Shown piece after piece: positions 1 through 64,000 of a stretch of DNA of 64,000 nucleotides. The position numbers and the translations under genes are program-made. Origin of the DNA: Chitinophaga sp. MM2321 (GTDB lineage Bacteria > Bacteroidota > Bacteroidia > Chitinophagales > Chitinophagaceae). Below the pieces are notes generated by a model. The model was not told the DNA's origin. It worked only from the letters and a program-made list of their open reading frames with translations, and searched no databases. Location of the stretch: contig NZ_OZ035533.1 of NCBI RefSeq assembly GCF_964033635.1, forward strand, positions 124,001 to 188,000, written 5' to 3'. Every line of letters begins with the position of its first letter. Within the stretch, counting starts at the first letter, position 1.

Positions 1-294
1 CTGGATTATCAGGCTGCTTACTACCGGATATTCAATAATACCTGGAACTTAAAAGGGCTGGTCATTTCCGCATCCGCTCATGACCGCGGGTACCAGGTAT
101 CCGGCAGTATTCCCCTTCGTTTTTTCAGGGACCTCGTTGGTGCCGGAGGATCACTGAAAGGCAGCAAAATAAGGGTGGGTGTTTTCAGGGCGGATAAAAC
201 AGCCACAGATTTTAACTGGTTTTCCTGGATCAACCCCGGCGTACCGGAACCTGATTTTCACATCCCTGCTGCTTTGGGATTATTTGAATTCTGA
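1..294 (+). CDS. C-terminal end of a CBM9-like (DOMON-type) carbohydrate-binding protein, partial
   Basis: The window opens inside a reading frame that runs from base 1 to a TGA at 292-294, giving 97 residues. The tail contains WFSWINPG followed by PEPDFHIPAALG, the typical ending of CBM9-like beta-sandwich domains in Bacteroidota secreted proteins. The upstream part, including any signal peptide, lies outside the window. The Tat-exported DUF4838-like gene begins 48 bases downstream on the same strand, so the two probably form one transcription unit for handling an external glycan. The family call rests on a short C-terminal block and is moderate. Confidence 0.6.
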   Translation: MDYQAAYYRIFNNTWNLKGLVISASAHDRGYQVSGSIPLRFFRDLVGAGGSLKGSKIRVGVFRADKTATDFNWFSWINPGVPEPDFHIPAALGLFEF

Positions 295-342
295 TCATCC
301 ATTTTAACATACAAATTATTTACACGTTAAAACGAACAGGCA

Positions 343-1455
343 ATGAACACAACAAATCATTTATTCAATCGCAGGACATTTTTAACCCGTACAACGCCGG
401 CATTAGGTGCGTTATTGATACCAGGATTGTTTAGTAATGTATTCTCTGCTACAGCAGCATTTGAAAAACTTAAAACAAGAGGGGTAGTACTGGCTGTAGA
501 AGACCTGGAGTCACTGGATTGGCCGTTGCTGGCCCATAAAGCGGGATTAACAACCATTGGTACGCATATCACGCCATCACAGGTATCTGCCTTTATCACA
601 TCACCAAAGGGGCAGCAATTCCTGGCCGATTGCAGGAAATATAAAATTGAAGTAGAGCATGAACTGCATGCGATGCGGGATTTATTGCCCCGCAATCTTT
701 TTGAAAAGAAACCCGACATGTTCAGGATGAATGAACAGGGTGTCAGGGTACCGGATTTTAATTGCTGCGTGAGTTCAAAAGATGCATTGGATATCATTGC
801 GGAAAATGCCGTAAAGTATGCGGAAGTACTCACCCCTACTACGGGCAGGTATTTTTACTGGATCGATGATGCGGTGCCTATGTGCAAATGCAGTTCCTGC
901 AAAGACCTGAGCGATTCAGAGCAGGCCCTTATCATCGAGAATGCCATGATCAGGGCATTACGGAGGAAAGATCCAAATGCTACATTGGCGCATCTGGCCT
1001 ATGTAAATACAATGCCTCCTCCGCAAAAAGTTAAACCGGAGCCCGGCATCTTCCTGGAATTTGCACCCATCTACCGGCAATGGGACAAACCATTGTCAGA
1101 TAGCGCCGCAGGCATTGTTGCCCCCAAGCAGGGAAGTGGCGGCATGCTGACACATGGCCAAACGATGGAACTGCTGAAAGAAAACCTGCAGGTTTTCCCT
1201 GCCGACACTGCGCAGGTGCTGGAATACTGGCTGGATGTATCGTTACAAAGCAAATGGAAAAAGCCCGCGGTGAAAGTAGACTGGCATCCCGATGTATGCA
1301 GCAGTGATATCCGTACTTACGAACAGGCCGGTATCAGGCATGTCACTACTTTTGCCGTGTACATTGATGGCGCTTATAAGAACAGGTATAAAGACCTCGA
1401 TTTTATCAATGAGTATGGGAATATTTTGAAGACAGGTAGGGTGAGAAAGAAATAA
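343..1455 (+). CDS. Tat-exported DUF4838-like protein (putative glycoside-hydrolase-related)
   Basis: This 370-residue protein starts with a twin-arginine leader (NRRTFL around residues 9-14, then a hydrophobic stretch to about residue 37), so it is probably folded before export. The body has a Cys-rich motif MCKCSSCKDLS in its middle, followed by a region rich in aromatic residues. The CxCxxC arrangement followed by a Ser/Asp pair resembles DUF4838 proteins, which lie in polysaccharide loci and look like distant glycoside hydrolases. The preceding gene end is CBM9-like, which fits a carbohydrate role. No catalytic pair can be assigned by eye. An inverted repeat ends the unit 70 bases downstream. 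Confidence 0.55.
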   Translation: MNTTNHLFNRRTFLTRTTPALGALLIPGLFSNVFSATAAFEKLKTRGVVLAVEDLESLDWPLLAHKAGLTTIGTHITPSQVSAFITSPKGQQFLADCRKYKIEVEHELHAMRDLLPRNLFEKKPDMFRMNEQGVRVPDFNCCVSSKDALDIIAENAVKYAEVLTPTTGRYFYWIDDAVPMCKCSSCKDLSDSEQALIIENAMIRALRRKDPNATLAHLAYVNTMPPPQKVKPEPGIFLEFAPIYRQWDKPLSDSAAGIVAPKQGSGGMLTHGQTMELLKENLQVFPADTAQVLEYWLDVSLQSKWKKPAVKVDWHPDVCSSDIRTYEQAGIRHVTTFAVYIDGAYKNRYKDLDFINEYGNILKTGRVRKK

Positions 1456-1523
1456 GTTGATGCCATCAGCCCCGTTCTTCCCCGCAAAGGGGGCCTGATC
1501 TCAGTAGACACCATGACGAAATC

Positions 1524-1557
1524 AAAGCCGCATACATCGCAGGATGTAGGCGGCTTT
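1524..1557 (+). terminator. Hairpin terminator after the DUF4838-like gene
   Basis: Two 15-base arms (1524-1538 and 1543-1557) pair with one mismatch around a GCAG loop. The outer arms are AAAG and CTTT. There is no clean T-run afterwards, so it may be a stabilising 3' hairpin rather than a strong intrinsic terminator. Confidence 0.55.
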
Positions 1558-1608
1558 GTCGTTAGTTGCCGCAATTATTAATTATCTTACCTGGCAAGAA
1601 TCCGTACC

Positions 1609-2115
1609 ATGAGAAAAAAGAAAAAAGCAAAACTTGAGGAGGAGTTATATTGGTCAAACTTTTTCTATTTTAATGTCCCTGCTCACTTGAATGAAATTCC
1701 CACCCACATGGAGCGCCTAAATTTCAGAAGATACCATGTGGATGATGAAGGGATTTTAAAGATGGTCGGAGTTGTCAGATCTGTTTATCAGATGGACCTT
1801 GATGGAACAGATATTACCAATGAGGGGATCAGGCATTTGACGCAGCTTGAAAAGATACAGGAACTGAGGCTGAAAAACTGCAAAGGAATAGATAATGGTT
1901 GCCTGGAATTTCTGTATCAGATTAAAGGCCTGGAGTTGCTCTACCTGGGAGGATCGGGTATCACAGTGGATGGGCTTTCCGGTATTTCCTGCCTCAAAGA
2001 TTTAAAAAGCTTTTATATTTCTGCTGATGATAATGAAGATCCTGAAAAGTTACGCAGTATAGCGGCATCGTTACCGCCCGGTTGTGAATTTATAGTAAAT
2101 CACCGGGCGTTTTAA
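1609..2115 (+). CDS. Small leucine-rich-repeat protein
   Basis: This 168-residue protein has no signal peptide and a Lys-rich start (KKKKAK). From about residue 60 it shows LRR-like spacing: MDLDGTDITNEGIRHLTQL, then ELRLKNCKGIDNGCLEFL, then LLYLGGSGITVDGL. This pattern of about 23-25 residues resembles the AMN1/F-box-type LRRs that mediate protein binding. It stands alone between two hairpins, so it is probably monocistronic. Function is unknown; a cytosolic protein-binding role is inferred only from the repeat type. Confidence 0.6.
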   Translation: MRKKKKAKLEEELYWSNFFYFNVPAHLNEIPTHMERLNFRRYHVDDEGILKMVGVVRSVYQMDLDGTDITNEGIRHLTQLEKIQELRLKNCKGIDNGCLEFLYQIKGLELLYLGGSGITVDGLSGISCLKDLKSFYISADDNEDPEKLRSIAASLPPGCEFIVNHRAF

Positions 2116-2119
2116 AGGA

Positions 2120-2148
2120 GGGTGCCCCGTTTAATATCCAGGGCACCC
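2120..2148. terminator. Hairpin terminator between convergent genes
   Basis: GGGTGCCC (2120-2127) pairs perfectly with GGGCACCC (2141-2148) across a 13-base loop. It sits between the stop of the LRR gene and the stop of the DUF885 gene, which are convergent, so it could serve both strands. Confidence 0.6.
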
Positions 2149-2156
2149 GTATAATT

Positions 2157-3932
2157 TTATCGTCCTGCCCAGCGGGCCATTTTTTGTTCCAGGATAGAAA
2201 GCGGCACACAACCATCTTTCAGCAGTTCATCGTGGAAAGAGGATAAGCTGAATTTATCACCCAGTTCCTGCGTGTATTTGTTACGTAGCTCACGGATTTT
2301 GATCTCACCGATTTTATAGGAGAGGGCTTGCCCGGGAATGGCCATGTAGCGTTCAATTTCTGCGGTTACTTCCTGTTCGGATACCGGTTCGTTGTCCATC
2401 ATATATTTGATGGCCTGTTCGCGGGTCCAGCCTTTGGTGTGTAAACCAACGTCCACGACTAAACGAATAGCGCGGTGTATTTCATCGGACAAGCGGCCGA
2501 AGTACATGTAAGGGTCGGTATACAATCCCAGTTCTTTACCCAGGCTTTCACAATAGAGGGCATATCCTTCGCCGTAGGCGCCGATCCAGGAGAAGCGACG
2601 GAATTTAGGCAGCGAATCGTTTTCCTGTTGCAGCGAGAATTGGAAGTGATGACCAGGAATCGCTTCGTGGAGGAACAGGCATTCCATACCGGTATAGCTG
2701 AATTTGGTGGCGTCCAGTATGGGTACATAAAATACACCGGGACGGGTACCATCCGGGCTTCCCGGCATATATTCTGCGGAAGCGGAGGCCGCGCGGTAGG
2801 CTTCTGTTTGCCTGATCTCAAACTTTGTTTTTGGGAAATGACCATACATCTTTTTTACGCCCGGCATAATTTTGTTCTCAATCGCTTTGAATGAGTCGAG
2901 GATGGCAGCGGGAGTTTTGAAGATGCGTAACTTTTTATCCGTACGTACTGATAAAAAAAATGCGGGCAGGTCGCCTTTAAAACCGGTGCTGTTTTTCACC
3001 GCTTCCATTTCGTCACGGATGCGGGCTACTTCTTTCTCTCCCAGTTCAAAAATTTCTTCCGGCGATTTGTTGGTGGTGGTCCAGTATTTTATGAGATAGG
3101 TATAATAGGCGCTGCCATCTGGTATCCCGTTGATGCCGCTGCTGGCACGTGCTTTAGGAAGATATTCCTTTTCCATAAACTGGTGCAGTTTGGCGTATGA
3201 TGGCAGGATATAATTTTCTATGGCGGCTGTATAATCCTTGGTCAGCTGGGCTTTTGCAGCTGCATCCAGGGAGTCGGGCAATGTTTTCAGGGGAGCATAG
3301 TACACATTGCCGGTATCTTTTTTTGCCAGGGCTGCCAGTTGTGGAATCGTTTTTACCACAAGAGATTTCGGCAACACATAGCCGGTAGCAATGCCGCGGC
3401 GCATATTGGCAATAGCGGTATCGGTCCATACGGCAAACCCCTGCATACGATGTATAAAGTTTTCGTAGTCCTTTCTGTTTTTAAATGGTTGGGCGGAAGA
3501 CCCCGATCCCAGTTGCGCCAGGGTGAGCGGCAAACAGGTAAACTGTTGTACCGGCATCAGGTGATCATGAAAAGTTAGTCCTTCGCGGTTGATCTCAAAT
3601 TCACGTTGCAGCATGTCGTAGGTAATGCGGTCATTACCGGATAAGACTGCCGTATCAATACCTTTCAGCTGTTGCTGCCAGGCGGCAAAGAAGGAGTCGG
3701 CATGCGCGCGATAGCTTTCGCTGATGTCAACGGGCAACTGGTCATTGTATTGATTTTCGCCGTTGAAGGTAGCCTGTAGTGGGTTTAAGGCCATGTTAGC
3801 ATCGTAGTAAGCAGCAGCCAGGTGATGCAGTGAGTCCTGCATGGCGGATGGATTGCTATGGCTGCCTTTTTGCTGACAGGCCCCTGCAAAGAGGGCTCCC
3901 ACCAGGATCAGACAACCTTTTAGTTTAGCCAT
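2157..3932 (-). CDS. DUF885 family lipoprotein, putative zinc metallopeptidase
   Basis: This 591-residue protein starts with a lipoprotein signal peptide ending in LFAGAC (Cys at about residue 19), so it should be tethered to a membrane facing the periplasm or cell surface. Residues 422-429 read HEAIPGHH, the signature of DUF885 proteins, a divergent HExxH-like zinc site (HEAxPGHH). The length fits the family, usually 550-620 residues. Members are often annotated as peptidases or X-Pro dipeptidyl-type enzymes, but substrates are largely unknown. The gene is monocistronic on the minus strand and converges with the LRR gene. Confidence 0.85.
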   Translation of the reverse strand: MAKLKGCLILVGALFAGACQQKGSHSNPSAMQDSLHHLAAAYYDANMALNPLQATFNGENQYNDQLPVDISESYRAHADSFFAAWQQQLKGIDTAVLSGNDRITYDMLQREFEINREGLTFHDHLMPVQQFTCLPLTLAQLGSGSSAQPFKNRKDYENFIHRMQGFAVWTDTAIANMRRGIATGYVLPKSLVVKTIPQLAALAKKDTGNVYYAPLKTLPDSLDAAAKAQLTKDYTAAIENYILPSYAKLHQFMEKEYLPKARASSGINGIPDGSAYYTYLIKYWTTTNKSPEEIFELGEKEVARIRDEMEAVKNSTGFKGDLPAFFLSVRTDKKLRIFKTPAAILDSFKAIENKIMPGVKKMYGHFPKTKFEIRQTEAYRAASASAEYMPGSPDGTRPGVFYVPILDATKFSYTGMECLFLHEAIPGHHFQFSLQQENDSLPKFRRFSWIGAYGEGYALYCESLGKELGLYTDPYMYFGRLSDEIHRAIRLVVDVGLHTKGWTREQAIKYMMDNEPVSEQEVTAEIERYMAIPGQALSYKIGEIKIRELRNKYTQELGDKFSLSSFHDELLKDGCVPLSILEQKMARWAGR

Positions 3933-4019
3933 TTGATTATTTTTTGATTTGGTGATTGGGTGTCGGAGGAGAATTCTTTTTGGAAGCTAAATAAAAACAG
4001 GAAAATAACCCAATAAAAA

Positions 4020-4045
4020 AAGCATTCCGAAGAATCGGAATGCTT
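4020..4045 (-). terminator. Rho-independent terminator of the double-DUF1080 gene
   Basis: A perfect 11-bp stem (4020-4030 with 4035-4045) closes an AGAA/TTCT loop. Read on the minus strand it is followed by a T-run (plus-strand A-run 4015-4020), placed about 40 bases after the stop codon of the gene it terminates. Confidence 0.85.
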
Positions 4046-4086
4046 ATTTAGAACAGTGAACAATGAAAAAAAAGATAAAAAATATT

Positions 4087-5454
4087 TTATTTCAAGATTT
4101 TTATACGAATACTTTTATACGAAACTTCATTACCATGATCCTGTAAAAGGATGTGCCCTTCCGGCCACAGACCAAAATTTTTCCAGTTTTTATACTTGCT
4201 GATGGCCACCAGATCCTTGAATGCCTGGGACCCACGTTCATACTCCAACACTTTAAAACCATTCAGCCAATGTTCTACATGGTTATTCGGATACACAATA
4301 ATACGACCTTTGTTCCATTCTCCAATGGGGTGCAGGGCACGTTTTTCTTGTTTTCTTGTAATCATGTCATACAAAGAAGCCAAGGTACGGTTTCCATCGC
4401 GTCCCAGCTTGGCATCCGGATGTCTTTCGTCATCCAGCACCTGGTATTCAAGCCCGATAGCTGATTTACCACCTGTTTCGTACGTCTCGCTTACAAAGTA
4501 TTTTACTCCACTATTCGCGCCAGGCGTGAGTTTGAACATAAACTCCAGTTCAAATGCACCATATTGTTTCTCGGTGACAATATCACCACCGCTGCCTTCT
4601 TCGTTACCGTTGGAATGCTCAATGGTAAATACACCATCCTTCATTACCCAGCCTTTTGTAGGGAAATTTTTTTTGTATACCCCTCTCCAGCCGTTGGAGG
4701 TTTTGCCATCCCACAGCAGTTGGTAACCATTCTTTTTTTCCTGGCCTGAAATCGTGTTATCCACATTATTGACTACATAGATATTATCATAGGGAGAATA
4801 TTGTTTAGCCCCCGGATTTTCTATGATGCGGATATTTTTCCAGTAGATGTTTTTATTGTCATCAGCCGCTTTTGTGCCGATGCCATGCACCTGGAGAGCG
4901 ATGAAACCCTTTGGTAGTGCGGTATCCACCAGGTGGGCGGTAGGTATACCGTTTACCCATGTACGCATTTCATTACCTCGGCATTCAATGCGGTACTTGT
5001 TCCAGCCATCTTTTTTGAAGGCTTGCTGACCGGCAGGATTCAGCTCCATCGGGTATTGCCACCCTCTTCTGCCTTCTTCATAAATACCACCGCTCCATTT
5101 ACGGTCGGATGGGTCAATTTCCATCTGATAGCCAAACACCCGGCCATTCTGATAGTCTGCCCTGCTCTGGCTGCGGAACTGGATACCGGAGTTAAACTCC
5201 TTTCCCAGCTTGAATTCAAGCTCCAATATAAAATCACCGTACTCTTTTTCTGTTACCAGGAAAGAGTTGGGCGTGTTCAGCACGGTTGTGCCTACTATCT
5301 CACCATTCTGGGCATTATATATCGCTTTCCCTCCCAGCTGTTTCCAGCCTTTGAGGTCTTTACCATTAAAAAGCGACTGCCACTGGGCTTTCTGCGCAAA
5401 GAGGCCGCTGCATATAAGAAGCAAGCTGCCACATAAAAGGATCGTTTTTTTCAT
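4087..5454 (-). CDS. Secreted protein with two DUF1080 (3-keto-disaccharide hydrolase) domains
   Basis: The start at 5454 is chosen because it begins a clean signal peptide ([21 protein letters not shown], cleavage near residue 20); the in-frame upstream ATG would add 33 non-signal residues. The mature part carries two DUF1080 folds in tandem, the first opening with [12 protein letters not shown] (residues 27-38) and the second with [13 protein letters not shown] near residue 246. DUF1080 (PF06439) is a concanavalin-like sandwich now linked to hydrolysis of 3-keto-glycosides. Of 455 residues, the two domains fill almost everything. The gene is divergent from a SusC/SusD operon and shares a LacI-type operator arrangement with it, which suggests joint control by a glycan signal. 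Confidence 0.85.
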
Positions 5455-5475
5455 AACTAAACCGGAATAAGGTGT

Positions 5476-5507
5476 CCAAAATAAACAATGAAAATGATTT
5501 TTACAAC
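5476..5507 (-). promoter_or_regulatory. Bacteroidota-type promoter for the double-DUF1080 gene
   Basis: On the minus strand, GTTG (5507-5504), a 20-base spacer and TATTTTGG (5483-5476) approximate TTTG-N19-TAnnTTTG. The -7 octamer is identical to the one on the opposite side that drives susC. The expected start of transcription is near 5470, giving a leader of about 16 nt. Confidence 0.5.
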
Positions 5508-5515
5508 CGATTGCA
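5502..5515. promoter_or_regulatory. LacI/GalR-type operator, degenerate copy on the DUF1080 side
   Basis: On the minus strand this reads TGCAATCGGTTGTA, 12 of 14 bases identical to the perfect copies at 5589 and 47187. It overlaps the -33 box of the leftward promoter in exactly the same position (box ending two bases before the operator end) as its partner does on the susC side. A repressor bound here would occlude sigma factor contact. Confidence 0.5.
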
Positions 5516-5588
5516 AAGATTAAATAAGTATTTTTTTTACGCTTTCTGACCAAACCTACTAAATACGCCCATTCAGCAGAATTTATTT

Positions 5589-5602
5589 TGCAATCGTTTG
5601 CA
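5589..5602. promoter_or_regulatory. LacI/GalR-type operator upstream of susC
   Basis: TGCAATCGTTTGCA is a near-palindrome with TGCAA/TTGCA arms around a central CG, the shape of LacI/GalR family operators. It contains the TTTG -33 box of the susC promoter. The same 14 bases recur without change at 47187-47200 in front of the fucosidase/arylsulfatase pair. No LacI-family regulator is encoded in the window. Confidence 0.6.
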
Positions 5603-5627
5603 TTTATTTAAAAATGTCTTATTTTGG
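5597..5627 (+). promoter_or_regulatory. Bacteroidota-type promoter of the first susC/susD operon
   Basis: TTTG (5597-5600), a 19-base spacer, then TATTTTGG (5620-5627), close to TTTG-N19-TAnnTTTG. The transcript would have a leader of about 65 nt before the susC ATG. Confidence 0.6.
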
Positions 5628-5697
5628 CCCTCAAGATAATTTCAACCAAAAAGGAACCAGAAAAGAATAACCCAAACCATATCTGAAAAACACCGTT

Positions 5698-8697
5698 ATG
5701 AATAAACCAATTTTGCGTACATGCTGTGTAGCATTATGCCTGCTATTTCACCAGCTATCACACGCCCAGTCCATTTCCATTGAAGGAAATGTAAATGCCA
5801 AAGACCAGTCGCCACTACCAGGTGTAACAGTTGCCATAAAAGGACAATCGCTGGGAACCCAGACTGACATTAAAGGGCATTACAAACTGACTGTAAAAGA
5901 TGCTGCCAACACGGTATTGACATTCTCCTTCATTGGGTTCACCACCCGCGAAGAACCTGTCAAAGGCCGCAGCATTATTAGTCTCACCCTGGAAGAAGAT
6001 CAGAAAAAACTGGAGGAAATTGTCGTGGTAGGGTATGGTCAGCAAAAGAAAAAAGATGTGACCGGATCTATTTCATCCGTCAGCTCAAAGGCTATCCAGG
6101 ATGTACCGGTCACCAATCCGCAACAGGCCCTGCAAGGACGCGCGCCCGGTGTGGAAGTAATCAATAACAGCAGCAAGCCGGGAGACGAGCCACAGGTCCG
6201 TATCCGCGGAAGCCGCTCCCTCAACGCCGGCAACGACCCGCTATATGTGGTAGACGGAATCCCGTATGCAGGTAACCTCAGCGACATCGGCACCGGTGTT
6301 ATACAATCCATGGATATTTTGAAAGATGCCTCCGCCACCGCTATTTATGGCTCCAGAGGGGCCAACGGCGTTGTACTCATCACCACCCAGCGGGGGAAGG
6401 TGAGCAAACCGGTAGTGTCTTACAGCGGCTCCTATGGTTATGTACAGCAACTGGGAGAAACCGATATGATGGATGCCGGCCGGTTTATTGAAATGCGCCG
6501 CGAAGCCAGCAGAACAATCGGTAAGTATAATGATAATAATCCCGACTCTTCCGATGCGAAAATTTTTAACCCCGTGGAGCTGGCGAATATAAAGAAAGGA
6601 ACAAACGTAGACTGGCAGAAGCTCCTGATCTCTCCGGGGTATCAGACCAATCATGCGGTGAGCGTGGCAGGCGGCAATGAAAAAACAAAATATACCGTCG
6701 GCATAGGCTACTTTAAAGACCAGGGCGTGCTGAAATTGCAGAGTTATGAACGTTATAACCTCAACCTGGGCATAGACCAGCAGATCGGCGACCGTGTAAA
6801 AGTAGGTGCGTCCCTGTTAGGCTCCTATAGTACCCGTACCGGTGAAACCTATAACGGTATCGACAATGCCCTGAAAATGCTGCCCATCGCAGCACCCTAC
6901 GATTCCGCCGGTAATCTCATTACCTATCCCACAGGTGATAACCAGCAACCCAATCCATTACTGGATTACACCAATAATAACCGGGTGGAAAACATGAAAC
7001 GCTTCCGCATCTTCGCCAGCTTATACGGCGAAGTGGAAATTACCGACGGCCTCAAATACAGGCTGAACGTAGGCCCGGACATACAGCATTATAACTATGG
7101 CATTTTCCAGGGTAAAAATAATACCAACCTGCTGATAGGCGGCGGCGATGCCACCGCCAGCAAAGGCAATGCATCCACCATTGCCTATACCATCGAAAAC
7201 GTACTGACCTATAATAAAGTCATCAAAAAACACAGTATAGGCTTTACCGGTTTATACAGCGTACAGCGCCAGAATGTAGATATTTCCAGTACAAACGTGA
7301 GGGGGATTCCCGTAGAAACGCAGGAATATTATAACCTGGGCCAGGCATTGAATGTAACCGGGGTAACCAGCAGTCTGAGCTCCTGGACCATCCTGTCTTA
7401 CATGGGTCGCCTGAACTATGGATTTAATGACCGCTATCTCTTAACCCTCACCCTGCGTGCAGATGGGTCCTCCCGCTTTGCACCGGGCAAACAATGGGGC
7501 TATTTCCCTTCCGTGGCCGCCGCCTGGAATATTATCAATGAAGATTTCCTGAAAGGCCAGCACATACTGGATAACCTGAAACTGCGCGCCAGCTTCGGAC
7601 GTATCGGTAACACCGGTATTGCACCCTATGCTACGCAAGGTCAGTTAGCCAGGATACCTTATTCATTTGCTGGAAAAGGCTCTCTGGGCTTTGTGCCCAA
7701 TGAATTGCGCAATCCTGATCTTACCTGGGAAACGACTACGTCAACGGATATAGGTCTTGATTTCGGCTTCTTCAACGGCCGTATTACCGGTGTTTTCGAA
7801 TGGTACAACCAGAAAACAACGGACTTGCTGATGCCGCATCTGCTGCCTTACAGCAACGGGTTTAACAGTGTGCTGGAAAACGTGGGATCTTCCCGTAACA
7901 AGGGTATTGAAATAGGTATCGGCGCTACTGTGATCGACAACCCCGATGGTTTCGGCTGGAAAATGGATGTGAACTATTTCCGCAACACCTCTGAGATCCT
8001 GTCCATTGGCGGCGGACGGACTGCCGATGTGGGTAACGCCTGGTTTGTGGGTCAGCCTACCTATGTTTATTATGATTTTAAGAAGATAGGTATCTGGCAA
8101 ACAAAAGATGCACAGGAAGCAGCATTGTACAACCTGAAACCAGGAGAAATCAGGCTGGAAGATGTGAATAATGACAAAAAAATTGATGCAAACGACCGGC
8201 AGATCCTGGGTTCTCCGCAACCTAAATGGTCTGGCGGAACTACGCAACGTTTCTCCTGGAAAGGGCTGGAACTGTCTGTTGTAGCGTTTGCGCGGGTAGG
8301 TAGTATGATCAAGAGTGATTTCTATCAGAACTATAACACGCTCTTTGGCCGTTATAATAATCTGAATATTAATTATTTCACACCCACTACACCATCCAAT
8401 GATTTTCCCCGTCCTAATGCCAACCAGGAAAGACCCAGCAACTATCAATCACTCAGTTATTTCGATGGTTCCTTCTTCAAGATCAGGAATATAACACTGG
8501 CTTACTCCCTGCCAGATCCGGTAGTAAAGCGTATGCAGATGCAGGAACTGCGTTTCAATGTAAGCGTAAAACAGCCGCTGATCCTCGCACCATACCGCCA
8601 AACATGGAAAGGGGTTGATCCGGAAGATGTGAATGTGATAGGCATTGATGCACCCGCTACCTGGATGATCCAGTTTGGTGTAAATGCAAGGTTCTGA
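5698..8697 (+). CDS. SusC/RagA-family TonB-linked outer-membrane receptor
   Basis: This 999-residue protein imports oligosaccharides or other oligomers across the outer membrane with TonB energy, working with the SusD-like lipoprotein encoded next. A signal peptide (about residues 1-23, ending SHAQ) is followed by a carboxypeptidase-D-like regulatory domain (about 27-105). The SusC hallmark EEIVVVGYGQQKKKDVTGS lies near residue 107, followed by the plug (LYVVDGIPYAG, GSRGANGVVLITT) and a long beta-barrel ending in an aromatic residue (NARF). It has no STN domain, so it is not expected to signal to an anti-sigma factor. Control is more likely through the LacI-type operator upstream. The susD gene follows after 40 bases. 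Confidence 0.95.
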   Translation: MNKPILRTCCVALCLLFHQLSHAQSISIEGNVNAKDQSPLPGVTVAIKGQSLGTQTDIKGHYKLTVKDAANTVLTFSFIGFTTREEPVKGRSIISLTLEEDQKKLEEIVVVGYGQQKKKDVTGSISSVSSKAIQDVPVTNPQQALQGRAPGVEVINNSSKPGDEPQVRIRGSRSLNAGNDPLYVVDGIPYAGNLSDIGTGVIQSMDILKDASATAIYGSRGANGVVLITTQRGKVSKPVVSYSGSYGYVQQLGETDMMDAGRFIEMRREASRTIGKYNDNNPDSSDAKIFNPVELANIKKGTNVDWQKLLISPGYQTNHAVSVAGGNEKTKYTVGIGYFKDQGVLKLQSYERYNLNLGIDQQIGDRVKVGASLLGSYSTRTGETYNGIDNALKMLPIAAPYDSAGNLITYPTGDNQQPNPLLDYTNNNRVENMKRFRIFASLYGEVEITDGLKYRLNVGPDIQHYNYGIFQGKNNTNLLIGGGDATASKGNASTIAYTIENVLTYNKVIKKHSIGFTGLYSVQRQNVDISSTNVRGIPVETQEYYNLGQALNVTGVTSSLSSWTILSYMGRLNYGFNDRYLLTLTLRADGSSRFAPGKQWGYFPSVAAAWNIINEDFLKGQHILDNLKLRASFGRIGNTGIAPYATQGQLARIPYSFAGKGSLGFVPNELRNPDLTWETTTSTDIGLDFGFFNGRITGVFEWYNQKTTDLLMPHLLPYSNGFNSVLENVGSSRNKGIEIGIGATVIDNPDGFGWKMDVNYFRNTSEILSIGGGRTADVGNAWFVGQPTYVYYDFKKIGIWQTKDAQEAALYNLKPGEIRLEDVNNDKKIDANDRQILGSPQPKWSGGTTQRFSWKGLELSVVAFARVGSMIKSDFYQNYNTLFGRYNNLNINYFTPTTPSNDFPRPNANQERPSNYQSLSYFDGSFFKIRNITLAYSLPDPVVKRMQMQELRFNVSVKQPLILAPYRQTWKGVDPEDVNVIGIDAPATWMIQFGVNARF

Positions 8698-8737
8698 TAA
8701 TGGGATGATCTGATTTTAAATCTTTAAAAGTAAACGT

Positions 8738-10351
8738 ATGAAAAATATAGTGTTGGGAATAACGCTGCTCGGTTTGACTGCCACTTCCTGTAACAAGATG
8801 TTGAAAGAAGAAGTGGTAACTAATGTGACTGATGCTTTCTATAATACTAAAAGTGGTTTTCAAACAGCCGTCACCGGATCGTATGTATCCATGCGGAATT
8901 TTTACAGCTCCGAACGCGGGATGACGCTGACCGTACCAGGTTCCGATACCTATACGAATGGCTCGGATGGTGATTTTAAATTTGCCAATCAATATACTTC
9001 CCAGCTGGATGCCCGCTACTCCCATCTCAGGGAAGTGTGGAATAGTTTCTATCAAACGATCAACACCTGTAATGTGGTGGTAGACCGGGCAGACAAGATC
9101 CCCGATCTGGATGAAGACACGAAGAAGAGGGGAGTAGCGGAAGCCCTGTTTTGCCGCGCTCATTATCATTTTGTGCTGATGGAATTATTTGGTGACATAC
9201 CCTTACGACTACACGAAAACACCGCGATCGTTACGGAAGCACATCGTGATTCTGCCAGTCTCGTTTACGAGGCTGTTATTCAGGATCTGCTGACAGCCGA
9301 ACAAAGCCTGCCGGATAACCAGGCTGAATGGGGCCGCGCCACCAAAGCAGCAGCCGAACACCTGCTGGCCCGTGTATACTTAACCCGCGCATCCTCTCCG
9401 CAGGCGCAGCCTACAGACTATAGCAATGCTGCGAAGTATGCCGACATGGTCATCAAGAATTATGGTTTTCAACTATTGCCTGATCCCGGACAAGTATGGG
9501 CACAGGGAAAAGAAAATAATGCCGAAACAATCTGGGCGGTGCAGTTTACCACTGATCCCCTGTATGGTTATCCCGATAATAATGCCTGCCGCTTTTTCCT
9601 GATGCAGTATGATGTATTGACCGGTATGAAACGCGACTTACCCAATGGTACGCCCTGGAAGCGTTTCAGACCTACAAAATTCCTGATAGATACCCTGTAT
9701 AAAGACAGGACATACGATGTGCGTTATGAAAAGTTCTTCACCACTGTTTGGTATACCAATGCACCTACGGCTACCTTAAAAACGGGGGATACGGCTATTT
9801 ATCTTCCCGGTAAAGATGTAACTGACCAGGAGATCGCCAGCAAAAAATACCTGCTGGTACCACCCCGTAACTATACGGAGAAGTTATATCCTTCATTGAA
9901 TAAATTCCAGGATGCTTTGCGTCCGGATAATCAGGCTTCCGGCGTAAGACCATTTATTGCCTTCCGGCTGGCGGAAACCTACCTGATAGAAGCGGAAGCA
10001 CTGATGATGCAAGGCGACAAACAAGGCGCCGCCGACCTGGTAAATGTGGTACGTATGAGAGCTGCCCGCCCCGGTGCTACGCCTACCGAAACACTCGCTA
10101 ACCAGGAGGCTATGAAAGTAAGTGCCGCTGCTATGAATATCGACTTTATCCTGGATGAAAGAGGCCGCGAACTGATAGGCGAACAATTTGCCTGGTTTGA
10201 TCTGAAACGGACCGGTAAGCTGCTGGAAAGAGTACAGCAACACAACCCGGAAGCTGCGGCTAATATTCAGCCCAGACATATGCTGCGGCCTATTCCGCAG
10301 GAACAGATAGACAGGTCTTCGAATCCGTTTCCGCAGAACCCAGGCTATTGA
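8738..10351 (+). CDS. SusD/RagB-family substrate-binding lipoprotein
   Basis: This 537-residue protein starts with a lipoprotein signal (LTATSC, Cys near residue 18), which places it on the outer membrane as the lid of the SusC channel encoded just upstream. The helical TPR-like SusD fold is indicated by RAHYHFVLMELFGDIPL in the first third and by the C-terminal signature FILDERGRELIGEQFAWFDLKRTG, with a closing QNPGY. No glycan specificity can be read from the sequence. Its stop codon is the first base of a 49-bp inverted-repeat arm that should terminate the operon. Confidence 0.95.
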   Translation: MKNIVLGITLLGLTATSCNKMLKEEVVTNVTDAFYNTKSGFQTAVTGSYVSMRNFYSSERGMTLTVPGSDTYTNGSDGDFKFANQYTSQLDARYSHLREVWNSFYQTINTCNVVVDRADKIPDLDEDTKKRGVAEALFCRAHYHFVLMELFGDIPLRLHENTAIVTEAHRDSASLVYEAVIQDLLTAEQSLPDNQAEWGRATKAAAEHLLARVYLTRASSPQAQPTDYSNAAKYADMVIKNYGFQLLPDPGQVWAQGKENNAETIWAVQFTTDPLYGYPDNNACRFFLMQYDVLTGMKRDLPNGTPWKRFRPTKFLIDTLYKDRTYDVRYEKFFTTVWYTNAPTATLKTGDTAIYLPGKDVTDQEIASKKYLLVPPRNYTEKLYPSLNKFQDALRPDNQASGVRPFIAFRLAETYLIEAEALMMQGDKQGAADLVNVVRMRAARPGATPTETLANQEAMKVSAAAMNIDFILDERGRELIGEQFAWFDLKRTGKLLERVQQHNPEAAANIQPRHMLRPIPQEQIDRSSNPFPQNPGY

Positions 10352-10457
10352 CCAGGATTAAAAGATTAAAAGATTTACCGGATGGGTGTTTTGTTGTTTT
10401 TAATTTTTAAACAACAAAACACCCATCCGGTAAATCTTTTAATCTTTTAATCCTGGT
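10351..10457. repeat. Long perfect inverted repeat (49-bp arms, 9-base loop)
   Basis: Arms 10351-10399 and 10409-10457 pair without a mismatch around a TTAATTTTT loop. Each arm carries short direct repeats of GATTAAAA. The left arm begins at the last base of the susD stop codon. It probably acts as terminator for susCD. Other intergenic hairpins of the same style but different sequence occur at 25354, 27316 and 49015. Confidence 0.9.
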
Positions 10458-10491
10458 GTCGTATCTTCATAAGCTAAAAAATATCAGATTT

Positions 10492-11073
10492 ATGGCACAG
10501 AAGAAGATCTTATTACTGACCGGCGATTACGCCGAGGACTATGAAACAATGGTCCCTTTTCAGATGCTGCAAATGGTTGGTCATGAAGTACATGCGGTGT
10601 GTCCTGATAAAGCAGCCGGTGAAAAAATAAAAACAGCGATCCATGATTTTGAGGGTGATCAGACTTACAGTGAAAAGCCCGGTCATGGTTTTGTGCTCAA
10701 CGCTACTTTCGCAGATATTGTTGCTGGGGATTATGACGCCCTGGTGATAGCCGGTGGCCGTGCGCCGGAGTACCTGCGGCTGAATAAAAATGTACTGGAG
10801 CTGGTAAAACACTTCTTTATAGCAGATAAGCCGGTGGCAGCTGTTTGTCATGGTATACAGATTTTAACGGCTGCTGATGTGGTGCGTGGTAAAAAGCTGA
10901 CAGCTTATCCGGCTGTGGCGCCGGAGGTAACGGCTTCGGGTGGTACGTTCGTATCTGTTAATGTATATGAAGCGGTAGTAGATGGTAAACTGGTGACAGC
11001 TCCGGCATGGCCTGCCCATCCGCAGTGGATTGCTGCATTTTTACAGGTGCTGGGAACTACAATTACATTATAA
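10492..11073 (+). CDS. DJ-1/PfpI family protein
   Basis: The start at 10492 ([11 protein letters not shown]) is preferred over the in-frame ATG at 10456 because that one lies inside the inverted repeat and adds residues unlike the family. The 193-residue product has the DJ-1/PfpI flavodoxin-like fold: [14 protein letters not shown] at the start with the conserved Glu18, and the nucleophile elbow [10 protein letters not shown] with Cys119 and His120. The family includes proteases, glyoxalase III/deglycase-type enzymes and stress chaperones, so the reaction cannot be fixed. There is no export signal, so it is probably cytosolic. It stands alone between the susCD hairpin and the atpG promoter. 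Confidence 0.88.
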
Positions 11074-11141
11074 ATATTATGATTTATAAACAAATGATTT
11101 GTATTTAGATAGAGAAAGATTTAATTATCTTCCTACAGGGC

Positions 11142-11172
11142 TTTCTAATTATACTGTCATTGCTTACCTTTG
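11142..11172 (+). promoter_or_regulatory. Bacteroidota-type promoter of atpG
   Basis: TTTC (11142-11145), 19 bases, then a perfect TAnnTTTG box, TACCTTTG (11165-11172). The predicted transcript starts about 75 nt before the atpG ATG. This would give atpG its own promoter apart from any atpA/atpC unit. Confidence 0.7.
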
Positions 11173-11249
11173 CAGCCAAATTCAGGGGTGTATGCCTTTG
11201 GATGAATGGTCGTAATTCATAATTTGTAATTCGTAATCGATTAAAATAT

Positions 11250-12134
11250 ATGTCCGGGCAGCTTAAAGAAGTTCGAAACCGAATCAAATCTATTCAATCT
11301 GGTCAGCAGATCACAAAAGCCATGAAAATGGTAAGTGCTGCTAAATTAAGACGTGCACAGGATGCTATCTTGCTGATGCGCCCGTACGCCTTGAAACTCC
11401 AGGAAATGTTGCAGAATATTGTTTCCAACAGCGAAGGCAATATTGACACGCCGCTGGCAGCGCAACGTGCAGTTGAAAAAGTGCTGATCGTAGTCGTTAC
11501 TTCAGACAGGGGCTTGTGCGGCGCCTTCAACTCCAACCTGATCAAAGCAGCTAAACGTGTTATCCGCGAAAAGTATGCAGAACAATTTGAGCAGGGCAAA
11601 GTAGAAATTATGCCTATCGGTAAAAAAGGCTATGACCACTTTTTACAGAATGGGTATAAGGTAAACGATAAATTCTGGCAGATCTTTACCAGTCTGAGCT
11701 TTGAACACGTAAAAGAAGCTGCTTCCGTAGCGATGAACGGGTTCATTGATGGTACTTATGATGCGGTGGAAATTATTTACAGCGAATTCAAAAACGCTGC
11801 TACCCAGATTTTTGTATCAGAGCAGTTCCTGCCTATTTCCAAAGTGGAAAACCAGGATAGCAGCAAAATGAAAGCTGACTTCATCTTCGAACCGGAAAAA
11901 GAGGTACTGGTAGCTGAACTGATGCCTAAGATCCTGAATACACAATTCTTCAAAGCCATCCTGGATTCGCATGCTTCCGAGCATGGCGCCCGTATGACTG
12001 CTATGGATAAGGCTACAGAAAACGCCAGCGAAATGCTGCGTTCCCTGAAGATCTCTTACAACCGTGCACGTCAGGCCGCCATTACAACGGAGCTGACAGA
12101 AATCGTGAGTGGTGCAGCTGCACTGGCGGGTTAA
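11250..12134 (+). CDS. atpG: F-type ATP synthase gamma subunit
   Basis: This 294-residue protein is the central rotor shaft of F1-ATPase, coupling proton flow through F0 to ATP synthesis at the inner membrane. The N-terminal helix begins SGQLKEVRNRIKSIQSGQQI and TKAMKMVSAAKLRRAQ, a family signature. The middle has VVVTSDRGLCGAFNSN. The C-terminal helix contains RMTAMDKATENASEML and ends with SYNRARQAAITTELTEIVSG. Length matches the family. In this window it is separated from the other ATP synthase genes: a DJ-1 gene precedes it and scpB follows 120 bases later. Its own strong promoter supports independent transcription. Confidence 0.97.
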   Translation: MSGQLKEVRNRIKSIQSGQQITKAMKMVSAAKLRRAQDAILLMRPYALKLQEMLQNIVSNSEGNIDTPLAAQRAVEKVLIVVVTSDRGLCGAFNSNLIKAAKRVIREKYAEQFEQGKVEIMPIGKKGYDHFLQNGYKVNDKFWQIFTSLSFEHVKEAASVAMNGFIDGTYDAVEIIYSEFKNAATQIFVSEQFLPISKVENQDSSKMKADFIFEPEKEVLVAELMPKILNTQFFKAILDSHASEHGARMTAMDKATENASEMLRSLKISYNRARQAAITTELTEIVSGAAALAG

Positions 12135-12254
12135 GCAGGACCAAGAAATTTATTCACACTACGTCAACAGGGAATATTTATATTTTCAGATTAGGGTCAA
12201 AGGCTGTATTTTCGGTCTTTGACCTTTTTTGTAAATCCATACTCCGCTTAACAT

Positions 12255-13277
12255 ATGGAAATATCACAGCTTATCCCGCATGTGGAAGCACTTATTTTTG
12301 CAGCCGACAGGCCACTACCAATGCTGGAAATATTGGATTTGCTGAATAATGCACTGGCCTTCCTGGAAGACCGCGCCACGCTGGACCAGGTTGAGGCAGC
12401 GATGGAAGCCATCCGGGAAAAATACAACTCCGAATTTTATGCTTTTGAAGTACGGAGCAGCGGCGGCGGCTATCAGTTCATGACCAAAAAAGAATATTAC
12501 CAGACCGTTGCCCAGTTGAACGGCGATAAATTCCTGAAAAGGTTATCTACCGCAGCACTGGAAACACTGGCGATCATCGCTTACCGGCAACCTATTTCCA
12601 AGGGGGAAATTGAATATATCCGTGGTGTGAGTACCGATTATTCTATTCAGAAATTACTGGAAAAGGAACTGATCATTATTTCCGGCCGTAGTGAGGAACT
12701 ACCCGGAAAGCCTTTGCTGTACACTGTTTCCCGCGGGTTTATGGATTATTTTGGTATCAACTCCCCGGCAGATCTGCCAAAACTCAAAGAGCTTTTCGAC
12801 GAGGAAATGGTGCAGCCTACCCTTATCAACGATGAAACCGCTACCATTGGTCGCGGTGAAAACAATACACATACCCCCGATGCCGATACCTTACATGCCA
12901 TGATGGTATCCGAAGAAGGCGAGCTACTGGACCCCGATCACGAACTGGATACCATTGAAAGATCCGATTACGGCCTGATGGAAGACGAAGAAGGAGCTAC
13001 CGCTGCAGAGGATGAAAACGCGGAACCCGATGATGAAATCATCCCGTTCGATGAATTCCTGGCCGCTGCAAATGAAGAGGAATCTCCCGCCACCGGTACA
13101 GACGAACCGGCAACGGATGAAGAAATTACAGACGAAGAAACGGAGGAGGAGGAAGACGATGATGACGGTGATAACGATGATGATGATGATGACGAGGAAG
13201 ATGACGAGGAAGATGATGATGAGGATGAAGAAGATAAAGAAGATGAGGATAAAGAAGAAGATGATAACAAGCAATAA
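12255..13277 (+). CDS. scpB: SMC-ScpAB condensin subunit ScpB with long acidic tail
   Basis: ScpB pairs with ScpA to bridge SMC dimers in chromosome condensation and segregation. Residues 1 to about 185 form the two winged-helix domains, with ETLAIIAYRQPISKGEIEYIRG as the clearest signature and LLYTVSRGFMDYFGI closing the core. The remaining ~155 residues form a low-complexity tail that becomes almost pure Asp/Glu, built from GAT/GAA codon runs (about 13140-13265). Most ScpB proteins are 170-200 residues, so the tail nearly doubles the protein; such tails occur in several Bacteroidota. A bidirectional terminator starts 7 bases after the stop. Confidence 0.93.
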   Translation: MEISQLIPHVEALIFAADRPLPMLEILDLLNNALAFLEDRATLDQVEAAMEAIREKYNSEFYAFEVRSSGGGYQFMTKKEYYQTVAQLNGDKFLKRLSTAALETLAIIAYRQPISKGEIEYIRGVSTDYSIQKLLEKELIIISGRSEELPGKPLLYTVSRGFMDYFGINSPADLPKLKELFDEEMVQPTLINDETATIGRGENNTHTPDADTLHAMMVSEEGELLDPDHELDTIERSDYGLMEDEEGATAAEDENAEPDDEIIPFDEFLAAANEEESPATGTDEPATDEEITDEETEEEEDDDDGDNDDDDDDEEDDEEDDDEDEEDKEDEDKEEDDNKQ

Positions 13278-13283
13278 TAAAAG

Positions 13284-13332
13284 TTATAAAAAACGAGGGG
13301 CCGGCATCTTGCCGGCCCCTCGTTTTTTATAA
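13284..13332. terminator. Bidirectional terminator between scpB and punA
   Basis: A perfect 23-bp stem (13284-13306 with 13310-13332) around a TCT loop contains a GC-rich core flanked by A-runs and T-runs on both sides, so it works as an intrinsic terminator on either strand. The right arm contains the punA stop codon (13327-13329). Confidence 0.92.
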
Positions 13333-14148
13333 TCCTGCGATGACGCCGGCAAAAATACTGCTCAGTTTTTTATCTGCCATTCCGGCTACGGCAATAATTT
13401 CTTCGATAGAAACGGGGTGCAGGTTATCGGGATCGCATTCATCTGTAACAACAGAAACCGCTGCACACGGTAGTTGCAGCTGGTTAGCCACAATCACTTC
13501 CGGCACGGTACTCATGCCTACGAGGTCGGCGCCGATCATACGGAGGAAACGGTATTCTGCCCTGGTTTCCAGGTTGGGCCCCATAACGGATACGTATACA
13601 CCGGATTGCAATGCGCCACCCTGGGCGGCAGCTACGGCCTGTAGTTTTGTGCCCAGCTGCGGATCATAGGGACAGCTCATATCAGGGAAACGGGGCCCGA
13701 ATGCGGGCGAATTAAGGCCGCGCAGCGGGTTTTCCGGTTGCATATTAATATGGTCGTTCAATAAAATAAGATCCCCTTTTTTATAAGCAGGATTCATTCC
13801 GCCGGCAGCATTACTGAGCAGCAGTTGTTGAACGCCTAATGCCTTCATCACCCGCACCGGAAATGTAATTTGTTGCATGGTATACCCTTCATAATAATGA
13901 AAGCGTCCCTGCATGGCCACTATGGGGGTATCCCCGATATATCCGAAAATAAGATGCCCTTTATGTGACTCTACTGTAGATTCAGGGAAATGTGGTATTT
14001 GCTGATAAGGAATACTATGGGCTATTCTGATATGATTTACCAGCTCACCTAAACCGGTGCCCAGCACTACGCCTACACGCGGTTGCCCGAAAGAAAGGGA
14101 TTGCAGGTAATCAGTAGCCGCAGTTATTTGTTGCAGTAACAGGTTCAT
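13327..14148 (-). CDS. punA: Purine-nucleoside phosphorylase (trimeric PNP family)
   Basis: This enzyme cleaves (deoxy)inosine and guanosine with phosphate in purine salvage in the cytosol. The start at 14148 is chosen because it leaves 22 bases after the upstream SDR stop, whereas the earlier ATG at 14190 would overlap it with residues unlike the family. The 273-residue product has VGVVLGTGLGELV (phosphate site), HFPESTVESHKGHLIFG, GRFHYYEGY, LLLSNAAGGMNP, and MGPNLETRAEYRFLRMIGADLVGMSTVPEVI, all hallmarks of the low-molecular-weight trimeric PNP class. The ending sits inside the shared terminator stem. It is the last gene of a leftward unit after a DUF1080 gene and an SDR. Confidence 0.95.
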   Translation of the reverse strand: MNLLLQQITAATDYLQSLSFGQPRVGVVLGTGLGELVNHIRIAHSIPYQQIPHFPESTVESHKGHLIFGYIGDTPIVAMQGRFHYYEGYTMQQITFPVRVMKALGVQQLLLSNAAGGMNPAYKKGDLILLNDHINMQPENPLRGLNSPAFGPRFPDMSCPYDPQLGTKLQAVAAAQGGALQSGVYVSVMGPNLETRAEYRFLRMIGADLVGMSTVPEVIVANQLQLPCAAVSVVTDECDPDNLHPVSIEEIIAVAGMADKKLSSIFAGVIAGL

Positions 14149-14170
14149 ACATCGTTGAATTTGCTGCAAA

Positions 14171-14962
14171 TTAATTCCCTTTGCGTGCAATCAGGTAAAA
14201 CAGGACCGGAAAAAATCTTTTAAACCAGAGAAGTATCCTTTCTTCCCTCGCAATCAGTACCAGTTTTTTACGTGTATGCATGGCCTTTAGGATGCGTTGG
14301 GCGCATACGGCTACGGGAATACCTTTTGCCTGGCCGGGGTCCATTTTACCGTATGGCTCGCCGCTGGCAGTGATGGCGGCATAGGTGATGGGCGTGTGAA
14401 TACGGCCCGGACAAATCAGCGTGGTATATAAGCGGGGGATAGGTTGTTCTGTTTGCAGTGTCTCAAAGTATCCTTGCAGTGCATGTTTGGCGGCATTGTA
14501 ACCGGAGCGCCAGGGATAGCCCATTAAACCGGCCATGCTGCTGATCACAATGATCTGGCCCGACTGCTGCTCCCGGAAATGCGGCAGCAATGCTTTGGTG
14601 AGCATCACCGGACCAAAGAAATTGACTTCCATCAGTTGCCTTACAGCACTTACCGGCGTATCTATAAGTTTGGACCGTTGTGTAACACCGGCATTATTTA
14701 CCAGCACATCTATTTTACCAAAAAAACGGATGGCTTGTTGGGCGCCTTCATTTACCTGGGTTTCATTGGTAACATCCATCACCAGCACTTCGCAATGAGG
14801 TGTATGTGCAAGACAGGCGCTGCGTACGGCTTCCAGCGTTTCCCGGTTGCGGGCAGCGAGGATCAGCCGCGCTTTTTCTTTTGCCAGCAAAAGCGCCAGC
14901 TCCCGGCCTATCCCGGAGCTGGCGCCTGTAATAAGTATTACTTTATCTGTATAGATCTTTAT
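14171..14962 (-). CDS. Short-chain dehydrogenase/reductase with a non-canonical start
   Basis: The nucleotide-binding motif ITGASSGIGREL is clearly in frame at codons 14938-14903, so translation must begin upstream of it. The frame is open back to a TAA about 36 bases before the DUF1080 stop but contains no ATG, GTG or TTG there. The best placed codon is ATA at 14962, whose last two bases overlap the TAA stop of the upstream DUF1080 gene (ATAA), giving KIYTDKVILITGASSGIG. The 263-residue product has NNAG, the Ser of VISSMAG, and the catalytic YNAAK. It is an NAD(P)-dependent oxidoreductase, substrate unknown, related to DltE/YqjQ-like members. Translational coupling to the preceding gene is inferred. 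Confidence 0.85.
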   Translation of the reverse strand: MKIYTDKVILITGASSGIGRELALLLAKEKARLILAARNRETLEAVRSACLAHTPHCEVLVMDVTNETQVNEGAQQAIRFFGKIDVLVNNAGVTQRSKLIDTPVSAVRQLMEVNFFGPVMLTKALLPHFREQQSGQIIVISSMAGLMGYPWRSGYNAAKHALQGYFETLQTEQPIPRLYTTLICPGRIHTPITYAAITASGEPYGKMDPGQAKGIPVAVCAQRILKAMHTRKKLVLIAREERILLWFKRFFPVLFYLIARKGN

Positions 14963-15573
14963 GATTTTAACTCTACGATCTTAATGTTCTTCCATCTTAC
15001 TTTGATACCACCGCCAGAGTGAATCTGCAAGGCTATCTGTCCGCTGGCAGCGCCTATTTTATCATCTTTCAGGGTGATCATTTCATGACCATTCAGCCAG
15101 GTGGTAACAACGTCGCCGGATACACGCACTTTCATGGTATTCCATTCGCCCATTTTCAGGTATTGTTCTTTTTCCTTGTCAGGCTGTATCAGCCATCCGC
15201 GGCCATAAGACTCGTAGATACCGCCGGTGTGCATGCCCGGAGGCGCTACTTCTGCCTGCCAGCCTGCGATCTTGGTACCATCCAGTGAAGAGTGGAAGAA
15301 TACACCGCTGTTGCCGTTGGCTTCCTGTTTGAACTGTACGGTAAGCTCAAAATTTTTGAATTCCTTGTCGGTGCCGAGATAGCCGTATTCCTTATCTGGA
15401 CCGCTTTCGCAAATCAATTCACCTTTATCCACGTACCATTTCTCTGTACCGTATATTTTCCAGCCGTCGAGATTCTTTCCGTTAAACAATGATTTGGCTT
15501 TTTGTGCATAAGCACCACTGGCGCCCAACATAAGGGCTGCGCAAAGGGCGATTTTTAAAATGGATTTATTCAT
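14959..15573 (-). CDS. Secreted DUF1080 (3-keto-disaccharide hydrolase) protein, single domain
   Basis: This 204-residue protein has a signal peptide ending SGAYAQ (cleavage near residue 23) and one DUF1080 domain starting KSLFNGKNLDGWKIYG, with QFKQEANGNSGVFFHSSLDG and a C-terminal GGGIKVRWKNIKIVEL. The family hydrolyses 3-keto-glycosides and is often exported in Bacteroidota. It is a paralogue of one half of the double-domain protein at 4087-5454. Its stop codon overlaps the presumed start of the SDR gene, so an oxidoreductase and a keto-sugar hydrolase are co-transcribed; a shared keto-sugar pathway is possible but the SDR subclass does not prove it. Confidence 0.88.
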   Translation of the reverse strand: MNKSILKIALCAALMLGASGAYAQKAKSLFNGKNLDGWKIYGTEKWYVDKGELICESGPDKEYGYLGTDKEFKNFELTVQFKQEANGNSGVFFHSSLDGTKIAGWQAEVAPPGMHTGGIYESYGRGWLIQPDKEKEQYLKMGEWNTMKVRVSGDVVTTWLNGHEMITLKDDKIGAASGQIALQIHSGGGIKVRWKNIKIVELKS

Positions 15574-15649
15574 GTTCCTTGTTTATTTACAGATTTTAGA
15601 TTTTTTATTTAAAAGATCTGATATGAAGAGCTGTACCGGAAAAATAAAA

Positions 15650-15676
15650 AAGTCCCCCGGTATCACCGGAGGACTT
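15650..15676 (-). terminator. Rho-independent terminator of rny
   Basis: A 12-bp stem with one C/A mismatch (15650-15661 with 15665-15676) around an ATC/GAT loop, followed on the minus strand by a T-rich run (plus-strand A-run 15641-15650). It lies 56 bases after the rny stop. Confidence 0.85.
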
Positions 15677-15731
15677 CCAATATAAGCTACAATTTCTAAA
15701 TTTTTAAATAACGGAATAACAAAATCGAAAA

Positions 15732-17297
15732 TTACCGGGCAATATTTACGGCTCTCTTTTCACGGATCACCGTTACTTTGATCTGTCCGGGGTATTGCAT
15801 TTCAGTCTGGATCTTGTTGGCAATCTCGAAAGACAGGCGGTCGGCATCATTATCTGATACTTTATCGCTTTCTACGATGATACGTAATTCCCTGCCAGCC
15901 TGGATAGCGTACGCTTTTTCCACACCGTCGTGGGCGAGGGCGAGGTTTTCCAGATCCTTGATACGTTGCAGGTAGCTTTGCATGATTTCACGGCGGGCAC
16001 CTGGACGGGCGCCGCTGATGGCATCACAGGCCTGAACGATGGGGGAAATAACATACTGCATTTCCATTTCATCGTGGTGGGCGCCGATAGCATTTACAAC
16101 TGCGGCATGCTCACCATATTTCTCAGCCAGTTTAGCACCGAGGAGGGCGTGGCTCAGTTCAGTTTCTTCATCCGGGACTTTACCAATATCATGCAGTAAG
16201 CCTGCGCGTTTGGCCAGTTTGGGATTCAGTCCCAGCTCAGCAGCCATTACCGCGCAAAGGTTAGCGGTTTCTTTGGAGTGCATGAGCAGGTTTTGTCCGT
16301 AGGAGGAGCGGAAACGCATCTTACCTACCAAACGTACCAGTTCTTTATGGAGGCCATGGATTCCAAGTTCGATCACGGTTCTTTCACCGATGTCCATTAC
16401 CTGTTCTTCCAGTTGTTTCTTGGTTTTTTCTACCACTTCCTCAATACGTGCAGGGTGGATACGTCCATCCTGTACCAGGCGTTGGAGTGACAAACGGGCA
16501 ATTTCGCGGCGCAACGGGTCGAAGGAAGATAATACGATGGCTTCAGGGGTGTCATCTACGATCAGATCTACACCGGTAGCGGCTTCGATGGCACGGATAT
16601 TACGTCCTTCCCTACCAATGATCTGACCTTTTATTTCATCGCTTTCCAGCGTAAATACGGTGATGGTGTTCTCGATGGTTTGCTCGGCAGCGGTACGCTG
16701 AATAGATTGTATGATGATTTTTTTCGCTTCCTTGTTGGCCTTTAACTTGGCGTCTTCGATGATTTCCTGGATGTGCGAGAGTGCCTGTGAGCGGGCTTCT
16801 TCTTTCAGGCTTTCTACCAGTTGGTGTTTGGCTTCTTCTGCTGTCAGACCAGCTACTTTTTCGAGGCGGCGGATATGCTCTTCCTGGTGTTTTTCGAGTT
16901 CGGTACGCTTAATGGTTACCAGTTCCATTTGTCGGTTCAGCGTTTCCTTGATCGCATCATTTTCATTTAATTGCTTCTGAAGCTGATCGTTTTTCTGATT
17001 GAGTCCCTGTTCCTTCTGTTTGATCCGGTTTTCTGATTCAACCAGTTTCTGTGTACGCTGCAATACTTCTTTCTCGTGCTCGCTTTTTAATTGCAGGAAT
17101 TTCTCTTTGGCTTCAAGTAACCTGTCTTTTTTCAGGTTTTCGGCGCTGATCTGGCCATCGGCTATGATCTTTTTAGCCTGTTGCTCAGCGTCTTCGATTT
17201 TTTGCTGTGTATTTTTGGCAAATATCACCTTACCTAGCACTATCCCTAAGATCAATGCCACTACAGCAGCTATTGTCGTATAAAGTGTAACATCCAT
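15732..17297 (-). CDS. rny: Ribonuclease Y
   Basis: RNase Y is a membrane-anchored endoribonuclease that starts mRNA decay. The 521-residue protein has an N-terminal transmembrane helix (about residues 5-26), a long charged coiled coil to about residue 200, a KH domain with [13 protein letters not shown] (Gly228-Glu230 region) and an HD phosphohydrolase domain with LLHDIGK (His369-Asp370). The start [13 protein letters not shown] gives a normal membrane anchor and full length. It is the last gene of a leftward run pheT, coiled-coil gene, zapA, rny, with a 170-base gap before it that could hold its own promoter. Confidence 0.97.
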
Positions 17298-17467
17298 ATG
17301 AATTATTTATACTTGATTTATGTTGCATCCTCCTACCCCTTTTGCTGCTAAAACGCAACAGGGGCGAGAACTGACCCGCGAAAATACAAAAAAATAGCAG
17401 TAAAGCGTGTTTAATACATGATAAATAGCCAATTAGCTAAGTCATTGTTTAGCAAGGGGTAACGTGA

Positions 17468-17761
17468 TTAACCCAATGCCTGGTTGATGATTTCTTCCAG
17501 CTTTTCCAGTTTCTCCTGGAGGAAGGGCGCCGTAATAGCTTGTGCTTTACCTCCGCTGGTAACGGGGTGAGTTGCATACATGATGAGGGCCATGGCAATA
17601 TAGTCTTGCAGGTCTTTACCAGCATAAGAAGTCTTAAAATCAATGATCTTCTCATTCACTTCTTTCATAATACGGCGTAGCTCTTCTTCTTCTTCCGGTT
17701 TTATCTTGATCCGGTAAGAGCGGTCTGCAACGATAATATTGATAGGAATGAGTTGATCCAT
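17468..17761 (-). CDS. zapA: Cell division protein ZapA
   Basis: This 97-residue protein begins with the ZapA globular head (IPINIIVADRSYRIKIKPEEEE) followed by a coiled-coil tail with DYIAMALIMYA. ZapA binds and bundles FtsZ filaments at the Z-ring. Length and order of segments match the family. It lies 73 bases downstream of a small coiled-coil gene that itself follows pheT by 6 bases, and rny comes next, so it appears to belong to a translation, division and RNA-decay operon. Confidence 0.85.
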   Translation of the reverse strand: MDQLIPINIIVADRSYRIKIKPEEEEELRRIMKEVNEKIIDFKTSYAGKDLQDYIAMALIMYATHPVTSGGKAQAITAPFLQEKLEKLEEIINQALG

Positions 17762-17834
17762 GATCTTTTAGAAATTGCGAAAGACAGTACAGCACAAAAA
17801 ATACTGTGATCTGTCATTTGTAATTATTTTAATA

Positions 17835-18140
17835 TCAGCCATTTAATAAGGCAATGCAGCGGTCAATTTCTTTGATATAATCATTGATTTTACCGCGGAT
17901 TTCCCTTTTAAAGGCTACATCTTCTTCTGCTAAAGTGGTACCCTGGGCGGTGTCTGCAATTTTTCTCAATTGCAGCCTATCCTCCAGTCCCTGTATTGCC
18001 AGTTGCTGCTTTTGCAGCTCCTGCTGTTGTATTTTAACTTCCTCCTTCAGCGATACATTCTCCGTTTGCAGCAACTGGAGCTTTTTCACCAGCAACTGCA
18101 ATCTTTCTTCCACGCGTTGAATGTACTGCTCTAAAACCAT
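17835..18140 (-). CDS. Small coiled-coil protein, ZapB-like by context
   Basis: This 101-residue cytosolic protein is a heptad-rich helix through residues 5-70 (EERLQLLVKKLQLLQTEN, then LKEEVKIQQQELQKQQLAIQ), with a short C-terminal segment INDYIKEIDRCIALLNG. It starts 6 bases after pheT and precedes zapA. Size and all-helical character resemble ZapB-type division coiled coils, but this is context and composition only. The conserved C-terminal segment suggests a specific partner. Confidence 0.75.
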   Translation of the reverse strand: MVLEQYIQRVEERLQLLVKKLQLLQTENVSLKEEVKIQQQELQKQQLAIQGLEDRLQLRKIADTAQGTTLAEEDVAFKREIRGKINDYIKEIDRCIALLNG

Positions 18141-18146
18141 CTTTCT

Positions 18147-20576
18147 TTATCTTCTTATTTCCGCTTGTAACTGCGTTTCAAATGTTTTAACCAATTTGTC
18201 CATTACCCCGTCAATCTCCTTGTCAGTAAGTGTTTTCTGTGTATCCAGAAAGGTAAAGCTCACTGCATAGGATTTTTTGTTCGCCCCCAGTTTCTCGCTC
18301 TCAAACACATCGAAAAGATTTATTTCCTGCAACAGCTGCGACTTTACGGTCCGTGCAGCTGCTTCCACAGCAGCAAATTTAACCTCCTTGTCAAGTACCA
18401 GTGCCAGATCGCGGCGAACGGCAGGGAAGCGGGATATTTCCTTGTAAAAGTTATCACTTTTTTGCAAGAGTCCCAGTATTTTATCCCAATTAAAAGTGGC
18501 ATACCATACCGGCTGCCGGATATCGAACTGTTTCAGTTTCTGTGTAGTTACGCCGCCAAGGGTGACCACTACCTGGTTTTTTACCTTGATTTCCCAGGCT
18601 GGTTGCAGCCCCGGATCGGTACTTTCCACCCATTGCAGGTTGCTATAGCCCAGCTGGCGCAGGATATTGCTGACAAAACCTTTCAGGAAATAGAAATCTA
18701 CCGGGCTGGCTTTGTGCATCCAGGTTTCAGCTGTTTTTTTACCGGTGAGATACAGTACCAAGTGATTGGTTTCACCGTAGCCTTTCTCTTTTACCCGGTA
18801 TGTTTTACCAAATTCAAAGAAGAACAGGTCTTCATTTTTACGGTTCAGGTTATAGGAAATACTCTCCAAACCGGTTTCCAGCATGGAAGGACGCATAATA
18901 TCCAGTTCCACGGTGAGACTGTTCATCATTTTCACGGTATGCTCCAGTACTTCGGGCGTAAAGTATTTGCTGTTGGTAATGGAGTTGGTGAAGATCTCAT
19001 TAAAACCGTTGCCTGCCAGGTAATCGCTGATTTTCTCCTTTACTTTTTCTCCGTCCGGCTGAGCGGAAATAGCGGGAGAGATCGTTACCCGGGACGGGAT
19101 TTCTATATTGTCCAGGCCATCTATACGCATCACTTCCTCTACGAGATCGGCAGGCAGACTGATATCCGGCTTGCTATACGGCACGGATACACGGAGTCCT
19201 TCCGCTGTTTCAGAGAGGATATTGAAGCCGAGGCTGCGCAGAATATTTTTGATTTTTTCAGCAGGATAGTTACTGCCACTGAGTTTACGTATATAGGCAT
19301 ACGTAGTGGTGACCTCCGTTTTGTGTTTTACTACGGGATAAATATCAATGATCTCCGAAGCTGCTTTACCGCCGGCCAGCTCACAGATGAGGGAGGCAGC
19401 GCGTTGCAGTGCAAATACAACATTGGAAATATCCACTCCTTTTTCAAAGCGGGAAGCGGCGTCTGTACGCAGTCCATGACGGAAAGAAGTGGTACGGATA
19501 CCACCGGCGCTGAAAAAGGCGCTTTCCAGGAAAATATTTTGTGTGGTATCGGTTACACCGGAATGGATGCCGCCAAATACACCGGCAATACACATGCCTT
19601 CGCCGGCGCCGTTGCAGATCATGAGGTCTGTTTCGTCCAGCTTTCTTTCTTTCTCATCCAGTGTTATAAAAGGAGTACCCTGCGGGAGATTTTTTACTAC
19701 TACTGCATTCCCTTTTACCGCCGCTGCATCAAAAGCATGCAGGGGCTGACCTGTTTCGTGCAGGATGAAGTTGGTAATATCCACGATGTTATTAATAGGA
19801 CGAACACCGATGGCTTCAAGATGTGTTTTTAGCCATTCCGGCGAAGGGGCTACCTGTACACCGGTGATGCTGATTCCGCTGTACCGCGGGCAGGCATCTG
19901 TATTTTCGATAGTAACGCTGATGGCTAAAGGAGTAGCTGCAACGGGCAGCGCCTTTATTTCCGGCAGTATTACCTGGTATTTATGGGTATGTTCTATATT
20001 ATTAAGGAAAGCGCAAACATCTTTCGCCACGCCGACATGACTCATAGCGTCCATGCGATTGGGGGTAAGACCAATTTCGAAGATATGGTCCTGGGCAGGC
20101 CGGAATACTTCGCTGGCAGGGGTACCTGGTTGTAAAGCCGCGTCCAGCACCATAATGCCGTCGTGACTATTGCCCAGCCCGATTTCATCTTCAGCGCAAA
20201 TCATGCCCTGGCTTTCTTCCCCACGGATCTTTGCTTTTTTCATGGTCAGCGGCTCGCCGCCAATGGGATAGATAGTGACGCCGATAGGGGCTACCACTAC
20301 TTTTTGTCCAACGGCCACATTGGGCGCGCCACATACAATATGGAGGGGCGCTCCGTTGCCGGTATTAACTGTTGTGAGCCTCAGCTTATCTGCGTTGGGG
20401 TGTTGTTCTGCGGTCAGTACTTCACCTATCACCAATCCTGCCAGACTACCCTTCACCGCTTCAAATTTTTCGAGGCTTTCCACTTCCAGGCCTATACGTG
20501 TTAAAATAGTGGATAGTTCCTCCGGTGTAGGCTTTACTGGTAAATAATCACAAAGCCAGTTGTATGAAATCGTCAT
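18147..20576 (-). CDS. pheT: Phenylalanyl-tRNA synthetase beta subunit
   Basis: This 809-residue protein is the large subunit of the alpha2-beta2 enzyme that charges tRNA-Phe. The start MTISYNWLCDYL is the family N-terminus. Domains in order are the EMAP/tRNA-binding fold (about 40-150, with HIVCGAPNVAVGQKVVVAPIG), B3/B4 editing domain (RYSGISITGVQVAPSPEWL), B5 (about 400-475, with GSNYPAEKIKNILRSLGF), the catalytic-like core and the C-terminal FDX-ACB anticodon-binding domain (SRFPAVRRDLALVLDKEV near residue 715). The alpha subunit pheS is not in the window. It leads the leftward operon with the coiled-coil gene and zapA. Confidence 0.98.
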   Translation of the reverse strand: MTISYNWLCDYLPVKPTPEELSTILTRIGLEVESLEKFEAVKGSLAGLVIGEVLTAEQHPNADKLRLTTVNTGNGAPLHIVCGAPNVAVGQKVVVAPIGVTIYPIGGEPLTMKKAKIRGEESQGMICAEDEIGLGNSHDGIMVLDAALQPGTPASEVFRPAQDHIFEIGLTPNRMDAMSHVGVAKDVCAFLNNIEHTHKYQVILPEIKALPVAATPLAISVTIENTDACPRYSGISITGVQVAPSPEWLKTHLEAIGVRPINNIVDITNFILHETGQPLHAFDAAAVKGNAVVVKNLPQGTPFITLDEKERKLDETDLMICNGAGEGMCIAGVFGGIHSGVTDTTQNIFLESAFFSAGGIRTTSFRHGLRTDAASRFEKGVDISNVVFALQRAASLICELAGGKAASEIIDIYPVVKHKTEVTTTYAYIRKLSGSNYPAEKIKNILRSLGFNILSETAEGLRVSVPYSKPDISLPADLVEEVMRIDGLDNIEIPSRVTISPAISAQPDGEKVKEKISDYLAGNGFNEIFTNSITNSKYFTPEVLEHTVKMMNSLTVELDIMRPSMLETGLESISYNLNRKNEDLFFFEFGKTYRVKEKGYGETNHLVLYLTGKKTAETWMHKASPVDFYFLKGFVSNILRQLGYSNLQWVESTDPGLQPAWEIKVKNQVVVTLGGVTTQKLKQFDIRQPVWYATFNWDKILGLLQKSDNFYKEISRFPAVRRDLALVLDKEVKFAAVEAAARTVKSQLLQEINLFDVFESEKLGANKKSYAVSFTFLDTQKTLTDKEIDGVMDKLVKTFETQLQAEIRR

Positions 20577-20596
20577 TTGTCAGCTCAATTTATAAA

Positions 20597-20627
20597 GAAG
20601 CGTAAAGTTAAGAAAGTTTCACGCAAA
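20597..20627 (-). promoter_or_regulatory. Possible promoter of the pheT operon
   Basis: On the minus strand a TTTG (20627-20624), 19 bases, then TACGCTTC (20604-20597), a partial match to TAnnTTTG. It sits 20 bases before the pheT ATG. A second TTTG lies 9 bases further upstream. The -7 box is weak, so this is tentative. Confidence 0.4.
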
Positions 20628-20742
20628 GCCGCAAAGAAGGCAACGGTACAACGATTAATATCTGATAAATAAATGTTTATCTGCATTTATAAGTAGTATT
20701 TCCGGATCAGGATACCAGGAGCAGAATGGCTTTTCGCTAAGA

Positions 20743-21060
20743 TGGTCCGGAGGACCGCACATCGGTAAGCCGGGGTTTTAACCCCGGTTATGGCGGTAAA
20801 TCCGGTTAATCTCCGTGGAGGTCTTCATGCGGAATTATCACCGGTTTATCTCCGTGGATATCTCTACGGAGATTATTGTGGATATCCTCGTTGGATCATC
20901 CCGGTTTCTCTCCGCGGAAACCATCGTGGGATGATCCCGGAAACCGTCGCCTCGTTTTATACGGTGACCATTACGGGTTAACGCATTTTTTTGCCGGGAT
21001 TTAAACGCCGGTTTACCGATGTGCGGTTCTCCGGATCAATAGTATCGGAGTGCGTTTTTT
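20743..21060 (+). other. Multi-hairpin structured element, possible noncoding RNA
   Basis: Arms 20743-20780 and 21001-21038 form a long outer stem; four of its differences from perfect pairing become G-U pairs if the plus strand is transcribed. Inside are nested hairpins: 20770-20787 (CCGGGGTT/AACCCCGG), CTCC-GT-GGAG at 20811-20820, 20848-20872 (ATCTCCGT/ACGGAGAT), 20893-20937 (GGATCATCCC/GGGATGATCC enclosing GGTTTC/GAAACC) and ACCGT/ACGGT at 20943-20965. A unit beginning CCGGTT, with CTCCG(T/C)GGA a few bases later, recurs at 20802, 20841 and 20901. A short stem CTCCG/CGGAG (21029-21050) followed by T6 (21055-21060) could be a terminator. No protein-coding case: the only ORF here mirrors the DNA repeats. 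Function unknown. Confidence 0.6.
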
Positions 21061-21182
21061 GCTATGATTAACAGGGACTTACAGGAGCGGCTATACGTAA
21101 TTGAGCAATGTTTGAAGGTTTTTGATGAAGAGCAGGTGATTTTTTACTTCCTGACTGGATGCTTTTACGGCCTTAAATTTTT

Positions 21183-21360
21183 TTTTGCACAATGTGTGTG
21201 AATAATCTGACCTTTGCATAGGAATTTTTTCTTGTTTCGGTGGATAACCATAGTAGCGTCAGTGGATAACTGACATTTTGCTGGTGGATAATCTGTGCGT
21301 GAAGCTTAATAAATTTAATGGTCAAATAAAAGGCGTTAATTAAAAAAATGCCTTTACCTT
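21183..21360. other. DnaA-box cluster with AT-rich flank: candidate oriC or DnaA-controlled dnaB region
   Basis: Two sites match the consensus TTWTNCACA exactly: TTTTGCACA at 21183-21191 (plus) and TTATTCACA at 21197-21205 (minus). Three further minus-strand sites, TTATCCACC, TTATCCACT and TTATCCACC, start at 21239, 21261 and 21283, exactly 22 bp apart, each 8 of 9 to TTATCCACA. About 60 bases of very AT-rich DNA follow (21300-21355). The gap lies between leftward pheT and rightward dnaB and is the largest gene-free stretch here. Whether it is the chromosomal origin cannot be decided from 64 kb; dnaA is not in the window. The rest of the gap to 21509 shows no other clear feature. Confidence 0.55.
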
Positions 21361-21509
21361 AGTTTGTACGGCTCGAAAAAGTTTACAATTTCTTAAAGCA
21401 GGAATCGTTGTAGAATGCGGAAATAAATGCATGCAAATAATTGTAAAAATATCTGGAAAGGCCATTGACAGTAACCTTTTATTAACATTTTTTAATACAC
21501 TAACCATAA

Positions 21510-23075
21510 ATGGATCTCAATCTTAAGAAAGACCGCAATGTGCGTAGAAAACCGTCCATTGAAGTGTCATCCTTGGTGTATGGCAAGATACCACCACAGG
21601 CTAAAGAATTGGAAGAAGCTGTTTTGGGAGCCGTAATGCTGGAGAAAGGTGCTTTTGATATTGTAATTGAAATATTGAAAGGCGAATGTTTTTATGTAGA
21701 AGCACACCAGCTGATATTTTCCGCCATGACAAGACTGGCGGCCAAATCAATGCCGGTAGACATTCTCACCGTTACAGAAGAACTCAAATCAATGGGTTCC
21801 CTGGAAGCAATAGGTGGTCCGTTTACGGTCATGAAACTTACCAATGCGGTTGTGTCTTCTGCAAATATAGAAGCACACGCGCGTATCATCCTGCAAAAAT
21901 TCATTCAGCGTGAACTGATCAGGATTTCCGGTGAAATCCTGACGGAGTCGTATGAAGATACCGCCGATGTATTTGACCTGCTCGACAGCGCAGAGTCAAA
22001 ACTGTTTGAGATCACGAATAATCACTTACGGAAAAACTATGATTCTATTGACCGCGTCCTGGTAAATACCATGAAGCGGATCGAAGATCTGCGTAATAAA
22101 GGAGATGATATTACAGGGGTGCCTTCGGGCTTCCCGTCGCTGGATGCGGTTACCTATGGCTGGCAATCAACGGATCTGATCATCATTGCGGCACGTCCGT
22201 CTGTGGGTAAGACCGCTTTTGCCCTGAACCTGGCGCGTAATGCGGCGCTGCATCCCCGCTTCCCGAAAGGCGCGGCAATCTTCTCTTTGGAAATGTCCTC
22301 CGGTCAGATTGTACAACGTATCCTCTCGGCCGAATCGGAGATAAAACTGGAAAAGATTTCGCGTGGTAAACTGGAAGAGTATGAAATGAAGAAGCTGATG
22401 ACCCATGGTATTGAACGCCTGGCCAAAGCTCCTATCTTCATTGATGATACACCGGCGCTCAACATCTTTGAACTACGCGCCAAATGCCGCAGGCTCGTAC
22501 ACAACCACGGCGTAGGCGTGATCATCATTGACTACCTGCAGCTGATGAGTGGTAGCAGCGATGGACGCGGTACTAACCGTGAACAGGAGATCAGTAAGAT
22601 CTCCCGCGATCTGAAAGGGCTCGCAAAGGAATTGCAGGTACCGGTTATCGCCCTGTCGCAGTTGAGCCGTGATGTGGAAAAACGTAAAGACGGTAACAAG
22701 ATGCCGCAGTTGAGTGATCTCCGTGAATCCGGCGCGATTGAGCAGGATGCGGACATGGTAATGTTCCTTTATCGTCCTGAATACTACGAAATCAATACCA
22801 ATGAAATGGGTGAATCCAACAAAGGAGAAACCCACGTTCGTATAGCCAAGCACCGTAACGGTCAGCTGGACACTATCAAACTCAGGGCTGTATTGGAATT
22901 CCAACGCTTTGAAGATGATGGCAGCCTTGAAAACCCCGGTGGTGGCAGTCCCTTCGCAGGTATCCGTCAGCAGCATAGCGGCGGCGGTAATGATGAGGCG
23001 AAACTGTATATACAGAAAGGGTCCAAGATGAATGATATGAACTTCGATGAAGGCTTTGAAGATGCACCATTTTAG
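21510..23075 (+). CDS. dnaB: Replicative DNA helicase DnaB
   Basis: DnaB is the hexameric helicase that unwinds DNA at the replication fork. The 521-residue protein has the N-terminal primase-interacting domain with PPQAKELEEAVLGAVML (residues 29-45), a linker, and the RecA-like ATPase domain with Walker A PSVGKT (residues 230-235, Lys234) and Walker B IIIDYLQLM near 340. The H4-like SQLSRDVEKR and DLRESGAIEQDADMV segments follow. No intein interrupts it. The C-terminal tail is acidic (NFDEGFEDAPF). A leader of up to 300 bases with a DnaA-box cluster precedes it, and an intrinsic terminator lies 27 bases after the stop. Confidence 0.98.
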   Translation: MDLNLKKDRNVRRKPSIEVSSLVYGKIPPQAKELEEAVLGAVMLEKGAFDIVIEILKGECFYVEAHQLIFSAMTRLAAKSMPVDILTVTEELKSMGSLEAIGGPFTVMKLTNAVVSSANIEAHARIILQKFIQRELIRISGEILTESYEDTADVFDLLDSAESKLFEITNNHLRKNYDSIDRVLVNTMKRIEDLRNKGDDITGVPSGFPSLDAVTYGWQSTDLIIIAARPSVGKTAFALNLARNAALHPRFPKGAAIFSLEMSSGQIVQRILSAESEIKLEKISRGKLEEYEMKKLMTHGIERLAKAPIFIDDTPALNIFELRAKCRRLVHNHGVGVIIIDYLQLMSGSSDGRGTNREQEISKISRDLKGLAKELQVPVIALSQLSRDVEKRKDGNKMPQLSDLRESGAIEQDADMVMFLYRPEYYEINTNEMGESNKGETHVRIAKHRNGQLDTIKLRAVLEFQRFEDDGSLENPGGGSPFAGIRQQHSGGGNDEAKLYIQKGSKMNDMNFDEGFEDAPF

Positions 23076-23102
23076 CAAATAAATAATTAATAATTGCATA
23101 AG

Positions 23103-23131
23103 AGCCGGCATCAAATGATCGCCGGCTTTTT
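23103..23131 (+). terminator. Rho-independent terminator of dnaB
   Basis: AGCCGGC (23103-23109) pairs with GCCGGCT (23121-23127), with an inner ATCA/TGAT pairing possible in the loop, followed by a T-run to 23131. Confidence 0.88.
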
Positions 23132-23136
23132 ATATT

Positions 23137-23225
23137 AGGATTTGCAGGATGATAAGGATAGATATTACATCCGTTATAAAAACAAAACATCCATCCTTAC
23201 AATCCTTACAATCTTGTAAATCCTG
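23137..23225. repeat. Decayed long inverted repeat before the MATE gene
   Basis: The segment 23137-23160 pairs imperfectly with about 23200-23225; several differences are C/T changes that allow G-U pairing. The right side also carries direct repeats (ATCCTTACA twice, TAATCCTGGTC at 23218-23240). It looks like a degenerate relative of the perfect hairpins elsewhere in the window; TCCTGGT also appears at the end of the 10351-10457 hairpin. Confidence 0.5.
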
Positions 23226-23241
23226 GTCTAATCCTGGTCTA

Positions 23242-24606
23242 ATGAGACAGCTTTATTTTAAATACAAAGATTTTTACAAGGATAATTTCAGTTTAGCCTA
23301 CCCCGTAGTCATTTCACAACTGGGGCATACCCTGGTTGGATTGTCAGATAGTCTTATTATTGGTCATACCGGTAAGGTACCGCTGGCGGCTGTATCGCTG
23401 GGCAACAGTTTGTTTACCATCTTTATGGTAACAGGTATCGGGTTTTCTTATGGTCTTACTCCGTTGATCGCACAGGAAAATGGTCGTGGCAACAAAAATG
23501 CTATCGGCCGGCTGCTTAGTCATAGTCTCGTTATTAATATGATTGTTGGGATATTGTTATCCGCAGTTATTTATATAGGAAGTACACACCTTAATCTGTT
23601 GAAACAGGAGCCGGATGTAGCGGAACAGGCGAGGCCGTTTTTACGCTACCTGGGCTTCTCTTTTATTCCGCTGATGTTGTTCTTATCTTTTAAGCAGTTT
23701 GCCGAAGGGCTGGGCTTTACACGGCAGGCGATGAACATCAGTATCATAGGTAATGTGATCAACATTGTCATTGGTATCACGCTGGTGTATGGCTTTTTTG
23801 GTTTTCCGCGTATGGGTGTGGTGGGTGTGGGTATCGCTACTTTTATCGACAGGCTGATCATGGGTATTACGATGGCTTTTTATGTATTGCGTGCACCCCG
23901 TTTCAAACCTTACCTGCGTGTTTTCAGTCTCTCCCGGCTGAAGGCGGCGACAATAAAAAAGATCCTCGGCATTGGCACACCGGTAGCCCTGCAATACATT
24001 TTTGAAGTGAGTGCATTCAGTGGCGCTGCCATCATGGTAGGCTGGATGGGCGCTGCCGAACTGGCTGCGCACCAGATAGCACTTAGCCTGGCTGCTATGA
24101 CCTATATGATGGCCAGCGGGATCTCTGCAGCGGCAGGTATCAGGAGTGGTAATAATTTCGGGAAGAAAGATTTTCAATCGTTGCGTTTGTCGGCGATTGC
24201 CAGCTACCACATGGTGCTGGTGCTGATGGGAGGCGCTGCGCTGCTGTTTACCTTTGGTAACCAGTTGTTGCCAACGATGTATATCAATGATCCGCAGGTA
24301 GTACATATTGCTTCCGGGTTGCTTGTGATTGCAGCCTTCTTCCAGTTATTTGACGGTACACAGGTAGTAGGGTTGGGAATCCTCCGGGGTTTGGGTGATG
24401 TGCGTGTCCCTACGCTGATCACGATGGTGGCTTACTGGGTGATTGGCTTGCCGCTGGGGTATTACCTGGGCATAACCCTGGGCTTCGGCGTAGAAGGGGT
24501 ATGGTGGGCGCTGCTGTTAGGGTTGCTGGTCGCTTCGGCATTACTCTTTGTACGGTTCCATACCAAAACAAAAAAACTGGATCAGGATTTACAGAATCCT
24601 TTTTAA
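23242..24606 (+). CDS. MATE family multidrug/Na+ antiporter
   Basis: The start at 23242 (MRQLYFKYKDFYKDNF) is used because the in-frame ATG at 23149 would place 31 repeat-derived residues in front. The 454-residue inner-membrane protein has about 12 hydrophobic helices in two similar halves, beginning LAYPVVISQLGHTLVGLSDS and LIIGHTGKVPLAAVSLGNS, the MATE opening signature. The second half has ALQYIFEVSAFSGAAIMVG. MATE pumps export cationic drugs or metabolites using Na+ or H+ gradients; the substrate is unknown. The gene ends inside the promoter of rsmE. Confidence 0.9.
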   Translation: MRQLYFKYKDFYKDNFSLAYPVVISQLGHTLVGLSDSLIIGHTGKVPLAAVSLGNSLFTIFMVTGIGFSYGLTPLIAQENGRGNKNAIGRLLSHSLVINMIVGILLSAVIYIGSTHLNLLKQEPDVAEQARPFLRYLGFSFIPLMLFLSFKQFAEGLGFTRQAMNISIIGNVINIVIGITLVYGFFGFPRMGVVGVGIATFIDRLIMGITMAFYVLRAPRFKPYLRVFSLSRLKAATIKKILGIGTPVALQYIFEVSAFSGAAIMVGWMGAAELAAHQIALSLAAMTYMMASGISAAAGIRSGNNFGKKDFQSLRLSAIASYHMVLVLMGGAALLFTFGNQLLPTMYINDPQVVHIASGLLVIAAFFQLFDGTQVVGLGILRGLGDVRVPTLITMVAYWVIGLPLGYYLGITLGFGVEGVWWALLLGLLVASALLFVRFHTKTKKLDQDLQNPF

Positions 24607-24631
24607 ATCCTGTTAACCTGGTTTACCTTTG
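24601..24631 (+). promoter_or_regulatory. Promoter of rsmE overlapping the MATE stop codon
   Basis: TTTT (24601-24604), 19 bases, then TACCTTTG (24624-24631), a perfect -7 box. The ATG of rsmE begins 6 bases after the box, so transcription should start at or next to the ATG: a leaderless mRNA. Confidence 0.6.
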
Positions 24632-24636
24632 CGCAC

Positions 24637-25344
24637 ATGGAATTGCCTGTTTTTTACGCGCCTGATATACAGCCGGATGCTGCTGAATACACCATGAATG
24701 AGGATACTTCCAAGTATTGTATCCAGGTACTCCGCCATGAAAAGGGGGATGGTGTGTTGCTGGCAGATGGTCGTGGGCATAAGTTTACGGCTGTTATTAC
24801 AGATGATAACCGGAAGCGTTGCGGGGTGAAAATCACCCAATGTGAAACGGTGCCTCCGCCTGTACCGGCACTTCGTATAGCCATCTCCTTTACAAAAAGT
24901 GCTTCACGCATAGAATGGTTCCTGGAAAAAGCGACCGAAATAGGGATTCAAACTATTATTCCGCTGGTGAGCCAGCGAACAGAGAAAGAGAAAATAAAAG
25001 CAGAGCGGCTGCAAAATATATTAGTGTCTGCCATGTTGCAATCGCGGCAGTTTTATCTGCCCGATCTGCAGGCGCCGCAGGCTTTTGATAAAGTGGTGAA
25101 AAGCAATAAAGATCCGCAGCAACTGATTGCTCACTGTATTCCTGAAGAGAAAAAAGAATTGCAGCATCAGCTGCAGGCTGGTAAGGATACCATTATACTC
25201 ATTGGCCCCGAAGGTGATTTTACACCGGAAGAAATAAAACTGGCACTGGATCAGGGCTTCCTGCCTGTGTCATTGGGGAAAACACGCCTGCGCACAGAAA
25301 CAGCCGGCATGGTGGCGGTGACGATCATGAATACCAACCAATAA
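24637..25344 (+). CDS. rsmE: 16S rRNA (uracil-1498-N3)-methyltransferase RsmE
   Basis: RsmE methylates U1498 of 16S rRNA in the 30S subunit using S-adenosylmethionine. The 235-residue protein starts with the PUA-like N-domain (MELPVFYAPDIQP, then SKYCIQVLRHEKGD) and ends with a SPOUT knot: LIGPEGDFTPEE (residues 188-199) and LGKTRLRTETAG (213-224), the cofactor-binding loops. Length is typical (230-250). The start is fixed by the conserved opening residues and makes the transcript practically leaderless given the -7 box just upstream. A 46-bp inverted repeat follows the stop. Confidence 0.95.
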   Translation: MELPVFYAPDIQPDAAEYTMNEDTSKYCIQVLRHEKGDGVLLADGRGHKFTAVITDDNRKRCGVKITQCETVPPPVPALRIAISFTKSASRIEWFLEKATEIGIQTIIPLVSQRTEKEKIKAERLQNILVSAMLQSRQFYLPDLQAPQAFDKVVKSNKDPQQLIAHCIPEEKKELQHQLQAGKDTIILIGPEGDFTPEEIKLALDQGFLPVSLGKTRLRTETAGMVAVTIMNTNQ

Positions 25345-25353
25345 AATTTACGA

Positions 25354-25460
25354 ATTTTTTGATTTACGAATTTTGGAATTTAAAATGCAGCGAAGATGAT
25401 CTGATAACAAAAACTCATCTTCGCTGCATTTTAAATTCCAAAATTCGTAAATCAAAAAAT
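25354..25460. terminator. Long perfect inverted repeat (46-bp arms), bidirectional terminator
   Basis: Arms 25354-25399 and 25415-25460 match perfectly around a 15-base loop. Short direct repeats (TTTACGAATTTT) sit at the base, and T-runs are available on both strands. It separates convergent rsmE and the TerC-family gene, so it can stop transcription from both. Confidence 0.9.
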
Positions 25461-25479
25461 CAAAAAATCCCTGAACGGG

Positions 25480-26253
25480 TTACTCCACTTTCGTCAACGT
25501 GGGTTCTTTTAATTCAATGGGTTTACTGCCTTTCCGCACTCTCATATTCAACATTTCCACACCGAATGAAAATGCCATTGCGAAATACACATAGTTTTTC
25601 AAGTGGAGATCATGTGCTTTTTCCGCATTCCAGCCTTCTACAATCAGGATGGCGCCTACCATTACCAGGAAGGAGAGGGCCAGCATTTTGAGTGTTGGAT
25701 GTTTATGGATAAAGTCACTGATCCTGGGCGCAAACAGGAACATGACGATCATGGCAATAACTACTGCAATGATCATAACGGGTACCTGTTTGGCTAACCC
25801 TACTGCGGTGATGATACTATCGAATGAGAAGATGGTATCAATCAGAATGATTTGTCCTACTACATTCAGTAAAGAAACCGCCGGCTTGTTACCGTTTTTG
25901 ATATTGATTCCTTCCTCATCGCCTTCCAACTTATGATGGATTTCGAGCGTGGTTTTAACGAGCAGGAAAAGTCCGCCGCCCAGCATGATAAGATCGCGGA
26001 GGCTGAAACCGTGGCTGCCAATGTGAAAGATAGGATCTACTGCCTTTACGATGTACCCGATGCATAACAACAGGATGATACGTACGGCTATGCCCGTGAA
26101 CATCCAGATGCGGCGTGCGGCTGGTCGCTTTTCGGGGGGCAGCCTGTTCATGACAATCGAAACGAAGATGACATTGTCAATGCCCAGTACAACTTCCATC
26201 AGTATCAGGGTGAAGAGACTGATGAGTGACTCTGCGGTAAGAAATTGTTCCAT
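25480..26253 (-). CDS. TerC family integral membrane protein
   Basis: This 257-residue protein has about seven hydrophobic helices. The first contains LILMEVVLGIDNVIFVSIV and the later one IILIDTIFSFDSIITAVGL: the paired acidic segments (E-x4-DN and D-x4-FDS) are the TerC hallmark. TerC-family proteins are membrane metal transport or metal-handling factors linked to tellurite resistance and, in other bacteria, to Mn2+ export for exported enzymes. The substrate is not evident here. It is followed by pyrD 27 bases upstream on the same strand, so pyrD and this gene may be co-transcribed. Confidence 0.9.
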   Translation of the reverse strand: MEQFLTAESLISLFTLILMEVVLGIDNVIFVSIVMNRLPPEKRPAARRIWMFTGIAVRIILLLCIGYIVKAVDPIFHIGSHGFSLRDLIMLGGGLFLLVKTTLEIHHKLEGDEEGINIKNGNKPAVSLLNVVGQIILIDTIFSFDSIITAVGLAKQVPVMIIAVVIAMIVMFLFAPRISDFIHKHPTLKMLALSFLVMVGAILIVEGWNAEKAHDLHLKNYVYFAMAFSFGVEMLNMRVRKGSKPIELKEPTLTKVE

Positions 26254-26280
26254 ATAGGTTAAAATTCAGATGGTGCGATA

Positions 26281-27306
26281 TTATTTACGCAAACCGGCAC
26301 AGATCTTTTTCACGATTGTTGGACCTTCGTAGATGAAGCCGGTATATACCTGCACCAGGGAAGCGCCTGCATCCAGTTTTTCCTGTGCATCGGCTGCCGT
26401 AAAAATGCCGCCTGCTGCAATGATGGGAATGCTGCCTTTACTTTGGGTGTGGATGTAACGGATCACCGCTGTTGATTTCTCTTTTACCGGTAGCCCGCTC
26501 AGTCCACCGGCGCCTATATTTTCTACAGTGGTAGCGGAAGTTTTTAAATCTTCCCGGCCAATAGTGGTGTTGGTTGCTACGATGCCCGCCAGCTTGGTTT
26601 CCTGCACAATTTCGATGATGTCATCCAGTTGTTCAATGGTCAGGTCAGGCGCTATTTTAAGTAAGATGGGCTTGGGCTTCAGCTTTTGCGCATTCAGCAA
26701 TTGCAGGTGATACAGGAGCTGCTTTAGCGGTTCTTTCTCCTGTAAGGCGCGCAGGTTGGGTGTATTGGGAGAACTTACGTTCACCACAAAATAATCTGCT
26801 ACATCATACAGCGCATGAAAACATTTCTCATAATCGCTGACAGCTTCCTCGTTAGAGGTGTTTTTATTTTTCCCGATATTACCTCCTACGATAATATTTG
26901 TTTTTTTGTGTTGCAAACGTTTAGCTGCTGCCACCGCACCTTCATTATTAAATCCCATCCGGTTGATCAGGGCTTTGTCTGCCGGCAGACGGAACAGCCG
27001 GGGCTGATCGTTGCCGGACTGCGGCAAGGGGGTAACGGTACCTATCTCCACAAATCCAAAACCGAGGCATGACAGCTCGTCGATATACCGGGCATCCTTA
27101 TCAAAGCCGGCGGCCAATCCTACCGGATTGGGGAAATGAAGGCCAAAGAGTTCACGTTCCAGTCCTTTTGTTTTTACGCCGCAAAAGGCTTTCAGTAAGC
27201 TTTTGCCTAACGGTAGCGCATAAATGGTTTTCATCCCACGCATTACGCTGTGGTGAATGTTCTCCGGCGGAAACCGGAACAGTATATTTTTGATCAGGTT
27301 GTACAT
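26281..27306 (-). CDS. pyrD: Dihydroorotate dehydrogenase (quinone), class 2
   Basis: This enzyme oxidises dihydroorotate to orotate in pyrimidine synthesis, passing electrons to quinone at the inner membrane. The 341-residue protein has the class 2 N-terminal amphipathic extension ([19 protein letters not shown]), then [47 protein letters not shown] (with the Ser active-site region of class 2) and [30 protein letters not shown]. Its ATG lies 9 bases after a TATCTTTA box on the minus strand, so the mRNA leader is only a few bases. It is divergent from an ECF sigma factor gene across a mirror-symmetric promoter region. Confidence 0.97.
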
Positions 27307-27314
27307 TGCGGGGT

Positions 27315-27389
27315 TAAAGATAACTATGATTTATGTGATTTTTGTGATTCTCCTGATTTGCGGAATCACATAAATCATAGTTATCTTTG
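27315..27389. promoter_or_regulatory. Mirror-image divergent promoters of pyrD and an ECF sigma gene
   Basis: A perfect 25-bp inverted repeat (27316-27340 and 27364-27388) places the same sequence at both ends of the intergenic region. Rightward: TTTG (27357-27360), 21 bases, TATCTTTG (27382-27389), then ATG after 9 bases. Leftward: TATCTTTA (27322-27315), then ATG after 8 bases; no clear -33 box is seen leftward. The whole intergenic space is 92 bp. Unlike other hairpins here it cannot be a terminator for either neighbour. Confidence 0.6.
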
Positions 27390-27398
27390 GCGCTCATC

Positions 27399-27917
27399 AT
27401 GTTGGAACTCCAAACATTTGAATTATTGTTCCGGGAAAACCATGCTCAATGCATTGCCTTTGCCACTCACTACACGGGAGATTCCCATGAAGCTGAGGAG
27501 ATTGTGCAGCAGGTATTCCTGCGGTTATGGGAAAAACGGGATACGATTACGATCACCGGTTCTGTAAAAGCGTACCTGTTTTCCGCCATCCGTAATACGG
27601 CTATCAGCCAATGGCGCAAGGATAGTGTAAGATCAGACAGGGAAACAGATTATGGCACTACCCGTGAAACGGCCACCCAGGCTTCTGACCAGGTGAGGGA
27701 GCTGGAAGGGTTGTACCGGCAGGCGCTGGAACGGTTGCCGGCGCGTTGCCGCGAGGTATTTGTGCTGAGCCGTCAGCAAAATCTGAAGTATACAGAAATT
27801 GCCGCCACCATGAACATTTCCGTAAAAACAGTGGAAAATCAAATGGGTAAAGCACTCCGGATCCTACACCAGGAATTGAAAGAGTATCTTCCTTTACTTA
27901 CCGGATTTTTTTTATAG
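27399..27917 (+). CDS. ECF RNA polymerase sigma factor (first module)
   Basis: This 172-residue protein has region 2 (FELLFRENHAQCIAFATHYTGDSHEAEEIVQQVFLRLWE motif spread over residues 6-45) and region 4 (LPARCREVFVLSRQQNL, then YTEIAATMNISVKTVENQMGKALRIL), the Bacteroidota FecI-like ECF pattern. The start at 27399 is preferred to a TTG at 27387 because the -7 box overlaps the TTG. A FecR-type anti-sigma gene, a TonB receptor with an STN domain and a DUF4249 lipoprotein follow. It should direct transcription of that receptor when the receptor reports its substrate. Confidence 0.93.
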   Translation: MLELQTFELLFRENHAQCIAFATHYTGDSHEAEEIVQQVFLRLWEKRDTITITGSVKAYLFSAIRNTAISQWRKDSVRSDRETDYGTTRETATQASDQVRELEGLYRQALERLPARCREVFVLSRQQNLKYTEIAATMNISVKTVENQMGKALRILHQELKEYLPLLTGFFL

Positions 27918-28007
27918 AAAAAACAGGATGCATAGGGGATACACCATTTCCCATGCGTCTATTTATTGAATCCGCCTGATGGCGGTGACTAAAACATACA
28001 ACTGCGC

Positions 28008-29000
28008 ATGACACCTACATTTCCTGATGAGGCACTGTATACCTTGCTTTGCAAGTACCTGCTGGATGAAGCAGATACCGCGGAGCGTGCCTGGGTAGAA
28101 ACGTGGCTGGCAGGTGATGCGGACAATCAGGCCTTGTTGGGGGCCTTGCGTAAAGTGCTGGCAACAGCTACCGCAGCGCAACCCACCGGTATGGAAACGG
28201 ATACGGCCCATTCCTGGCAACAGTTGTACGGAAAAATGGACATCCCGCAGCAGCCAGGAGAAAAGACAGTGGTTGGAAAGCAACCACTGCGTGTTGTAAA
28301 ATCGCGCTACACCTGGCTGAAAATAGCCGCAGCTTTTTTAATAATACTGGGCGCAGGCTGGTGGTTTCTTGTAAACACACCTGCGGCGCAAACATATGCA
28401 GGCCCTCAAACGGCACATTTGCAGGATGGCAGCAGTGTGCAATTATTAGCTGCTTCCAGGCTGGAAGTAGCCAGGGGTTATAATAGCAGTAACCGGAAAG
28501 TGAGTCTCCGCGGCGCTGCTACATTTGATGTGGCAGGTAATGCCGCCCAACCCTTTGTAGTGTTGCTGGGGCATACCGAAGTGAAAGTGCTGGGTACCCG
28601 TTTCCTGGTACGCTATGAACCGGGTAATTCCATGCTGACCGTGCATGTAAGTAGTGGTAAAGTAATGGTGATAGATCATGATAAAGCAGATAGTGTAGTA
28701 CTCACGGAAGGGATGTTGTTGCAAAAAGATGACAGCCGCCCGGCTTTTCGTATAGCCGCTCACGTAACTGATATCGCAAAAAGATCGATGACATTCCGTG
28801 ATACGCCCCTGGAAGAAGTACTGCATACGATCACCGAAGTATATGATGTGAAAGTGGAAGTAGACGATACGTCTCTGCTCAAACTGACTGTCAGCACCCA
28901 TTTCAACGGTGAGAAAATTGACGATGTCATCAGCGCCCTGGCCCTGACGCTGAATGCGGACTGGGAGAAAACAGGAGAAAGACAATATAAATTGAAGTAG
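28008..29000 (+). CDS. FecR family anti-sigma factor (first module)
   Basis: This 330-residue inner-membrane protein has a cytosolic anti-sigma part (about 1-97), one transmembrane helix (YTWLKIAAAFLIILGAGWWF, about 99-120), a periplasmic FecR domain (QTAHLQDGSSVQLLAASRLEVARG, then LRGAATFDVAGNAAQPFVV) and a C-terminal DUF4974 domain (MTFRDTPLEEVLHTITEVYDV). It should hold the ECF factor until the TonB receptor's STN domain signals. It begins 90 bases after the sigma gene; the gap holds a small CCGCC/GGCGG hairpin (27972-27985). Confidence 0.93.
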   Translation: MTPTFPDEALYTLLCKYLLDEADTAERAWVETWLAGDADNQALLGALRKVLATATAAQPTGMETDTAHSWQQLYGKMDIPQQPGEKTVVGKQPLRVVKSRYTWLKIAAAFLIILGAGWWFLVNTPAAQTYAGPQTAHLQDGSSVQLLAASRLEVARGYNSSNRKVSLRGAATFDVAGNAAQPFVVLLGHTEVKVLGTRFLVRYEPGNSMLTVHVSSGKVMVIDHDKADSVVLTEGMLLQKDDSRPAFRIAAHVTDIAKRSMTFRDTPLEEVLHTITEVYDVKVEVDDTSLLKLTVSTHFNGEKIDDVISALALTLNADWEKTGERQYKLK

Positions 29001-29026
29001 GAATTTAGCCCGATAATATCTGTATT

Positions 29027-31669
29027 ATGTTATTAGCCAGGAAACTGCTAACAGGTATGTTACTGATGTGCATACCGTTAAGCGTTTTAGGGTGGGACTG
29101 GCAAACAAGAGTAACCGTAGTGGTAAAGGACCAGCCTTTACAGGTAGTGTGTGAATTACTGGAGAAAGAATATGGCATCCATTTTTCATATAGCAGGGAA
29201 CTTGTCAACTTATCCCGCAAAGTTACTGTCACCGTATATCACCAGCGCCTGAAGAGCGTGCTGGAGGAGCTGTTTGTGCCCGATGAGATCCGTTATACCC
29301 GTGTAGGCGACCAGCTGGTATTACAGCCGGCCATCCGTACTACCCGCACTATCAGCGGTTATGTACAGGATGCCTTCAGCGGGGAAAAATTGCCGGGAGC
29401 CACTATCTGGTCGCCGGCATTGAAACAGGGTACCACTACCAACCAGTTTGGATATTTCAGCATCACCACCATAAAAGATACCAATAGCCTGGCCGTTTCT
29501 TATATCGGTTATGATACTTACCTGCAACCGGTTACCCATCGCGGTGATCAGTTGTTGACAGTGGCGTTATTGCCGGTGGCCAGTTTGAAGGAGGTCGTGG
29601 TGACGGCTATTGATAGGAATAAATTACAGGATCAGACACAGATGAGCAAGATGAGTATCCCGCAATCAGTGGTGCAATCCATGCCGAAGTTGCTGGGCGA
29701 GGCGGATCTTATGCGCACGCTGCATTCCATACCGGGCGTAGGTGGTGGTATGGACGGCGCCGGTGGTCTCCATGTGCGTGGTGGTAGTCCCGATCAGAAC
29801 CTGATCCTGCTGGATGGTACGCCGGTATTTAATTTCTCACATTTTTTCGGCGTCTATTCCTTGCTGAATGCAGATGTAGTAAAATCTACAGAGCTGTATA
29901 AAGGCGCTTTCCCGGCGCGTTTCGGGGGACGCTTGTCTTCTGTGGTGGATATTACAATGAAAGATGGCGATATGAAAAATTATCACGGCGATGTGGGTGT
30001 TGGTATGATCTCCGCCCGGTTCAACCTGGAAGGACCTATTGTAAAAGATAAAACGTCGTTTATTATTTCCGGCCGCCGCTCTTATCCCGACCTGATTTAT
30101 AACATCCTGAGATCAGAAAATGATTTTGGTCGCGATGGCGCTTTCAATGCTTTTTTTTATGATGTACATGCCAAGATCAATCATATTTTTTCTCCGAAGG
30201 ACCGCATCTATCTGAGTTTATATAAGGGAGAAGATAACCTGCTGGTTAAACAGGTACCGGACAACACCGATGTACCGGCAGACCCTACAAAGATCCGTAC
30301 AGAGAGCGTCCGGTTCCGGTTGGGCTGGGGCAATACCATCGGGGCTTTGCGCTGGAATCATATTTACGGGCCACAGCTTTTTTCCAATGCATCCTTGAAT
30401 TATTCGGAGTATGCTTTCCTCACGGAATATGGGTTTAAATATTCGCTGCCGGCTTCCCGTGAAAGCTCTGATCAGTATGGCACCTATTCTTCGCGGATGA
30501 AAAATGCCAGTGCAAAAATAGATTTTGATTACCGGCCGGACCCGCGTCATTCCATTCGTTTTGGTACAGCGGTGACGGGGCATTATTTTAAACCCGGCAT
30601 GACTGATTTTGAAGATAAAAGCAGTGGCATACCGCCGCTGGATACAACGTACCGTGCATTAAAAACACAGGGACTGGAGTTTATACTGTACGCAGAAGAT
30701 GACTGGCAACTTCGTACAGGCTTATACGTTAACCTGGGCGTGCATGCATCTGCATTCCTGGTAAATGGCCGGTTGTACCAATCGGTACAGCCCCGGCTGG
30801 GCTTCCGGTATATGCTGCCGCGCAACTGGGCGCTGAAAGGGGCTTATACGCATATGACACAGTATATTCATCTCTTATCCAACAATGGCATTTCTTTACC
30901 TATGGATATATGGGTACCCTCTACGCAACGTGTGGCGCCGATGTTTTCCAGACAGCTGGCTACAGGGTTAGCCAAAACCAGTAACAACGGCAGCTATGAA
31001 TTTTCGATGGAAGGATATTTCAAATCCATGTTTAACATGATTGAGTATACCAGCGATCGTGGTTTTGTGAATCAGGACCTGGTTAACTGGGATGAAAAAG
31101 TGGTGGTAGGAAAAGGCTGGAGTTATGGCGGAGAAGTAATGATCCGGAAACAGAAAGGGAAAACAACCGGCTGGATCGGTTATACGCTGGCCTGGAGTAC
31201 GCGCCGTTTTCCGGGCATTAACAACAACCAGACCTTTCCTTATAAATACGATCACCGGCATGATATAGAGCTGGTGTTGACGCAGCAACTGGGCAAGCAC
31301 TGGGAGTTGTCCGGCTCCTGGCATTATACTACCGGCGCACCGCTTACGTTGCCTGTTTCCAGCTATGAGGGTACTACCGGGGCTTCGCCCTGGGACCCTG
31401 GTAGTGGTAGTCATGAGGTGGTGGACAGATATGATTACCGCTATAATTACAGAACAGAAAATATACACCGGCTGGATGTGGGTATCACTTACAGCAAGCA
31501 GAAAAAGTACTGGCGTAAAAGCTGGAACCTGAGTGTTTACAATGTATATAACCAGCAGAATCCGTTCTTTTATTATATGAAAAAAGATGAGGTGGAAAAG
31601 CAACGGTACCTGGCAAAGGTAACGGTACTGCCTATTCTGCCAAGTGTCACTTATTCAATCAGGTTTTAA
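29027..31669 (+). CDS. FecA-like TonB-dependent receptor with signalling (STN) domain
   Basis: This 880-residue protein has a signal peptide (about 1-22), an STN-like domain (QPLQVVCELLEKEYGIHFSY, about 35-100) that contacts the FecR protein, a carboxypeptidase-like regulatory domain (ISGYVQDAFSGEKLPGATI, about 105-190), a plug (LRTLHSIPGV-type segment, LHVRGGSPDQNLILLDGTPV) and a barrel ending SVTYSIRF. It is not the SusC type: it lacks the VVVGYG motif and is followed by DUF4249 rather than SusD. It probably imports a metal complex or peptide-like ligand; the substrate is unknown. It follows fecR by 26 bases. Confidence 0.92.
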   Translation: MLLARKLLTGMLLMCIPLSVLGWDWQTRVTVVVKDQPLQVVCELLEKEYGIHFSYSRELVNLSRKVTVTVYHQRLKSVLEELFVPDEIRYTRVGDQLVLQPAIRTTRTISGYVQDAFSGEKLPGATIWSPALKQGTTTNQFGYFSITTIKDTNSLAVSYIGYDTYLQPVTHRGDQLLTVALLPVASLKEVVVTAIDRNKLQDQTQMSKMSIPQSVVQSMPKLLGEADLMRTLHSIPGVGGGMDGAGGLHVRGGSPDQNLILLDGTPVFNFSHFFGVYSLLNADVVKSTELYKGAFPARFGGRLSSVVDITMKDGDMKNYHGDVGVGMISARFNLEGPIVKDKTSFIISGRRSYPDLIYNILRSENDFGRDGAFNAFFYDVHAKINHIFSPKDRIYLSLYKGEDNLLVKQVPDNTDVPADPTKIRTESVRFRLGWGNTIGALRWNHIYGPQLFSNASLNYSEYAFLTEYGFKYSLPASRESSDQYGTYSSRMKNASAKIDFDYRPDPRHSIRFGTAVTGHYFKPGMTDFEDKSSGIPPLDTTYRALKTQGLEFILYAEDDWQLRTGLYVNLGVHASAFLVNGRLYQSVQPRLGFRYMLPRNWALKGAYTHMTQYIHLLSNNGISLPMDIWVPSTQRVAPMFSRQLATGLAKTSNNGSYEFSMEGYFKSMFNMIEYTSDRGFVNQDLVNWDEKVVVGKGWSYGGEVMIRKQKGKTTGWIGYTLAWSTRRFPGINNNQTFPYKYDHRHDIELVLTQQLGKHWELSGSWHYTTGAPLTLPVSSYEGTTGASPWDPGSGSHEVVDRYDYRYNYRTENIHRLDVGITYSKQKKYWRKSWNLSVYNVYNQQNPFFYYMKKDEVEKQRYLAKVTVLPILPSVTYSIRF

Positions 31670-31678
31670 AGAAAAAGG

Positions 31679-32533
31679 ATGAAACATATTTTCGTATATG
31701 CTATACTGTTAGTATCTGTTTTCAGCAGTTGTGAAAAGCGGGTTAATTTTAAATTGCCCTATGAGGGCGATAAAATTGTGATCAATAGCCTGATACAACC
31801 CGATAGTGTTATATATGTGCGTGTAACACGTAGTGTGCCATCCATTGTGTATGATGAAAATGGTTTTACAGAGATAAAAGATGCGGCGGTAACCCTGGAA
31901 CAGGATGGTGTGGTAATGGCGCCGGTGCAGCAGCAGCAGATTGGTGGACGCCGTTATTTTGTTTCCGCAGAGAAAGCTGTCCTGGGAAAGCAGTATACCA
32001 TTCGTGCAGCCGTTGCCGGCATGCCGGCGGTAATGGGGGGAGATACCCTTCCTTCGGCACCGGAGGTGGGAGAAGCCACTGCACAGCGCGGTAGCAACCG
32101 GGTGCGTTTTACCCTGAAAGACCGTCCGGGTGCGGCCGACTATTACCGTGTGCGCATCTTTGCCTATGGCCCGGATCAGCAACCGGATACCTTGCGCTTC
32201 TTCCGGCTGGACCCTTCCTTTAATAATAACCTGGTGGATGTGATCACCAGCTTTGACAAAACCAGCCTGATCATGCATGATGAAAGGTTCAACGGGAAGC
32301 AGGTCAACTTTGTACTACAAACACAGGACCCCATTATCAATACCAGCTACCTGATGGTGGAAGTCAGCACACTCACGAAGAGCGCCTGTAATTACCTGGA
32401 AACAGTTGCTGCGCAGCAGGACAATGGCGCCGGTATTGCAGCGGAACCGGTGACTGTATTTACGAATGTGGTGAATGGCTATGGTATAGTGGCCGGCATC
32501 CATACAAAAAGGATGGTGATTAAAGTAGAATAA
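31679..32533 (+). CDS. DUF4249 family lipoprotein
   Basis: This 284-residue protein has a lipobox VSVFSSC (Cys18) and the DUF4249 opening KLPYEGDKIVINSLIQPDS, with beta-rich segments such as ITRSVPS-like VTRSVPSIVYDENGFTEIKDA. DUF4249 proteins are regularly encoded right after FecA-like receptors in Bacteroidota and are thought to be surface partners of the receptor, in the way SusD partners SusC. It begins 9 bases after the receptor stop, completing the ECF-FecR-receptor-lipoprotein module. The function is inferred from this pairing only. Confidence 0.88.
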   Translation: MKHIFVYAILLVSVFSSCEKRVNFKLPYEGDKIVINSLIQPDSVIYVRVTRSVPSIVYDENGFTEIKDAAVTLEQDGVVMAPVQQQQIGGRRYFVSAEKAVLGKQYTIRAAVAGMPAVMGGDTLPSAPEVGEATAQRGSNRVRFTLKDRPGAADYYRVRIFAYGPDQQPDTLRFFRLDPSFNNNLVDVITSFDKTSLIMHDERFNGKQVNFVLQTQDPIINTSYLMVEVSTLTKSACNYLETVAAQQDNGAGIAAEPVTVFTNVVNGYGIVAGIHTKRMVIKVE

Positions 32534-32637
32534 CATCTCCCTTACCCGATAACCCTATGTTAACACATTGATATGTTTTAACTCTCCCCTTTTTTCTTAT
32601 CTTACTCCAAGATACTTTTAAGGCTATTCTATATGTT

Positions 32638-33192
32638 ATGCCTGAAATATTACCAACTGACCTGTTAGCACGTTTACAAGTCAGTGATTTTTCCGCGTTT
32701 GAGCTACTCTTCAATACCTATTGGGAGGGCCTTTACACGTACGCAGCCAAAATACTGGGGAGTCAGGATGATGCGCAAGACATCATCCAGGACTTGTTTA
32801 CTGATATATGGGACAGAAGGGCGCAACTGGAAATCCATACCCACATCCGTTATTACCTTTTCAGCGCCGTCCGCAAGCAGATTCTTCGCAAGTTCCGGAA
32901 CGACGGATTAAAAGAGAAACATCTGGAGAAATTTATCCTGCATAGTGAGCTCCGCTCGGAACTCACCCTGAGCACCCTCATCAATAAAGATATCATCAAC
33001 CAGTTGCAGCAAGACCTGCAACATTTGCCTGAAAAGGAAAGACAAGTCTTTGTATCCTATCATTTTGATGAATTGAGTATCCGTGAAATTGCTGATAAAA
33101 ACGGTACCGCCGAACAAACCGTCCGCAACCAGCTGGGAAACGCCTATCGAAAAGCGCGGCCGCTGCTCAATAAGTTGTTGATGCTCGTATGA
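32638..33192 (+). CDS. ECF RNA polymerase sigma factor (second module, SusCD-linked)
   Basis: This 184-residue protein has region 2 (FELLFNTYWEGLYTYAAKIL, then DAQDIIQDLFTDIWDRR) and region 4 (LPEKERQVFVSYHFDELS, IREIADKNGTAEQTVRNQLGNAYRK). This is the Bacteroidota sigma subtype usually coupled to FecR and SusC/SusD operons; the C-terminal 'LNKLLMLV' lacks the membrane helix some members have. FecR follows after 79 bases. It probably activates the downstream susC/susD when the STN domain of SusC senses its ligand. Confidence 0.93.
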   Translation: MPEILPTDLLARLQVSDFSAFELLFNTYWEGLYTYAAKILGSQDDAQDIIQDLFTDIWDRRAQLEIHTHIRYYLFSAVRKQILRKFRNDGLKEKHLEKFILHSELRSELTLSTLINKDIINQLQQDLQHLPEKERQVFVSYHFDELSIREIADKNGTAEQTVRNQLGNAYRKARPLLNKLLMLV

Positions 33193-33271
33193 GTAGCCGG
33201 AAACCAAAAAATCCCCTCCAATATTACCCGGATATTAATTTCTTTTTCCCGATAGTTAAAATCGATGGGTT

Positions 33272-34234
33272 GTGGTACTTAGTTATAAATACCACCTCTT
33301 GATCCGATCAAACGTTAAGGCATTAATAGACAGGTTTCTTGATGGTAAACCTGATCCGGCCGCCGGGCAGCTGCTGGAAGATTGGCTGGATATACTGGCT
33401 GCAGACGCTTCCTGGCCGGGGAATCCCCTGAACCGGCGCAGCAAGGAGCGGTTACGTAAAAGGATGCTGGCTACCGTGAGAGAACGTACGGGAAATGCAC
33501 CCCGGGTAAGACATCTATGGAGAAATGTAGCTGCTGCCGCCTGTATGCTGGGGGTATTGGGTCTTGGCTATTATATGATCCATCGCGACAAGGTGATCGT
33601 TTACCAGGAACTCCGTACGGCTATCGGAGAGAAGAAGCTATTGCTACTGCCGGACAGTAGTAAGGTTTGGCTGGGCGCTAACTCTATCCTTAAATATGCC
33701 GTGCCTTTTGCTGCAAACAGAAGCATACAACTCATATCCGGGGAGGCCTTTTTTGAAGTGGCGCCTCTCACGAAGCGGCCATTTACGGTAGATACAGACA
33801 GCCTCCGGGTACTGGTACTGGGTACCTCCTTTAATATAAGGGCTTACGGTGAGCAACTGGAACTGGCCGTGAGCAGCGGTAAGGTAAAGGTGAGTAAAGG
33901 CGCGCAGGTGCTGGATGTACTCACGGCCAGGGAAGCACTGATTGTTGACAGGGCCGGCTATAAGACGCAACATAAAATAATAGATCCGGCCTATATAGGT
34001 GGCTGGAAAAACAACCAGATCATATTTGACGATATGCCGGTAGCAACTGTACTGGCATTGCTTGAAAATTATTATCCCGTAAAATTTATTGTCAGGAAGT
34101 TACCGGCCAGGCGTATCAGCGGCTCATTCCAGACCCGCTTGCGCGTACCGCAGATCATTCGTGTACTGGAAGAATTGACCGACCACCAGGTAATCATCAA
34201 ACCTGCAGGAGCAGGTATTTACACTGTAGAATAA
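33272..34234 (+). CDS. FecR family anti-sigma factor (second module)
   Basis: No ATG is available: the frame opens after a stop at 33257-33259 and the first start-like codon is GTG at 33272; a TTG at 33299 is the alternative. The 320-residue product has an N-terminal cytosolic part (VKALIDRFLDGKPDPAAGQL), a transmembrane helix (about 84-103), the periplasmic FecR domain (LPDSSKVWLGANSILKYA, ISGEAFFEVAPLTKRPFTV) and the C-terminal DUF4974 (IIFDDMPVATVLALLENYY). It should couple the SusC STN signal to the ECF factor upstream. susC starts 11 bases after its stop. Confidence 0.9.
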   Translation: MVLSYKYHLLIRSNVKALIDRFLDGKPDPAAGQLLEDWLDILAADASWPGNPLNRRSKERLRKRMLATVRERTGNAPRVRHLWRNVAAAACMLGVLGLGYYMIHRDKVIVYQELRTAIGEKKLLLLPDSSKVWLGANSILKYAVPFAANRSIQLISGEAFFEVAPLTKRPFTVDTDSLRVLVLGTSFNIRAYGEQLELAVSSGKVKVSKGAQVLDVLTAREALIVDRAGYKTQHKIIDPAYIGGWKNNQIIFDDMPVATVLALLENYYPVKFIVRKLPARRISGSFQTRLRVPQIIRVLEELTDHQVIIKPAGAGIYTVE

Positions 34235-34245
34235 ATCATCTCTAT

Positions 34246-37200
34246 ATGCATGTACGTATTATTAACGCAGGTAGAAGACTCTTCTTTGTTGCACTCTTGC
34301 TGTCCCTTGGCGGAAGCATAGCGGCACAACAGAAGTCCACGGTAATACAGGAGCTGCACGTAAAAGCAGGCTTACTGTCTGATGCCATCAAGTTGCTGCA
34401 AACGCAGAGCGGTATTGATATCGTCTACGATGTGGCTGTACTGAAAAATCATCGTGTGGAGAACCACGATTTCAAAAACCAGTCTGTGGATGAAGTACTG
34501 AGGGAGCTGCTGAAAGGAAGCGGGTTCCGGTTTACAACCACAGAAGGGGTGATCATCATCAGTAAAGAAAAAATGAGAAGTACCCTGACGGGTACGGTGA
34601 CGGATCAGGAAACAGGGCTGCCCATACCAGGGGCAAGTGTACAGGTAAAAGGATCATCGCAGGGAAGTGTAACCAATGCGCAGGGCGCTTTCTCTTTGCA
34701 GGCGGATAATACAGGCGATACCCTCTTATTCAGTTACATAGGGTACAAGTCTGTACGGCTGCCATTGAATGGACAAAAGACGGTTACCATCCGCTTGAAA
34801 TCCGATGCCAGTATGCTCAACAGCGTGGTGGTAGTGGGTTATGGTCAAACTACAAAAGGAGACCTCACGGGTGCGGTATCGCATGTATCGGCAGAGAATT
34901 TTAATAACGGTGTATTCAGTTCTCCGGAGCAGTTACTCCAGGGAAAAGTGCCGGGATTAAATATCACCCGTAGTGGCGATCCCAATGCCTCACCGGCAGT
35001 GATTCTCAGAGGGCCTTCCACTTTCCGGGAAGGAGAAGCACAGCAACCTTTCTATGTCATTGACGGGGTGCCGGGTGCCAATATTCAGCTGGTATCTCCT
35101 GCCGACATTGTATCTATGGATGTATTGAAAGATGCGGCTTCCACAGCCATTTATGGCGCGCGTGCTGCCAACGGCGTGATTATGATCACGACCCGCCGCG
35201 CCAAACCTGGTCAGAGTTGGGTGTCATACAATGCTTACGCCGCATTGGAACAGGTATCTAACCGCATTGATATGCTCACTGGTGATGAACTGCGCCAGTA
35301 TCTGAAGGATAACGGCAAAAGCCTCGACCCGAAGTATGAAGATCATGTGAATACAGACTGGCAGAATGAAGTAACCCGCAAAGGTCTTTCCCATAATCAT
35401 AACATTTCTTTTGGCGGCGGTAATGAAAAAACGGTGTTTGACGGAAGTGTTACCTATCTTCAGAATAATGGTATTATAAAAGGTTCCTCACTGGAACGGC
35501 TAAACGTACGTGCTAACCTGGAACAACGTGCATTCAATGATCTGTTGAAACTGAACTTATCTGTCAGCAACAGCATCGGTACACAGGAACGTATTCCCGA
35601 CCTGGTATTCCAGAATATGCTGAACTATTTACCTACGGTCAATATTCTTAATCCGGATGGTACCTATAAAGAAGATTTTTCCCGTACAAGAGATTACCTG
35701 AACCCGGTTTCCCTGATCGATAATAATTCCGACCGGAGTAAGGATAAAATTATGCTGGGGAATGCACGGGCAGAGCTGAAACTGTTGCCGGGATTGAAAT
35801 ACACGGTAAGTCTCTCTTTACAGGATGAACAGGTTAACCGCGATATTTATAATAAACGTGCTTCGGGCATATCGCAGAACACCAAAGGACAAGCTACACG
35901 CAGCGCCTTTACCAACACACGTAAAGTACTGGAGAGTTATTTTAACTATGATAAGATATTTGGTAAACATGACCTGCGTTTGTTAGCCGGGTATTCCTGG
36001 CAGGAAGAGCGCAGGAATGATGGTTTCCAGACTTCCAACCAGGGCTTTGTTTCCGACGCCACACAAGGCGACAACCTGGGACTGGGAAGCCCTGTAGAAG
36101 GATTTAATCCTAATTATGGTACGCAACGGATCACGACCTTACGCTTCATCTCTTTTTATGGTCGTGTGAATTATCAGTATGCAGAAAAGTACATTTTCCA
36201 GGTATCTGCCAGGCAGGATGGTTCTTCTGCATTCGGTGCTAATAACCGCTGGGGTATCTTCCCCGCTGTTTCTGCGGCCTGGAAGGTCAACAAAGAAAAC
36301 TTCCTGGCAGGTGTAAAGTGGATCGATGATCTGAAACTACGTGCAGGCTATGGCGTTACCGGTAACTCTCTCGGCTTTGATCCCCTGATTGCCATTCTTC
36401 GGAATGACCTGAAAGGCAAATTTTATTACAATGGTAAATTCCTGAATGCCATCGGGCCTACGCAGAATGAAAATCCTAACCTGCGCTGGGAACGTACCGG
36501 CATGGCCAATATCGGTCTTGATCTGACCGTACTGGAAGGCCGCCTGGGCTTTACTGCAGACTATTATGATAAGCGTACCACTGACCTGATCTATAGTTAT
36601 GATGTACCTACTACCCAATATTTTGTGAATACCATGCTGGCCAATGTGGGAACGATGAGCAACAAGGGAATTGAATTGCAGGTGAATGCCGTACCATTAA
36701 AGACGGGCGCTTTTACCTGGACCACCTCCGCCAACGTAGCCCATAACAATAACCGGGTGGAATCACTTTCCAACGATATCTTTTCCCGCACCTATGTGGA
36801 AACAGCTGACTTGGGTGGAAAAGGACAATCCGGCAACAAATCACAGCGGTTGCTGGAAGGTGCTGCACTGGGCTCTTTTTATCTCTGGAAATATGTAGGC
36901 AAAGATAAAGACGGGGTGTCTGAATTCCTTTCTGCCAATGGAGGCAATACAACCATACCCAGTTTCACAGACCTGGTGTTTAGCGGTAATGCACAGCCTA
37001 CATTGACCTATGGATGGAGCAACAGTTTTAACTATGGTAATTTCGATCTTAACTTTTTCCTGCGCGGCGTATCCGGTAATAAAATACTGAATGCTACACT
37101 GGCGAACCTGAACAGCCCTGCGGATGCGGCCAGTCAGAATATACCACGGTTTTCACTGGTAGATAAAGCTGAGGATAAAAACGCCCATTATATTTCTGAC

Positions 37201-37446
37201 CGCTTCCTGGAAAGCGGCGCTTACCTGCGACTGGACAATGCTACGCTGGGGTATAACATACCGGTGCATAATAACTATGTACGCCGTTTACGTGTATACG
37301 TTTCCGGTAACAACCTGTTCGTGATTACGAAGTATAAGGGCATTGATCCGGAAGTAAATATGGGCGGGCTTACACCAGGTATCGACAACAATAATTTCTA
37401 TCCGAAAACCCGTTCATTCCTGGTGGGTTTAAATGCTTCTTTCTAA
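34246..37446 (+). CDS. SusC/RagA-family TonB receptor with STN signalling domain
   Basis: This 1066-residue protein has a signal peptide (ending SIAAQQ), an STN domain (about 38-110, AIKLLQTQSGIDIVYD), a carboxypeptidase-like regulatory domain (LTGTVTDQETGLPIPGASV, about 113-198), the SusC hallmark LNSVVVVGYGQTTKGDLTG, a plug (FYVIDGVPGANIQLVSP, ARAANGVIMITT) and a barrel ending in NASF. The STN domain distinguishes it from the first SusC (5698) and fits control by the ECF/FecR pair upstream. It imports an oligomeric nutrient of unknown type. The next SusD-like gene begins 24 bases after its stop. Confidence 0.95.
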   Translation: MHVRIINAGRRLFFVALLLSLGGSIAAQQKSTVIQELHVKAGLLSDAIKLLQTQSGIDIVYDVAVLKNHRVENHDFKNQSVDEVLRELLKGSGFRFTTTEGVIIISKEKMRSTLTGTVTDQETGLPIPGASVQVKGSSQGSVTNAQGAFSLQADNTGDTLLFSYIGYKSVRLPLNGQKTVTIRLKSDASMLNSVVVVGYGQTTKGDLTGAVSHVSAENFNNGVFSSPEQLLQGKVPGLNITRSGDPNASPAVILRGPSTFREGEAQQPFYVIDGVPGANIQLVSPADIVSMDVLKDAASTAIYGARAANGVIMITTRRAKPGQSWVSYNAYAALEQVSNRIDMLTGDELRQYLKDNGKSLDPKYEDHVNTDWQNEVTRKGLSHNHNISFGGGNEKTVFDGSVTYLQNNGIIKGSSLERLNVRANLEQRAFNDLLKLNLSVSNSIGTQERIPDLVFQNMLNYLPTVNILNPDGTYKEDFSRTRDYLNPVSLIDNNSDRSKDKIMLGNARAELKLLPGLKYTVSLSLQDEQVNRDIYNKRASGISQNTKGQATRSAFTNTRKVLESYFNYDKIFGKHDLRLLAGYSWQEERRNDGFQTSNQGFVSDATQGDNLGLGSPVEGFNPNYGTQRITTLRFISFYGRVNYQYAEKYIFQVSARQDGSSAFGANNRWGIFPAVSAAWKVNKENFLAGVKWIDDLKLRAGYGVTGNSLGFDPLIAILRNDLKGKFYYNGKFLNAIGPTQNENPNLRWERTGMANIGLDLTVLEGRLGFTADYYDKRTTDLIYSYDVPTTQYFVNTMLANVGTMSNKGIELQVNAVPLKTGAFTWTTSANVAHNNNRVESLSNDIFSRTYVETADLGGKGQSGNKSQRLLEGAALGSFYLWKYVGKDKDGVSEFLSANGGNTTIPSFTDLVFSGNAQPTLTYGWSNSFNYGNFDLNFFLRGVSGNKILNATLANLNSPADAASQNIPRFSLVDKAEDKNAHYISDRFLESGAYLRLDNATLGYNIPVHNNYVRRLRVYVSGNNLFVITKYKGIDPEVNMGGLTPGIDNNNFYPKTRSFLVGLNASF

Positions 37447-37469
37447 TGTTTAATTCAAAAACTGTTGAC

Positions 37470-39062
37470 ATGAAAAACATCATTATAACAGGTACGGCTA
37501 TATGTTTACTGTTGCTTTCCGGCTGTACCAAGCTGGATGTGAAAGTAGAGTCGGAGTATGTGAAGGAGAATTTTCCTAATACAGCAGATGGGTTTATCGC
37601 AGCACTGGGCCCCATCTATACGCAACTGAGCGGTAGCTATGCTATAGACTACTGGCGTATGCAGGAGTTGTCTACAGATGAAGCGATTATACCTGCGCGG
37701 GATAATAACTACAACGATGGCGGGCAGTATCGTTTTCTGCATAAACATACCTGGACCAAAGATCATCCCACTGTAAGAAGTGTATGGGAATGGGGCTTCG
37801 GCGGTATCAATACCAGTAACCGGATTCTTGCCCTGTTTGAAAACGGACCGGATACGGATTTCAAAGCGCCGGCAATAGCAGAGGCGCGTGCAATGCGGGC
37901 ATTGTACTATTTCTTTATGATGGACCTGTATGGTAAAGTGCCTATTATTACAAAATTTGGCGGCACTGAAATACCTGAGCAGTCAGATCGTGCAGCTGTT
38001 TTCGCTTTTATAGAACAGGAGCTGAAAGAAGTAGTGCCTTTACTGAGCAAGGAAACCGGACAGCTCACTTATTCCAAACCCACCAAATGGTTTGCATTTG
38101 CCTTGCTGACAAAAATGTATCTCAATGCGCAGGTGTATACCGGCAAGCCGATGTATAACGAAGCCGTAGCTATGGCAGACAGTATCCTGGCGGGTGGGAA
38201 GTATTCACTGGATGATAACTATGCCGCTATTTTTGCACCTGAAAACGGGCCGCAGATCAAGGAAACCATTTTTGCGATTCCCTATGATGCCAATGTGATC
38301 AAAGGAAATCAGTTTTCACGCTTTGGGCTGCATACCGGGTTACAGGAAAAGTATGCACTTCCTTTCCGCCCCAGCATTGCCATGAGTACGATTGCTTCTT
38401 TTTACCAGCGATTTAATCTCACCGGTGATGTACGCAATGATACGTGGCTGGCCGGACCCCAGACTAATTTTGATGGAACACCCATTCTGATCGGTACTAC
38501 CAATAAAGGATTAGATAACAGCTACAGTGGCCCCGATCCGGATAAAGCCATCAAATGGCAGCTCACCTTTTCTCCGGAGATGCCTATGATCAGCGATACC
38601 GCGATGGATGTAGGTAACGATGAACTGGGTAAAGCCAGGGGCGTGCGTTCCATTAAATATTATCCTGACAAAAATACGCATCCGCAGGATCGTAATTCCA
38701 ACAATGATGTGCCGGTATTCCGTTTGGCAGATGTATTGCTGATGAAGGCGGAAGCCATTAGCAGAGGCGCTGCTGCCACTGCGGTAAATGGTGAATTGCA
38801 GACACCGGATGTATTGGTAAACAAGATCAGGCAACGTGCGCATGCACCACTGGTAAGTGGCATAACGGTCAATGAACTGCTGGAGGAACGTGCCCGTGAA
38901 ATGGCCTGGGAAGCCTGGCGCAGGAATGACCTGATCCGCTACGGCAAGTTTGAAAGTGGCTGGGAATTTAAAACAGACGGGGATATCAATAAGCGTATTT
39001 ACCCGATACCAGCTACGGAGATCACCCTTAATCCGAAACTGATCCAGAATCCGGGGTATTAA
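37470..39062 (+). CDS. SusD/RagB-family substrate-binding lipoprotein (second pair)
   Basis: The start at 37470 is used because it gives a clean lipoprotein signal, MKNIIITGTAICLLLLSGC (Cys19); the ATG at 37446 overlaps the susC stop. The 530-residue protein has SusD features: RAMRALYYFFMMDLYGKVPI in the first third and LLEERAREMAWEAWRRNDLIRYGKF near the end, closing with LIQNPGY. It works as the outer lid of the SusC transporter encoded just before. A 16-bp stem hairpin follows. Confidence 0.95.
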   Translation: MKNIIITGTAICLLLLSGCTKLDVKVESEYVKENFPNTADGFIAALGPIYTQLSGSYAIDYWRMQELSTDEAIIPARDNNYNDGGQYRFLHKHTWTKDHPTVRSVWEWGFGGINTSNRILALFENGPDTDFKAPAIAEARAMRALYYFFMMDLYGKVPIITKFGGTEIPEQSDRAAVFAFIEQELKEVVPLLSKETGQLTYSKPTKWFAFALLTKMYLNAQVYTGKPMYNEAVAMADSILAGGKYSLDDNYAAIFAPENGPQIKETIFAIPYDANVIKGNQFSRFGLHTGLQEKYALPFRPSIAMSTIASFYQRFNLTGDVRNDTWLAGPQTNFDGTPILIGTTNKGLDNSYSGPDPDKAIKWQLTFSPEMPMISDTAMDVGNDELGKARGVRSIKYYPDKNTHPQDRNSNNDVPVFRLADVLLMKAEAISRGAAATAVNGELQTPDVLVNKIRQRAHAPLVSGITVNELLEERAREMAWEAWRRNDLIRYGKFESGWEFKTDGDINKRIYPIPATEITLNPKLIQNPGY

Positions 39063-39077
39063 AATAGTGCCGGTCGG

Positions 39078-39149
39078 CGAATGACGGCATTACAGGCAGT
39101 TGTATAGCGATGAATCTTCGCGTACGGCTACCCGTAATGCCGTCATTCG
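39078..39149 (+). terminator. Hairpin after the second susCD operon
   Basis: CGAATGACGGCATTAC (39078-39093) pairs perfectly with 39134-39149 across a 40-base loop that contains a smaller GCGA/TCGC hairpin (39108-39122). No strong T-run follows, so it may stabilise the 3' end rather than terminate on its own. Confidence 0.55.
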
Positions 39150-39196
39150 TATGTATGCTTTCCGGTATGTTTCTTGCGGCCTTGAACAAGTTTCAG

Positions 39197-39212
39197 ATAA
39201 AACATGTTTTAT
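39197..39212. promoter_or_regulatory. 16-bp perfect palindrome just before dnaJ-like gene
   Basis: ATAAAACATGTTTTAT is a perfect palindrome ending 4 bases before the ATG at 39217. It could be an operator or a small hairpin over the start site. No regulator is assigned. Confidence 0.45.
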
Positions 39213-39216
39213 ACTT

Positions 39217-40167
39217 ATGGAAGTTAAAGACTACTACAAAGTATTGGGTGTGGATAAGACAGCAACAGCGGAACAGATCAAGAAAGCATACCGTAAGCTG
39301 GCCGTAAAACACCATCCTGACAAGAACCAGGGTGATAAGGCGGCGGAAGAAAAATTTAAAGAAATCAATGAAGCGTATGAAGTGCTGAGTGATAAAGAGA
39401 AGCGGGGAAAGTATGATCAGTTCGGTGAAAACTACAAATATTACGAGCAGCATGGTGGCCGTCCGGAAGATTATGACTGGTCGCAATATGGCGGCCGGCA
39501 GCAGGGACAGGGCCGTTCCTACCAGGGTAATATGGAAGACCTGTTTGGTAATGGCGGCGGGGAAGGGAATTTCTCTGATTTCTTTGAACAGTTGTTTGGA
39601 AGCCATTTCTCCGGTGGTGGCCGCCGGCAGCAACAGGGTCCTGCCCGGGGCCGGGATGTGCAGGCTACTATGGAAGTATCGCTGGAAGATGCCTACAGTG
39701 GCGCTACCCGGCAGGTGGAAGTAAATGGCAGCCGGCTCAATATCAAATTAAAACCCGGCCTGCATGAAGGACAGGTGATCCGCCTGAAAGGCAAAGGTTC
39801 CCCCGGCCGGAAAGAAGGCGAACACGGCGACCTGCTCATTACCATACAGTTGGCCCCCCATCCGCAATTTGAACTAAAAGGACAGGATATTTATACGGAT
39901 CTGCCCGTACCATTGTATACCGCCGTACTGGGAGGTAAGCTAACGGTACCTACACCCGGCGCTGCATTAAATATGAACATCCCGGCAGGAACAGACAGCG
40001 GGAAAGTGTTCCGGTTAAAAGGAAAAGGATTGCCTGCCTATGATCACAAAGGCGCTGCCGGAGATCTTTATATCAAAGCTGTTGTACACATACCCACACA
40101 GCTCACTGAAAAGGAAAAGGAATTGTTTCAGCAACTATCACAATTAAATGAGAAGGGTCATGCTTAA
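39217..40167 (+). CDS. DnaJ/CbpA-like J-domain co-chaperone without zinc finger
   Basis: The start at 39217 ([16 protein letters not shown]) opens the J domain directly; the in-frame ATG at 39100 would add 39 residues coming from the upstream hairpin. The 316-residue protein has the J domain (1-68, HPD at 33-35), a Gly-rich linker ([25 protein letters not shown]) and two C-terminal substrate-binding folds ([38 protein letters not shown]), with no CxxCxGxG zinc repeats. This is the CbpA class, which works with DnaK on misfolded or nucleoid-bound proteins. Its stop overlaps the start of the next small gene. Confidence 0.93.
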
Positions 40168-40507
40168 ACTTTTTGATTATCTGGAAGAAGTGATCGCTAC
40201 AGAAAGAATTACGCAGTTAAGGAACCCGCCATTGTTGTACACTGCCAGTGAGATCATGCAGGAGCTGGGTTATGGTGAACAAGGGATGGAACAGGAGCCG
40301 CTGGACAGGGCCATGCATGCCTGTGCTGCCCTTCAGATCCCGGTAAACTTTAATTTCAAAAAGATTTATTGTTATAAAGACGGAGAGATGGTAACAGACT
40401 GGCAACTGTCGGAACTGGCTACTTATCTTTTTATGATCAACTGTAATCCGCTGAATCCTGTGGTAGCAAAAGCCCAGCTGATATTTATGATGAAAGACAG
40501 GGTATGA
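40160..40507 (+). CDS. Small DinD/BRO-N-like protein in the J-domain operon
   Basis: The start at 40160 overlaps the J-domain gene's stop by 8 bases (ATGCTTAA); another ATG at 40148 is possible. The 115-residue product is not the usual CbpM modulator. [16 protein letters not shown] and, near the end, [20 protein letters not shown] followed by [12 protein letters not shown] resemble the ARELMEVLGY and LSRYACYLI..NGDP..P.VA.AQ.YF blocks of DNA-damage-inducible protein D and BRO-N domains. DinD-like domains are linked to DNA-binding or RecA regulation. The similarity was judged by eye. The following MFS gene overlaps it by 4 bases, so all three are translationally coupled. Confidence 0.55.
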
Positions 40508-41925
40508 GAGATATTAACAGAACAGGAATACTGATCGTTATTATCATGGGTACTACAATGGCTGGTATAGATTCCAGCATTGTTAATATATCCCTTCCCG
40601 TTATGAGCAAGCAGTTTAACTGTACGCTGAGTGAAATTGAATGGGTGATTACGGTATATATGCTGAGCTTTTCTGTACTGATGCCCCTTACCAACTGGCT
40701 CAAGAACAGGATCGGTTTTTTTAATCTTTATATCGGTGCTATTTCCCTGTTTACAATCGGGTCGTTATTATGTGCGCTCTCTACCAGCCTGGACTGGCTG
40801 CTTACAGGGCGGGTGGTGCAGGCATTGGGCGGCGGTGCGATGGCGCCTACTTCCATGGCCATCATATCGTATGTATTTCCAGCCAGGGTAAGAGGCACTG
40901 TATTGGGCTGGTGGGGATTGGGTAACCTGGTAGGGCCGGCCATGGGGCCAACATTGGGTGGAATTCTTACCCAGCAATTTGGCTGGCCATCTATCTTCTA
41001 CATAAATCTCCCTATCGGTATACTGACTGTTATCCTGGCGTTCAAATACCTGGGTGTATTACGCAGTCAGCCTAAACTGAAATTACCTTTTGATATCTCA
41101 GGATTTGTGGCGCTGACCATGTTCCTGGTATGTTTGCAATACGGGATAGCGCGGGCGGAAGTGCTGGGCATTACATCTCCGGAAATTATTGTTACACTGG
41201 CTGTTGCTGTAATATCCCTTTTTGTTTTTATCTGGATAGATCGCAGGAAGAAGGAGCCTATTATGGACCTGCATCTTTTTACGAACTACTCTTTTGTAAG
41301 CTGTATCCTTGTTACGATTTCCCGTTCGGCGGCTTTGTTTGGTGGATTGTTCCTGCTGCCGTTCCTGCTCCAGGAACAGATGGGTTTTTCGGAAGGAGCT
41401 TCCGGGTTGCTCATCTTGCCAAACTCCGTTTTTATGGCGGCTTTAATGCCTTTTGCCGGTAAATGGTCTGATAAGCACGGGTCACGGGAAATCTCGCTGA
41501 CAGGTATTGCCTTACTCGCCGTTTCCATGTATTTATTTTCATTGCTGGACAGGGGGAGCAGTATCTGGTTTGTGATCATCACGATGATTGTGAGAGGAGT
41601 AGGAATGGGACTTTTAGTGGCGCCACTGAACGCGGCTACACTCAGTGCTGTACGGCCCAGTGAAGTGACGATGGCCTCTTCTATCAGTACGCTGATGCAA
41701 CAGGTAGGAGGCGCCATCGGCATAGCTGTGCTGGCCATCGTAACACAAAACTCTTACAACAATTATGTGCTTGCCGGTGCTACATCGCTGCAATCACATC
41801 ACCTGGCGTTGCGCGAAGGATTTATTATCTCCCTGATTATACTCCTGGTTACCCTTGTTCCCGCCTGGTTTTTACCACGCAGAAATGTGGTGTTGAAAGA
41901 TAGTGATGTACATATTGATACCTGA
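40504..41925 (+). CDS. MFS drug exporter, DHA2 (EmrB/QacA) type, 14 helices
   Basis: This 473-residue inner-membrane protein starts with MGTTMAGIDSSIVNISLPV, the D1 motif of DHA2 exporters (LDxTIVNVALP), followed by WVITVYMLSFSVLMPLTNWL and GRVVQALGGGAMAPTSMAII (motif C-like region). About 14 hydrophobic helices are visible, and the C-terminal half has QQVGGAIGIAVLAIV. It probably exports drugs or metabolites with proton exchange. Its ATG overlaps the preceding small gene by four bases (ATGA), so it belongs to the J-domain operon, an unusual grouping. Confidence 0.92.
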   Translation: MRDINRTGILIVIIMGTTMAGIDSSIVNISLPVMSKQFNCTLSEIEWVITVYMLSFSVLMPLTNWLKNRIGFFNLYIGAISLFTIGSLLCALSTSLDWLLTGRVVQALGGGAMAPTSMAIISYVFPARVRGTVLGWWGLGNLVGPAMGPTLGGILTQQFGWPSIFYINLPIGILTVILAFKYLGVLRSQPKLKLPFDISGFVALTMFLVCLQYGIARAEVLGITSPEIIVTLAVAVISLFVFIWIDRRKKEPIMDLHLFTNYSFVSCILVTISRSAALFGGLFLLPFLLQEQMGFSEGASGLLILPNSVFMAALMPFAGKWSDKHGSREISLTGIALLAVSMYLFSLLDRGSSIWFVIITMIVRGVGMGLLVAPLNAATLSAVRPSEVTMASSISTLMQQVGGAIGIAVLAIVTQNSYNNYVLAGATSLQSHHLALREGFIISLIILLVTLVPAWFLPRRNVVLKDSDVHIDT

Positions 41926-41977
41926 TGATAAAAGATGCATGATTATTGGTTAATATAGCAGAACTATCCTGTTAGAC

Positions 41978-43417
41978 ATGGCGATAAATAATAAGAAGCA
42001 TATATTAATGATTGATGATGACGAGGATGATTTTTTCCTCGTAAACGCGCTGCTACAGGATATTTCACCAGACCAGTATGCTTTGCAGTGGGCGTCTTCC
42101 TATAAGGAAGGGTTGATGGCTATTGAAACCCGGGTACATGACCTGTACCTGGTAGACTACCGGCTGGGGGGCAATACAGGGATTGATGTGTTGCACCATT
42201 TCCGCAACCTGGGCTATAAAGCCCCCGTTATCCTGTTTACCGGCAAAGGAGATTACCATATCGATAAAGAAGCGATGCTGGCAGGTGCAGCTGATTATCT
42301 TGTGAAAAGTGAAATTAATGCTGCGCTGCTGGAACGTGCTATCAGGTATACCCTTGATAAATACGCCCATTTGCAAGCCATTGAAAAAAGTGAAAAACGG
42401 TACTTCAGTATTTTTGAAAAATCCAATGATCTCATCTTACTGGCAGATTGTGAACATAAAATAGTGGCGGCTAATCCTGCTGCACTACAGATATTAAAAT
42501 ATGAAGAAGCCGTGCTGTATAATCACCGGCTGCAAAACCTGTTTGCCCAGGATGGGCAGATAAACGCTTTCCTGGAACAGCTTTGCAGCGAACAGGGTGT
42601 AGTGCAGCAGGAATATATCTTCCACACCCGGGAGGGGCATTTACTGGATGTAATTGTGAATGCCACCCTGCTCGATGAAAAAAAACAACTCTACCTGTGC
42701 ATCATCCAGGATATTACAGAACGTAAGCGCAAGGCGCAGGAAAAACAACAGCAGGAAAAGTTTGCTATCACGGGCCGTATTGCCCGGTTGGTGGCGCATG
42801 AAGTGCGTAACCCGCTGACAAATATCCTGCTGGCGGTATCACAGCTGAAATCTGAGCCGGTTATGCAAACGGAAGACTCCCAGCTTTATCTTGATATTAT
42901 GGAACGGAACTGTCACCGTATTAATCAATTGGTGACGGAGCTGCTGGAATCAACCCGGATGTCTGAGCTAAACATGCTGCCACAGGGCCTGAATGAGCTT
43001 GCTGCCAAAGCATTGCAGTTGGCAGCCGACCGGCTGCAACTCAATAATATTAAAGTGGTGCAGCAGTTAAGTGAGCCTGACCGGCAGATCATGGCAGATG
43101 AAGATAAAGTACTGATTGCCCTGCTGAATATTATCATCAACGGTGTTGAAGCCATGAAAGCAGGAGACGGTACACTAAGCATTCATACCTATCATGAACA
43201 GGACCGGGTGTATATACGTATAACCGATACCGGTAGTGGTATCCGCGAAGAAAATATCGCCAAGTTATTTGAACCTTTCTTTACCAATAAAACCAAAGGA
43301 ACGGGGTTAGGACTCACAGCCACCCAGAATATTATTCTCCAGCATAAAGGGAATATTTCCGTGGAAAGCACGCCTGGCGAAGGAACCAGCTTTCTGATAA
43401 GTTTTCCGGTTGTGTAA
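41978..43417 (+). CDS. REC-PAS-histidine kinase (receiver at the N-terminus)
   Basis: This 479-residue soluble protein has a receiver domain (residues 7-125: acidic pocket Asp13-Asp15, phospho-acceptor Asp60 in LYLVDYRLGG, and Lys109 in YLVKSE), a PAS domain (about 135-250, YFSIFEKSNDLILLADCEHK), a HisKA helix with His274 in LVAHEVRNPLTNIL and an HATPase domain (N box IIINGVEAM, G1 DTGSGI, F box FEPFFTNKTKGTGLGL). No transmembrane helix or DNA-binding domain is present, so it receives a phosphoryl signal from another kinase and passes it on, or senses inside the cell. No partner regulator is encoded next to it. Confidence 0.92.
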   Translation: MAINNKKHILMIDDDEDDFFLVNALLQDISPDQYALQWASSYKEGLMAIETRVHDLYLVDYRLGGNTGIDVLHHFRNLGYKAPVILFTGKGDYHIDKEAMLAGAADYLVKSEINAALLERAIRYTLDKYAHLQAIEKSEKRYFSIFEKSNDLILLADCEHKIVAANPAALQILKYEEAVLYNHRLQNLFAQDGQINAFLEQLCSEQGVVQQEYIFHTREGHLLDVIVNATLLDEKKQLYLCIIQDITERKRKAQEKQQQEKFAITGRIARLVAHEVRNPLTNILLAVSQLKSEPVMQTEDSQLYLDIMERNCHRINQLVTELLESTRMSELNMLPQGLNELAAKALQLAADRLQLNNIKVVQQLSEPDRQIMADEDKVLIALLNIIINGVEAMKAGDGTLSIHTYHEQDRVYIRITDTGSGIREENIAKLFEPFFTNKTKGTGLGLTATQNIILQHKGNISVESTPGEGTSFLISFPVV

Positions 43418-43434
43418 TTGTTGTTGGCACTGAT

Positions 43435-44277
43435 TTACTCCGGTAGTTCTTCCTCTGCAGCTTTGATACCTGTTTTCGTAAAAGTTATTTTACGTTGTTT
43501 GTATAAAGTGCCGATGGTCATCTTGAATGTTTTCTTACTCATGCCAAAAAATTCCTGGATCTCTTCCGGTGAGGATTTATCGTGGTAGGGGAGGTAGCCA
43601 TCGTTTTCCGCCAGTAGTCTTAATACTTTCTCTCCTTCATCTTCAACACGTTTGTATCCCGGCTGGCCGAGGATCACGTCAATTCTGTCTTCTTTGATCT
43701 GTTTGATAAAGCCGCTGAGTCTATCTCCTACTTCGATGGTACGGAATAAATCGCTGTGATGCAGGATGCCGGTGTGTTGGTTGTTAATGATTACTACATA
43801 ACCGATATCGGAACGGCGGTATACCAGGAGGTCTACCTGGTCCAGTTCTTTTACGGTGAGGTTTTCATTGCTGAGGAAGCGGTCTATTTTTTCCGTGGCG
43901 GCGATGCGGCCGGTTTGTTCGTCGATGTATATTTTCACCAGGTATTCCTGTCCGGGAGCCATGCGGGTGAGCTGTTGTGATTGTGCCACGAACAGGTCTT
44001 TCATGAGGCCCCATTCCAGGAATGCGCCTTGTTTGGTAACGCTTAGAGCGGTCAGGTTTACGATATCGCCTACAATGCCCAAGGGTCTTTGGGTGGTGGC
44101 GATAAGGCGGTTTTCGGAGTCATGATACAGGAATACTTCCAGTTCATCGCCAATTTGGGTGCCTGCGGGTACAAACCTTGTGGGCAGCAGGATTTCCTGT
44201 TCAATACCTTCGAGATATACCCCGAAATCAGTTTCTTTTTTCACCCTTAACAGGTTGTACTCACCCACCTTTATCAT
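43435..44277 (-). CDS. CvfB-like S1 RNA-binding protein
   Basis: This 280-residue cytosolic protein resembles the CvfB/YitL family, made of successive S1 domains and a winged helix. The opening EYNLLRVKKETDFGVYLEGI is an S1-like strand, FVPAGTQIGDELEVFLYHDSEN and GAFLEWGLMKDLFV mark the second, VGDRLSGFIKQIKEDRIDVIL the third, and the end (PEEIQEFFGMSKKTFKMTIGTLYK) fits the winged helix. CvfB binds RNA and affects gene expression and virulence in Gram-positive bacteria; the role here is unknown. It converges with the kinase gene only 17 bases away, with no hairpin between them. Confidence 0.88.
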   Translation of the reverse strand: MIKVGEYNLLRVKKETDFGVYLEGIEQEILLPTRFVPAGTQIGDELEVFLYHDSENRLIATTQRPLGIVGDIVNLTALSVTKQGAFLEWGLMKDLFVAQSQQLTRMAPGQEYLVKIYIDEQTGRIAATEKIDRFLSNENLTVKELDQVDLLVYRRSDIGYVVIINNQHTGILHHSDLFRTIEVGDRLSGFIKQIKEDRIDVILGQPGYKRVEDEGEKVLRLLAENDGYLPYHDKSSPEEIQEFFGMSKKTFKMTIGTLYKQRKITFTKTGIKAAEEELPE

Positions 44278-44324
44278 AAAAAATCAGTTAATTATCAGGG
44301 TGCAAGTTACTTATAGATTGCCGG

Positions 44325-44354
44325 ATTGTTGAAATCATATTCTGCTTACTTTTG
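44325..44354 (+). promoter_or_regulatory. Promoter of the TauE/SafE-DUF1634 operon
   Basis: ATTG (44325-44328), 18 bases, then a perfect -7 box TACTTTTG (44347-44354). The leader would be about 60 nt. The -33 box and spacing deviate slightly from the consensus. Confidence 0.5.
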
Positions 44355-44421
44355 TAAGATCGGCTATTTGCCAGGCATTTATTGCCTGTAATTCCTGGTC
44401 TGCACCAACCAAACCTCGCTT

Positions 44422-45258
44422 ATGACGATTTTATCATTTACCCTGATCCTATTGTGTGGCGCCTTCCTTGCGGGTTTCCTGGGGTCGCTGACCGGACTGG
44501 GCGGCGGTGTAGTTATCATTCCGCTGCTGGCCCTGGTATTTCATGTAGATATACGTTATGCGATAGGTACGGCGCTGGTAGCTTCCATCGCCACATCTTC
44601 CGGTTCTGCATCTGCCTATGTGAAGGAGGGCATTACGAATATCCGGCTGGGGATGTTCCTGGAAATAGCCACTACTACGGGGGCTGTGGCGGGTGCGCTG
44701 ATTGCGGTATTCATTCCTACCAATGTGGTGGCTATTATTTTTGGTATTGTGCTGATCTTCTCTGCTGTCATGTCGTTACAGCGTAAGAAGGAAAGCATTA
44801 CAGATGAAGATGTCAGTAAGCTGGCGCGTCAGTTGCGGCTCAACAGCTCCTATCCTGTGGGTACCGGTGTGGTATCCTACAAGGTAAGGCATGTGCCGGG
44901 CGGCTATTTTATGATGATGTTTGCCGGTGTGATGTCGGGGTTGCTCGGCATAGGTTCCGGTGCTCTGAAGGTGCTGGCAATGGATAATATTATGCGGATT
45001 CCGTTTAAGGTGTCTACTACTACCAGTAATTTTATGATCGGCGTTACGGCTGCGGCCAGTGCGGTGGTGTATCTGCAACGGGGTTATATCAGTCCCGGCT
45101 TGTGTCTGCCGGTGGTGCTGGGCGTGCTGGCTGGCGCCTTTGCCGGTTCGCGGTTACTGGTACAAGCCAATGTAAAATGGCTACGGATCGTTTTTAATGT
45201 GGTCATCACTTTGCTGGCTTTGCAAATGATTTATAATGGTTTAACCGGAAAATTATAG
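44422..45258 (+). CDS. TauE/SafE family sulfite/anion exporter
   Basis: This 278-residue membrane protein has about eight hydrophobic helices in two repeated halves. FLGSLTGLGGGVVIIPLLAL in the first and VMSGLLGIGSGALKVLAM in the second are the TauE/SafE repeat motifs. The family moves sulfite, organosulfonates or related anions across the inner membrane; the direction and substrate are not fixed here. A DUF1634 gene follows after 3 bases, a frequent pairing that suggests the two proteins form one membrane complex. Confidence 0.92.
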   Translation: MTILSFTLILLCGAFLAGFLGSLTGLGGGVVIIPLLALVFHVDIRYAIGTALVASIATSSGSASAYVKEGITNIRLGMFLEIATTTGAVAGALIAVFIPTNVVAIIFGIVLIFSAVMSLQRKKESITDEDVSKLARQLRLNSSYPVGTGVVSYKVRHVPGGYFMMMFAGVMSGLLGIGSGALKVLAMDNIMRIPFKVSTTTSNFMIGVTAAASAVVYLQRGYISPGLCLPVVLGVLAGAFAGSRLLVQANVKWLRIVFNVVITLLALQMIYNGLTGKL

Positions 45259-45261
45259 ACG

Positions 45262-45660
45262 ATGAAGCGGTTATTTTCAAAACATTACTGGGCAGACAAA
45301 GACATTCAGCAGCTGATAGGCTGGCAGCTACGTATAGGCGTGATCGTGTCGAGCGTGGTGGTTTCCATTGGCGGCATTATTTACCTGTATCGTCACGGGC
45401 ATGAACAACCGGCGTATGGCACTTTTACGGGTGTCCGCGAAGGACTGAACAACCTCCCCGGTATTTTGCACGGCGTAATGGCCGGGCAGGGACGCGATAT
45501 TATCCAGTTGGGAGTGGTATTACTCATTGCTACCCCTATTATTCGTATACTCTTTTCCGTTATTGCATTTTTAATAGAGAAAGATTACCTGTATGTGGTG
45601 ATCACCCTGATTGTATTAGGGGTTATTACGCTTAGTATGCTGGGACCGGAATTGATATAA
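45262..45660 (+). CDS. DUF1634 family membrane protein
   Basis: This 132-residue protein has three hydrophobic helices: LRIGVIVSSVVVSIGGIIYL (about 25-45), LGVVLLIATPIIRILFSVIA, and VVITLIVLGVITLSML. DUF1634 proteins are regularly encoded next to TauE/SafE exporters. The start is 3 bases after the tauE-like stop, so the two are translated together. A hairpin with 15-bp arms follows immediately. Confidence 0.88.
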   Translation: MKRLFSKHYWADKDIQQLIGWQLRIGVIVSSVVVSIGGIIYLYRHGHEQPAYGTFTGVREGLNNLPGILHGVMAGQGRDIIQLGVVLLIATPIIRILFSVIAFLIEKDYLYVVITLIVLGVITLSMLGPELI

Positions 45661-45663
45661 TTG

Positions 45664-45701
45664 GACATGTGACAGCAAATGAGTAATTGCTATCACATGT
45701 C
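45664..45701. terminator. Hairpin terminator between DUF1634 and fucosidase genes
   Basis: Arms 45664-45678 and 45687-45701 pair with one mismatch around an 8-base loop. The flanking genes are convergent (stops at 45660 and 45706), so it can serve both. Confidence 0.75.
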
Positions 45702-45705
45702 TCAT

Positions 45706-47085
45706 TTACAAAATGCCGGCTACTTCAATTTTTATAACAGCTACCACCGGGTCGGGGGATTGCGCCGGAACGCTGATCACGAGGCCATCTGCGCCGGTTG
45801 TTGTGTTTAATTTTTTACCACCGTCCAGCAGTTTTGCCTGTGTAATTTTATTTTTCAGACCAGAGACAACCAGTTTGCCATCAGCAGGCCATTCAAAAAC
45901 GTGCAGGTATAAAGTTGTTTTGTTGCCGTTCACTTTTTTGGTGCACCGTCCCCATGGCAGTGCGCCCAGTGGGCTTCCCTGGGTGGCATAAATAGCTTCA
46001 CCGTTTACCTTCATCCACTTTCCGATTGCCTGGAGACCGTCTATGCTGGCTTGCGGAAACTCACCTTCACCGGTGGGGCCAACGTTGAGCAGGTAGTTAC
46101 CATTTTTGGAGGCGATGTCTACCAGGTTCCTGATCAGTGTTTCCGTGCTTTTCCATTTGTGGTCGTAGGTTTTATAGCCCCAGGTACCATTCATGGTCAT
46201 ACAGGTTTCCCAGTCGCGGCCATCGAGTTCAGACTGGTTGGGAATTTTCTGTTCAGGTGTTTTATAGTCACCGGGGAAGTTGGGTCTTTTCAGGCGGTCG
46301 TTGGTGATGATGTTGGGTTGCAGCGCGAGTACGGCTTGTAATTTCTGTGCGTATTCATCTGTCATGTTAGTAGGGGTGTCCCACCATAAAATAGCAACGT
46401 CGCCATAATTAGTAAGCAGTTCTTTCACCTGTGGTACAGCTACCTGGTCGATGTAATCAGACATAGCGCGGGTGGTTTGCGCCGGGTCCCAGTGGCCGGT
46501 GTGGGCGAGGGTGTATGCATCTATTTTTGCGGAGTCAGGGTTTGGCCATCCTTCTGTGGCTACTTTGCGGGCAGCAGCGCCGCCGGGATTGTTCCAGTCC
46601 TGCGCCTGCGAATAGTAGAAGCCCAGTTTGATACCATATTTTTTGCAGGCGGCTACGAGCGGAGTAAGTACGTCTTTGCCGTAAGGGGTTGCGTCTACAA
46701 TGTTCCATTTGCTGGCAGCAGATTTGAACATGGCGAAGCCATCGTGGTGTTTTGCGGTGATCACGATATATTTCATGCCGGCGTCTCTGGCGGTTTTTAC
46801 CCAGGCGTCTGCATCATATTTAATGGGGTTGAATTGCCGGGCATATTGCTGGTATTCGGCTACGGGTATTTTAGCGCGGTTCATGATCCATTCTGCGCCG
46901 CGGCCTACCTGGTGGCCTTTGTAGTTGCCGCCCAGTACGGCGTAGTCGCCCCAGTGGATAAACATGCCGAAGCGTGCTTCCCGCCACCATTTCATGTGCT
47001 GGTCATGCGATGATGCGGTGGTTTGAGCATAAATAGTTTGTGTTGCGCAGATATACACAAACAGCAGGAAACCCAGTTTTTTCAT
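45706..47085 (-). CDS. Secreted alpha-L-fucosidase, GH29
   Basis: The start at 47085 gives a signal peptide (MKKLGFLLFVYICATQTIYAQ); the ATG at 47151 would add 22 residues before it. The 459-residue protein has GH29 marks: KWWREARFGMFIHWGDYAVL at the front, YIVITAKHHDGFAMFKS, GIKLGFYYS and AILWWDTPTN with the nucleophile Asp236, then LLNVGPTGEGEFP. It releases fucose from glycans in the periplasm or outside. It is divergent from an arylsulfatase, a common partnership for sulfated fucans or mucin-like glycans. The LacI-type operator at 47187-47200 lies about 100 bases upstream. Confidence 0.95.
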   Translation of the reverse strand: MKKLGFLLFVYICATQTIYAQTTASSHDQHMKWWREARFGMFIHWGDYAVLGGNYKGHQVGRGAEWIMNRAKIPVAEYQQYARQFNPIKYDADAWVKTARDAGMKYIVITAKHHDGFAMFKSAASKWNIVDATPYGKDVLTPLVAACKKYGIKLGFYYSQAQDWNNPGGAAARKVATEGWPNPDSAKIDAYTLAHTGHWDPAQTTRAMSDYIDQVAVPQVKELLTNYGDVAILWWDTPTNMTDEYAQKLQAVLALQPNIITNDRLKRPNFPGDYKTPEQKIPNQSELDGRDWETCMTMNGTWGYKTYDHKWKSTETLIRNLVDIASKNGNYLLNVGPTGEGEFPQASIDGLQAIGKWMKVNGEAIYATQGSPLGALPWGRCTKKVNGNKTTLYLHVFEWPADGKLVVSGLKNKITQAKLLDGGKKLNTTTGADGLVISVPAQSPDPVVAVIKIEVAGIL

Positions 47086-47186
47086 AACGCGATGTTGATG
47101 GTTTAATAATGTTATTGTAACCTGATCTATGCTATAGGAGAGCCGGGCCAATGATACGGGTTATTCATCTCTTTAAATACCTTTAC

Positions 47187-47200
47187 TGCAATCGTTTGCA
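47187..47200. promoter_or_regulatory. LacI/GalR-type operator between fucosidase and arylsulfatase
   Basis: TGCAATCGTTTGCA is identical, base for base, to the operator upstream of the first susC (5589-5602). The 331-base divergent gap (47086-47416) holds little else that is clear: an AT-rich stretch near the arylsulfatase start, a TTTTGTTGTG/CACAAAA imperfect pairing around 47320-47343, and no convincing -33/-7 pair. The operator lies nearer the fucosidase. Confidence 0.55.
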
Positions 47201-47416
47201 TAAAGTTGGTAAAAAATAAGCGCATCGCGCTTCCTTTTTTCAAAACATGCTGATAACCCTTGTGAATCTATGATTAAAGATCGGATATTCAGCTATCGCA
47301 AATTGTACTGATTTTGCTTTTTTGTTGTGTTTTTTTCACAAAATATCATGGAATATTGATTTAGTAAGAACAGGTATTATCTTAGTAGTATCTGCATTTA
47401 TCAAAATAAAGAAAGT

Positions 47417-48934
47417 ATGGTGAACATGAAATCCGGTCTTGCACTCGTTGTTGCAATTTGTATAGCCGGCCTGGTACAGGCACAGCAAAAAGGGAATGCT
47501 GCAAAAACACAGCGGCCTAATATTGTACTTATTTATGCAGATGACCTTGGTTATGGAGATATCAGCTGCAACGGCGCCACCAAAGTGCATACACCGAATA
47601 TAGACCGGCTGGCATCGCAGGGTATCCGGTTTACCAATGGCCACGCCTCGTCTGCTACGTGTACACCTTCCCGTTATTCCATCCTCACCGGTCAATATGC
47701 CTGGCGCAGAAAAGGAACCGGCATCGCACCCGGCGACGCCCCACTCATCATTGATACTGCCATGACCACACTACCTTCCATGCTGCAAAGCGCAGGCTAC
47801 ACCACCGGCGCGGTAGGCAAATGGCACCTGGGCATCGGCGATCAGAAAGGGCCCGACTGGAACGGGGAACTGAAACCCGGTCCACTGGAAATTGGCTTTC
47901 ACTATTGCTGGATTATGCCGGCTACAGCAGACCGTGTTCCATGTGTATACGTAGAAAATCATCACGTAGCCAACCTTGACCCCAAAGACCCTATTAAAGT
48001 GAGTTATATCGCACCGATAGGTGATGAGCCTACCGGGAAAAATAACCCCGAGCTGCTCGTGATGAAAGCATCGCACGGACATAACAACGCTATTGTAAAC
48101 GGAATAGGCCGCATCGGATTTATGCAGGGAGGTACGGCCGCCCTGTGGAAAGATGACCTCATTGCCGCCACCCTGACCGCGAAAGCGCAACATTTTATTA
48201 TCGACAACAAAGCCAATCCTTTCTTTCTATATTTTGCTACACATGATATTCATGTACCCCGCGTTCCCGGTAAAGATTTCCTGGGTAAAAGCGGTCTGGG
48301 TGTACGTGGTGATGCCATCCTGCAACTGGACTGGACGGTAGGGCAAATCATGCATACGCTGGATAGTTTACATCTCACTCAAAATACAATCCTGGTATTT
48401 ACGAGCGATAACGGCCCCGTGGTAGATGATGGTTACGAGGATCAGGCGGTGGAATTACTGAATGGACATACACCCGCCGGCCCGTTCCGGGGTGGCAAGT
48501 ACAGTAACTTCGATGGTGGTGCCCACATCCCTTTTATTGTACGCTGGCCCGGTAAAGTGAAGCCCGGTGTTTCCGCTGCACTGGTAAGTCAGCTGGACCT
48601 GCTCCGCTCTTTCTCTGTACTGACCGGTCAGTCACTCAGCAAAGCAGCTGGCCCCGACAGTTATAATATGCTGGCAGCCTTTACCGGCAAGGATAAAAAG
48701 GGCCGGGAATCTATCATTGTACATGCCGGCGCACTCAGTATTATTAAAGGAAAGTGGAAGTATATTCAACCGGGTAAAGGTCCGCGGATAGACCGCAATG
48801 TGAACATTGAACTGGGTAACGACACCTTGCCGCAGCTCTATGATCTCAGCAAAGACCCCGGCGAAAAAAATAATGTGGCCGCCCAACATCCGGCAATTAT
48901 AGCAGAACTGAAACCCGCATTAAACTCGCATTAA
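47417..48934 (+). CDS. Secreted Cys-type arylsulfatase (S1 family)
   Basis: This 505-residue protein has a signal peptide (about 1-22; a start at 47426 is equally possible). RPNIVLIYADDLGYGDISC gives the metal-binding Asp42-Asp43. SSATCTPSRYSILTG carries the CxPxR motif with Cys82, which must be oxidised to formylglycine by an anaerobic sulfatase-maturing enzyme; none is encoded here. GKWHLG and FVFTSDNG-like LVFTSDNGPV follow. It removes sulfate esters from glycans or aryl sulfates. The last codons lie in a tandem repeat that runs past the stop. It is divergent from the GH29 fucosidase. Confidence 0.95.
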   Translation: MVNMKSGLALVVAICIAGLVQAQQKGNAAKTQRPNIVLIYADDLGYGDISCNGATKVHTPNIDRLASQGIRFTNGHASSATCTPSRYSILTGQYAWRRKGTGIAPGDAPLIIDTAMTTLPSMLQSAGYTTGAVGKWHLGIGDQKGPDWNGELKPGPLEIGFHYCWIMPATADRVPCVYVENHHVANLDPKDPIKVSYIAPIGDEPTGKNNPELLVMKASHGHNNAIVNGIGRIGFMQGGTAALWKDDLIAATLTAKAQHFIIDNKANPFFLYFATHDIHVPRVPGKDFLGKSGLGVRGDAILQLDWTVGQIMHTLDSLHLTQNTILVFTSDNGPVVDDGYEDQAVELLNGHTPAGPFRGGKYSNFDGGAHIPFIVRWPGKVKPGVSAALVSQLDLLRSFSVLTGQSLSKAAGPDSYNMLAAFTGKDKKGRESIIVHAGALSIIKGKWKYIQPGKGPRIDRNVNIELGNDTLPQLYDLSKDPGEKNNVAAQHPAIIAELKPALNSH

Positions 48935-48961
48935 ACCAGGCGTAAACCAGGCGTAAACCAG
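48917..48961. repeat. Four-copy 11-12-bp tandem repeat across the arylsulfatase stop codon
   Basis: Units GCATTAAACTC, GCATTAAACCAG, GCGTAAACCAG and GCGTAAACCAG run from 48917 to 48961. The TAA stop (48932-48934) falls inside the second unit, so repeat changes would alter the C-terminus. Confidence 0.75.
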
Positions 48962-49014
48962 GGGGAAAGTCCATATTACGTGTGGGCATTGCCGTAGGAG
49001 TCCTTATTAAATTA

Positions 49015-49066
49015 AAATAACACCCCGGATCAAAACGGTTAACCGTTTTGGTCCGGGGTGTTATTT
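49015..49066. terminator. Bidirectional terminator between arylsulfatase and mqo
   Basis: Arms 49015-49040 and 49041-49066 form a 26-bp palindrome with a single T/G mismatch. It lies between convergent genes and carries AT flanks on both sides. Confidence 0.88.
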
Positions 49067-49079
49067 AGTATGTTTTTCT

Positions 49080-50594
49080 TTATGCAGTTTGCATCTCTTC
49101 CAGTTCCAGGACTTCAGTGGTCCATTTGCGGAGTTCATTGCAGAGCGTTGGATTATTGAGGAGTGATTGCCCGTAAGAGGGGATCATTTTTTTCAGCTTG
49201 ATCTGCCATGCTTCTGTTTCCAGGTCTTCTTTGAAGCAGCGTCTCAACAGGTTGAGCATGATAGAAACGGCGGTAGATGCACCGGGAGAAGCGCCCAGCA
49301 GCGCGGCCAGGGAGCCATCTGCCGCACTTACCACTTCCGTTCCGAATTCGAGGATACCACCATGTTCAGGATCTTTTTTGATCACCTGTACACGTTGACC
49401 TGCGATTTCCAGTTCCCAGTCTTCCATCTGTGCTTCGGGGAAATATTCACGTAAGGCATCCAGCCTGTCTTCCGGCTTCTGGCGTACCTGTGCGATGAGA
49501 TATTTCGTGAGGGGGATATTATCCAGGCCGGCAGACACCATGGGGTGAATGTTGTTGGCTTTGATAGATAAAGGAAGATCAAACACAGACCCGTTTTTCA
49601 GAAATTTGGTGGAGAATCCGGCGTAGGGGCCAAACAGCAATGCTTTTTCTCCGTCTATCATGCGGGTATCCAGGTGTGGCACCGACATCGGCGGCGCGCC
49701 TACAGAGGCTTTGCCATATACTTTTGCCTGGTGTTGTTCAATTATTTCCGGGTTAGTGCAACGCAGCCATTGACCACTTACCGGGAAACCGCCGAAGCCT
49801 TTTCCTTCCGGTATATCTGATTTTTCCAGCAGGGGCAGAGAGCCACCACCGGCGCCAATGAATACGAAATTTGTTTTAATGACTTGTTTCTCGCGGGTTT
49901 CGCGGTTCTTTACTTTGATCTGCCAGCTACCGTCTTCTGCTTTTTTCAGGTCACGTACATCGTGATTGAAATGGAGGCTGATGCCTTCCAGTGATTCGAG
50001 GTGGTTGAACAGCGCGCGGCTGAGTGCTCCAAAATTTACGTCGGTGCCCAGTTCCATGCGGGTAGCCGCTACTTTCTGTGAAGGGTCCCGACCATCCATT
50101 ACCAGCGGCATCCAGTGTTCCAGTTGGGTCTTATCTTCGGAATATTTCATCCGATTGAAAAGGTGACACTGCTGCAGGGCTTTGTATCGCTTTTTCAGGT
50201 AATCCACATTTTCATCTCCCCAAACAAAACTCATATGGGGAATGCTTTGTATAAAGGTTTGTGGGTTGGAAACGATATTATTTGCTACCAGGTAGGCCCA
50301 AAACTGCCTGGAGACTTCGAATTGTTCAGCAATATTTACAGCCTTCTTGATATCTACTGATCCGTCCTGCTTCTGCGGAGTATAGTTCAGTTCACAAAAT
50401 GCGGAATGGCCGGTACCTGCATTATTCCATGCGTCGGAACTTTCTGCGGCAGCCATATCCAGTCGCTCATAAATTGCAATGGTGAGTTCGGGTTGGAGCT
50501 CTTTCAGGAGCATTCCCAGTGTGGCGCTCATTATACCGGCGCCTATTAAAACCACATCCGGACCTGTTTCAGACGTACGCTTGCTACTAAACAT
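49080..50594 (-). CDS. mqo: Malate:quinone oxidoreductase
   Basis: Mqo oxidises malate to oxaloacetate in the citric acid cycle, feeding electrons to quinone at the inner membrane. The 504-residue protein has the FAD-binding VVLIGAGIMSATLGMLLKEL near residue 14, and ERLDMAAAESSDAWNNAGTGHSAFCELNYTPQ split over residues 43-75, the strongest Mqo signature. The C-terminal half has FGPYAGFSTKFLKNGS and LLGASPGASTAVSIMLNLL. Length is typical (490-510). It is monocistronic, with a -7 box just upstream. Confidence 0.97.
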   Translation of the reverse strand: MFSSKRTSETGPDVVLIGAGIMSATLGMLLKELQPELTIAIYERLDMAAAESSDAWNNAGTGHSAFCELNYTPQKQDGSVDIKKAVNIAEQFEVSRQFWAYLVANNIVSNPQTFIQSIPHMSFVWGDENVDYLKKRYKALQQCHLFNRMKYSEDKTQLEHWMPLVMDGRDPSQKVAATRMELGTDVNFGALSRALFNHLESLEGISLHFNHDVRDLKKAEDGSWQIKVKNRETREKQVIKTNFVFIGAGGGSLPLLEKSDIPEGKGFGGFPVSGQWLRCTNPEIIEQHQAKVYGKASVGAPPMSVPHLDTRMIDGEKALLFGPYAGFSTKFLKNGSVFDLPLSIKANNIHPMVSAGLDNIPLTKYLIAQVRQKPEDRLDALREYFPEAQMEDWELEIAGQRVQVIKKDPEHGGILEFGTEVVSAADGSLAALLGASPGASTAVSIMLNLLRRCFKEDLETEAWQIKLKKMIPSYGQSLLNNPTLCNELRKWTTEVLELEEMQTA

Positions 50595-50616
50595 AACCCT
50601 CTTTTTATTCGAGGGG

Positions 50617-50624
50617 CAAAGTTA
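50617..50624 (-). promoter_or_regulatory. -7 promoter box of mqo
   Basis: On the minus strand TAACTTTG (50624-50617) fits TAnnTTTG exactly; no good TTTG lies 19-21 bases further upstream. The leader would be about 17 nt. The rest of the 300-base gap (50595-50894) shows no other supported feature. Confidence 0.45.
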
Positions 50625-50894
50625 CAATCAAAACAGTTAAGCAGGGGAAGAAAATGCATGTTTTTGGTCAAATTAACAATCCGATTACAATTCTTTCTGA
50701 ATAAATTGAAAGTTTGGGAAGTAGGGAAGAAAGTCTGCATCAGCCATGGATCAATATTTTTTGTATTTTATGATGGAGATGTTATATATGTTTGCCAGGG
50801 AGACAATTTTTTTCGGGGGTTGTCATCATTTTATCTTTTCATTAATCTCTTCCGGAGATGATATAATCACCGGTTGAATTTTTACTTTTATTGT

Positions 50895-51734
50895 ATGATG
50901 AACAGACGCGATTTTTTCAGGGGCGTATCTGCCGCTATAGTCATTCAGGCTTGTGGAAAAATAGTATCCGCAGCCACCCGCCAACATTTCGACAGTAAAA
51001 CGGTGTTCCGTTTTGCCATCGGGTCCGACTGGCATTATGGTCAGCCTGATACAAAGTATGACCTGTTCTACCAGGAGCTGCAAACGGCCTTTCATGCCTA
51101 TGAAAGCAGCCATCCCTGCGAGTTTTTTGTGTTGAACGGGGACGTTATCCATAACAACCCGGCCTTGTTGTCACCTGCCGCCGCCCTGTTGAAAAAAATC
51201 CATCCCCGCGTTTTCGTCACCCGTGGCAACCACGACATGGTTACGCCGGAAGCCTGGGAACAGGCCTGGGGCTTCCCCCTGAACCACGACGTAGTGGTAA
51301 AAGACCAGGTCATCCTGCTGGGCGACACCGCCGACATCACCGGCAAATATCTTTGTCCGGATATGGACTGGTTTACCCGCAAGTTGGACCAATACAAACA
51401 TGCCCCCAACATCTTTATATTCCTGCACATCACGCCGGTTAAATGGACCAAGCACGCCGTAGACTGCCCCGAATTCCAGGCGCTGATCCAGCAATACCCT
51501 AATGTAAGGGCCGTATTCAACGGTCATGACCATGATGAAGACAGCGTGAAAATGCTCAACGATAAAATACCTTTCCTTTTTGATGGTCACATCGGTGGCA
51601 GCTGGGGAACCGGCTACCGCGGTTTCCGTGTAATAGAGTTAAAAGAAGACGGCAGCATCCTTTCCTTTATCATGAATCCTTACAACAAACAGGGAGAACG
51701 GTCGTTCGGAAAAGCCATTGCAGCCGCTAAATAA
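50895..51734 (+). CDS. Tat-exported calcineurin-like metallophosphoesterase
   Basis: The start at 50895 gives MMNRRDFFRG, a twin-arginine signal; the ATG at 50874 adds seven residues before it. Cys20 in VIQACG could be a lipidation site. The 280-residue protein has the calcineurin-type metal motifs in order: GSDWH (Asp45, His47), LNGDVIHN, RGNHD, LHITPVKW and FNGHDHDED. Such enzymes cleave phosphomono- or diesters in the periplasm; the substrate is unknown. A SUKH-like gene follows after 33 bases on the same strand. Confidence 0.88.
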   Translation: MMNRRDFFRGVSAAIVIQACGKIVSAATRQHFDSKTVFRFAIGSDWHYGQPDTKYDLFYQELQTAFHAYESSHPCEFFVLNGDVIHNNPALLSPAAALLKKIHPRVFVTRGNHDMVTPEAWEQAWGFPLNHDVVVKDQVILLGDTADITGKYLCPDMDWFTRKLDQYKHAPNIFIFLHITPVKWTKHAVDCPEFQALIQQYPNVRAVFNGHDHDEDSVKMLNDKIPFLFDGHIGGSWGTGYRGFRVIELKEDGSILSFIMNPYNKQGERSFGKAIAAAK

Positions 51735-51767
51735 GATTTACCTTGCCGGTAGAAAACATTTTAAGAG

Positions 51768-52409
51768 ATGACCATACTGGAAGAGCTGGAACAGGAATAT
51801 CATTTTACCTATCCATCTTTATATAAAAGACTATACAAAGACGGAATGCTTGACTGGGGTGAATTGAATCACGAATGGATCAATGACGTATACCCCGGAT
51901 TAAAAGGATCACCGCCGCTGCTACTATTTGCCAACAACTTTGAACTGATGGATGGTGAAGGCATGTCGGAAGAACTGGAAGATGGTTTTCCTTTAGCTGA
52001 TAAAACGCACCGCTTCGTACCATTTGCCTTTAACAGCACCGGCGACTGGTACGCTTTTTATTATAATCTGCAAAACGGAGAAGACATTCCGATTGTACAG
52101 GTAATGCGTGATGAAAATGAAGCAGTCATTCTCGCTAAAAACCTGCAGGACTTTATTTTTTCGCAGATGTTGGAAGCTGTAACCAACATGGATGCCAATA
52201 CCCCTGACCTAATTGTTGACGGCGACTTTAAAGAAAACTGCCGCAATTTCCTGCGTACCCATGCCCCCTACCTGACACCACATCAACAGGGCATCGTAGC
52301 CGCCGCATATGAAAAAGGCGGTCTGACCGGATTGGAACTACATCCTATCCTGGAAGCGGAAATCAGTTTCGAATGGCTGGATAAAAGTTTTAAGTATAAG
52401 GTGGAATAA
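51768..52409 (+). CDS. SMI1/KNR4 (SUKH)-like protein
   Basis: This 213-residue cytosolic protein has SUKH-type features: an N-terminal helix LEELEQEYHFTYPSLYKRLY, a loop and strand ending FVPFAFNSTGDWYAFYYNL, then IPIVQVMRDENEAVILAKNL followed by DFIFSQML. The C-terminal 70 residues (from DANTPDLIVDG) are extra. SUKH proteins are often immunity proteins in polymorphic toxin systems, but many are housekeeping-like. No toxin gene lies directly beside it; the nearest Rhs proteins start 5.5 kb downstream. The role is open. Confidence 0.65.
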   Translation: MTILEELEQEYHFTYPSLYKRLYKDGMLDWGELNHEWINDVYPGLKGSPPLLLFANNFELMDGEGMSEELEDGFPLADKTHRFVPFAFNSTGDWYAFYYNLQNGEDIPIVQVMRDENEAVILAKNLQDFIFSQMLEAVTNMDANTPDLIVDGDFKENCRNFLRTHAPYLTPHQQGIVAAAYEKGGLTGLELHPILEAEISFEWLDKSFKYKVE

Positions 52410-52503
52410 GACCAGGATTTTTTTGATTTTAAGGATTGGCCTGATGGGTCGGGGAGATTTTTTGCGATTTAATATTATAATTGTATATTATGTGTTAAAA
52501 AGT

Positions 52504-53346
52504 ATGAGAGCTATTTGCACAAGTATTATTATGCTGTTTTCTGCTACCCAGGTATATGCACAACAAAATTCATATCCTTTACTTCCCGGAAAGGTGGGTA
52601 TTGGCACTGATGCTCCGACAAAGTTGCTGGATGTAAGGGGTGATTTTAGGTTGGGATTAACGGAAGGTGGTACAGCCTACAGTATAGGGTTTACAAGGGC
52701 AGATGCACAGCTGTATGGAACTACCGCTGCCGGGCTTCTGTTGGGTGGCGATGGGACTGGAACAGATATGAACATTTCTCCTGCAGGTAACGTAGGGATA
52801 GGTGTTACAAATGCAGGTGCGCGTTTGCATGTTGTGAATGGCCAACAGCAGATAATGTTTGCCACAGGAACCTCCAGCTCCGGTTATACATTGAATATAG
52901 GGCTAAATGATGATGGGGTAAATTTTAATAATAATTCTTCACAGCGTGGATTCAATTTCAGTAATCAAAGCGGACAATTACTAACTATCAGTAATTCGGG
53001 AAATGTGGGCATTGGAACACCGCATTCAACTGGATATAAGCTGGCTGTAGCAGGAACAATAGCCGGCCGCAAGGTAAAGGTGACCCAGGAAACCTGGGCT
53101 GATGATGTATTCCATGATGATTATGCGCTTCCGTCTTTACAAGCGGTAGCCAACTTTATCCGGGTGAATAAGCATTTGCCGGAAATCCCTTCTGAAAAAG
53201 AGGTGAAGGCTGATGGATTGGATCTTGGTGAAATGAATCGGTTGCTGTTAAAGAAAGTAGAGGAGCTGACATTGTACATTATTCGTTTAGAGAATAATAA
53301 CCTGGAATTAAATAAACGCATGGAAATGCTGGAGCAAAAGCACTGA
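52504..53346 (+). CDS. Secreted GNVGIGT-repeat protein, paralogue 1
   Basis: The start at 52504 gives a signal peptide (MRAICTSIIMLFSATQVYAQ); the frame is open further upstream but those residues are not signal-like. The 280-residue protein contains three GxVGIG turns (GKVGIGTDAPTKLLDVRG, GNVGIGVTNAGARLHVVNG, GNVGIGTPHSTGYKLAVAG), typical of fibre-like secreted proteins. From about residue 198 it carries a C-terminal module: WADDVFHDDYALPSL, NKHLPEIPSEKEV, DLGEMNRLLLKKVEELTLYI and a short coiled coil. The module recurs in the next three genes. Cellular role unknown; surface fibre or adhesin-like is a guess. Confidence 0.8.
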   Translation: MRAICTSIIMLFSATQVYAQQNSYPLLPGKVGIGTDAPTKLLDVRGDFRLGLTEGGTAYSIGFTRADAQLYGTTAAGLLLGGDGTGTDMNISPAGNVGIGVTNAGARLHVVNGQQQIMFATGTSSSGYTLNIGLNDDGVNFNNNSSQRGFNFSNQSGQLLTISNSGNVGIGTPHSTGYKLAVAGTIAGRKVKVTQETWADDVFHDDYALPSLQAVANFIRVNKHLPEIPSEKEVKADGLDLGEMNRLLLKKVEELTLYIIRLENNNLELNKRMEMLEQKH

Positions 53347-53572
53347 TACAATTACTTTGCATCGCTGTAGTTTTTTCGTGATTCCATTTTTTTACGAATG
53401 TCTATAAATTACAACTATGGTTGTATATGATTTGTCCCTTTTTATTGGTTCCTTTATTTCAAAGTTTGTTTAAAAAGCCTATAATGTTTGAATACCCTTA
53501 TTCTTCGTAATTATTAGAACCGGATTCTCTTAGATATAGTTTTAGTACTGTAAAGTTCCTATACCCTCAAAT

Positions 53573-54715
53573 ATGAAATATCAAATAATTGCAGCCCTTA
53601 TTCTTTTGTTTGCCCAAAACAGTGGTGCTCAAAATAACACCTTTCCCACAACAGGTAATGTAGGTATTGGCACAGGAGTAAGCGTCCCTCAAGGGAAGTT
53701 ACAAATTGCAACGCTGGCGACAGATAGTGTTTCTTCTATACGAATTGGGACCGCCAATGACCGGGGGAAAATAGAAGTCCCTGTTAATGGTGTTTGTGGG
53801 GGATATAATATAGATTTTCATACCTGGCGCGATATTGATCCGAATCAGATAGGTGCAAGAATAAGAGCTGAAAGGATTAATACCTATTATGCCAATAATG
53901 CACTGATCCAGGGAATGGACCTTGTTTTTTCGACCTCTACCGGAAGGTCGCAGGATTTGCTTACTGAAAAAATGAGAATTCTGAGCAATGGAAATGTAGG
54001 CATAGGTGAAGTCAGCCCGCTCGCAAAACTGCATGTCACAGCAGTACAGGGGAGTCCATTTGCAACATTCGTACAGACAAATGTTGCGGCTGCGGATGGA
54101 TCTCTGAGCATAATAAATAACACCAGTGCTCCTGGTTCTTTCATTCCCAGCCTGGTTGGCAAATCCTATGCACCCGGACGACCATTCGGGATATACGTTA
54201 CCGGTATAGCAGAGGATATTGTACCATCAACAGCAGATGCCAGTGGCGCTGCTGTTGTCCTTGATGGCAGGACTAAAACCGCTAGCAAACTATTAAATAA
54301 TAATGTATTAGCAGTGAGTAATTATGGTGAGAGCTTAATGATAGTAAAGGCAGACGGGAATGTTGGCATTGGTACTACAGATACCAAAGGATATAAACTG
54401 GCTGTGAATGGCAGCGGCATTTTTACCCGGCTGAAGGTTAAGTCTTATGGCACGTGGCCGGATTTTGTATTCGATCCTGGGTACCAACTTCATTCCTTAA
54501 CGGACGTAGAAAAATATATTTCCCTTAACAAGCATCTCCCGGGTATTCCATCTGCTAAGGAAGCTGAAGAGGAAGGCATAGACCTCGGAGATATGAACAG
54601 TAAATTATTACAAAAAATAGAAGAATTGACACTTTATATCATTGATATGAAGAAAGAGGCATTAAAACAACAAAGCAGGGTGGATGATCTTGAGAGAATA
54701 ATACAGCAACAATAA
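53573..54715 (+). CDS. Secreted GNVGIGT-repeat protein, paralogue 2
   Basis: This 380-residue protein starts with a signal peptide (ending NSGAQ, about residue 19). It has three GNVGIG turns (residues near 25, 140 and 262), a longer central region with GRTKTASKLLNNN, and the shared C-terminal module from about residue 297: GTWPDFVFDPGYQLHSL, NKHLPGIPSAKEAEEEGIDLG, DMNSKLLQKIEELTLYII and a coiled-coil tail. A 226-base gap with no gene separates it from paralogue 1; paralogue 3 follows after 31 bases. The tandem order suggests duplication from one ancestor with a changed middle. Confidence 0.82.
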   Translation: MKYQIIAALILLFAQNSGAQNNTFPTTGNVGIGTGVSVPQGKLQIATLATDSVSSIRIGTANDRGKIEVPVNGVCGGYNIDFHTWRDIDPNQIGARIRAERINTYYANNALIQGMDLVFSTSTGRSQDLLTEKMRILSNGNVGIGEVSPLAKLHVTAVQGSPFATFVQTNVAAADGSLSIINNTSAPGSFIPSLVGKSYAPGRPFGIYVTGIAEDIVPSTADASGAAVVLDGRTKTASKLLNNNVLAVSNYGESLMIVKADGNVGIGTTDTKGYKLAVNGSGIFTRLKVKSYGTWPDFVFDPGYQLHSLTDVEKYISLNKHLPGIPSAKEAEEEGIDLGDMNSKLLQKIEELTLYIIDMKKEALKQQSRVDDLERIIQQQ

Positions 54716-54746
54716 TTCTTCAAATTTTATAAAAGATAAAACCTGT

Positions 54747-55679
54747 ATGGAGAAAGTTTATAAAACCTTGCTTTTTGTTTTTTTGTTGATCATTAGCCAC
54801 ATGGCTTATGCTCAAAGTGTTACAGGGACTTTTAAAGTGAGTGGCGGCATAGATAAATTTTATCCTGTTACTTTTTTGGATGCGGGGTGGAACGCCAATG
54901 TTGCCCCTGAGTTGCAGATTGGTCGTTCAAATGTTCATCTTGATAGTTCCTGGCGCGGATCAATGACAGCCATATTCCGGTTCCATATTACTAATTGGGG
55001 AAGTGGTTCCGGTTTTATTGATGCGGACTTGCGCCAATATAATAACCCTAACTTAGGATATAAGCCATTTATAGCAGGATGGCGAGATGCTTCAGTGAGT
55101 AATGCTAATGCCCGTATTATCATTTGGCTTAGGGGAAATACGACCTATAATTATACGTGTACTTTTAATGTGAGCCCCGTAATTTATGATGGGGTTCTGA
55201 ATCCACTCCCTTTTCAGGAGGTAGGCGGGCCTGCCCATTCTTTTAAAACAACCGTAGATACCTATGTGAACACAATGGGTTCAAGTTATAACCATTCGGC
55301 ATATTTCAACGGAGGAGGTCTGAATTATTTTGCTGGTAGCGTGGGCATTGGAACCTTAACCACCGGGCCGCATAAACTGGCCGTAGAAGGCACTATTGGC
55401 GCCCGCAAGGTAAAGGTACAACAAAGCACCTGGGCTGATTATGTATTTCATCCTGAATATCAATTGCCTTCTCTTACTGCTGTAGAAGAATTTATTCTTG
55501 ACAATAAACATTTGCCGGGTATCCCATCTGAGGCAGAAGTAAATAACAATGGAATAGATCTGGGTGATATGGACAAAATGCTACTTCAAAAAATAGAGGA
55601 ATTGACACTGTATATGATAGAATTGAAAAAGGAGAATAATTTATTAAGAAGCCGGGTGGAAAAACTTGAAATTAAATAG
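54747..55679 (+). CDS. Secreted GNVGIGT-repeat protein, paralogue 3
   Basis: This 310-residue protein has a signal peptide (ending MAYAQS, about residue 23), a distinct N-terminal beta-rich region (VTGTFKVSGGIDKFYPVTF, RQYNNPNLGYKPFIAGWRD) and one GSVGIGT turn before the shared C-terminal module: HKLAVEGTIGARKVKVQQ, STWADYVFHPEYQLPSL (about residue 227), NKHLPGIPSEAEVNNNGIDLG, DMDKMLLQKIEELTLYMI and a short coiled coil. The N-terminal part differs from paralogues 1 and 2, so the C-terminal module seems to be a reusable unit attached to different heads. The next gene starts 6 bases later. Confidence 0.82.
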   Translation: MEKVYKTLLFVFLLIISHMAYAQSVTGTFKVSGGIDKFYPVTFLDAGWNANVAPELQIGRSNVHLDSSWRGSMTAIFRFHITNWGSGSGFIDADLRQYNNPNLGYKPFIAGWRDASVSNANARIIIWLRGNTTYNYTCTFNVSPVIYDGVLNPLPFQEVGGPAHSFKTTVDTYVNTMGSSYNHSAYFNGGGLNYFAGSVGIGTLTTGPHKLAVEGTIGARKVKVQQSTWADYVFHPEYQLPSLTAVEEFILDNKHLPGIPSEAEVNNNGIDLGDMDKMLLQKIEELTLYMIELKKENNLLRSRVEKLEIK

Positions 55680-55685
55680 TAAGGT

Positions 55686-56341
55686 ATGAAAGGGTTTGTA
55701 CTGTTATTGATATTGATGGCAACTATTGACGTGAAAGCGCAAACTGTCACTTACAGCACCATTGATTTTCCAAATGTGTATGCAAATAAAATAACAACCT
55801 GTTTGTTTAGTGCCAATTTCAGATCCGGATTCATTCATCAGACCAATGGTTCTATAAATATGGGGCTGACAGGTGTTAAAAATCACAATTTCAAATTCCG
55901 ATGGTTGGCACATGATGCCGGAGCTATTGACTATTCATCTGATATTGATCAGGTAATGTACCTGGATGGTTGGGGAATCTGAATGTGAAGAATTCAATTG
56001 CTATAGGTGGTTTGAACTTTGATCCTACCAAGTATAAATTATTGGTGGAAGGGACTATTGGCGCAAGAAAATTGAAAATAACCCAGCTTAGTCCCTGGCC
56101 GGATTATGTATTTCAAGCAGACTATCCTCTTCCTTCATTATCGTATGTAGAAAGGTTTGTCAGGAATAATAAACGCTTACCGGATATACCTTCTCAGGAA
56201 GAAATAATGACCGATGGGTCAGACGTAGGAGAGATGAACAGGCTGCTTATGTTAAAGGTGGAAGAGCTGACGCTCTATATTATTGAGCTGAATAAGAAAG
56301 TGGAAGTATTACAGGCTTTGCATCAGGAGAGACCCAGGTAG
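55686..56341 (+). pseudogene. GNVGIGT-family paralogue 4, split by a frameshift
   Basis: Two frames together make one protein: 55686-55982 encodes a signal peptide (MKGFVLLLILMATIDVKAQ) and a beta-rich part ending QVMYLDGWGI-stop; the second frame runs to 56341 with NLNVKNSIAIGG, YKLLVEGTIGARKLKI, SPWPDYVFQADYPLPSL, RLPDIPSQEE and MNRLLMLKVEELTLYII. One extra G in the GGGG run at 55972-55975 would join them as DGWGNLNVK. The cause may be true inactivation, a homopolymer sequencing error or slippage. The rest looks intact and resembles paralogue 3. Confidence 0.75.
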
Positions 56342-56370
56342 TTTTTTAAATTTTATGTTAATGTAGGTGT

Positions 56371-57792
56371 ATGAAACTTTTATCTTCACTGGTAATTATG
56401 CTTTTTTTTCTTTCCAGCGTTATTTACGCGCAGGATAGCCTGATCCATAAAATAGACCAGGTTCCCGGAAAGTATCTTTCACAGGTAAAGCAAAAATCAG
56501 ATAAGCTGGAACGGCAGATTACTGCGCGTAGTGATAAAGTATTGAGCCGCTTCATGAAGCAGGAAGAAAAGCTGAAGCGGCGGTTGGGCCGTATTGACTC
56601 CCTTAAAGCAAATAATCTTTTTGCGCATTCCATTGATTCTTTAGGCAGTCTTAAAGCTAAAATGCATAGCAAACTGGATAAGTATGCAGGCCCGTTAACG
56701 CAGGCTGGCGGCCCTTATCTGGATAGTCTTGGTAATTCGCTCGCTTTTTTGAAGCAATCGAAAGATTTATTGCAGCAGTCAAAGGGCATCACAGATAAGT
56801 TGAATGGTTCTATGAAAGCTGTAGACAACCTGAAAGATAAATTACAACAGGCAGAACAGGTAAAAGCGTTTATCCGTGAACGTAAACAATTGCTGAAGGA
56901 GCAGTTGAGTCAGTATACAGGCTTTACCAAGGATCTGCAAAAGATGAATAAGGAGGCTTACTACTATGCACAGCAGATAAAGGAATATAAAGAGGTGTTT
57001 AAAGATAGAAAGAAGGCAGAGCAGCAGGCGATGGGCATCATTAAGAAAATACCTGCTTTTAATGACTTTATGCAAAAACATTCACAGTTGGCAAGTCTGT
57101 TTAATATGCCAACCGGCGATGCAGCCGCACAGAGCCTGGAAGGATTACAAACCCGTGTCCAGGTGGAGCAATTGATCCAGCAACGGCTGGGTAGCGGCCC
57201 TAATGCAGGAGCTGTTGTAAGTCAGCAGATGGCGGAAGCCCGCAGCAAATTTGATGAATTGAAAAGTAAGTTCCCGGATCTTGATAATGCCGCAGAGATG
57301 CCGGATTTCAAACCCAATGAAATGAAGACAAAAAGTTTCCTGCAACGGTTGGAGTTCGGCAGTAATATTCAGTTTCAACGTAGTAATAAATTTTTCCCCA
57401 CCACCGGTGATCTGGCTGGGCAGGTAGCTTATAAGTTTCATAAAAATGGGAGTATAGGTGCGGGCCTTGCCTATAAACTAGGCATGGGTACCGGTTTTGA
57501 TAACATCCGGTTTAGCAGTCAGGGTATGGGCATACGCTCCTTCATAGACTGGAAACTGAAAGGAACTTTTTTTCTTAATGGCGGCTATGAGCAAAACTAT
57601 CAGCCCAACTATATCGCATTGCCTGAAGGCGTAGGGCAGCAATGGACACAGAGTGGATTGATCGGGATCAGTAAGAAGTATAAAATCAATAGCAAAATGA
57701 AAGGAAATATGATGGTGCTGTTTGATTTTTTATATAATCAGCATGTGCCGAGAACGGACCCGGTGAAAGTGAGGATGGGGTATAACTTTTAA
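56371..57792 (+). CDS. Exported coiled-coil protein with a possible C-terminal beta-barrel
   Basis: This 473-residue protein has a signal peptide (ending SVIYAQ, about residue 21), then about 280 residues of charged heptad helices (KSDKLERQITARSDKVLSRF, EQVKAFIRERKQLLKEQL). Its last 140 residues alternate like amphipathic strands (GQVAYKFHKNGSIGAGLAYK, FFLNGGYEQNYQPNYIALP) and end VKVRMGYNF, with the terminal Phe usual for outer-membrane barrel proteins. It could be an outer-membrane protein with a periplasmic coiled coil. It follows the paralogue array by 29 bases and precedes the Rhs genes. No family was recognised. Confidence 0.75.
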   Translation: MKLLSSLVIMLFFLSSVIYAQDSLIHKIDQVPGKYLSQVKQKSDKLERQITARSDKVLSRFMKQEEKLKRRLGRIDSLKANNLFAHSIDSLGSLKAKMHSKLDKYAGPLTQAGGPYLDSLGNSLAFLKQSKDLLQQSKGITDKLNGSMKAVDNLKDKLQQAEQVKAFIRERKQLLKEQLSQYTGFTKDLQKMNKEAYYYAQQIKEYKEVFKDRKKAEQQAMGIIKKIPAFNDFMQKHSQLASLFNMPTGDAAAQSLEGLQTRVQVEQLIQQRLGSGPNAGAVVSQQMAEARSKFDELKSKFPDLDNAAEMPDFKPNEMKTKSFLQRLEFGSNIQFQRSNKFFPTTGDLAGQVAYKFHKNGSIGAGLAYKLGMGTGFDNIRFSSQGMGIRSFIDWKLKGTFFLNGGYEQNYQPNYIALPEGVGQQWTQSGLIGISKKYKINSKMKGNMMVLFDFLYNQHVPRTDPVKVRMGYNF

Positions 57793-57880
57793 GAGAGGCA
57801 CGAGAAAGATTTTAGTTCTCTGGGATCGAAGGATTATTAGAAGATGAAATATTAGACCTGATTAAATAGTAAATAGGGTT

Positions 57881-60800
57881 ATGAGATATATATTTCTAGT
57901 ATTAATGTTGATATCTTATAGAGGGGTCGGGCAAACAACTCCTGAAATTCAATTGTCTAAAGTAATTGGCCCGTCGCCCACCGCAGCTTCCATACAGAAA
58001 TATGGAGATTTTAAAGTGGGTACATACACGGGTGTACCAAATATTAATATTCCACTCTATACTATCCAGTTGAAAGACCTGACGGTGCCCATTTCTATCT
58101 CTTATCATGGTGGTGGTATTAAAGTTGATGAAGAGGCATCAAGAGTTGGGTTGGGGTGGAGCTTAAACGCCGGAGGCTCCATCAGTAGGAATGTTTTAGG
58201 ATTGGATGACTTGTGGCAACAGAGTTTAGGACCGAATTCTTTTGACTTATTAGGATTTCCTTATTTACCACTTGTAAATGCTTTGAGTCTTCGCTTTGGA
58301 GGTTATACTTATGATATATCAAATAAACTTGGACTCACAGTAGATCCGAGTATGACCAATGTTACACTTGATTTGGAGCCGGATATTTTTTATTATAATC
58401 TTCTTGGAAATAGTGGGAAGTTTATGCTGCAAAAAAAGGATACGGCGGCGATTTTTGAAGATCCATCTTCTAATATTAAGATAAAATTCAAAATTGCTCC
58501 ATATACGGTTAATGACACCACTACTGCGAGCAGGGTTGGAATAGACTGTACAATATCTGCTACAACAGATGACGGAACAATTTATTATTTTGATCAATTT
58601 GAAAGTTGTGAAATTGAAGCGGGTCCTGGCGGAGGTTCTGTGCCTGCACGGAATCATATTACAGCATGGTATCTGACTAAAATCAAAACGGTGAAAGGTA
58701 CTGTTGTTAATTTTAATTATACACAATCGAAAACCGGGTATACATACACCCTCAATCAACCGTCAGTACGTAAGTATCCAATCCCTGTACAACCAGGCGC
58801 TCCTACAATTCTTGATACATTACCTATGGAAAGTGTGATTCCACGTAATAATTATAGAAATTTGTTGTTGAGCAGTATTACATCTACAAATTGCAATGTA
58901 TATTTTAATTATGATAGCAGATTGGATCTTCAGGGAGATAAAAGGCTAGTTTCGGTAAATGTGATAGATTCAAAAGGGGCGACAATAAAGAAGATAAATT
59001 TGATCCAGGACTATTTTACTGCAAATGCCCCACTTAGTAACACGCTCGATTTAGGAGGTGCGCTATGGTACAACACATCAGGACTACCAGACAGCAATTG
59101 GATCACAAAAAGATTAAAATTAACTGAGCTAAGAGAAAGTTCACCCGACAATCAACTCACGCTTTCACATAAATTCATTTATAATGAAAACCTTCTTCCT
59201 GTAAAAAACAGTACTTCCCGTGATCATTGGGGATATTTCAACAATGCATCCAATGGAAAGAAGATATTGCCAGACCTGTACTGGGCCTTTCCTGGTCTGA
59301 TACGTGTTGCCGCACCCCCTGTTTATGATTGCGTACCGGATAATCCTAATGATTTCAGTAATAGCAATATACTATATAGCGAGATTCCGCAAAGATATTA
59401 TATGCATAATTTCGGCGCAAACAGGGAAATCGACACCAATTACAGCAAAGCATTTATGCTTGAGAAAATAATTTATCCTACTGGTGGTTATACCCAATTT
59501 ACGTTTGAACAGAATACCTATGACAAGAAGAAGTCTTTTGTGCATGATCCTAATTCCGGCTTCTATGATTATACCCCCAATAACAAGAGTATTGCCTTTA
59601 TTACAGGAGTTTCCGGCATTCCACCCGGATATACGCAATCATTCAGTTTGGATATATCTGCCAGTGATATTCTACCTGGTGATGCAGTGGCACTGGTTAC
59701 GCTACGATTGAAAATATTAAAGGGAGGAAGTAACACTTATCCTTCTACTACCAACACTGTTATCACGCTTAAAAATGCCGGGGGAACAGTAGTGGGGCAG
59801 ACAAGTTTCAACGCTTATAGCCAATTAACCAATAATGGAGACAACACCTATTCTCCAACTCCCATCAGGGGAAGGCTTCCTGTCGGGAATTATACGGTAC
59901 AAATATCTTTTGGTGGCAATGATGTAGACAAGAATGCTGTATACTATAATATAACAGGAGATTGGCTTAGGGTGAATGATCAGAATACGGATAGTGTTAT
60001 GTATAAATATGCAGGCGGATTGAGAATCAGAAACATTTCCAGCTATATTTCTGATGGCAATTTAGCATCATCCATCAACTATATTTATCATTTTACTGCG
60101 GATAATAACCATAATGGTATCCCTGAATTTTATTCTACGGGAAAGATGATGGAGCGGCCCAATTATTTTGACGCCACTTTAGGAGTTGTGCCCTATCAAC
60201 TTATGCTTAAATCAACGTCAGATGCGAGTGCTAATATTGGATATGATAGTGTTATCATTGAACAAGGGAAGATTAGGCATCTGGAGGCATATGTGAATAG
60301 CAGTTACAGACCCAATATTTACAAAATGTATTACACATCCAACGGAAGTGAAATGATGCCGCTTGGATTATCTAATCTTCCTATATTTAATATACCTGGT
60401 GCAGGAATCCCTAATGACAATTTGAGTATTGATCTGTTTTTTGATTTTAAGCCAGCAGGGGTTAAAAATTTCTTTGATCAGGCAAATGGAAAGCTGACAA
60501 AATCTATTGACTATTCTTTTGACGCTTTAACTGGAGGTTACAAGATTGTAAAGCAACTTGAAACCACGTATACTGAACAGGGTGTCGGTACGGGGATAGG
60601 TGGAATTATATGGGGAGACAGGATTTATGCGAGTTCCAATGGCATTTTTCAAATTTGTCTGAAAGGGCTCCCCAAAATATATGGAGCGACGAATTATTTT
60701 TATCCGGCCTTCCGCTCTTTGTCAATATTACCATTGCAATCTACTGAGAGAATCTATACATCTACCGATTCTATTATAACAACTACATATTACGCTTATG

Positions 60801-61549
60801 CAAGTGGTAGTGGGAATAGTTTCAATTCATTACTCCGCAAAAAAAGCGTTATTGACAGTAAAAAGGATACACTAATTGATTCATATACTTATCCATTTGA
60901 TTATACTATTTCTGGTAATGGTTGGTTGCAGAAAATGCAATCGACTCATATGGTTGCTGTGCCAGTGGAACAACGTACATTGAAAGGTACACTTACAACA
61001 GGGGGGACATTTACGCAGTTTGATACAAGCAATAATATAATTACCCCGGTGAAAATATTTCAACTGGAATTACCTGGCGGTCCCCAAATAATTAGCCAAA
61101 CAGACCCTGGTGGAATTCTCCCGAACGCATATCAGCCGAAGGTTGATATAAAATATGATGTTGTTGGAAATGTAATAGAACAAAAGAAAATAAATAATGT
61201 AGCCGAAATCTACTTATGGGGTTATAATTCTCAGTATCCCGTGGCCAGCATTATTGGCAGCGACTATAATACGGCTAAGCAATATATTAGCCAGAGTATT
61301 TTGGACAATCCTGCTAATGATCAGGCGTTGCAGACGGAGTTGCAAAAGCTGCGGACCAACCTGCAAAACGCCTTGGTAACAACCTATACCTATAAGCTCC
61401 TGGTTGGTGCAACCAGTGTAATAGATCCTGTGGGGAAAGTTACATATTATGAATATGATTCCCTGGGCCGTTTAAGACTTATAAAAGACTCAAATGGTAA
61501 GATTATAAAGCAATACGACTACCAATATCAAAAGCCTGTTACCCAATAA
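57881..61549 (+). CDS. Large secreted Rhs-family protein, first of a pair
   Basis: This 1222-residue protein has a short signal peptide (about 1-18) followed by the N-terminal block typical of Bacteroidota Rhs proteins: SPTAASIQKYGDFKVGTYTG, then SYHGGGIKVDEEASRVGLGW and SLNAGGSISR (residues 74-103). The middle is long and beta-rich. The end carries YD/Rhs-like strands (EIYLWGYNSQYPVASIIG; VTYYEYDSLGRLRLIKDSNG near residue 1190). These proteins are exported and in many genomes stand next to DUF6443 Rhs proteins, as here (gap 23 bases). Rhs shells often carry variable toxin tips, but no toxin domain is seen in this one, which ends soon after the repeat. Confidence 0.85.
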   Translation: MRYIFLVLMLISYRGVGQTTPEIQLSKVIGPSPTAASIQKYGDFKVGTYTGVPNINIPLYTIQLKDLTVPISISYHGGGIKVDEEASRVGLGWSLNAGGSISRNVLGLDDLWQQSLGPNSFDLLGFPYLPLVNALSLRFGGYTYDISNKLGLTVDPSMTNVTLDLEPDIFYYNLLGNSGKFMLQKKDTAAIFEDPSSNIKIKFKIAPYTVNDTTTASRVGIDCTISATTDDGTIYYFDQFESCEIEAGPGGGSVPARNHITAWYLTKIKTVKGTVVNFNYTQSKTGYTYTLNQPSVRKYPIPVQPGAPTILDTLPMESVIPRNNYRNLLLSSITSTNCNVYFNYDSRLDLQGDKRLVSVNVIDSKGATIKKINLIQDYFTANAPLSNTLDLGGALWYNTSGLPDSNWITKRLKLTELRESSPDNQLTLSHKFIYNENLLPVKNSTSRDHWGYFNNASNGKKILPDLYWAFPGLIRVAAPPVYDCVPDNPNDFSNSNILYSEIPQRYYMHNFGANREIDTNYSKAFMLEKIIYPTGGYTQFTFEQNTYDKKKSFVHDPNSGFYDYTPNNKSIAFITGVSGIPPGYTQSFSLDISASDILPGDAVALVTLRLKILKGGSNTYPSTTNTVITLKNAGGTVVGQTSFNAYSQLTNNGDNTYSPTPIRGRLPVGNYTVQISFGGNDVDKNAVYYNITGDWLRVNDQNTDSVMYKYAGGLRIRNISSYISDGNLASSINYIYHFTADNNHNGIPEFYSTGKMMERPNYFDATLGVVPYQLMLKSTSDASANIGYDSVIIEQGKIRHLEAYVNSSYRPNIYKMYYTSNGSEMMPLGLSNLPIFNIPGAGIPNDNLSIDLFFDFKPAGVKNFFDQANGKLTKSIDYSFDALTGGYKIVKQLETTYTEQGVGTGIGGIIWGDRIYASSNGIFQICLKGLPKIYGATNYFYPAFRSLSILPLQSTERIYTSTDSIITTTYYAYASGSGNSFNSLLRKKSVIDSKKDTLIDSYTYPFDYTISGNGWLQKMQSTHMVAVPVEQRTLKGTLTTGGTFTQFDTSNNIITPVKIFQLELPGGPQIISQTDPGGILPNAYQPKVDIKYDVVGNVIEQKKINNVAEIYLWGYNSQYPVASIIGSDYNTAKQYISQSILDNPANDQALQTELQKLRTNLQNALVTTYTYKLLVGATSVIDPVGKVTYYEYDSLGRLRLIKDSNGKIIKQYDYQYQKPVTQ

Positions 61550-61572
61550 GGACCCTATTGAAAAGTATATAT

Positions 61573-64000
61573 ATGAATAACATGTTCTCCTATATCGTAA
61601 AAACAAGTTTGCTGGTATTATTATGCGCTGGTTTGCAAGCCCAGTCTCCTGGTGGCGCCGCCCGGCCTGCAGCTACGCCTGTGGGTGTTCCGGCAGCTTA
61701 TACCAATACAACAATCAATTATATTCGTACGTGGGAGCCCAGTATGCCTACAACCGATACAGCTGCGGTTGTTGCTACTAACCGCACTGTATCAGAAGTT
61801 AAGCAGGCCACCCAGTATTTTGATGGACTGGGCAGACCACTTCAAACAGTATCAAAGGGAACCAGTATTACAGGAAAGGATGTAGTTGCTCCTGTGATCT
61901 ATGACGAATTCGGCCGGGAACAATTCAAATACCTGCCTTATGTACCACAATCAGGCAGCACTAACGATGGTAAGTTCAAAACGGATCCTTTCAATGGGCA
62001 GAAGGCATTTTATCAGTCTGCAACCCTAATGCCAGGTGCAGGTGGAGAAAGTATTTATTATAGCCGCGTTGATTATGAAGCGTCTCCCTTGAATCGTGTA
62101 CTCAAAACATATGCACCAGGTAATAGCTGGGCAAAGAATGATCTATCATCAGTGGAGAGAGGTGGTAATCGCCCTATGCAAAGCCAGTACCTGGTGAATA
62201 CGGTTGCTGATTCTGTCAGGATCTGGGATTTGGCTGCTAACGGCATCATCCCCACGAGTGCAAGTGGTAGAACCTATGCTGCTGGCCAGTTGTATAAAAA
62301 TATAACTATTGACGAAGCTGGTAGCCAGTTGGTGGAATACAAAGACAAGGAAGGCAAGGTTATATTAAAGAAAGTGCAGTTGGCTACCACACCCGGTACC
62401 GCTCATATGGGATGGTTATGTACCTACTATGTATACGATGATCTGGGTAATCTGCGTTTTGTACTTTCTCCCCAGGCATTAGCAACCATTACCAGTACGT
62501 GGGTTATCAGTCCTGCCCTTGCAGCTGAGCTTTGTTTTATTTATCGTTATGATGGTCGTAACCGGATGATCGTGAAGAAAGTGCCGGGCGCTGACTCCAC
62601 AGAAATGGTGTATGATGTGCGTGACCGCCTTGTGTTTTCACGGGATGGTAATATGAAAGGACTGAATAACTGGATGACTACCTTTTATGATGGTTTGAAC
62701 CGGCCAACAATGACGGCCCTATATAACGCACCTGGAAAGGACCGCATCGGGTTACAGACAATCATGGATGGCGCCACTTCCAATACACAGTCTATTCCCT
62801 ATACTTTCCCTGGTATTGCTGATCTGGTACTTGGGAACTACGATGGAAAAAATCTTTACCAGGCAACGAATAGTATCACTTTGCAGGATGGATTTGATTC
62901 GGGCACGGGAGCAGAGATTACGGCAGAAATTAATACTGCCATTAATAATGGTAGTACAACTATTACGGTTACCAACCCCTTGCCCAATATTCCGGTCAGC
63001 GCGTTAACACCACTGACTTATACTTTCTATAGTGCTTATGATTTTGCCGGAAAGCAGAACTATGCCAGTACCGATATTACCAAACCGCAGGCTGGCAGTA
63101 ACCCTTATGCAGAACCGCTGCCAGCAACGCAGAGTAATATGGTACAGGGCATGGTGACAGGCACAAAAGTAAAGGTACTTGATACGAATCAATGGCTAAC
63201 AACCACCATTTATTATAACGACAAAGGCAGGGTGATTCAGACGCTGTCAGATAATATCAGCGGAGGACTGGATATCGCAACCAGTCTGTATGACTTCAAT
63301 GGTAAGCTATTGAGCACTTATGTACGTCATAAAAACCAGCGTAGCGGCACTACCCCCCAGACCACCATGCTGACTATGATGCACTACGACGCAGCTGGCC
63401 GTCTGGACTCCCTAAAGAAACGACTGAATGACAATGATACACTTCTGAGAACCATCGCTTTAAACAGCTATGATGAATTGGGGCAGCTGAAAGCAAAGCG
63501 TTTAGGCGTAACCGGTACTACTAGTCAGCTTGAAACACTGAACTATGAATACAATATCCGTGGGTGGCTTAAAAGTATCAATAAAAATTTCGTTGCTATT
63601 AACAATAGCACGAGTAATTGGTTTGGTCAGGATTTGAGTTATGACTATGGCTTTACTGCGAATCAATTCAACGGGAATATCGCCGGAGCCAAATGGAAAA
63701 GCCGTGCTGATGGCGCTGCCCGCGCCTATGGTTATGGCTATGACAAAGCTAACCGTATAACATTGGCAGATTATACGCAGGCGAACAGCGTTGGTACCGT
63801 CTGGGATAAGTCCGTCACGGACTTTTCAGTGAGTAACCTGACATATGATGCCAATGGTAATATAGGTAGCATGACGCAGAAAGGTAAAACCAGCACTATA
63901 CCGGAGATGGTTGATCAGCTGACTTACAGTTATTTTCCCAATAGTAATAGATTAAAAGCAGTTGCTGATCCCATCAATACCAGCTCTGCGAAACTGGGAG
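61573..64000 (+). CDS. DUF6443-containing Rhs-repeat protein, 3' end beyond the window
   Basis: The frame opens at ATG 61573 with a signal peptide (LLVLLCAGLQAQ, about residue 29) and stays open for 809 codons to the window edge. The N-terminal part has INYIRTWEPSMPTTD and TQYFDGLGRPLQTVSKGTS, marks of DUF6443, and EFGREQFKYLPYVPQ. Rhs/YD strands follow: YDDLGNLRFVLSPQA, YRYDGRNRMIVKKVPG, YDVRDRLVFSRDGN, SYDELGQLKAKRLG, YDANGNIGSMTQKG. The Rhs core and any C-terminal effector would lie beyond base 64000, so whether it is a toxin carrier cannot be decided here. Confidence 0.88.
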   Translation, partial: MNNMFSYIVKTSLLVLLCAGLQAQSPGGAARPAATPVGVPAAYTNTTINYIRTWEPSMPTTDTAAVVATNRTVSEVKQATQYFDGLGRPLQTVSKGTSITGKDVVAPVIYDEFGREQFKYLPYVPQSGSTNDGKFKTDPFNGQKAFYQSATLMPGAGGESIYYSRVDYEASPLNRVLKTYAPGNSWAKNDLSSVERGGNRPMQSQYLVNTVADSVRIWDLAANGIIPTSASGRTYAAGQLYKNITIDEAGSQLVEYKDKEGKVILKKVQLATTPGTAHMGWLCTYYVYDDLGNLRFVLSPQALATITSTWVISPALAAELCFIYRYDGRNRMIVKKVPGADSTEMVYDVRDRLVFSRDGNMKGLNNWMTTFYDGLNRPTMTALYNAPGKDRIGLQTIMDGATSNTQSIPYTFPGIADLVLGNYDGKNLYQATNSITLQDGFDSGTGAEITAEINTAINNGSTTITVTNPLPNIPVSALTPLTYTFYSAYDFAGKQNYASTDITKPQAGSNPYAEPLPATQSNMVQGMVTGTKVKVLDTNQWLTTTIYYNDKGRVIQTLSDNISGGLDIATSLYDFNGKLLSTYVRHKNQRSGTTPQTTMLTMMHYDAAGRLDSLKKRLNDNDTLLRTIALNSYDELGQLKAKRLGVTGTTSQLETLNYEYNIRGWLKSINKNFVAINNSTSNWFGQDLSYDYGFTANQFNGNIAGAKWKSRADGAARAYGYGYDKANRITLADYTQANSVGTVWDKSVTDFSVSNLTYDANGNIGSMTQKGKTSTIPEMVDQLTYSYFPNSNRLKAVADPINTSSAKLG

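Follow-up and report, generated by a model that had tools for sequence, protein, structure and literature searches.

A cluster of five DnaA box-like sites lies in front of dnaB in the chromosome of Chitinophaga sp. MM2321. The original prediction took it for the chromosomal origin or else for a dnaB promoter under the control of DnaA, and the question raised by the locus is which of these readings, if either, holds. We have analysed it in the window, the stretch of 64,000 nucleotides at positions 124001–188000 of the single contig of this genome (G000:C1; 6,778,472 bp). As the window starts at 124001, the array of boxes is at about 145.2 kb of the contig. The contig begins at dnaA; the 700 bp before this gene hold one DnaA-box-like site only. 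The DnaA protein of the genome has a recognisable DNA-binding domain IV, aligning with solved DnaA structures, and the closest named relatives of dnaB are from Chitinophaga.

Box sites in the pheT–dnaB gap

All five sites were confirmed at their predicted coordinates and strands, and the 22-bp spacing predicted for three minus-strand boxes, which we refer to as array boxes 1–3, is exact (Table 1). These three are without the final A of the strict consensus TTWTNCACA. The prediction had overlooked that the minus-strand box at 21197 belongs to the series: it precedes the box at 21239 by 42 bp and shares the register. The four minus-strand boxes (21197, 21239, 21261 and 21283) thus start 42, 22 and 22 bp after one another, distances that are all near whole helical turns, and lie on one face of the helix. 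The place of the single plus-strand box is retained as TTTTTNCACA in the genus alignment. Two further points of the prediction were borne out: in a crude ORF scan the pheT–dnaB gap, at 930 bp, is the largest of the window, and the AT-rich stretch contains 76.8% A+T against 54.2% in the window as a whole. This composition is compatible with an unwinding element but fits a promoter region too. The pheT gene is a neighbour and lies outside the proposed switch.

Table 1 Features of the pheT–dnaB region (positions in the window)
Feature	Position	Strand	Basis or remark
pheT, phenylalanine--tRNA ligase beta subunit	18147..20576	-	ORF; TIGR00472 above cut-off
Gap between divergent pheT and dnaB	20577..21509		ORFs, NCBIfam, gap scan
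DnaA box TTTTGCACA	21183..21191	+	sole one of the five in + orientation
DnaA box TTATTCACA	21197..21205	-	158 bp before core element
Conserved GACCTTTGC, which may be a second or an alternative -7-like element	21209..21217	+	upstream of array; genus alignment
Array box 1, TTATCCACC	21239..21247	-	116 bp before core element
Array box 2, TTATCCACT	21261..21269	-	94 bp before core element
Array box 3, TTATCCACC	21283..21291	-	72 bp before core element
AT-rich stretch	21300..21355		between array and core promoter element
Conserved TTACCTTAG, proposed dnaB core promoter (-7-like) element	21354..21362	+	genus alignment; promoter function inferred
dnaB, replicative DNA helicase	21510..23075	+	ORF; TIGR00665, 525 bits vs cut-off 385

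The motif TTATCCAC occurs 7 times in the window where 2.41 are expected, a number reached in none of 100 shuffles; TTWTNCACA is mildly over-represented (12 against 6.39 expected, with 12 reached in 5 of 100 shuffles). Across all 6,778,472 bp, two copies of TTATCCAC separated by 11–15 nucleotides were found twice, both times at the array, with none in the backward control; outside this locus, the 6.78-Mb genome has no such tandem pair at the spacing of the array. The looser search for tandem GTGNATAA pairs gave 10 matches at 7 places, the array included, against 3 in the backward control; in the loci that were viewed, the pairs at the other six places do not precede any evident replication gene. 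Among relatives, an 18-bp pair (L104) and a 21-bp pair (L102) are not at dnaB. The array region has no match in the plasmid collection.

Other repeats were seen along the way. On the pheT side of the gap (20760–21010), forms of CTCCGTGGA and CCGGTTTAT make up a run of palindromes and imperfect repeats. Box-like sites GTGGATAA, GTGAATAG and GTGAATAA are found at genome positions 320,659–320,699 (L363:1500–1540) at the end of a fucosidase-like gene, preceding ORFs that resemble a response regulator and RelA/SpoT, and a tandem 11-bp repeat, GTGTATAAAGC, follows an RNase III-like ORF at 6,582,700–6,582,750 (L368:1490–1550); all these genes were named by eye.

Conservation in Chitinophaga

The 22-bp register is kept in all 36 Chitinophaga genomes (our own and G001–G035), in 5 of the 36 with one-mismatch boxes only. 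An exact GTGGATAA pair is present in the dnaB locus of our genome and of 20 relatives. For the other 15 genomes dnaB itself was fetched and the locus then inspected: ten show two exact GTGNATAA copies at a distance of 22 bp, five keep the register through boxes with one mismatch, and TTACCTT follows downstream of the boxes in all 15. At one of the five (L381) both boxes of the 22-bp pair carry a mismatch. Named genus loci fetched by dnaB have the exact pair at 22 bp in seven of eight cases. In a set of 28 genus sequences 27 pairs are spaced by 21–22 bp, a count on which we do not lean because the set was partly selected by motif (four duplicates were dropped). The array upstream of dnaB is therefore kept in relatives, where its absence would have counted against the prediction. 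In G035 (L385, L389) the dnaB match is split into residues 2–36 and 26–521, suggestive of a frameshift or misreading at the start.

Conservation in the family and beyond

Across 195 family genomes the exact GTGGATAA pair has a match in only 7, being too strict outside the genus. Our unselected set consists of 72 non-genus Chitinophagaceae loci fetched by dnaB. Here the dnaB strand carries 48 copies of TGTGNATAA, spread over 34 of the 72 loci, and the other strand two, against an expectation of 1.5; GTGNATAA occurs 75 times forward, in 52 loci, and four times in reverse, and its exact form is absent from the remaining 20. After thinning to 61 dissimilar loci (11 dropped), TGTGNATAA is found 39 times forward and once in reverse upstream of dnaB, as against 7 forward and 6 reverse in the rest of the same loci (363,913 bases). 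With one mismatch allowed, these 61 loci have 164 sites in 59 loci on the dnaB strand and 28 sites in 26 loci on the other.

The boxes are equally frequent with and without an adjacent pheT (37 of 51 and 15 of 21 loci, respectively, some contigs being short), which supports the view that they follow dnaB. The latter loci comprise 12 of 17 without an upstream pheT match and 3 of 4 in which the distance to pheT exceeds 1 kb, again with some short contigs.

The orientation bias was not seen further out. Among the best loci of each search (at most 30), 22 loci from other Chitinophagales had GTGNATAA equally often in either orientation (7 forward, 7 reverse). Of 24 loci that came from the search of the phylum, two of them also Chitinophagales, one had it forward and six had it in reverse; six of the seven family loci that appeared in these searches, under the same limit of the best 30, have it forward. 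Within this sampling, the array is a trait of the Chitinophagaceae.

Phase of the boxes with the proposed core promoter element

The distances between boxes in the thinned family set cluster near 11, 21, 32, 42, 55 and 64 bp. Their best period is 10.60 bp (R = 0.544), matched by none of 2000 random placements. The distances from box to core element (129 in 50 loci) give R = 0.400 at the same period of 10.60 bp, matched by none of 2000 rigid shifts. Common distances to the core element are 61, 72, 94, 116, 157 and 183 bp in the genus, where the peak at 156–158 matches the box at 21197..21205, and 27, 50, 62, 74, 95, 116 and 157 bp in the family.

The core element itself has the family pattern TA[TCA][ACT]TT[CA]G[CT]. 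It is present on the dnaB strand in 57 of the 72 family loci and on the other strand in 1 of 72, a count that is descriptive because the element was picked from enriched k-mers of those loci. It resembles the TAnnTTTG -7 box described for sigma A of Flavobacterium psychrophilum (PMC9723704). Many dnaB promoters of the family have ATATTCGCCGTCCTG as their core element, and the similar ATATTCGTCATCCTG stands in the leader of dnaA (end of L036, start of L004).

Thus, boxes of the DnaA consensus are conserved upstream of one gene, dnaB, keep their phase to the putative core element and follow dnaB. On these grounds, we consider it likely that the sites serve the dnaB promoter as a control region responsive to DnaA.

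Alternative readings

The repeats could instead be hairpins of an RNA leader, with GGATA in the loops, or sites for a regulator other than DnaA. Array box 2 is framed by an inverted repeat, GTCAG-TGGATAA-CTGAC (21257–21273), a flanking stem of at least 6 pairs surrounds a box in 16 of 28 genus sequences, and in two loci (L087 and L197) the flanks have changed yet still pair. If GACCTTTGC rather than TTACCTTAG were the real promoter, the boxes would lie inside the transcript. In the family, however, the stems are mostly of 1–3 pairs, and Rfam gave nothing in the window at gathering scores and nothing at E up to 1 in 21000–21560; the leader hairpins, which the genus repeat had suggested, were rejected on these two counts. 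The pattern of substitution also argues against both a leader and another regulator. The DnaA consensus is TTATNCACA, with N at position 5. Where family loci have TGTGGATAA on the dnaB strand with a single base changed, this same position is the most often substituted (29), followed by positions 1 (13), 8 (12), 7 (9) and 9 (8), with the fewest changes at positions 2, 3, 4 and 6 (4, 1, 3 and 2, respectively). The changes at positions 8 and 9 are not predicted by the DnaA consensus. Taken together, we regard a leader or a different regulator as quite unlikely.

The datA and DARS sites of E. coli hold DnaA boxes away from oriC, and the array might likewise be a site of titration or reactivation that tunes the timing of initiation, not the expression of dnaB, and stands before this gene by chance. 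Several clustered boxes distant from the origin as placed by the skew (see below) would suit such a site. Phase with the core element and a link to dnaB in loci without an adjacent pheT are unexpected of a free-standing site, and we find this reading very improbable.

Probable location of the chromosomal origin

Clustered boxes with AT-rich DNA next to them, in the window's largest gap and beside a replication gene, speak for oriC, as does a step up in the skew across the site (see below). We sampled the GC skew in 80 stretches and the window, about 15% of the genome. All sampled stretches with a start between 2.78 and 6.06 Mb are negative and all those from 6.08 Mb via zero to 2.38 Mb positive, with mixed values at 2.55–2.72 Mb; the two arcs between the changes are of nearly equal length (about 3.4 and 3.3 Mb). 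At 1-kb resolution, the kilobase starting at 6,079,001 is the last negative one before the change; that starting at 6,080,001 has a skew of +0.100, and single kilobases vary beyond it. The skew at fourfold sites is too noisy to place the origin by itself. The minus-to-plus switch near 6.08 Mb is about 0.84 Mb from the array (0.145 Mb), so that the skew minimum is far from the locus, one of the observations that the original prediction named as speaking against it. At the array the skew steps up but keeps its sign, being weakly positive before (+0.003 to +0.030) and more strongly so after (+0.054 to +0.082).

The switch coincides with another conserved box cluster. At 6,080,216–6,080,463 (L084:10216–10463), in the gap between nadA and ppiD, the latter a gene for a PpiD/SurA-like isomerase that scores under the NCBIfam cut-offs, six boxes match TTWTNCACA exactly, three of them per orientation; mnmG is 4.5 kb from the cluster. 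The gap has matches in all 40 genus genomes, essentially full-length at 73% identity or more in 16 of the 40 (our own included) and over parts, mainly the ends, in the remaining 24. The skew round nadA was sampled in eight other closed genomes, with four stretches each. Four of the eight (G001, G171, G080 and G177) show a clear switch, both left stretches being minus and both right stretches plus; G035 and G025 show it in the inner stretches only, G062 at near-zero values, and in G143 the change is reversed. We infer that the nadA–ppiD gap is the likely oriC, about 0.70 Mb from dnaA, which is well supported in our own genome and less so in some relatives.

Round dnaB, by contrast, no minus-to-plus change was found in any of the seven other closed family genomes sampled there (G025, G001, G143, G062, G171, G080 and G177). 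Because the switch is missing at dnaB in our genome and in all seven relatives, and with the boxes phased to a promoter element, the proposal that DnaA loads on the array and melts the adjoining AT-rich stretch as oriC is one to which we give hardly any credence. The distant skew minimum and the conserved array point together to the DnaA-controlled dnaB promoter, so that of the two readings first offered the origin lacks support and the promoter is supported, by the phase of box and core element and by the boxes staying with dnaB. A more general caution follows: oriC should not be named from nothing more than a box cluster in a large gap next to a replication gene. As a by-product, the conserved cluster at the skew switch between nadA and ppiD is a concrete origin candidate for Chitinophaga.

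Proposed control of dnaB by DnaA

In the DnaA-responsive promoter that we propose, DnaA would bind the in-register boxes along one face of the helix and, once bound, act on RNA polymerase at TTACCTTAG. Transcription of dnaB would then track the amount or the ATP state of DnaA, and the supply of helicase would follow the capacity for initiation. As to the sign of the control, we lean slightly towards activation over repression because the core element has the Chitinophaga boxes upstream, at distances of 72, 94 and 116 bp. Repression may apply, chiefly in the few lineages with a box about 27 bp before the element. More tentatively, a one-faced DnaA filament of whole-turn steps might serve in the Chitinophagaceae as a phase-dependent activator that couples helicase production to initiator activity. 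Were this so, initiator and helicase would form a feed-forward loop, and box number and distance would drift only by increments of roughly one turn. In E. coli, initiation is inhibited by excess DnaB (PMC4828956), so that tying dnaB to DnaA makes sense.

Comparison with known systems

The locus resembles a bacterial oriC in its clustered DnaA boxes and AT-rich stretch in a large gap, but differs in that the array is off the skew switch, has its main boxes in one orientation and is phased to a promoter element. Like datA and DARS, which are named among the DnaA-bound regions of E. coli (PMC11317965), the array has boxes away from oriC; unlike them, it is tied to the promoter of one gene.

As a transcription factor acting at promoters with groups of boxes, DnaA has precedents in the E. 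coli regulon (PMC11317965) and in B. subtilis targets such as sda (PMC4447404). E. coli DnaA is reported to prefer boxes only 2–3 bp apart (PMC11317965), whereas the array advances in 22-bp steps in one orientation. The accessible parts of these two sources name target genes other than dnaB, which is not among the E. coli targets given there (PMC11317965). In the open-licence literature we found no report of a phased dnaB array or of DnaA as a transcription factor in Bacteroidota, and a tempting origin call has here given way to a clear candidate for the latter.

The closest parallel is dnaB of Caulobacter crescentus, which is reported to belong to the DnaA regulon, to be under DnaA control and to have DnaA boxes upstream (Hottes et al. 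2005, via the review PMC8203912). Caulobacter is of another phylum, and its boxes are given as predicted only, with no one-faced phased array mentioned in the part of the review that was available (PMC8203912). Since the principle of a DnaA-controlled dnaB has been reported for Caulobacter (PMC8203912), DnaA control of dnaB is itself already known, and the phased array is the new part.
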